Shown here: positions 1 through 25,758 of the stretch, one piece after another | Numbering within the stretch: the stretch's first letter is position 1 | How the letters are laid out: every line of letters begins with the position of its first letter | Assembly: GCA_030590165.1 (NCBI GenBank) | Contig: JAUUZA010000008.1 | Location: forward strand, 1-25,758 | Origin: Candidatus Altarchaeota archaeon | GTDB taxonomy: Archaea > SpSt-1190 | DNA length: 25,758 bases | Direction: 5' to 3' | Made by a program: the position numbers and the translations under genes | Notes under the pieces: generated by a model | What the model saw: the letters and a program-made list of their open reading frames with translations, nothing else | Told to the model about the DNA's origin: nothing | Database searches by the model: none

Positions 1-72
1 GTAGAAGCAGTTTCAGACTTTGAGGTCTCCAATTTGAGTGAGGTTCCAGCTCTTGTTGATAGTCTCACTTAA
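1..72 (+). CDS. 3' end of an unidentified protein-coding gene (partial)
   Basis: Reading frame 1 is open from the window edge and ends with TAA at 70-72, giving 23 residues ending in PALVDSLT. The eL15 promoter starts about ten bases later, which fits a real gene end. The fragment is too short and acidic-hydrophobic to assign to a family; the product is unknown. Confidence 0.5.
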   Translation, partial: VEAVSDFEVSNLSEVPALVDSLT

Positions 73-83
73 TTTGACCGGAG

Positions 84-94
84 TATTTTTAAAG
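84..94 (+). promoter_or_regulatory. TATA box of the eL15 gene
   Basis: TATTTTTAAAG, with the TTTAAA core at 88-93 centred 24.5 nt before the ATG at 115. This is the spacing expected of an archaeal TATA box when transcription starts at or next to the start codon, so the mRNA is probably leaderless. No Shine-Dalgarno precedes the ATG. Confidence 0.7.
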
Positions 95-114
95 TCAAGA
101 ACTAATTTCAAGTT

Positions 115-675
115 ATGGGCCATCTAAAGTATATTAGTAAGGTGTGGAGAAATCCTGAAACTGTTAAGAGTAGGCTTTTAGAGTGGAGACGGGAACCAGT
201 AATTGTTAAATTAGAAAAGCCAAGTCGTTTAGATAGGGCCCGAAGTTTGGGATACAAGGCAAAACAAGGATTTGTTATTGTTCGTATTCGAGTTCTTAAA
301 GGTGGGAGAACCCGTCCACGATTTAGAGCAGGAAGAAAACCAAGCAAAATGGGTATGTTGAAGTATTATCCTAAGAAAAGTTTAAGATGGATTTCAGAAG
401 AGAAGGTTGCTCGTAAATATAAAAATATGGAAATTCTCAATAGTTATTATGTTGGTGAAGACGGTGTTCATATTTGGCATGAAGTAATTCTTGTTGATGA
501 TTCACATCCTGTAATAAAAAAGAGTCTTAGTTTGAAGTGGATTGCTCATAAGAGTAATCGTTCAAGAGTTCATAGGGGATTAACTGGGGCAGGGAAGAAG
601 AGTCGTGGTTTGACGAAGAAGGGGCCTAATAAGAGTAGACCAAGTGTGGCTGCCGGAAAAGGTCGCGGAAAATAA
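115..675 (+). CDS. rpl15e: 50S ribosomal protein eL15 (L15e)
   Basis: A 186-residue, strongly basic protein of the archaeal/eukaryotic eL15 family, a structural component of the large ribosomal subunit that is rich in rRNA contacts. Family-typical stretches are visible: [15 protein letters not shown] at the N-terminus, [20 protein letters not shown] (residues about 39-58), the [13 protein letters not shown] basic segment (about 63-75), and the [13 protein letters not shown] segment near the C-terminus followed by a Lys/Arg-rich tail. Length matches the family (about 190 residues). The ATG at 115 is supported by the conserved N-terminus and by a TATA box 24.5 nt upstream. It heads a plus-strand run of RNA-processing genes; eL15 next to RNase P protein genes is a known archaeal neighbourhood. 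Confidence 0.98.
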
Positions 676-694
676 TTAAATTTCATTGATTAAG

Positions 695-703
695 TTTTTA
701 ATA
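695..703 (+). promoter_or_regulatory. TATA-like element before the COG1325-type gene
   Basis: TTTTTAATA centred about 23.5 nt before the ATG at 723. It supports that ATG over the in-frame TTG at 705, which would sit only a few bases from the element. Confidence 0.5.
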
Positions 704-722
704 ATTGATTTTATTGATTTTT

Positions 723-1109
723 ATGATAACCTCTCTTAATATTCAATTATTATGCCACGCTACTGAAGATGAGAAACGAATAAAAACAGCAGTTGAAAGT
801 TTGTTTGGAATAAGTTTTAATTCTGAAACATTAATGGGTCATTTTGAGAATCCAATTAATTTTTTGAAAGTTGAATTAAAAAAAAGTGAAGCACTTAGGG
901 TTTTGAATTTAATTAAATCGGAACTTGAAATTTTAGATTTTGAAAAAAAAAGTGAAAAAAGTGAGTTTTTTTTCAGATTGAGTAAGGACGCCTTACTGAG
1001 GAACGAAATTAAAGAAGGTAAGGAAGTTAGATTTCGTGTTGGAATTCAAATTTTTCCTTCTAATGCAAAAAAAGTTGAGGAATTTATGCAAGAATTCTGG
1101 AATGCTTAA
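723..1109 (+). CDS. RNA-binding protein, COG1325 / PF01877-like (exosome-associated type)
   Basis: A 128-residue protein resembling the archaeal RNA-binding domain family often annotated as exosome subunit or COG1325. The recognisable core is the CHATEDE motif near the N-terminus (about residues 11-17 from this start), then KRIKTAVESLFGI, the GHFENPI motif (loop of the same family, usually GHHGNPI), and a C-terminal RVGIQIFPSNAKK segment. The function of the family is not firmly established; RNA binding is the usual inference and its genes commonly sit near eL15 and RNase P genes, as here. I chose ATG 723 over TTG 705: the extra residues are hydrophobic and not family-like, and a TATA element lies about 24 nt before 723. 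The last codon abuts the next gene's upstream ATG. Confidence 0.75.
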   Translation: MITSLNIQLLCHATEDEKRIKTAVESLFGISFNSETLMGHFENPINFLKVELKKSEALRVLNLIKSELEILDFEKKSEKSEFFFRLSKDALLRNEIKEGKEVRFRVGIQIFPSNAKKVEEFMQEFWNA

Positions 1110-1110
1110 A
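1105..1110 (+). promoter_or_regulatory. TATA-like element overlapping the stop codon of the upstream gene
   Basis: CTTAAA, containing the TAA stop (1107-1109) of the COG1325-type gene, is centred 26.5 nt before ATG 1134 of the PHP gene. It fits the leaderless pattern of the window and favours ATG 1134 over ATG 1110. Confidence 0.4.
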
Positions 1111-1133
1111 TGCTTGAAAATATCTTTAAGATT

Positions 1134-1739
1134 ATGAAGGTTGATTTTCATGTTCATACCTCAGCTGGGCTTGGGAAGAATTCCCCCGCTGAAATGGTTT
1201 CAATTGCTAAAAAACAAGGATTAGACGCTATTGCAATTACAGATAGGGAAACACTAAAGGGTTGGCAGAATTTTAAACCCTCTAATTTTACCATAATTCC
1301 TGGTGTTGAGCTTTTAACAGATAAGGGACTCGTCTTAATTTATGGAACTCAAAAACTCCCAGAAAAAAATGATTTAGATTATGTAATTAATTGGTCACGA
1401 GAGTGGGATTATTTGCTTGTGCCTGCTCACTTTATGGACAAGAAAAAAGAATCGTTAGGGGAATTTGCAATTAAAACTTTTAATATTGTTGAAGCAATAA
1501 ATGGAACTTCATCGGCTAAGGCATGTAAGGAAGCAGTGACAAAGTGTACTTCATCAAATATAAAATTTATGAGTAATAGTGGTGCAATAAATGTCAATGG
1601 GCTTGGTCAATTTTATAATACTGTTGATGTAGATTCAAATGACTGGCAAGATATATTAAAAAGTGTTAAGAAAGGCAGATTTGAGCCTCGTTTAAAGTTT
1701 CCTGGATTTTTTGATAATATCAAATCAAGGTTTTTTTAA
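1134..1739 (+). CDS. PHP-domain protein with an incomplete metal site
   Basis: A 201-residue protein with the PHP phosphoesterase fold signature: DFHVHTS at the N-terminus (metal-ligand positions H6, H8), ITDRE (D37), PGVEL (E59) and PAHF (H99). The usual ITDHD histidine is Arg38, and the late DxH motif (normally GSDAH before a Leu-Gly) is replaced by SNSGAINVNGLG at about 147-158. So several ligands are present but the full trinuclear set is not; it may bind fewer metals, or be non-catalytic. I start at ATG 1134 because PHP proteins begin MKxDxHxHT; an in-frame ATG at 1110, abutting the previous stop, would add 8 residues. It is not the RNase P subunit Rpp30, which also has a PHP-like barrel: a better Rpp30 lies two genes downstream. 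Substrate unknown. Confidence 0.75.
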   Translation: MKVDFHVHTSAGLGKNSPAEMVSIAKKQGLDAIAITDRETLKGWQNFKPSNFTIIPGVELLTDKGLVLIYGTQKLPEKNDLDYVINWSREWDYLLVPAHFMDKKKESLGEFAIKTFNIVEAINGTSSAKACKEAVTKCTSSNIKFMSNSGAINVNGLGQFYNTVDVDSNDWQDILKSVKKGRFEPRLKFPGFFDNIKSRFF

Positions 1740-1740
1740 A
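1735..1740 (+). promoter_or_regulatory. TATA box of trm56, containing the upstream stop codon
   Basis: TTTAAA within a longer T-run, centred 23.5 nt before the GTG start at 1761. The TAA stop of the PHP gene (1737-1739) is inside the element. Confidence 0.6.
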
Positions 1741-1760
1741 ACCCCTTTACTCTTCATTTT

Positions 1761-2276
1761 GTGATAACAGTACTTAGATATGGCCACCGAGCCGTCCGTG
1801 ATAAAAGAACAACTACTCATGTTGGACTTGTTGCTCGAACATTTGGTGCAGATAGATTCATTGTTGTTGGTTCGGATTCAGTCCCAGTGAATACTGTGAA
1901 TAATGTGACTGAAAGATGGGGTGGAGATTTTAAAGCTGAAAAGGTTAAAGACTGGCGAAGTTTTTTAAAAAATTTTAAAGGTATTCGAATTCACTTAACA
2001 ATGTATGGAAAACCTTTGAGTGAAGTAATTGAAAAACTTCAAACTTATAAAAAAGAAGATGTTTTGATTTTTATTGGTGCTGAAAAAGTTCCTGCTGATG
2101 TATATGAAACTTGTGAATTTAATGTCGCTGTTGGAAATCAACCACATAGTGAGATTGCAGCACTTGCTATTTTTTTAGATAGATTTACTGGTGGAAAATG
2201 GGAAAAAAAGAAGTTTAAAGACGCCAAACTTGTAATAAAACCTCAAGAAAGAGGTAAAAAAATGGAAAGCTTTTAG
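1761..2276 (+). CDS. trm56: tRNA (cytidine(56)-2'-O)-methyltransferase aTrm56
   Basis: A 171-residue SPOUT-class methyltransferase of the archaeal aTrm56 family, which 2'-O-methylates C56 in the T-loop of tRNAs using S-adenosylmethionine. Family signatures: VLRYGHR near the N-terminus followed by RDKRTTTHVGLVARTFGAD (about residues 14-32), HLTMYG, DVLIFIGAEKVP (trefoil-knot SAM region, about 108-119), and the VGNQPHSEIAALAIFLDR knot segment (about 133-150). It starts with GTG, supported by the TATA box 23.5 nt upstream. Length is slightly below the family average, with a short basic tail. It is separated by about 20 bp from each neighbour; the context (RNase P proteins, eL15) is tRNA and rRNA maturation. 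Confidence 0.95.
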   Translation: MITVLRYGHRAVRDKRTTTHVGLVARTFGADRFIVVGSDSVPVNTVNNVTERWGGDFKAEKVKDWRSFLKNFKGIRIHLTMYGKPLSEVIEKLQTYKKEDVLIFIGAEKVPADVYETCEFNVAVGNQPHSEIAALAIFLDRFTGGKWEKKKFKDAKLVIKPQERGKKMESF

Positions 2277-2298
2277 TTTCAAAAAGTTATGTTTTGAT

Positions 2299-2868
2299 AT
2301 GCAGTTCATAGATGTTTTTGCAGGGGAATTTTCTGAGCGTAAGTTGGAAAGGGCAAGAGCATTTGAAATAAAAATAGTACCGGGGGAATATAATTTATTA
2401 ATTTCAAAGAGTTCATCTCAACTTAGAAAGCAGAGAAGAAAAGTGAATTTCATTGCGGGTATGCCTGAAAATAAACAAGAAATGAATTCACTTCTTACTG
2501 ATACACATTATGATTTTATGATAGTGAATTTTTCAATTGGTAAAAGAAATATTCGAATGGCAAAACGATATGAGACAGCTATAGCAATTCCACTCAGTGC
2601 TGCAATGTCCTTACGGATTTCTGATATTTCGCGAGTAAGACGAAATTTAATAAAAATTCAAGAAATTGGAGGGAAACTCTTACTTTGTTCAGGTGCAAGA
2701 GACTTCTCTCAAATTAGGAGTGGTGAGGATTTGGCTGCAATTGGAATGCTTTTAGGATTGAAAAAAAAGATTGCTCTTGACGCTGTGAGTGTCAATCCAC
2801 TTGAAATTATAAGGCGCAATGAAAAATTAAGTAAGCAAGAGGTTTATGGCGTGTCAAAAACCCTTTAA
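2299..2868 (+). CDS. rnp3: RNase P protein component 3 (Rpp30)
   Basis: A 189-residue protein of the Rpp30 family (COG1603), one of the archaeal RNase P protein subunits that assist the RNA in 5' processing of pre-tRNA. Diagnostic is the C-terminal half: LLLCSGARDF (about 132-141), the QIRSGEDLAAIGMLLGL helix (about 143-159) and the DAVSVNPLEIIRRNEK end, equivalent to the SGA...RSPRDL...LG...AVS.NP motif of the family. Rpp30 has a PHP-like barrel without catalytic metal residues, and none are seen here. The gene is next to pop5, its direct partner in the complex (an Rpp30-Pop5 heterotetramer is known in archaea). Upstream, a weak TATA-like CTTTTAG (2270-2276) overlaps the trm56 stop, about 25 nt before ATG 2299. 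Confidence 0.9.
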   Translation: MQFIDVFAGEFSERKLERARAFEIKIVPGEYNLLISKSSSQLRKQRRKVNFIAGMPENKQEMNSLLTDTHYDFMIVNFSIGKRNIRMAKRYETAIAIPLSAAMSLRISDISRVRRNLIKIQEIGGKLLLCSGARDFSQIRSGEDLAAIGMLLGLKKKIALDAVSVNPLEIIRRNEKLSKQEVYGVSKTL

Positions 2869-2869
2869 A

Positions 2870-2876
2870 TTATAAA
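2870..2876 (+). promoter_or_regulatory. TATA box of the pop5 gene
   Basis: TTATAAA centred 24 nt before the GTG at 2897, directly after the rnp3 stop codon (2866-2868). It supports the GTG start, which otherwise has no ribosome binding site. Confidence 0.55.
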
Positions 2877-2896
2877 CTTGTTTTACATCTTTCTTT

Positions 2897-3130
2897 GTGA
2901 GATATCTGCTTATTGATTGGGGAGAAAATGTTCCGACTGAATCAGAGATTTTTAATTATATTAAACAAATGTTTGGGACTATTGGTGTTGTTGAATCTAA
3001 ATTCTTTGTTAAAGACGGTCTTTTGGGTTGTGAAACTGAGTGGGTTGAAAGAATTCGAGGAGCATTGGCTCTAAAATGGCAATTTAAAGTAACAAAAATA
3101 AGTGGAACTAAGAAGAAAACTCACATTTAG
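2897..3130 (+). CDS. rnp2: RNase P protein component 2 (Pop5), unusually short
   Basis: A 77-residue protein with the ends of the Pop5 family (COG1369): RYLLIDW at the N-terminus, a helix ending LFG-like as MFGTIGVVESKFFV (about 25-38), a C/G-containing strand (LLGCETEWVERIRGALAL) and the C-terminal KVTKISGTKKK motif. Usual archaeal Pop5 is about 110-120 residues, so roughly a third of the domain is missing, without any sign of frameshift. It immediately follows rnp3, its binding partner. The GTG start is supported by the TATA box 24 nt upstream. The assignment rests on the conserved ends, the size-independent topology and the neighbour; I consider it good but not certain. Confidence 0.8.
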   Translation: MRYLLIDWGENVPTESEIFNYIKQMFGTIGVVESKFFVKDGLLGCETEWVERIRGALALKWQFKVTKISGTKKKTHI

Positions 3131-3131
3131 G

Positions 3132-3140
3132 ATAAAAATT
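3132..3140 (+). promoter_or_regulatory. TATA-like element of the transglutaminase-like gene
   Basis: ATAAAAATT, centred about 22-23 nt before the ATG at 3158, directly after the pop5 stop (3128-3130). A-rich but not a perfect TATA consensus. Confidence 0.35.
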
Positions 3141-3157
3141 ATAAGTAGTAATAAACA

Positions 3158-3808
3158 ATGCCATTTGTGATTCTTGAAACTGAATTAAGGCGCAAGATGA
3201 TTTTGGAGAATTCAAATCCAAGTAATGTGAATGAAATGCTTGACCAATATTTTAAGTTTAATAAAAATAAGGTTGCAAAAATTGTAAAAAAATATGAATT
3301 TGAAAGTTTAGAAGAAGCAGCGTGGAATTTAGATTTAATAATGGACTATTCTAGTTGGAAAAAATTTAATTTTTCAGTTAATGATTTGGATTATAGTCAG
3401 ATAGTTGATAACGTTTATTTAAATCTTAATGCTGAAAGAAAAATAAAATTTCAAAAAGGAAGAGGATTGAGGCTTCAAGCAAGGAGAAAGACAAAAGGAT
3501 ATTGTATGCATCTTTCTTTTCTTTTAGCTTCAATTGGAAAACATTTCGGAAAAAAAGTTCATATTCTCAATGGTAAGTCTGAATATCTTGAAAAGAGAAT
3601 TGGTAAAAAAATTAAGAGTAAACATAGTATGCATGGAGTTATTTATTGTGAAACTGATAATGTGATTATTGAAACATTATCTCCTGAATTTATTAAGAAA
3701 CAGGGAGGTAATCCTATGAATATTAAAAAAGAAAAAATTACTCTCGATCCCGAGAGTATAGAATATTTGAAAAAGAAAAATCTTTATCAAAAGTTTAGAG
3801 TCGATTAA
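3158..3808 (+). CDS. Putative transglutaminase-like (papain-fold) protein
   Basis: A 216-residue soluble protein without signal peptide or membrane segment. From about residue 114 it shows the pattern of transglutaminase-like cysteine enzymes: GYCMHLSFLLASIGKHFGKK (114-133, candidate nucleophile C116 at the start of a helix), HSMHGVIY (156-163, candidate His) and VIIET (169-173, candidate acidic residue). The N-terminal 110 residues are charged and unassigned. Family membership is an inference from the C-H-E order and spacing, not from a strong match; it could be catalytically inactive. ATG 3158 is the first start after pop5. Its last 14 bases overlap the end of the convergent helicase gene, inside a hairpin. 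Confidence 0.5.
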   Translation: MPFVILETELRRKMILENSNPSNVNEMLDQYFKFNKNKVAKIVKKYEFESLEEAAWNLDLIMDYSSWKKFNFSVNDLDYSQIVDNVYLNLNAERKIKFQKGRGLRLQARRKTKGYCMHLSFLLASIGKHFGKKVHILNGKSEYLEKRIGKKIKSKHSMHGVIYCETDNVIIETLSPEFIKKQGGNPMNIKKEKITLDPESIEYLKKKNLYQKFRVD

Positions 3809-3816
3809 ACTCTAAA
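3794..3816. terminator. Hairpin across two convergent stop codons
   Basis: A perfect 8-bp inverted repeat, TTTAGAGT (3794-3801) and ACTCTAAA (3809-3816), with a 7-nt loop. It contains the plus-strand TAA (3806-3808) and the minus-strand stop (3795-3797). A bidirectional 3'-end or mRNA-stability element is likely, but there is no long U-tract, so classical intrinsic termination is unproven. Confidence 0.45.
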
Positions 3817-4823
3817 TCCAAATTATGAATCAATTTTCTGAAAGTATCGTGGTCATCACCGCGAAGCAAAGTAATAACCTTACCTTTCTTTCCGGCACGT
3901 CCAGTTCTTCCAGAACGATGAACATATGTTTGTCTATCTTTTGGTACATCGAAGTTGATTATAGTTTCAATACCAGGAATATCAATTCCACGGGCTGCTA
4001 CATCAGTTGCAATCAAATATCTTTCACCTTTTCTGAATTTTGACATATTTCGTTCTCTTGCAGATTGAGACATATCACCATGAAGTGAGGGGGTTTTGAG
4101 TATTTCTCCAAGTTTTCTTGTCATTCGTTTTGTATTACAAAATACAAGAGTCTTTCCACCATTCAATATTTCTCTTAATTGACGGATTTTATTTGAAGCT
4201 TCAATATACAAGTGGTCGAGTTCAGGCATTTCTTCTCCAACTTTCTCCATCTTGAAATGTCTTCCCTTTAGTAATTTCATTATATCGTTATCGAGAGTTG
4301 CTGAAAATAGCCAAATATGTTTTGGAGGACAGCGTCTCATAATTTTTAGTATGTCCCTTGAAAACCCCATGTCGAGCATTCTGTCAGCTTCGTCCAGAAC
4401 CAAAAATTCAGGTTCAGCTCTAAGTGTTCCTCTTTGCATATGGTCCATAATACGACCAGGCGTTCCAATTACAATATCTGCCTTTTTGAGACCATCAAAT
4501 TGTTTTTGATATCCAACTCCACCATATATTAAAACAGTGTGAGCCTTGCTAATTTTTCTAATTACTTCATTGATTTGTATTGCAAGTTCTCTTGTTGGTG
4601 TTAAAATCATAGCCTGAATTCGCTTTTGTGGTTTAATTAACTCTGCTAAAGGAATTCCAAATGCGAGTGTTTTTCCACTCCCTGTTTTTGCCCTAATTGC
4701 AACATTTCCACCCTTTAATGCGATGGGAATTGCTTTTTCCTGAACCTCGAAAGCTTCAGTCCAACCTAACGATTCAAGTTTTTTGGCGAGATCGCTAGAT
4801 ATACCTAAGTGTTTAAATTTCAT
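3795..4823 (-). CDS. DEAD-box ATP-dependent RNA helicase
   Basis: A compact 342-residue helicase consisting of the two RecA-like domains and almost no extensions. Motifs in order: Q-motif region (FEVQEKAIP, 25-33), I AKTGSGKT (45-52), Ia PTRELA, Ib TPGR (121-124), II DEAD (144-147), III SAT (174-176), IV LVFCNTKR, V ATDVAARGIDIP, VI HRSGRTGRAG. All catalytic residues are intact. It unwinds or remodels RNA with ATP; targets (ribosome assembly, mRNA) cannot be told. Unlike nearly all its neighbours it has a long leader: TATA box about 165 nt upstream, then a structured RNA region, then AGGTGA 6 nt before ATG 4823. That suggests post-transcriptional control. The 3' end overlaps the convergent gene by 14 bp. 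Confidence 0.97.
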   Translation of the reverse strand: MKFKHLGISSDLAKKLESLGWTEAFEVQEKAIPIALKGGNVAIRAKTGSGKTLAFGIPLAELIKPQKRIQAMILTPTRELAIQINEVIRKISKAHTVLIYGGVGYQKQFDGLKKADIVIGTPGRIMDHMQRGTLRAEPEFLVLDEADRMLDMGFSRDILKIMRRCPPKHIWLFSATLDNDIMKLLKGRHFKMEKVGEEMPELDHLYIEASNKIRQLREILNGGKTLVFCNTKRMTRKLGEILKTPSLHGDMSQSARERNMSKFRKGERYLIATDVAARGIDIPGIETIINFDVPKDRQTYVHRSGRTGRAGKKGKVITLLRGDDHDTFRKLIHNLDLEFNRL

Positions 4824-4967
4824 TTTTTTTCACCTTTTTTATATTTCTCGTGGTCCCTTCGACAGGAACCAAATATCACGCGTACGTGATTTGACGAGAG
4901 AAAATTTACACGCCTGCATTTCGTCTGCATAGGCATTTCATAGTTATTCTACTATTTCCTCTCAACA
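4824..4967 (-). ncRNA. Structured 5' leader RNA of the helicase (candidate cis-regulatory element)
   Basis: A gene-free stretch (4824-5032) between aRF1 and the helicase start. Reading the minus strand 5' to 3', hairpins are at 4955-4940 (ATAGT/ACTAT, 6-nt loop) and 4934-4912 (GCC+TGCA with TGCA+GGC, 7-nt loop, 2-nt bulge), followed by a compact three-way junction at 4899-4846: outer stem TCTCGT/ACGAGA (4899-4894 with 4851-4846), arm ATCACG/CGTGAT (4890-4885 with 4880-4875, loop TACG) and arm GGTTCC/GGGACC (4870-4865 with 4857-4852, 7-nt loop). In the last arm the minus strand makes a U-G wobble where the plus strand would have a C-A mismatch, so a minus-strand RNA is favoured. Start inferred from the TATA box. 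It could instead be a processed stand-alone sRNA. Confidence 0.55.
4830..4835 (-). promoter_or_regulatory. Shine-Dalgarno of the DEAD-box helicase
   Basis: On the minus strand AGGTGA lies 6 nt before ATG 4823, a strong match to the archaeal anti-SD (CACCU). Almost all first genes in this window lack one, so this gene is translated from a leadered mRNA. Confidence 0.75.
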
Positions 4968-4988
4968 ATGTACATTTGACTCTTCCTT

Positions 4989-4995
4989 TTTATAA
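4989..4995 (-). promoter_or_regulatory. TATA box for the helicase leader transcript
   Basis: Minus-strand TTATAAA (within GCTTATAAAAAGG). Transcription would start about 25 nt downstream, near 4967, giving a leader of about 140 nt. A second AT-rich element at 5001-5012 (minus AAAATTATACAT) is a weaker alternative. Confidence 0.5.
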
Positions 4996-5032
4996 GCATA
5001 TGTATAATTTTGTAACAAGTTAGTGGTGACGT

Positions 5033-6091
5033 TTAAGCATATCTAAGTAGGGCACCAATCCCCCCTATTGCTCGAAATTCTTGTCCTTCTTCGGTTTCTA
5101 TACTTACAAATTCAACTTCAATATTTGTTTCATCTGCTAAGTCTGAGATTTCTTCAATAACTTCTTGAGGTAAATTTTCGCTTAAGATAATTTTTTCAGC
5201 AGAACCTATTTTTAATACATTTTTTATGTTAGCTTTGCCATATTCAACAGGTTCACCCTTTGCAATACGTTTGAAAAATTCTTTTAGAATAATTTTTTCA
5301 TGCATTAATTCAGTTTTTGAAAGTACATCAGCACTTTTTTCTACTAATTCGCGAAGACCATATTCATCACTATATCCTGTGTCTTTGACTGCAATTACTT
5401 TTGAAGCTAAGTTTTTATTTAGAATTTTAATAAATTCGTCTTTATTTGGTCCTGGACCACCAACAAGAAAACCTTTTCCCTCACTGAAATATTTTTTTAC
5501 GGAATCTGCGACTTTATTATAAAAAGCTTTTGCCATTCCTTCTCTAGCTCTTTCAATACGGGCTGCACTCTGGCCTCCCGCCCTAAATTTTCCGAAGATA
5601 AAACTTTTTACGGTGTGGACTGTTTCAATTCTTTTTCCCTTAAGAAAACCAAGGGTTGCTCCACCTCTATCAAGAACGAGCAATCCAAAAACTTCTTTTG
5701 GTTGAAGCATATCTTTGAAGGGGTCTAAAAAGAAAGTTTGGTCACATCGATATGCACGAGTTGTTAGTGGTTCAGGTGGAATAAGGCTTTCCATTATCCA
5801 CTCATCACGTTCATTTCCAATATTTCCACAAAATATTGCAACCCCATTTTCTGGTGTTTTTTTGAAAAGTATAAGGCGTTGAAGAATTTTTTCAAGTGCT
5901 GTCATAACATTTTGTTTTGTTTTTCTACTTTTGATGTTAGTGGCAGTACCTTTTTCTTGAGACACTTGATTTGTTACTTTATTTATATCAAATCCAGCAG
6001 GAACCATCACAGTAACAAGCTCGGTATGCCTGCCCCTGTAAGTTTTGAGTTCTTTAAGCTTTTTTTTGAATTCAATTAAGTGCTTATCCAC
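5033..6091 (-). CDS. prf1: Peptide chain release factor aRF1, lacking the zinc mini-domain
   Basis: A 352-residue class I release factor of the aRF1/eRF1 family, which recognises all three stop codons and triggers peptidyl-tRNA hydrolysis. Key motifs are intact: TNIKS (51-55) and YRCDQTF (114-120) for stop-codon decoding, and AGGQ (171-174) for hydrolysis. Domain 3 is complete at its end (GGIGALLRY, 343-351) but between the strand ending ILSENL (about 302-307) and EVIEEISD (about 310-317) the Cys-rich mini-domain of some 50 residues found in typical archaeal aRF1 is absent; no CxxC occurs there. Usual length is about 410. Start GTG 6091 is supported by the shared TATA box 25.5 nt upstream and the conserved N-terminus (FKKKLKEL, YRGRHTEL). 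Confidence 0.97.
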   Translation of the reverse strand: MDKHLIEFKKKLKELKTYRGRHTELVTVMVPAGFDINKVTNQVSQEKGTATNIKSRKTKQNVMTALEKILQRLILFKKTPENGVAIFCGNIGNERDEWIMESLIPPEPLTTRAYRCDQTFFLDPFKDMLQPKEVFGLLVLDRGGATLGFLKGKRIETVHTVKSFIFGKFRAGGQSAARIERAREGMAKAFYNKVADSVKKYFSEGKGFLVGGPGPNKDEFIKILNKNLASKVIAVKDTGYSDEYGLRELVEKSADVLSKTELMHEKIILKEFFKRIAKGEPVEYGKANIKNVLKIGSAEKIILSENLPQEVIEEISDLADETNIEVEFVSIETEEGQEFRAIGGIGALLRYA

Positions 6092-6111
6092 TAAAAAAGT
6101 TTCTGCCCATC

Positions 6112-6122
6112 TTTTTAAATTA
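6112..6122. promoter_or_regulatory. Single shared TATA box for divergent prf1 and valS
   Basis: The 49-bp gap between the prf1 GTG (6091, minus) and the valS ATG (6141, plus) holds one obvious TATA element, TTTTTAAATTA. Its TTTAAA palindrome (6114-6119) is centred at 6116.5, that is 25.5 nt from the prf1 start and 24.5 nt from the valS start. Both distances equal the leaderless promoter spacing seen elsewhere in the window. Confidence 0.65.
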
Positions 6123-6140
6123 CTCTATTTAATTGAGATT

Positions 6141-8426
6141 ATGCCTAATCCAAGACTCAGTGAAAAAAGATGGAAAATTTCAAAAGAAAAGGAAATTGCT
6201 GAAAAATGGCAAGCTGAAAATTTATATGCAAAACCAACTATTAAAGGAAAACTTTTTGTTATTGATACTCCTCCTCCCTATGCAAGTGGAAGATGGCACA
6301 TGGGTGGAGCAATTCATTATTCACAAATTGATATGATTGCACGATATTGGAGAATGGCTCATGGAAATACTTGGTTCCCTCTTGGAATTGACCGAAATGG
6401 ACTTCCAATTGAGGGTAGGGTTGAAAAAGATTACAAACTTAAGGCCCACGATACACCGAGAGGAAAATTTTTAGAATTATGTAAAACAACTTTAGATAAA
6501 TATGAAAATAATATTCGAGATGTTATGACTTTAATGGGGTTGAGTGTTGATTGGAGTGAACCATATCGAACTGATTCACCTGATTATCGAACACTTACTC
6601 AAAGTACTTTTATTGAACTTTGGAAGAAGGGATTAATTTATGAGGCAACAAAGCCAAATAATTGGTGTCCTGGGTGTCAAACTACTTTAGCTGATGCAGA
6701 GGTTGAACACAAAACTGTTCACTCCCATTTAGTTTATCTTAAATTTCAATTAAAAGAAGGCGGGACTATTATGATTGCTACATCGAGACCAGAACTTTTA
6801 GCAGCTTGTCAGGCAATAATTGTACATCCAGATGATGAGAAATATAAAGAATATCAAGGAAAAACAGCGATTATTCCAATTTTTAATAGAGAAATTTTAA
6901 TTACTCCTCGACAAGAAGCAAAAACAGACTTTGGAACTGGTGCTATGATGGTTTGTTCATATGGAGATGTGAATGATGTAAACCTTTTCAGAGATATGAA
7001 ATTAACTGAAACTATTGTAATTGATAAGGCTGGAAAAATGAATAAACTCGCAGGAAAATATCAAGGACAATTTAATCTCAAAGCAAGAAAAAATATAATT
7101 GAAGATTTGAAAAGTGAAGGGTTTGTTGAAAAGATTGAAGAAATTGAACACGATATTCCAATATGTTGGAGAAGTAAAGATGCACTTGAATTAATTTCAC
7201 TTCCTGAATTTTATTTGAAACAAATGGAATTTACTGAAAAGATTCGTGAACTTTCAGATGAAATAATATTTCATCCCTCTTGGATGAAAAGGCCTTTAAT
7301 TGATTGGATTGATGCTGTGTCTCAAGATTGGCCAATTAGTAGGCGTCGATTTTATGGAACTCCTGTTCCTATATTTTATTGTCCTGACCATGGAGCTTGG
7401 GTTCCTGAAACAGGAAAATATTATGAAAGCTGGGACTTGGTTTTGCCTTGTCCAGAGTGTGGAAAAGACAGTAAGGGAGATAAACGTGTTCTTGACACTT
7501 GGATGGATTCTAGTGTTTCTGCTTTGAAAGTTTCTCAATACGATAAAGACAAAGAATTTTTTGATAAAGCGTTTCCAGTATTTTTAAGACCTCAAGCAAA
7601 AGATATTATTAGAACTTGGTTATTCTATTCACTTTTACGTGTTTATCAAATAACAGGTGAGAAGGCATTTGAACATGTTTGGATTAGTGGACATGTTACT
7701 GATACACATGGAAAGAAAATGAGTAAATCAATTGGGAATGTATTATACCCAGAAACTTTTGTTGAAAAATATGGTGCAGATGCTGTTCGTTTCCAAGGGG
7801 CTGCAGAAACTAAATTAGGTGCGGATATTAGAGTGAATGAAGAAAGAATAAGGGGTGCAAAGAAATTTGTACAAAAACTTTACAATGTTGCAAGATTTAT
7901 TAGTATGTTTGAAAAACCACTAACTGAAGATGATTCACTTCTTAAATCAAGTGATAAATGGATTTTGAGTGAATTGAGTAAAGTTATTAAAAAATCAATT
8001 GAAGGATATGAAGAAATGGATATGTTTATTCCAGCGACAGAAATTAGAAATTTTGTTTGGGATACTTTTGCTCCACATTATATTGAATTAGTTAAGACAC
8101 GTGCTTATGATGGAGACCAAGGAGCAATAATTACTCTTAATTTAGTTTTGAAAGCCCTACTAAAACTTTTAGCACCAATTATACCTTTCATGACAGATGC
8201 TGTTTATCGTGAGCTTTATGGGGAAAGTGTTCATACTCAAAAAATTCCAATTGTAGAAATTGAAGAAGAACACCCAACTGAAAGACTTAAAGCTTTTAAT
8301 GAAAAAGTTTGGGGAGCAAAAAAGGAAAAAGGAATAAGTTTAAAGGAAAAGATTGAGTTAGATGTCCCCCTTGAGCTTAAACTATATGAATCTGACCTTA
8401 TTGCTATGCATCACTTGAAAAAATAG
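6141..8426 (+). CDS. valS: Valyl-tRNA synthetase
   Basis: A 761-residue class I synthetase charging tRNA-Val. Signature HMGG (53-56, the HIGH position) follows PPPYASGRW; KMSKS is at 526-530. ValRS rather than IleRS or LeuRS is indicated by TSRPELLAACQAIIVHPDD and FGTGAMMVC in the editing domain, DTWMDSSVSAL before the second half, and RPQAKDIIRTWLFYS. Two zinc-type Cys clusters are visible (WCPGC, and CPDH with CPEC). It is about 100 residues shorter than many archaeal ValRS, ending shortly after the anticodon-binding helices. The open frame extends upstream to 6045, but ATG 6141 matches the family N-terminus and sits 24.5 nt from the shared TATA box; the upstream residues overlap prf1 and are not family-like. 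Confidence 0.96.
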   Translation: MPNPRLSEKRWKISKEKEIAEKWQAENLYAKPTIKGKLFVIDTPPPYASGRWHMGGAIHYSQIDMIARYWRMAHGNTWFPLGIDRNGLPIEGRVEKDYKLKAHDTPRGKFLELCKTTLDKYENNIRDVMTLMGLSVDWSEPYRTDSPDYRTLTQSTFIELWKKGLIYEATKPNNWCPGCQTTLADAEVEHKTVHSHLVYLKFQLKEGGTIMIATSRPELLAACQAIIVHPDDEKYKEYQGKTAIIPIFNREILITPRQEAKTDFGTGAMMVCSYGDVNDVNLFRDMKLTETIVIDKAGKMNKLAGKYQGQFNLKARKNIIEDLKSEGFVEKIEEIEHDIPICWRSKDALELISLPEFYLKQMEFTEKIRELSDEIIFHPSWMKRPLIDWIDAVSQDWPISRRRFYGTPVPIFYCPDHGAWVPETGKYYESWDLVLPCPECGKDSKGDKRVLDTWMDSSVSALKVSQYDKDKEFFDKAFPVFLRPQAKDIIRTWLFYSLLRVYQITGEKAFEHVWISGHVTDTHGKKMSKSIGNVLYPETFVEKYGADAVRFQGAAETKLGADIRVNEERIRGAKKFVQKLYNVARFISMFEKPLTEDDSLLKSSDKWILSELSKVIKKSIEGYEEMDMFIPATEIRNFVWDTFAPHYIELVKTRAYDGDQGAIITLNLVLKALLKLLAPIIPFMTDAVYRELYGESVHTQKIPIVEIEEEHPTERLKAFNEKVWGAKKEKGISLKEKIELDVPLELKLYESDLIAMHHLKK

Positions 8427-8431
8427 AAAAG

Positions 8432-8439
8432 CATAATAG
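8432..8439 (+). promoter_or_regulatory. Weak TATA-like element of the metallophosphoesterase gene
   Basis: CATAATAG centred about 25.5 nt before the ATG at 8461, in the 34-bp gap after valS. Right position, imperfect consensus. Confidence 0.3.
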
Positions 8440-8460
8440 TGTAAATCTAAAGTTACAAGT

Positions 8461-9651
8461 ATGGAGAGTGTCGAAAGGGCTTCCGACAAAGGACTTAAGT
8501 GGAAGGCTGTCATTGCTGATGCTCATGTTAATATGTTATATGCTGATCCTTGGGGGCGATATCTTCATCCTCTTTTTGGAGATGGGCCTGTTTATTACAA
8601 ATATGTTCAGAATATATTCAGAAAGTTAATGAAGATGGTTGATGACAAAAAGATTGAGTCAATAAAAATACTCGGTGACTTTTTTGATCCAATGCAAACA
8701 GATGGACAGGATATCATTCATACCTTTCTTAAAGATAAACAAAATAAAAAGGAATGGACCCATAAAAAACAAAAAGATATTGAATTTATGAAAACAGTGA
8801 ATGATTATCAAAATATTGTATTTCCTTTAAAAAGAAAAACAAAGGAAGGGAATAAGTATTTTGATTATATAATTGGAAATCATGAATCAGAAATTAATCT
8901 TAAAGAAGCAGGTATAGATTATAAAGAATTTTCTTCAGATGAAACTAATTTACTCACTATGGTTCATGGAGATAAATATGACGTTCCAATGAATTTAATT
9001 CGTTACGGCAGGAATCAATTTGGGCATAGTGTTTGTACTAAGAGGATACCACCTGTTGAAAAACACAAATTCTTAAGAAAAATAGCAGTTCCTGCAAAAT
9101 TAGGGTTTAAACTTTTTGGAGGGCTTTCAGTTTTATTTCATAATTGGACAAAAGATTTGACTTCGCTTATTTCAGAAAAACAAGGTGAATCTTCTCCTTG
9201 TTTTGATTTGATGAATAAAAAATTTGGGAAAACTATTGCAAAAAAATATATGACTTTTGGACACGATTATTCATATTGTGATAAGAGTATTAAGAAATAC
9301 AAGAAGACTTTTGGGAACTTCATAATAGCGGGACACGAACATAAAGCAGGATTATTCTCTGAAGGAGTATTTCTTGGAGATTTATACAATTATGGAGTAA
9401 ATTTTGTTGCTCCAGATAAGGAGAATGTATATGTTTTATTTGGGATGAAGGGACCAAATAAATCCAGAAATTTCGACTCTACATATAATAAATTATTTGA
9501 AAAGGGACACATGTGGCGACATTCACTTTCTAAAAATTCTTGGAAATTTTTAGGTGAAGTTCGTAATGATAATATTGAGAGTGCATTGGCCAACCCAGAA
9601 AAACTGATAAAGAAGAAAGAAGAATATCTTGCACCTTTACTTCTTGCGTAG
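8461..9651 (+). CDS. Calcineurin-like metallophosphoesterase
   Basis: A 396-residue enzyme of the dimetal phosphoesterase superfamily. The ordered metal motifs are DAH (20-22), GDFFD (72-76), GNHES (139-143), HGD (169-171) and GHEH (291-294), so both metal sites look complete. The long insertion between HGD and GHEH (about 120 residues, with a hydrophobic patch GFKLFGGLSVLF at about 215-226) resembles the cap of LpxH/UDP-diacylglucosamine hydrolase-like members (COG2908), but the substrate cannot be inferred and a nuclease or nucleotide hydrolase role is equally possible. No signal peptide. The ATG at 8461 is the first in frame. Its 3' end overlaps fibrillarin by 15 bp. Confidence 0.85.
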   Translation: MESVERASDKGLKWKAVIADAHVNMLYADPWGRYLHPLFGDGPVYYKYVQNIFRKLMKMVDDKKIESIKILGDFFDPMQTDGQDIIHTFLKDKQNKKEWTHKKQKDIEFMKTVNDYQNIVFPLKRKTKEGNKYFDYIIGNHESEINLKEAGIDYKEFSSDETNLLTMVHGDKYDVPMNLIRYGRNQFGHSVCTKRIPPVEKHKFLRKIAVPAKLGFKLFGGLSVLFHNWTKDLTSLISEKQGESSPCFDLMNKKFGKTIAKKYMTFGHDYSYCDKSIKKYKKTFGNFIIAGHEHKAGLFSEGVFLGDLYNYGVNFVAPDKENVYVLFGMKGPNKSRNFDSTYNKLFEKGHMWRHSLSKNSWKFLGEVRNDNIESALANPEKLIKKKEEYLAPLLLA

Positions 9652-9659
9652 AAGTAAGG
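9634..9659. terminator. Hairpin across two convergent stop codons
   Basis: TTACTTC (9637-9643) pairs with GAAGTAA (9651-9657) around a 7-nt loop, extended by CC/GG with one bulged T. The fibrillarin stop (9637-9639, minus) and the phosphoesterase TAG (9649-9651, plus) both lie inside. Same design as at 3794-3816. Confidence 0.45.
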
Positions 9660-10272
9660 CCAAGTGATCTTTTTCATAAGGTTCTAATTTTCGTTCACTA
9701 ATAATTTCAAATTCAGTTTCAATTTCTCTTTTGAATTGAGAAAAAACTTTGTTTGGATTAAGTGTGACATCAATACTTCGAGATTTGACTGCAACGAATG
9801 CAAGCCCACCCTTTTTCAAATAAAGTTTCGCATTTTTTAAGAAAATTTGAGATTGGTTTGGTTGAGCTACATCTTGAATAATAAAATCAACTTCAGGAAC
9901 AATATGTCGATAACTTTCAGGATAATTTGCATTCCCAAAGATGGGGATTAAATTTTCACGCGTTTCAGATAATATCAAAAATTCTCGCAATACACGTGGT
10001 GCAGGGTCTACTCCATAAATCATTCCTCGTTTTATTATATCGCTGATATGGCTGGCAGTTGTTCCACTTGCAACGCCCAAATATAAAGTGAGCCATGTTT
10101 CACTGAATGGAATTTTCATTCCTTTTTGTAATGCAGCCCCAACTTTACTTCGTTTAGGATTCCACATTCTATATTCCTTACCTCGTCTTTTGGTAAGTCT
10201 TTCTTTGTAAACTCGTTGTCCTTTTACTAAATTTTCAGTTGCTATTTCCCGCCCAATTTTTAAGATAGTCAT
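9637..10272 (-). CDS. flpA: Fibrillarin-like rRNA/tRNA 2'-O-methyltransferase
   Basis: A 211-residue archaeal fibrillarin, the catalytic subunit of C/D-box sRNP that 2'-O-methylates rRNA and tRNA with SAM at sites chosen by guide sRNAs. Visible motifs: YRMWNPKRSKVGAAL (family N-terminal motif, about 34-48), SAM motif I YLGVASGTTASHISD (about 64-78), YGVDPAPRVLREF (acidic ribose-binding region), DFIIQDVAQPNQ (about 128-139), and AFVAVKSRSIDVT. Length is normal for archaea, which lack the eukaryotic GAR domain. It follows nop5 after 9 bp, with a weak AGGCGA about 6-7 nt before ATG 10272, so it is co-transcribed and perhaps SD-assisted. The 3' end overlaps the convergent phosphoesterase gene. 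Confidence 0.97.
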   Translation of the reverse strand: MTILKIGREIATENLVKGQRVYKERLTKRRGKEYRMWNPKRSKVGAALQKGMKIPFSETWLTLYLGVASGTTASHISDIIKRGMIYGVDPAPRVLREFLILSETRENLIPIFGNANYPESYRHIVPEVDFIIQDVAQPNQSQIFLKNAKLYLKKGGLAFVAVKSRSIDVTLNPNKVFSQFKREIETEFEIISERKLEPYEKDHLALLLRKK

Positions 10273-10281
10273 AATAATCGC

Positions 10282-11220
10282 CTATTTCAATACCTCTTTC
10301 ACTCTTTTTTCCCATAATTTAACTAATTCGGGACGCTTCTCACCTGGTGAAAAGAAATCAGCTTTAGCACTAAGTGCAATTTTTGTTGCAAATGTTCTTG
10401 CTAATTTTCCTCTCTTTGATACTGGTGCCCTTGTAATTATTTGGTTTTGGAAAATAACACCGTGTTTTGGTGATGGCGTTCCTTTTTGAAGATGTTTGAA
10501 TAATGCTTTTTCAGCACCTAAGACTTGGATAGTACTTGCCGGTAAAAGTGCGAGAGACCTTAAACTTCCTGCTTTCTCTATTAGGCGAGCCCCAAGATTA
10601 GCCCCAGTAAGAGCTTTTACATTTGGTGAAACTTCATCCATGAGTTTGTCTAGATATACTTCAATTTTTGTTTTTGTTTTATACATTTCAAGTATCATTT
10701 CTGCCAATCTTGTGATTGCTTGTAAATCTTCTTTTGAAAGATCAATACCCATACTTTCAACCCTATCAACACCCTTGATAATTTTTTTCAAGAATTTTTC
10801 GTGGTCTTCAATCTTTAATTCAGGGAAGTGCATACCATACCATTCACGAATTCTGTTTACCACAATATTGATACTTTTATTCAAGTCGTCAAGTCCACCT
10901 ACGGATTGCAAAACGAGGTAATCTTTTCCAATGAATTTTTTAATCTGAAGTTTTGAAATTTCAATTTCAACTAGCCGTGAAAAAGTTAGAAATTCTTTTC
11001 TTGAAATTCCTAATAATAAAGCTGCTTTCAATGGGTCAAAAATAGTGTCTTTGATATCCATTCCTTTTTTCTTTAATCCTTTTCTCCATTCTTCAAAGTC
11101 GTTACCAATTAGAATCTTGGCAACTTCCTTAGGGTCATTTGGGAGTTTTTTAATGTCAACAATTTGGTCTTGCATTGCAATTGCGAAGAATCCAAACGGA
11201 GTTTTAGCTAGACTTACCAC
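10282..11220 (-). CDS. nop5: C/D-box sRNP scaffold protein Nop5
   Basis: A 312-residue Nop5/Nop56/58 family protein, the scaffold that binds L7Ae-sRNA through its C-terminal NOP domain and fibrillarin through its N-terminal domain. Recognisable parts are the N-terminal domain (1 to about 110), a coiled-coil-rich middle (about 115-215) and the NOP domain with SPNVKALTGANLGARLIEKA (about 198-217), GSLRSLALLPASTIQVLGAEKALF and the HGVIFQNQII segment. It is short for the family because the charged C-terminal tail is minimal. Start GTG 11220 is supported by a TATA box 24.5 nt upstream. It is directly upstream of flpA, its partner in the same particle. Confidence 0.96.
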   Translation of the reverse strand: MVSLAKTPFGFFAIAMQDQIVDIKKLPNDPKEVAKILIGNDFEEWRKGLKKKGMDIKDTIFDPLKAALLLGISRKEFLTFSRLVEIEISKLQIKKFIGKDYLVLQSVGGLDDLNKSINIVVNRIREWYGMHFPELKIEDHEKFLKKIIKGVDRVESMGIDLSKEDLQAITRLAEMILEMYKTKTKIEVYLDKLMDEVSPNVKALTGANLGARLIEKAGSLRSLALLPASTIQVLGAEKALFKHLQKGTPSPKHGVIFQNQIITRAPVSKRGKLARTFATKIALSAKADFFSPGEKRPELVKLWEKRVKEVLK

Positions 11221-11241
11221 TAAAAAGAATAGGTTATTTGT

Positions 11242-11247
11242 TTTAAA
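11242..11247 (-). promoter_or_regulatory. TATA box of nop5-flpA
   Basis: TTTAAA (minus context CACTTTAAAACAAA) centred 24.5 nt before the GTG at 11220. The rest of the 91-bp gap (to 11311) is T-rich on the minus strand just after the upstream stop, compatible with a poly-T terminator for the preceding gene; nothing else is recognised in it. Confidence 0.65.
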
Positions 11248-11311
11248 GTGTTTTGACTCTTGATTTTTTGTTCAGAAAACTCATTTATTTAACAAAACTT
11301 AAAAACAATCA

Positions 11312-11713
11312 TCAGTTTTTCTCAAATTCTAAATATTTTCCAGCTTCCTTACAAAATTCTTCAAATATTACTGCAATGGCCATATAATCTCTGTTGGTTG
11401 AACCTAATTCAAATACAGCTCTATGATAATTTACTGCAGGATTTTCAGGATTAATGTATTTTGTTTGACCGTCCTCAAAAATCATGTCAGGACCACTAAT
11501 ATTTTTTAAAGAAGGTTCATAACAAGCTGTGATAGGTATTGAACCCCCATCTTGAAAATCATAGTTAATAGTTTCCTCATTACGAACAGCTTTAGAAATC
11601 AGTTCAGAGTCTAAAGAATGTCTTAATTTATATATTTTTTTTTGAAACTTTCGTTCTTTTCTTTGAGCTTTTGTTAGTATTTTCATAGTACCAACATGAA
11701 TTTTACTCTTCAT
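11312..11713 (-). CDS. Hypothetical protein between asnS and nop5
   Basis: A 133-residue protein that I do not recognise. The first 45 residues are very basic and helical (KAQRKERKFQKKIYKLRHS), followed by a mixed acidic part with EETINYDFQDGG, ACYEPSL and a C-terminal helix (AIAVIFEEFCKEAGKYLEF). No signal peptide, membrane segment or metal motif. The basic head and acidic body could fit nucleic-acid or ribosome binding, but this is a guess. The start may be ATG 11713 or the internal ATG 11686 (MKILTKAQ). It is 37 bp after asnS and about 90 bp before nop5, all on the minus strand. A TAATTA at 11729-11734 is nearer than the usual promoter spacing. Length, composition and position support a real gene. 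Confidence 0.65.
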   Translation of the reverse strand: MKSKIHVGTMKILTKAQRKERKFQKKIYKLRHSLDSELISKAVRNEETINYDFQDGGSIPITACYEPSLKNISGPDMIFEDGQTKYINPENPAVNYHRAVFELGSTNRDYMAIAVIFEEFCKEAGKYLEFEKN

Positions 11714-11750
11714 AATCTTTTTGAAATGTAATTACTATTGAGTTTTAACA

Positions 11751-13019
11751 TTAAGGATACGTCCTATTCATGAATCTTGGATATGGTAGGGTGTCCCGAA
11801 CATGTTCTAAATTAAGAATAGACATCAAAACCCTTTCAATTCCAAGTCCAAAACCACTGTGTGGAACTGAACCATATTTTCTTAGGTCAACATACCAAGC
11901 ATAATCTTTTGGATTCAATTTATGAATTTTCATATTTTCTAAGAGTAAATCAAGTTTCCATTCTCTTTCACTTGCTCCGACTGTTTCTCCGACGTGAGGC
12001 ATCATAAGGTCATTGTTTAAAACAACTTTTGGGTTGCTTTCATCAACTTTCATATAAAAAGCTTTCATTTCTCGAGGATAATGTGTCACAAAAACAGGTA
12101 ATTTAGTAATTTCATCCACTAAATATCGTTCCTCTTTAGTCCCAAGGTCATCTCCCCACTTCAGTTTGGGAAATTTAGGTTTAAGAGTTTCAATGACTTC
12201 TTCATATTTCATGCGTGGCCACTTTTCTTTTATCCACATTTCAATTTCACTTCTATCGCCAAATTCACTCATAACATCTTGTCTTTCTTCAAGAATTTTT
12301 TTTATCATAAATTTAATTAAATCTTCTTGAAGATTCATATTGTCTTTGTAATCAGCATTTGCAACTTCAGGTTCAAGGTGCCAATATTCAGTCACATGGC
12401 GATTTGTCCTTGATTTCTCAGCCCTGAAACTTGGAGTTAATGCCCATACTTTTTCAAGTGAAGGTAAAAATGATTCTAAATAAAGTTGCCCACTTTGACT
12501 GAGATATGCTTTATTTCCAAAATAAGGAACTTCAAATAAGGTTGAACCACTTTCGCAAGCAGAACTCACAAAAATTGGTGGACTAACTTCAAAGAAATTT
12601 CGTTTATTGAAAAAACTTCTTGCAGACGAGATTAATGTATGTCTTACCTTCAATATGTTTTGCATTTTAATACTTCTAAGCCAAAGATGTCGATAATCCA
12701 TTTCCATTTCAACACTTTTGTATCTGTGAAAAGGCCAATCTGATTTTGACTCACCAATCACCTCAATTGAACTGGCGTGAATTTCAAATCCCCCTGGTGC
12801 GCGTTCATCTGCTTTTACTTTTCCTTCTACTTTAATTGAAGCTTCAACATCTAATTTACCTCTTATATTTTCATTATTGACAATGGTTTGGATGATTCCA
12901 TTTACATTACGTACAACTAAAAATGATTTTTTACCCATTTCTCTTAGTCTGTGGACCCATCCTTGAATGGAAATTGTTTGTCCTTCCTTTAATTCTTTTA
13001 TTTTGGCTAAGTGTGCCAT
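11751..13019 (-). CDS. asnS: Asparaginyl-tRNA synthetase
   Basis: A 422-residue class IIb synthetase: an N-terminal OB-fold anticodon-binding domain (about 15-95, ISIQGWVHRLREMG) and a catalytic domain. AsnRS rather than AspRS is indicated by GSTLFEVPYFGNKAYLSQSG (the STLF and QSGQLYLES pattern), EYWHLEPEVA, motif 2 FRAEKSRTNRH, PHVGETVGASERE, and the C-terminal VDLRKYGSVPHSGFGLGIER (motif 3) with RDTLPYPR. The presence of the OB-fold argues against the archaeal asparagine synthetase paralogue, which lacks it. It joins Asn to tRNA-Asn in the cytoplasm, so tRNA-dependent amidation would not be required. ATG 13019 has a TATA element 24 nt upstream. Confidence 0.9.
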   Translation of the reverse strand: MAHLAKIKELKEGQTISIQGWVHRLREMGKKSFLVVRNVNGIIQTIVNNENIRGKLDVEASIKVEGKVKADERAPGGFEIHASSIEVIGESKSDWPFHRYKSVEMEMDYRHLWLRSIKMQNILKVRHTLISSARSFFNKRNFFEVSPPIFVSSACESGSTLFEVPYFGNKAYLSQSGQLYLESFLPSLEKVWALTPSFRAEKSRTNRHVTEYWHLEPEVANADYKDNMNLQEDLIKFMIKKILEERQDVMSEFGDRSEIEMWIKEKWPRMKYEEVIETLKPKFPKLKWGDDLGTKEERYLVDEITKLPVFVTHYPREMKAFYMKVDESNPKVVLNNDLMMPHVGETVGASEREWKLDLLLENMKIHKLNPKDYAWYVDLRKYGSVPHSGFGLGIERVLMSILNLEHVRDTLPYPRFMNRTYP

Positions 13020-13039
13020 ATTTTTGTATTATTTCAAAG

Positions 13040-13046
13040 ATAAAAA
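13040..13046 (-). promoter_or_regulatory. TATA box of asnS
   Basis: Minus-strand TTTTTAT (within TCTTTTTATCTTT) centred 24 nt before ATG 13019. It is distinct from the plus-strand element for lon, 16 bp away. Confidence 0.5.
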
Positions 13047-13055
13047 GAGTTTCCA

Positions 13056-13062
13056 TTATAAA
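13056..13062 (+). promoter_or_regulatory. TATA box of lonB
   Basis: TTATAAA centred 24 nt before the GTG at 13083 and 30 nt before ATG 13089; the spacing favours GTG 13083 as the leaderless start. Confidence 0.55.
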
Positions 13063-13082
13063 TGAAAAATTAGAAGGTTAAT

Positions 13083-14915
13083 GTGGTTATGAAAAAGTAT
13101 AAAGGGATTAAAACACCTCTTCCCGCTTCGACTGCTGAAATTGAAATTCCTAAACAGATAATAAATCAAGTTATAGGTCAAGAAAAAGCGTCAGAAATAA
13201 TTAAAAGAGCAGCTCTACAAGGGAGACATGTTCTTTTAATTGGAAAGCCCGGAACTGGAAAAAGTATGCTTGCTCAAGGAATGGCAGAACTTTTACCTCC
13301 CGAAAATCTTGAGGACATTATTGCTTTTCCAAACCCTGAAAATGATATTAATCCAATAATTAAATCCATGCCTGCTGGTTTTGGTAAGCGTATAGTGCAT
13401 CAATTTAGAGAAAAATCCAAAATACTAATTTCTGCTAAAAAAACTTTAATTACTGGTCTCATGATTGCAGTTGCATTAATTACTCTTTATTATACTTTTA
13501 TTTTGAGAGTGCCTCAAGCCCTTTTTAGTGGAATAATTGCAACGGCATTTCTTATGATGATTGGACAACAAACTAAGGCTTCAAGAATTATTGTAGTTCC
13601 AAAATTGATGGTGAGTCATAAACCAAAGGGGAGAGCTCCCTTTATTGATGCAACTGGTGCTCATGAAGGTTCGCTTCTTGGAGATGTTAGGCATGATCCT
13701 TTTCAATCAGGAGGACTTGAAACTCCAGCGCATTTGAGAGTTGAACCTGGTGCTATTCATCGTGCAAATAAAGGAGTTCTTTTCATTGATGAAATTGCAA
13801 CGCTTAGTATGAAGATGCAAATTGAATTACTTACTGCGATGCAAGAAAAAAAATATTCAATTACTGGAAGAAGTGAACGTTCTGCAGGTGCCATGGTTAG
13901 AACAAGTCCAGCTCCTTGTGATTTCGTTTTAGTTGCTGCTGGGAATGTTGAAACACTTAGAAATCTTAATCCTGCCCTTAGAAGTAGAATCCAAGGTTAT
14001 GGTTATGAAATTTTTATGAATGATACTATGCCTGACACGAAAGAAAACGAAAAGAGACTTGTTAGATTTATAGCCCAAGAAGTTGTTAAAGATAAAAAAA
14101 TTCCTCATTTTTCAACGAAAGGTATTATTGAAATAATTCGTATTTCAAAAAGAATGTCGAATAGAAAAAATCGCTTAACAATTAGACTTAGGGAATTAGG
14201 TGGAGTTATTCGAGCTGCTGGTGATTTAGCTAAGGAAGAAAAGGCAAAAATAGTTGATGATAAACACGTTAAACTTGCTTTGATTAAAGCAAAAACACTT
14301 GAAGGTCAAATGGCATCAAAATATATTGAACAGAAAAAAGAATATCAATTAATTGAAACTTCAGGTGAACTTGTCGGAAGAGTGAATGGTCTTGCAGTTA
14401 TTGGTGACGCAGGAATTGTTTTACCTATTGAAGCCGAAGTTGTCCCTGGAAGTGGAATTAAAAGTGAAGTGATTGCGACAGGAAATCTAGGGAAGATTGC
14501 AAAAGAAGCAATACTTAATGTTTCGGCAATTATTAGAAAATGGTTTGGTCATGATTTGAAAAAAGATTTTGATATTTATATCCAGTTTCTGCAAACTTAT
14601 GAAGGAGTTGAAGGGGATTCTGCTAGTATTGCAATTGCAACTGCTATTTTTTCTTCAGTGAATCGTCAACCAGTTAGACAAAATCTTGCAATGACAGGTT
14701 CACTTTCAGTTAGGGGTGATGTTTTACCAGTTGGGGGAATTAATTATAAGATTGATGCTGCCGTTGAGGCAGGAATTAAAACAATATTAATTCCAAAAGC
14801 AAATTTTCAAGATATAGTTACAGATAAAGTTAACAAAATTAAAATTATTCCAGTTTCAAAAATAGAAGAAGTAGTCAAACTGGCGCTTGTTGACCCTATT
14901 AAAGCAAAGGTTTAA
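13083..14915 (+). CDS. lonB: Membrane-anchored ATP-dependent Lon protease (LonB)
   Basis: A 610-residue archaeal LonB: AAA+ domain split by a membrane anchor, then the Ser-Lys protease domain. Visible: Walker A GKPGTGKS (54-61), two adjacent hydrophobic segments at about 121-141 and 145-161 (the anchor inserted in the AAA+ domain, as is typical), Walker B VLFIDE (232-237), sensor region with NPALRSR (296-302), and protease motifs EGDSAS (catalytic S513) and [10 protein letters not shown] (catalytic K556). It degrades misfolded and regulatory proteins at the cytoplasmic face of the membrane and is the main general protease besides the proteasome in archaea. The start is GTG 13083 by promoter spacing, or ATG 13089. 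Divergent from asnS with 63 bp between, each with its own TATA box. Confidence 0.97.
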
Positions 14916-14916
14916 G
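14911..14916 (+). promoter_or_regulatory. TATA-like element of the phosphomutase gene, containing the lonB stop
   Basis: TTTAAG, with the lonB TAA stop (14913-14915) inside, is centred 26.5 nt before ATG 14940. Confidence 0.45.
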
Positions 14917-14939
14917 TGTTACTTTATATTACTTAGCTT

Positions 14940-16148
14940 ATGCTTGAAGTTTTGCTTGATAATTCTGAATTCCCAAGGATTTGCCCGATTTGTGGTGAAA
15001 TTACTCATAAAAAACTTTGCATTAGGGATAAAGTGAAAACATTTAGTGAAAGAACAATTTCAGGGGATTTTGTTAAATCTTTGGATGAAATGAATCTTCT
15101 TAAAAATTCTGAGATTTTGTCCACATCTAAACTTGGTTATGATTTAAGAACCGCAATGGATTTAATAAAAAATAAATCTAGGTTTATTCAAGAAACAGAT
15201 ATTTTTTTTAATTCAATAGAGAAAGTAACGAAACCAAAGATTATGATTTTTTCGAGAGATCATAGAAATTATAGTGAGATTTTTCTTGATGCTTTTGAAA
15301 AATTTGCATCAGATAGTGGAATTGAATCAATTGTTGTTGATGGTTTTATTCCGACAACTGTTTCACTTTATTTCGGCGGTTTAATTTCTAAAAGTGAAAA
15401 ATCAAAGGTGACAGTTTTACATTCAACGGCATCACATAATCCTCCAAATTATAATGGAATCAAGATTTCATCTGGAAAATTTAAAGGTGACATTTTTGAG
15501 AAAGAGTTAGATTTTATAAAACAAATTAAAAGTGAAGTTGTACTTGAAAATTATTCAAATTGGGTTTGTTTATTGAATAAATTTTCAAATGAAGTTACTT
15601 TTGACCTTGTTAATGGTGCTGCAAATTTAATAATGCCACGTTTGGCAAAGAAAATGTATCCAAGAGCAACGTTCATGAATAATCAACTTTTGGCAGATTT
15701 TGGAGGGATGAAACCAGAACCAAAAATAAGTGTTGATTGGAATGGTTTTGGATTTGCTTTCGATGGAGATGCAGATAGAAGTGCAATGTATTTTAAATCA
15801 AAAATGGTTTTATTTTCTAAATTTCTTGCTGGGATGACAAGAGAGGGCTTATTTAAAGATAAAAAAGTAGTTTCAGATCAAAGAACGCCCCCTCAAATAG
15901 TGAATTATCTTGAATCACTTGGGGTCAAAGTGATTGTAGGCAGTATTGGGCGACCAAATCAACAAGTAATAGCACAAAAAGAAAATGCTATGTGGTTTGA
16001 AGAAAATTGGCATAGTGGCGGTTATGCAGTGAATGATGAACGATTTCAGTGGAGTGAAGCTCCATTTGCAGTTGCATATTGGTTAGATAAATTAACAATC
16101 CCCATTGAAAAAATTTTAAAAGGCGATCCTAAATATGAACAGAAATAA
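14940..16148 (+). CDS. Divergent phosphohexomutase with N-terminal Cys motif, ending at an in-frame TAA
   Basis: A 402-residue product covering domains I-III of the alpha-D-phosphohexomutase family (phosphoglucomutase/phosphomannomutase). Key sites are intact: STASHNPPNYNGIK (162-175, phosphoserine S165) and the Mg site DGDADR (275-280). The sugar-specificity loop is unusual (EENWHSGG at 354-361, normally GEESGH). The usual N-terminal FGTSGIRG motif is not recognisable; instead there is a short CPIC-x4-H-x3-C motif (C15, C18, H23, C27) that could bind zinc. The frame stops at TAA 16146-16148, yet the same frame continues directly into a good domain IV. In context it should interconvert glucose-1-P and glucose-6-P for glycogen. 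Whether the product is functional without domain IV is open. Confidence 0.75.
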   Translation: MLEVLLDNSEFPRICPICGEITHKKLCIRDKVKTFSERTISGDFVKSLDEMNLLKNSEILSTSKLGYDLRTAMDLIKNKSRFIQETDIFFNSIEKVTKPKIMIFSRDHRNYSEIFLDAFEKFASDSGIESIVVDGFIPTTVSLYFGGLISKSEKSKVTVLHSTASHNPPNYNGIKISSGKFKGDIFEKELDFIKQIKSEVVLENYSNWVCLLNKFSNEVTFDLVNGAANLIMPRLAKKMYPRATFMNNQLLADFGGMKPEPKISVDWNGFGFAFDGDADRSAMYFKSKMVLFSKFLAGMTREGLFKDKKVVSDQRTPPQIVNYLESLGVKVIVGSIGRPNQQVIAQKENAMWFEENWHSGGYAVNDERFQWSEAPFAVAYWLDKLTIPIEKILKGDPKYEQK

Positions 16149-16397
16149 GAAAGGTTTAAAGTTAAACCGGGCTTTAATGAGAAAGTTGTAAATTTTGTTG
16201 AAAAAAAAGGTCGCGATTTTACAATTATTCCTCCAGATGGTGGAGTTCGAATTCAAAACGATAAAGGTCATTTTCTTTTGAGGGAAAGTAATACAGAGAT
16301 TGGAACACTTAAACTCTTTGCAACAGGTGAAACTGTTGAAGAATTAAATCATCAATTAAAGGTAGGACGGGAATTGATCCGTTCCGTAGAAGGGTAA
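16149..16397 (+). pseudogene. Domain IV of the same phosphohexomutase, in frame after the TAA
   Basis: In the same reading frame as the upstream mutase, 82 codons follow the TAA without another stop until TAA 16395-16397. They encode domain IV: GRDFTIIPPDGGVRI, LLRESNTEIG (the phosphate-binding loop, normally RxSGTEP) and the ATGETVEEL end. There is no ATG or GTG that could start it separately. A single base change (for example AAA, GAA or CAA to TAA) explains the break. Options are sequencing error, recent nonsense mutation, or readthrough. It overlaps the convergent kinase by 42 bp. Confidence 0.8.
16351..16378. terminator. Inverted repeat at a convergent gene end
   Basis: ATCAATT (16351-16357) and AATTGAT (16372-16378), 7 bp with a 14-nt loop, next to the kinase stop codon (16356-16358). 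Weaker than the hairpins at the other convergent junctions. Confidence 0.25.
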
Positions 16398-17411
16398 ACG
16401 TGATATTAAATTTTCCATTTTTTTTGGTTGAAATAATCTAATAGCGTCAATAGCTGAAAAGGCGTCACCTAAACCAACTTGTCTTTCTAAATAAGGAAGA
16501 GCTCTTCCGGCTATTGTTCCTTTTGGGGTTCGTTTTAGGGGTAGAGATAAAACTTGTTTATATTGGAGAAAACTACCCATAGCCCAAGCTTGAACAATAT
16601 CAATAGAACTTCTGAGCATTTTCTTATTTGTTGAAGTTACATAATCCGGAGTATGAATTGTTATTCCACATTCTAATTCCTCTGATTTTGTTTTAAGGTT
16701 TTGATAATTCAACTTGAAAATTTTTTGAGCTTCACGTTCATTCATTCCTATATGATTAACAAGATTTTCATTAAGAAGTTTTTTTACTGCAAATTTCATT
16801 GAAGAAGAAGGCTCTCCCATCTCAAGATAAACAGTCATATTTTTTGAAGCAAGTTTATCTATTATTTCACTTATTCTTTTTTTAGATTTTATTAAATGAA
16901 ATCCAGATAGTAAAAAAATACCTTTTGTCATTTTTTCCCAAAAACCTTTATCGAGTTCACCTTTTTGAGTCATTTCATCAAAACTGAGAATGGTTCTTCC
17001 CTTATTTGAAAGGGGTTTGAATAATTTTATAACTATGTGTTCAAAACAAGGGTCTTTTTTTCGAATTCCTGCTGTTGCTGTTTTTCGTCTTGCGCCCCAG
17101 AAATAAACAGGGAGACCTGCATAAAAATTCATCAATCTCTCTGGGCGAAACGGTGCTGAGAGATTACAATCTAGGCCAAGATTTCCAAGAAAGAAAGCAG
17201 CGTTTCCTGCGTTTCCACCAACTTGAGTTTCTGTCGTTGTTAAAATTTTATTTATAGTTTTAAAGGTCGAATCATCAATAAAATACTCTTTTCCGTGCTC
17301 TTCAATGCCCATTCCTTTTAATTTTAATAAAAGGTCAAGACTTCCCCTCGCAACTGAATCAAGATGGGTAAAAAGACCTATCCAAATATCATTTTTGTCT
17401 GGGATATTCAT
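16356..17411 (-). CDS. ADP-dependent sugar kinase (glucokinase/phosphofructokinase family)
   Basis: A 351-residue ribokinase-fold enzyme of the archaeal ADP-dependent kinase family (PF04587), which phosphorylates glucose and/or fructose-6-phosphate using ADP in the modified Embden-Meyerhof pathway. Visible signatures: QVGGNAGNAAFFLGNLG (63-79, sugar site), LLSGFHLIK, VYLEMGEPSS (the conserved Glu after the ELE-type strand), GMNEREA (the NxxE motif, Mg-related) and GLGDAFSAID (313-322, catalytic Asp316). It is shorter than the usual 450 residues, with part of the small lid domain missing or reduced, so substrate choice cannot be read off. ATG 17411 has the shared TATA box 24.5 nt upstream. Divergent from galT; convergent with the mutase. 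Confidence 0.88.
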   Translation of the reverse strand: MNIPDKNDIWIGLFTHLDSVARGSLDLLLKLKGMGIEEHGKEYFIDDSTFKTINKILTTTETQVGGNAGNAAFFLGNLGLDCNLSAPFRPERLMNFYAGLPVYFWGARRKTATAGIRKKDPCFEHIVIKLFKPLSNKGRTILSFDEMTQKGELDKGFWEKMTKGIFLLSGFHLIKSKKRISEIIDKLASKNMTVYLEMGEPSSSMKFAVKKLLNENLVNHIGMNEREAQKIFKLNYQNLKTKSEELECGITIHTPDYVTSTNKKMLRSSIDIVQAWAMGSFLQYKQVLSLPLKRTPKGTIAGRALPYLERQVGLGDAFSAIDAIRLFQPKKMENLISRLPFYGTDQFPSYL

Positions 17412-17431
17412 TACATAGGTGTATCATAATC

Positions 17432-17439
17432 TTTAATTA
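17432..17439. promoter_or_regulatory. Single shared TATA box for the divergent ADP-kinase and galT genes
   Basis: In the 48-bp gap, TTTAATTA is centred at 17435.5, exactly midway between the kinase ATG (17411, minus) and galT GTG (17460, plus), 24.5 nt from each. A second AT-rich stretch (17441-17450) is too close to galT (about 14 nt) to serve a leaderless start. Confidence 0.6.
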
Positions 17440-17459
17440 GTTTTTAATATCACTTTAGT

Positions 17460-18413
17460 GTGAATGATGTCCGCAAGCACTATTTTTTAGACAGATGGGT
17501 AATAACTTCATCCAATAGAGGAAAGCGTCCTTTTGATTTTGAAATTCGAGAAGTTAATATTCAAAAAAGAAATTGCCCTTTTTGTCCAGGTGGATTAAAT
17601 CAACCAATATTTTATAAAATTGGAGAGCCTTGGCGTATTGCTGTAATCCCAAATAAATTTCCTTGTGTAAGTAATGAAAATAAGGTTTCTCGACGTAAAG
17701 ATTTTTTTGAAAGTTTTCCTGCAGTTGGATTTCATGAAGTTGTTATTGAAAATAGTGAACATAAGGTTAAATTTGAAGATTTTTCAGAAAAACACATAAA
17801 AGACATTTTAGATGTTTTTTCTCAGAGAACAAAATCACACATGTCTGATAAAAGCGTTCAATATGTTAGTATTTTTAAGAATAAAGGTGCGTTGGCTGGA
17901 GCTAGTATTGCTCACTCACATTCACAAATTATTGCACTGCCGGTTGTACCGCGTCTGATTGAAAGTGAACGAAGAAAGATGGAAGAATATTCATCAATGT
18001 TTGGTGAATGTATTTTTGAAAAAATTTATAAAGAAGAGAAAAAAGAAGGAAAAAGAATATTAATTGATTCACAGAAATTTTATGCATTAGCTCCATATTC
18101 TTCTGTATTTGTGGGAGAAACTTGGATACTTCCAAAAAGGCATGTTAGAACTCTTTTTGAGTTGACATCAACTGAAACACAAGATTTAGCTAAAATATTA
18201 AAACAAGTGTTACAGACACTAGATAAAATTTTTCCAGGTTTACCATATAATCTTGCAATACATCAAGCTCCAAAAAATAGAGATTTTCATCTTCATTTTG
18301 AAATATATCCTAGAATCTCAAATTTTGCAGGATTTGAATTAAGTAACGATATGTATATTAATTCTTTTCCTCCAGAGGAATTTACAGAAGAATTTAGAAA
18401 GGTGAAATTTTGA
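17460..18413 (+). CDS. galT: Galactose-1-phosphate uridylyltransferase-like enzyme (HIT superfamily)
   Basis: A 317-residue GalT-family nucleotidylyltransferase. Visible: NCPFCPGG (38-45, Zn Cys pair C39/C42), GASIAHSHSQIIALPVVP (147-164) with the HxHxQ active site in which the second His (H154) is the expected nucleophile, and the C-terminal FHLHFEIYPR metal/phosphate motif. The classical reaction is UDP-glucose + galactose-1-P to glucose-1-P + UDP-galactose; family relatives also act as NDP-glucose phosphorylases. Because a glycogen synthase follows with a 4-nt overlap, a role in making or recycling nucleotide-glucose is plausible but inferred. GTG 17460 is supported by the shared TATA box 24.5 nt upstream. 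Confidence 0.88.
   Translation: MNDVRKHYFLDRWVITSSNRGKRPFDFEIREVNIQKRNCPFCPGGLNQPIFYKIGEPWRIAVIPNKFPCVSNENKVSRRKDFFESFPAVGFHEVVIENSEHKVKFEDFSEKHIKDILDVFSQRTKSHMSDKSVQYVSIFKNKGALAGASIAHSHSQIIALPVVPRLIESERRKMEEYSSMFGECIFEKIYKEEKKEGKRILIDSQKFYALAPYSSVFVGETWILPKRHVRTLFELTSTETQDLAKILKQVLQTLDKIFPGLPYNLAIHQAPKNRDFHLHFEIYPRISNFAGFELSNDMYINSFPPEEFTEEFRKVKF
18401..18405 (+). promoter_or_regulatory. Shine-Dalgarno inside galT for the GT3 synthase
   Basis: GGTGA (context AAAGGTGA) 4 nt before the TTG start at 18410, within the last codons of galT. It decides the TTG start and shows that the second gene of this operon uses SD-dependent, coupled translation. Confidence 0.65.
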
Positions 18414-20011
18414 AAAACAGATATTTATGGGAAGTTAGTTTTGAATGCGGGAACAAAGTTGGAGGAATTTGGACAGTAATTACTTCGAAGAATTCATATA
18501 TGAGAAAAAAATTTAAAGATAATTATTTTACTATAGGATTTTATGATAAGAATAAATTTGAAATAATAAAAAAACCAGTTCCAGTTTACCTTAAAAAAAT
18601 ATTTAAGAAACTTAACAAAAAAGGAATCAAATTACATTATGGTCTCTGGGCGTATGCTAATAATTCAAAAATAATTTTAATTGATAGTAAGGAATTTATG
18701 GAGAAAGAAATTAATAGTATAAAAAAAGAATTTTGGGAAAAATATAAACTTGATTCACTTCACTCAACATATGAGTTTGATGAACCTTTAGCGTGGAGTG
18801 TTGCTGTTGGAATGTTTTTAGAAGAAATTAAAAAAACAGTAAAAGGAACTCATCTAATTCAATTACACGAGTGGTTAACTGGTGGAGTTCTTCTTTATCT
18901 TAATAAACAACTACCAATAGTGTTTACAACTCACGCAACAGTTGTAGGGAGGGCATCAAGTGGTAATTTTAAAGGAAGAAATCCAGACATATTATCTAAA
19001 GAACTAAAAGTTTGGGAGAAACATCAACTTGAGAAGCTTTCAGCTAATTTTGCAACTGTTTTTACGACTGTTAGTGATTCAACTTCAAAAGAGGCACACA
19101 AAGTTCTTGGGCGAAAACCAGATTTTGTTACATATAATGCCCTTAATAAAAATTCGTTAAGTAGTCTTAATTTACTTAAAACAGAAAAAATGAAATTTGA
19201 AACTAAATTGAAGAATTTTGTTAAAAAATATTTTTCTCCTTATTATAGTCTTAAGGATGAAATGAGAATAATTCACACTTCTGGAAGATATGAATTTGTT
19301 AACAAAGGATATGGATTGTTTATTGATGCTTTGGGTGAATTAAATAAACACCTTAAATCTGAAAAAAGTGAAAAAACATTGGTTGTGTTTATTCTTGTTC
19401 CGACAGGAACAATTAGTGTTAATGATGATGTTGCTAGAAATTTTTATTCTAATTCAAAAGTTTTAAGTTCAATCCCGCCTTTATCTGCATTTAAATTAGC
19501 TTATGATGAGAATCAAGATAAGATTTTATGTCGTCTTAAAGAAAAAGGATTGATGAATAAAGAAGAAGATAGAGTTAAAGTAATTTATTATCCGAAATAT
19601 ATTACTCACGAAGATTCACTTCTTGGTCTTGGTTATGAACAATTTATGATTGCATCAGATATGGGTGTTTTTCTAAGTAAATATGAACCTTGGGGTTATA
19701 CGCCAATGGAATCTGCGGCATTTTTGAGTGAAGCCATTACTACAACTTCATCTGGTTTTGGTAGTGCAGTTAAAATAAAGAGTAAAAAAGGAATTCACTT
19801 AATTGATTTAACAAAAGATCCAATCATTAGATTGACTAATATTTTAGAAAGATTTATAAAACAAAGTGACAGTGAAAAAACAAGTTCTGAAGAATCTTCT
19901 TATAAAGTGATTAAGAAACATTTTATTTGGGATAATGTTATTAATAATTATTTTGAAGCTTATGATTTTGCTGAAGATAACTTTTTGTTAACAAGAGAGC
20001 GCAGGTCTTGA
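18410..20011 (+). CDS. Glycogen synthase, GT3 (eukaryotic-type)
   Basis: A 533-residue GT-B glycosyltransferase resembling the GT3 glycogen synthases of animals and fungi, which elongate alpha-1,4-glucan from UDP-glucose. Family motifs: WEVSFECGNKVGGIWTVITSK (7-27, donor/acceptor loop), LHEWLTGG (about 152-159), FTTHATVVGRA (about 172-182), HTSGRYEFVNKGYGLFIDAL (start of the second Rossmann domain, about 289-308) and SKYEPWGYTPMES (about 422-434) carrying the E-x7-E pair. It lacks the long regulatory tails of the eukaryotic proteins. Start TTG 18410 overlaps the galT stop (TTGA) with an SD upstream. The last 52 bp overlap the convergent GH57 gene. Confidence 0.92.
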   Translation: MKNRYLWEVSFECGNKVGGIWTVITSKNSYMRKKFKDNYFTIGFYDKNKFEIIKKPVPVYLKKIFKKLNKKGIKLHYGLWAYANNSKIILIDSKEFMEKEINSIKKEFWEKYKLDSLHSTYEFDEPLAWSVAVGMFLEEIKKTVKGTHLIQLHEWLTGGVLLYLNKQLPIVFTTHATVVGRASSGNFKGRNPDILSKELKVWEKHQLEKLSANFATVFTTVSDSTSKEAHKVLGRKPDFVTYNALNKNSLSSLNLLKTEKMKFETKLKNFVKKYFSPYYSLKDEMRIIHTSGRYEFVNKGYGLFIDALGELNKHLKSEKSEKTLVVFILVPTGTISVNDDVARNFYSNSKVLSSIPPLSAFKLAYDENQDKILCRLKEKGLMNKEEDRVKVIYYPKYITHEDSLLGLGYEQFMIASDMGVFLSKYEPWGYTPMESAAFLSEAITTTSSGFGSAVKIKSKKGIHLIDLTKDPIIRLTNILERFIKQSDSEKTSSEESSYKVIKKHFIWDNVINNYFEAYDFAEDNFLLTRERRS

Positions 20012-21150
20012 AGTATATTCATATAATTAGTGAATGCTTCATATGGACTTGCATGTGCTTCTTCTCTGAAATAACTATGAACCTCTTCATCACCAGCAAA
20101 TTTTGTACTTAAATAATATAAATGGTCACTAGTTGTTAGGCGTCTCCATACTTCCAATAAATTTTTATCTTTAGTTTGTTTTACGGGAAGTTCTAATTCT
20201 TTTAAGAATCTGAAAGCTGAATTTTGCATATCATTTCCCAACCAAGCACTCAAGTCTCTGTCCATATCAGCCCATGAAATAAAATTAGGGCAATTTAATT
20301 TTACTTTACGTTTCTTTGAAAAAAGTTCTGAAAGATTTGTCCATTTAATTCCTGTATTTGAATTGGCTTTCTCTGGGAGATACTTTAAGAATTCAAAAAT
20401 ACCAGTGTCTTCCCATTGATGTTCCCCAAAAGTTTCAAAATCAATAAAGAGAAGGGTATGTGGGGTTGCTCGTTTTTTTATCCAAGAAGCATATTTTTCT
20501 GCTGTTAGTGGAAATTCTTTCCAATCTCTTGATGAAAATCTAAAAGCAATATCATCACTGAGTTTGTAATTTCTCATAAATAATTGAAGGTTGGTGTTTC
20601 CTGCTTGATAAGGATAACCTGGGTCTCTCCACCCTAAAAGAGAAGCACTTCCTTCTGTGATAATACCTTTGAATTTGAGTTTTTCAATTGAGTTCGCAAC
20701 ATCATCATTATACATTGATTCGGTGTTTCTGAAAATTTTTGCACTATGATTAAAAACATCTTTCAAAAGTTTGCGATGCATAAGTACCTGGCTTTTAAAT
20801 TCTTCAGGTGAAATTAAGAAAGCAAGTGAATGATAGAAAGTTTCACCAATCAATTCTAATTTATTTGTTTCATTTAATTTTTTTAATAATTTAATAACCT
20901 TTGGTTTGTATGTTTCAGCTTGTTGAAAAAAAGTTCCTGTAATAGAAAGATTTACTTTGAATTCAGTGTCTTCACATAAGTCTTTCATAATTTGAAGGGT
21001 TGGGATGTAACTTTTTCTTGAAATTCTTTTGAATAAATGTTCATTGAGTCTATCGTCAAAATATTTTTTATGTTGACCAATCTCAAAAAACGAAAATTTA
21101 GATATGCGCCAAGGTTGATGAAGAACGGAACAGAAAGCAGTTTTATGCAT
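19960..21150 (-). CDS. GH57 alpha-amylase / glucan hydrolase
   Basis: A 396-residue glycoside hydrolase of family 57. The five family motifs are visible: HQPWR (11-15), GETFYHSL (102-109), FRNTESMYND (140-149, nucleophile E144), IDFETFGEHQ (236-245, acid/base D237) and TSDHLYYLS (near 349-357). No signal peptide, so it acts in the cytoplasm on stored glucan. The FETFGEH form of motif 4 fits alpha-amylase-like rather than branching-enzyme members, but activity within GH57 cannot be settled from motifs. It is the third gene of a minus-strand operon (debranching enzyme, GT4, GH57) and overlaps GT4 by 8 bp; a GAGG about 11 nt before ATG 21150 may serve as SD. Confidence 0.92.
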   Translation of the reverse strand: MHKTAFCSVLHQPWRISKFSFFEIGQHKKYFDDRLNEHLFKRISRKSYIPTLQIMKDLCEDTEFKVNLSITGTFFQQAETYKPKVIKLLKKLNETNKLELIGETFYHSLAFLISPEEFKSQVLMHRKLLKDVFNHSAKIFRNTESMYNDDVANSIEKLKFKGIITEGSASLLGWRDPGYPYQAGNTNLQLFMRNYKLSDDIAFRFSSRDWKEFPLTAEKYASWIKKRATPHTLLFIDFETFGEHQWEDTGIFEFLKYLPEKANSNTGIKWTNLSELFSKKRKVKLNCPNFISWADMDRDLSAWLGNDMQNSAFRFLKELELPVKQTKDKNLLEVWRRLTTSDHLYYLSTKFAGDEEVHSYFREEAHASPYEAFTNYMNILQDLRSLVNKKLSSAKS

Positions 21151-22282
21151 GCAGAAGCGCCTCGTATACTTTTACACAAGCTTTTGCAGAATTTTTCCAA
21201 CTTAGTTTTTGAACTTCTCTTAGTCCATTTTGACTCAAAGCATAATTTAGTGAATCATAATTCAAAGTTTCTAGAATTCGAGACGCCATAATTTCAATAT
21301 CCCAAAAATCTACTTTGAAACAATGTTTTAAAATTTCACAAACTCCTGAAGTCTTACTTATAATTAATGGTTTTCCTGAAGCTAGAGCTTCTAAAGCTAC
21401 GATTCCAAATGGTTCGCTTACGGAAGGCATAACAAAAACATCACACATTTTATATGCAGCTAAAAGTTCCTCGTCACTAATTTTTCCAGTGAATATTATA
21501 CTTTTTTCAATTCCTAATTCAATCGAAGTTTTTATTAGGAAGGGTAAATCAGGGCCCTTTCCAACAAATATAAATTTTGTTTCAGGAGATTTTTCAAGAA
21601 CTTTTTTTGCAGCTTGTAGTAAGTGCCAAATTCCTTTCTGGATTGTTAGTCTACCAACAAAAAGAACAATTTTTCCCTCTGATTTTTTTATTTTTTTAGG
21701 GTTATGTGGAGCAAATTTTTCAAGATTTATACCATTATACACTACTCTTATTTTGTTTTCATTAATTCCATATAATTCAATTAATTCTCTTTTTGTTCTA
21801 AAACTATTTGCAATTACTAAATCTGCTTTTTGAGCTCCAAGTTTTTCAATTTCAACGACCCATTGACGTGGTTTTTCATTTGTTCTATCATATTCTGTAC
21901 TGTGAAGATGAAATATCATTGGCTTCCCTTTTTCTTTTAAAAGTATCCCTGCTGGAACTGTCATCCAATCATTAATATGAATTATATCATATTCTTTTTT
22001 CTCACAAGCTCTTGCTAAAGCGTAATTAAATTTATAAAATTGTCCAATTGAACCCCAATCTAAATTAGGTTCACCCCTTTCAAAATAAACTGAATAAATT
22101 TCTGTTGGGGTTTCAATTATCTCCGCTTTTAAATCACCTTTCCAATTTAGTCTTGGGATGGCTATTTTGAAGGTTACCTGCGGAAAAAGACTTTCAACAT
22201 TTTTTACTAATTCATATGCAGCAATCCCTAAACCTCCACTGAAAACAGGCCAGAGTTCACTAACTAACATTAGAATTTTCAT
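21143..22282 (-). CDS. GT4-type glycosyltransferase, likely glycogen/alpha-glucan synthase
   Basis: A 379-residue retaining GT-B enzyme. N-terminal MKILMLVSELWPVFSGGLGI resembles the glycogen synthase donor loop (GGLG at about 16-19); HINDWMTVPAG is the equivalent of the HDWH region; the second domain starts VLFVGRLTIQKGIWHLL and carries VSEPFGIVALEALASGKP (about 287-304) with the E-x7-E motif. It is shorter than bacterial GlgA. Linkage to a debranching enzyme and a GH57 amylase suggests glucan synthesis or trimming, the arrangement known in several archaea. Overlaps: 23 bp with the upstream debranching gene and 8 bp with the downstream GH57. AGGAGG lies about 11 nt before ATG 22282. Donor (ADP- or UDP-glucose) unknown. 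Confidence 0.85.
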   Translation of the reverse strand: MKILMLVSELWPVFSGGLGIAAYELVKNVESLFPQVTFKIAIPRLNWKGDLKAEIIETPTEIYSVYFERGEPNLDWGSIGQFYKFNYALARACEKKEYDIIHINDWMTVPAGILLKEKGKPMIFHLHSTEYDRTNEKPRQWVVEIEKLGAQKADLVIANSFRTKRELIELYGINENKIRVVYNGINLEKFAPHNPKKIKKSEGKIVLFVGRLTIQKGIWHLLQAAKKVLEKSPETKFIFVGKGPDLPFLIKTSIELGIEKSIIFTGKISDEELLAAYKMCDVFVMPSVSEPFGIVALEALASGKPLIISKTSGVCEILKHCFKVDFWDIEIMASRILETLNYDSLNYALSQNGLREVQKLSWKNSAKACVKVYEALLHA

Positions 22283-23906
22283 TCTCAGATGTTCCTCCTA
22301 ATAATGATGGAATAAATGCAACAGACCATAATTGATGTGAAGCTCCTCTTGGTTTATTGTTCGTTATTGTTTCTGGAATTCCAAATAAAGTTTGTGCGTC
22401 AGTCCATTTTTTGAAATTTTTTAAAATCTTTTGTGAAGTTGCCTTTCCAAAACATTCACTTGCCCAGTAAGTAGAAAGACCCCAGATTCTTTCATGATAT
22501 TTTTCGGGATTTGCACTTTCATTTTTACTTACTGCTTTTACGCCAAATTCAGTAAGAAGCTCATCTTTTGCTTTCTTTAAAGTTTGTTTCTTTTGATATA
22601 AAGATGCTTGTTTGAAAAATATAGGCATTAATGAATTTATAGTAAAGTTATAAGGCCCACCTAAACTGTCTTTAAAGAAGTCATTGAAATATTCACTTTC
22701 AATTTTAGACCAAAGCGTTTCAGCAGTATTTGAAAATTTTTGGTTATTTAATAATTCTGAACTTCCTTCAAGAGCTTCTACCCAAAGAGATTGGATTTCA
22801 ATTGCTTTTGGTCTATGTAGAGTATCCATCCAAGTTAAATTTTCAGGATGTGAAATTAAACCTTTTTTTAATCCAAGTTCAATAGCTTTGTTTAATTTTA
22901 TTTGTTGAATAAATTTTCCAGTATGTTTAGCATATTCATTTATTGCAATAATCCATAAAGGGGTAGAATCTGCATTTGGTGTTGGCTTTCCAACAATATT
23001 TGGGAAGTTTCCGTCTTTCAATTGATGTTTTCCAATTAATTCTAAAGCTCCTTTAACTTCTTCTTCAAAACCCTTTTTTAATAATGGTTTTACCATCCAC
23101 AAAAAGTCACGCGTCCAAAATTCATTAAAATAAGGAAAGCCTGCAAAGAAAGCCGGTTTTCCTTCAATTCTTGTTACAAAATTTGAACAAGAAACTGCCG
23201 TTTTCCAGTCTGATTTTTTTTCGAGATGTCGTATATATGTTCTATTTTCCTTTTTTAATTCTTGAAACGATTTTTGTTTTCTTGTATTAAGAGTAATATT
23301 AAATTCAACATTCTTTCCTGTTTTGGAAATTATTCCAGGAACAAACTTTTCTTGTTCTTCTTCTTGCCAATCGTACCCTTTATTATTGGCATATTTACCT
23401 GGGAAATGTCTTTCACGTAAATTCATTGGAGTGAATTGTGAAGATTCAGTATCAATTTTCAAAGAACCGAGTGAATTTTTAATTCTTAAACCTTTATTTG
23501 TGGTAATAGTGTATTCGCGATTATGAATATTTTCATCTCGTTTTCTAATATTCATCCCCAATTCTAAATCAACTTCAACTTCTTTATTTGATTGAATTTT
23601 TATTGATAAATTTCCAGGACCTACAACTATAGACTGTTTTATTTTTTCACCAATATCGTAAGTGATTTCGGCAGTTATCCCATTATATTTAATTGATTTA
23701 AAATTTTCAGGACTTAACCATTTTCCATTCACTCTAAAAGCTAAATATTCAATAAATTTTGTGCTATTATGCCAAAGTCCAGCCCATTTACTTCCAAAAG
23801 CTCCATTACAAAATAGAAACAAAAAGGTGCCATTTTTAGATAGTAAGAAGCTTTTAGAAGAAGCAGCATCGTCCGTTAAGAAAATGCGACGAGTATCTTC
23901 ATCCAT
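22260..23906 (-). CDS. Glycogen debranching enzyme / amylo-alpha-1,6-glucosidase family
   Basis: A 548-residue protein with an N-terminal beta-rich domain (1 to about 230, including NGAFGSKWAGLWH) and a C-terminal (alpha/alpha)6 barrel of the COG3408/PF06202 type. Barrel markers: AGFPYFNEFWTRDFLWM (about 255-271), GNFPNIVGKP, NADSTPLWIIAINEY, TWMDTLHRP with the usual TWMD, and EIQSLWVEAL; near the end SHQLWSVAF. It hydrolyses alpha-1,6 (possibly also alpha-1,4) linkages of glycogen. Archaeal and bacterial members lack the transferase half of the eukaryotic enzyme, as here. First gene of the minus-strand operon, ATG 23906, with TATA box 26.5 nt upstream that reaches into the start codon of the divergent gene. 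Confidence 0.9.
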   Translation of the reverse strand: MDEDTRRIFLTDDAASSKSFLLSKNGTFLFLFCNGAFGSKWAGLWHNSTKFIEYLAFRVNGKWLSPENFKSIKYNGITAEITYDIGEKIKQSIVVGPGNLSIKIQSNKEVEVDLELGMNIRKRDENIHNREYTITTNKGLRIKNSLGSLKIDTESSQFTPMNLRERHFPGKYANNKGYDWQEEEQEKFVPGIISKTGKNVEFNITLNTRKQKSFQELKKENRTYIRHLEKKSDWKTAVSCSNFVTRIEGKPAFFAGFPYFNEFWTRDFLWMVKPLLKKGFEEEVKGALELIGKHQLKDGNFPNIVGKPTPNADSTPLWIIAINEYAKHTGKFIQQIKLNKAIELGLKKGLISHPENLTWMDTLHRPKAIEIQSLWVEALEGSSELLNNQKFSNTAETLWSKIESEYFNDFFKDSLGGPYNFTINSLMPIFFKQASLYQKKQTLKKAKDELLTEFGVKAVSKNESANPEKYHERIWGLSTYWASECFGKATSQKILKNFKKWTDAQTLFGIPETITNNKPRGASHQLWSVAFIPSLLGGTSENENSNVS

Positions 23907-23908
23907 AA

Positions 23909-23914
23909 TTTAAA
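23909..23914 (+). promoter_or_regulatory. TATA box of the FBP aldolase/phosphatase gene
   Basis: TTTAAA (context AATTTAAATTT) centred 23.5 nt before ATG 23935 and only 3 nt from the divergent start codon at 23906. Confidence 0.6.
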
Positions 23915-23929
23915 TTTAGCTTGGAAACC

Positions 23930-23935
23930 TTTAAA
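23930..23935 (-). promoter_or_regulatory. TATA box of the debranching-GT4-GH57 operon
   Basis: TTTAAA centred 26.5 nt before ATG 23906 on the minus strand; its last base is the A of the plus-strand ATG at 23935. The two promoters in this 28-bp gap are interlocked. Confidence 0.55.
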
Positions 23936-25050
23936 TGATTACGGTATTACGAAATGGTATGGTGACTATTAGTGCTATTAAAGCAGATATAGGTGGCTAC
24001 CCTGGACATCATTCGGTTCATCCAGAGTTAATTAAGACAGCCGAAAAAAAGTTGTTAAAAGCAAAAAAAGATAAGACTTTAATCGATTTTAGAGTTCTTG
24101 CTTGTGGTGATGATTTACAACTTATTATGACACATAAAAAAGGTGTTGATAGTAAAAAAATTCATAAACTTGCGTGGGACACTTTTATTGCAGGGACTGC
24201 TGTTGCAAAAAAAATGAAACTTTATGGGGCAGGTCAAGATTTATTGGCAGATGCGTTTTCAAGTAATATTAGGGGAATGGGTCCTGGAATTGCTGAAATG
24301 GAAATAAAAGAAAGAAAAAGTGAACCTATTGTAATTTTTATGGCAGACAAGACAGAATCAGGAGCTTGGAATTTTCCACTTTACAAAGTTTTTGCAGACC
24401 CATTTAATACGGCTGGACTTGTAGTTTCACCAAAGGTTTCAAAGGGTTATAATTTTGAGATTTTTGATTTGCACAAAAAGAAAAAAGTAATAATGGATGC
24501 ACCTAAAGAAATTTATTCAATTCTTGCATTGATTGGCGCAAGTGAGCGATATGTTGTAAAACGAATTTTTTCGAAAGAGGGTGAAATTGGTGCCGTTACG
24601 AGTACTGAAAGTCTTCATGAAATTTCTGGAGGAAAATATATTGGCAAAGATGACCCTGTAATGATTGTTCGAGCCCAAGGTGCATTTCCCGCACTTGGTG
24701 AAGTGATTGAACCGTTCGCATTCCCTTTCTTAGTTAAAGGATGGATGCGAGGAAGTCACCATGGACCCTTCATGCCTACAAGTTTTGCACAATCAACACC
24801 ATCTAGATTTGATGGACCTCCGCGGGTAATTGCTGCTGGATTTCAATTAGCTAATGGGAAGTTAATTGGACCTGTTGATTTATTTGATGACCCTTCATAT
24901 GATAGGGCTAGACAGAAATCAAATATTGTTGCAGATTATCTTAGAATGCATGGTCCATTTGAGCCTGCGAGACTTGGTTTAGATGAAATGGAATACACTA
25001 CTTTGCCAGATGTTCTTAATAAATTGAAAAAGAGATTCAAATCCATTTGA
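23935..25050 (+). CDS. fbp: Fructose-1,6-bisphosphate aldolase/phosphatase (FBPA/P)
   Basis: A 371-residue bifunctional archaeal enzyme that condenses DHAP and GAP and dephosphorylates the product to fructose-6-P, making gluconeogenesis unidirectional. Visible: TISAIKADIGGYPGHHSVHP (11-30, metal-binding N-terminus), CGDDLQLIMTH (58-68), DPFNTAGL, and SGGKYIGKDDP (231-241) holding the Tyr and Schiff-base Lys (Y235, K238 here), then GSHHGPFMP and the RFDGPPRV segment. Length is typical. ATG 23935 fits the TATA spacing; the conserved family start corresponds to the internal ATG 23959 (MVTISAIKAD), so 8 extra residues are possible. Ends before a UUCG hairpin. TIM, next door, supplies its triose substrates. 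Confidence 0.96.
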   Translation: MITVLRNGMVTISAIKADIGGYPGHHSVHPELIKTAEKKLLKAKKDKTLIDFRVLACGDDLQLIMTHKKGVDSKKIHKLAWDTFIAGTAVAKKMKLYGAGQDLLADAFSSNIRGMGPGIAEMEIKERKSEPIVIFMADKTESGAWNFPLYKVFADPFNTAGLVVSPKVSKGYNFEIFDLHKKKKVIMDAPKEIYSILALIGASERYVVKRIFSKEGEIGAVTSTESLHEISGGKYIGKDDPVMIVRAQGAFPALGEVIEPFAFPFLVKGWMRGSHHGPFMPTSFAQSTPSRFDGPPRVIAAGFQLANGKLIGPVDLFDDPSYDRARQKSNIVADYLRMHGPFEPARLGLDEMEYTTLPDVLNKLKKRFKSI

Positions 25051-25059
25051 ACTCTTTTT

Positions 25060-25077
25060 CCCCAACTTCGGTTGGGG
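25060..25077 (+). terminator. cUUCGg-tetraloop hairpin plus U-tract after fbp
   Basis: CCCCAAC (25060-25066), loop TTCG (25067-25070), GTTGGGG (25071-25077): 7 perfect bp closed by C-G around UUCG, an exceptionally stable tetraloop. Downstream on the plus strand is CAACTTTTATTTTTTT. The minus strand has no U-tract after it, so it acts mainly for fbp. Confidence 0.6.
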
Positions 25078-25083
25078 CAACTT

Positions 25084-25734
25084 TTATTTTTTTCCAGTTA
25101 AATTTTTTATTGCGAGGAGTATGTTGTCTTTCTTAACAATTCCACTGGCAACAAGGACGCCGTGTGAACCAAGTTCTTTTGCTTTTGTAACGTCTTCACT
25201 TGTTTTAACTCCTGCACCAACAAGAACTGGAACTTGTGAAAGTGAAACACTATCTGAGATTATTTCTGGTTGAGCGTTACTTACACTTATATCCCCACCA
25301 ATAAGTTCAGGAGGTTCAATTGCAACAAAATTAGGATTAAGTTTTGAAAGCTCACCTACTTCTTTTGCATCTTTTGCACAAACTATGACGACTTTTCCTG
25401 CAGCTTTTATTTTTTCAATAATTGTTTTTATGGTTTCAAATGGTACACGATTTTCACTATGATTCACTATTGTTCCTTCAGCTCCCGCCTCAAGAATTGC
25501 TTCGATTGAAAGTTGCCCAGTTTTTGCTCCAGGTTCAATAGGGTCAAATCCTTGTGCGAAAACTGGAATGGTTACTTCATTTGAAATCATACGAAGGTCT
25601 GTTGCTTGAACACAGATTATAATTTTTTCACCTGTCTCCTTAGCAAAGTTGTCAAGACTTTTTGCGATTTTAAGTCCTTTTTTACCAATGGTGTGTGGGT
25701 ATGCTTTGAAGTTTATTACATAGAGTTGTTGCAT
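25084..25734 (-). CDS. tpiA: Triosephosphate isomerase (archaeal type)
   Basis: A 216-residue archaeal-length TIM (about 30 residues shorter than bacterial). Catalytic positions: INFKAY (N8, K10), NHSEN (91-95, electrophile H92) and AIEPPELIGG (138-147, base E140 with the flexible loop 6 following); phosphate-binding GAGVKTSEDV near 173-182. It interconverts DHAP and GAP for glycolysis and for FBPA/P in gluconeogenesis. ATG 25734 lies close to the window edge; a TATAC at 25755-25758 (minus strand) could be part of its promoter but is cut off. The poly-T of the fbp terminator overlaps its Lys-rich 3' end. Confidence 0.97.
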   Translation of the reverse strand: MQQLYVINFKAYPHTIGKKGLKIAKSLDNFAKETGEKIIICVQATDLRMISNEVTIPVFAQGFDPIEPGAKTGQLSIEAILEAGAEGTIVNHSENRVPFETIKTIIEKIKAAGKVVIVCAKDAKEVGELSKLNPNFVAIEPPELIGGDISVSNAQPEIISDSVSLSQVPVLVGAGVKTSEDVTKAKELGSHGVLVASGIVKKDNILLAIKNLTGKK

Positions 25735-25758
25735 TTTACTATGCGTTATAGAAGTATA

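Follow-up and report, generated by a model that had tools for sequence, protein, structure and literature searches.

DEAD-box RNA helicase genes belong to a type that is cold-induced in other archaea, and the deaD genes of Methanococcoides burtonii and Escherichia coli are cold-linked DEAD-box helicase genes with long leaders. To our knowledge, regulatory leader RNAs have rarely been described in archaea, and almost never in lineages with small genomes. The described systems closest to the one presented here come from two other archaea. In Thermococcus kodakarensis, the cold-inducible DEAD-box helicase TK0306 is preceded by a 159-nt 5′ UTR containing a tRNA-Lys (PMC4247193); in Methanococcus maripaludis, the mRNA of the DEAD helicase MMP0457 carries a 223-nt 5′ UTR, the RNA chaperone TRAM0076 binds to this mRNA in vivo, and the mRNA level goes up upon TRAM0076 deletion (PMC6705878).

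The window analysed here is a 25,758-nt stretch of a Candidatus Altarchaeota genome (724 kb in 64 contigs), and its minus strand encodes a DEAD-box RNA helicase of 342 aa (3795–4823) with DEAD and Helicase_C domain matches; the protein is the sole match in its own genome at E ≤ 1e-40, the genome being 88% complete. The aRF1 gene lies upstream on the same strand. The helicase gene has its own TATA box, CTTATAAAA (4988–4996, −), 173 nt from the start codon, and transcription is predicted from it to start about 25 nt downstream, near 4966, which gives a leader of about 143 nt; a Shine-Dalgarno sequence (SD), GGUGA (DNA GGTGA; 4830–4834, −), lies in A-rich surroundings 6 nt before the ATG (4823–4821, −). 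The first-pass annotation had placed box, SD and start codon correctly, and a scan of the other window genes upheld its statement that no first gene but the helicase has an SD together with a distant TATA box: of the genes with an intergenic gap ahead of them, only the helicase combines the two; in several others, a TATA-like box lies 26–43 nt from the start codon and an SD is missing. Many other genes of the window are predicted to be leaderless. On the plus strand, a frame for a 216-aa protein (3158–3808) is convergent with the helicase gene and overlaps its end; this protein has no match in Pfam or NCBIfam.

The leader lies on the helicase strand and folds better than chance: its minus-strand fold reaches −39.8 kcal/mol (z = −3.48, with none of 200 shuffles as good), the plus-strand fold being weaker (z = −2.39). 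At the predicted 5′ end of the transcript stands a helix that the first-pass annotation did not contain, hereafter H1, formed by a 5′ strand, UGAGAGGAAAU (4954–4964, −), and a 3′ strand, AUUUUCUCUCG (4895–4905, −); it is the sole part of the leader for which conservation could be demonstrated. H1 encloses a fast-evolving apical insert with two hairpins, AUAGUAGAAUAACUAU (4940–4955, −), which overlaps H1 by two bases, and a second one at about 4911–4935 (−); two more (4875–4890 and 4852–4870, −) are folded between H1 and the SD. The apical insert also holds a small reading frame, MKCLCRRNAGV (4941–4906, −), without an SD; a conserved upstream ORF was rejected, as no conserved counterpart of this frame was seen by eye in the relatives. 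A pseudoknot was likewise discarded for the window family, a generic search having given nothing consistent.

A DNA similarity search with the leader in 150 genomes found only the leader itself; as the sequence is too diverged for such a search, the orthologous helicases were gathered by protein search. The resulting family comprises seven genomes, the window and six relatives, in a searched set with only 10 genomes of the phylum. All six relatives have a helicase orthologue (52–65% identity), and the promoter and start signals recur in 7/7 members: a similar TATA box lies 82–173 nt before the ATG (82–167 nt in the relatives), RGGUGA stands ahead of the ATG, and box, SD and distances are consistent with a 5′ UTR location, the transcription start being a prediction in each case. 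H1 measures about 8–11 bp across the family. In most members, it starts 30–37 nt away from the TATA box, which places its beginning no more than a dozen nucleotides into the predicted transcript. Its 3′ end is found 18–21 nt before the AUG in five of the seven genomes, leaving an A-rich stretch with the SD; the exceptions are the window and G005, where two extra hairpins stand between H1 and the AUG. Apical and downstream hairpins turn over fast: the insert differs in length and sequence among relatives, and the downstream pair is present, among the six, in G005 only, with unrelated sequence, the same-genus G006 being devoid of it.

We assessed H1 with a test that scores helices beginning no more than 22 nt beyond the predicted start and retains the best one. 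It recovered H1 in six of the seven genomes; in the remaining one (G005, leader L004), a different hairpin scored best, yet H1 is present in the predicted fold. Significance is nominal at best for individual leaders (p = 0.015–0.30), and in G004, where the preferred fold is somewhat different, the helix alone is not significant; combined over the family, the 5′-terminal helix reaches p = 8.5e-5 on the helicase strand versus 0.077 on the opposite one. The modelled probability of H1 is at least 0.86 in 6/7 genomes, and the family leaders fold better than the leaders of other genes (p = 7e-7). For covariation, the H1 strands were excised with equal flanks and aligned with MAFFT, the seven sequences giving a gapless alignment. 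Standard pairs occupy 93.7% of the 63 H1 cells (shuffled mean, 83.6%), and the covariation score is 0.561 versus 0.360 for shuffles, none of 500 being as high; it falls to 0.17–0.30 when the partner is slid by one to three positions. Four pairs show two-sided changes (G-C to A-U, A-U to G-C and G-C to U·G). Across the family, H1 counts 10 G·U pairs and no A·C; such an asymmetry is expected of neither a DNA operator nor an RNA read from the plus strand, so the helix can function only in RNA of the helicase strand. As the strands were picked by inspection and the sequences number only seven, this evidence is good but short of a formal R-scape analysis. To judge from the aligned leaders, compensatory changes have maintained H1 as a helicase-strand RNA.

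The helix is tied to the helicase gene rather than to its surroundings. In every relative, it lies downstream of the TATA box of the helicase gene itself and ahead of its SD; the upstream gene ends like aRF1 in G006 and G005, as in the window, and is not aRF1 in G003, G001 and G004 (by eye), yet H1 is kept. When the seven family genomes were scanned with H1 strand patterns, helicase leaders were the only hits apart from one match inside a coding region (G006:C55); with no second gene bearing the motif in these genomes, the idea of a regulon was dropped.

We thus have in hand a candidate for a cis-acting structured 5′ leader of the helicase mRNA in which H1 would be a post-transcriptional control point, autogenous or cold-linked, and we consider this the probable explanation; that H1 controls expression is what we infer. 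The folded 5′ end with H1 would protect the mRNA or set ribosome access, a factor that remodels RNA, either the helicase or a chaperone of the TRAM type, would alter the leader fold, and helicase output would then track RNA-folding stress, cold for example. Two facts make us favour a post-transcriptional role: the gene encodes an RNA helicase, and the Methanococcus helicase mRNA with its long leader is bound by a chaperone (PMC6705878). Sequestration of the SD upon removal of the H1 5′ strand was ruled out as a general rule, since the effect is uneven: the modelled unpaired fraction of the SD drops from 0.89 to 0.29 in G001, less so in some others, and the effect is absent in the window.

Across archaea, the leaders of helicase genes exceed those of other genes in length and in degree of structure. 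In 119 other archaeal helicase leaders compared with 128 controls, the mean fold z is −0.92 vs −0.21 (p = 7e-5); for the distance to the nearest TATA-like box, the median is 92 nt in the helicases and 29 nt in the controls. Helix tests on individual leaders of other archaea mostly fell short of significance. The trend towards long leaders fits the measured helicase 5′ UTRs of Thermococcus (PMC4247193) and Methanococcus (PMC6705878). Several local architectures occur among helicase leaders. Five leaders of other archaeal families (L078, L081, L137, L140, and L146) have a simple hairpin, AAGAAAAAG ... CUUUUUCUU, near the start codon; the GGAGG that precedes it in L078 and L081 would approach the AUG only with the hairpin formed. 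In family f6, leaders L103, L109, L125, and L155 have in common the element AAUGACG...GCAAUGA...CGUCAUUGC, with overlapping alternative pairings. In family f8 (L013, L069, L101, L106, L114, and L117), the helicase is immediately preceded by a tRNA-like sequence (anticodon CUU), an arrangement that resembles the published TK0306 leader; the f8 genomes are probably Thermococcus or close kin.

Another archaeal phylum has a second class of helicase leader, with the consensus GAGARAGCACUUG ... UUUCGCUUUUUCU ... AAGUGC. A model, R1, built from six leaders with GAGARAGCACUUG and UUUCGCUUUUUCU, matched 48 of the 279 genomes of that phylum that formed the search sample, and in 29 of 30 fetched loci a DEAD-box helicase begins right after the match, the remaining locus ending at a contig edge. 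Members are L167–L196 (phylum of G266) as well as L076, L130, L062, L065, and L138, and a further family, f78 (G164, G199, and G271), also carries the class. Its H1 is paired in 99% of cells, with A/G changes opposite U; these aside, covariation is uninformative there because the strands barely vary. Most members (four do not) have a downstream segment ending in GUGC and able to pair with GCACUU as a pseudoknot, and three outside leaders, L062, L065, and L138, show matching changes in the GCACUU pairing; the class probably forms a pseudoknot. Neither leader type corresponds to a described RNA family in our scans: Rfam 15 gave no window match at the gathering score (best sub-threshold E, 0.46) and, as the sub-threshold matches of the window are weak (E up to 10), membership of a known family was rejected; 18 sources with related leaders gave only weak sub-threshold matches (E up to 1), a tRNA aside, and the scanned members of the other-phylum class gave no Rfam match.

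The window leader and this class are alike in being directly upstream of a DEAD-box helicase with the SD after the element, and in pairing a purine-rich 5′ strand with a pyrimidine-rich 3′ strand. They differ in that the other-phylum class is far more conserved in sequence and has a second helix, H2 (GCACUU with AAGUGC), leading to the would-be pseudoknot; no such pair was found by eye in the leaders of f1, the window family. Moreover, the f1 genomes gave no match to the class models at E ≤ 0.05; the best weak matches of model R2 are the relatives' leaders L006 and L005 (E = 0.39 and 0.93), which fall to chance level under R3, the core-only model, and homology of the two would thus be weak by R2 and at chance by both a motif matrix and R3. 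Since the models miss the window leader and R2 alone gives weak matches, we call the two similar in place and logic. It is tempting to go further and see in the window leader a divergent member of an undescribed, archaea-wide leader RNA class dedicated to the DEAD-box helicase gene, with one purine/pyrimidine helix as its core, extended to a pseudoknot in the other phylum, by means of which the helicase would sense its own action on RNA; we offer this wider reading tentatively, as a possibility that we would not bet on.

Among the rival explanations, the one that survives best takes H1 as a constitutive 5′-end stabiliser, a terminal stem slowing mRNA decay with no switch involved. It would accommodate the place of H1 at the predicted 5′ end, the freedom of the enclosed insert to vary and an SD that is often open; however, many other genes of the window, predicted to be leaderless, manage without such a stem, and the tie to one gene type across archaea suggests control over generic protection. 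We regard mere stabilisation as rather unlikely.

A transcription attenuator comes next. The top enriched 7-mers in 95 non-redundant helicase leaders are CTTTTTC and TTTTTCT, above SD words; the former occurs in 15/120 helicase leaders vs 0/89 controls (p = 1.6e-4) and the latter in 21/120 vs 1/89 (p = 4e-5). Archaeal RNA polymerase terminates at U-tracts, and the enriched CUUUUUC speaks for a scheme in which U-rich leader sequence would cause early termination unless a chaperone or helicase intervenes. On some 5′ UTRs, TRAM0076 works as an antiterminator, but for the helicase mRNA the authors of that study rule antitermination out (PMC6705878). In the window and most family members, however, H1 has at most four consecutive U, and we find attenuation quite improbable at this locus.

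About as little credit goes to a temperature-driven switch, for which the fold of the leader has to be considered in detail. The first-pass annotation had described two hairpins and a compact three-way junction (4846–4899), and had suggested, by reference to known long leaders of DEAD-box helicases, a temperature or autoregulatory RNA switch. Both hairpins, those of the apical insert, do exist in the window but have no counterpart in the six relatives. The junction (span 4847–4898, −) would have as arms the two hairpins found between H1 and the SD (4852–4890), closed by a stem pairing 4894–4898 with 4847–4851; its sequences are present, but this stem takes bases of the H1 3′ strand (4895–4898), which makes the two folds mutually exclusive, and at 37 °C the modelled probability of the stem is 0.005 vs 0.86 for H1 (constrained folds, −43.2 vs −45.9 kcal/mol). 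Being absent in the relatives and energetically minor, the junction was ruled out as a conserved fold. Covariation among relatives, which the annotation had proposed to look for, is found for H1 and not for the junction or hairpins that it had named; the pairs of these named parts are not conserved, whereas the leader as a whole does keep a conserved helix. In favour of a switch between H1 and the junction in the window species, one may cite the segment 4895–4898 common to the two exclusive folds and the gain of the junction with modelled temperature, the two becoming comparable at about 65 °C; against it, the junction stays below 1% up to 37 °C and is predicted to be minor below about 65 °C, and the predicted SD exposure hardly moves (0.30–0.39 from 5 to 50 °C), so the folding model lends the temperature idea no support and we consider it quite improbable as well. 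Least probable of all is a stand-alone small RNA, which the annotation had mentioned, or the 3′ end of an aRF1 transcript: aRF1 does lie upstream on the same strand, but H1 is kept without aRF1 there, and its constant place between the helicase TATA box and SD argues against it.

The probable reading remains H1 as a post-transcriptional control point of the helicase mRNA. The H1 leader points to an undescribed control element on the helicase gene, and a covarying leader helix amid many predicted leaderless genes marks a specific site at which RNA-folding stress may be sensed in an archaeal cell. The other-phylum class, with its 48 genomes and the same kind of gene downstream at every checked locus, provides enough sequences for consensus and structure work.

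Compared with the known systems, the window shares with the deaD genes of M. burtonii and E. coli a long leader on the helicase gene. It resembles MMP0457 in that a DEAD helicase mRNA begins with a long leader, the binding by TRAM0076 being a feature of MMP0457. The TK0306 leader differs by its tRNA-Lys, no tRNA being found in the window; like the window leader, it is a long leader of a DEAD-box helicase mRNA, and this in an archaeon that typically has short ones.
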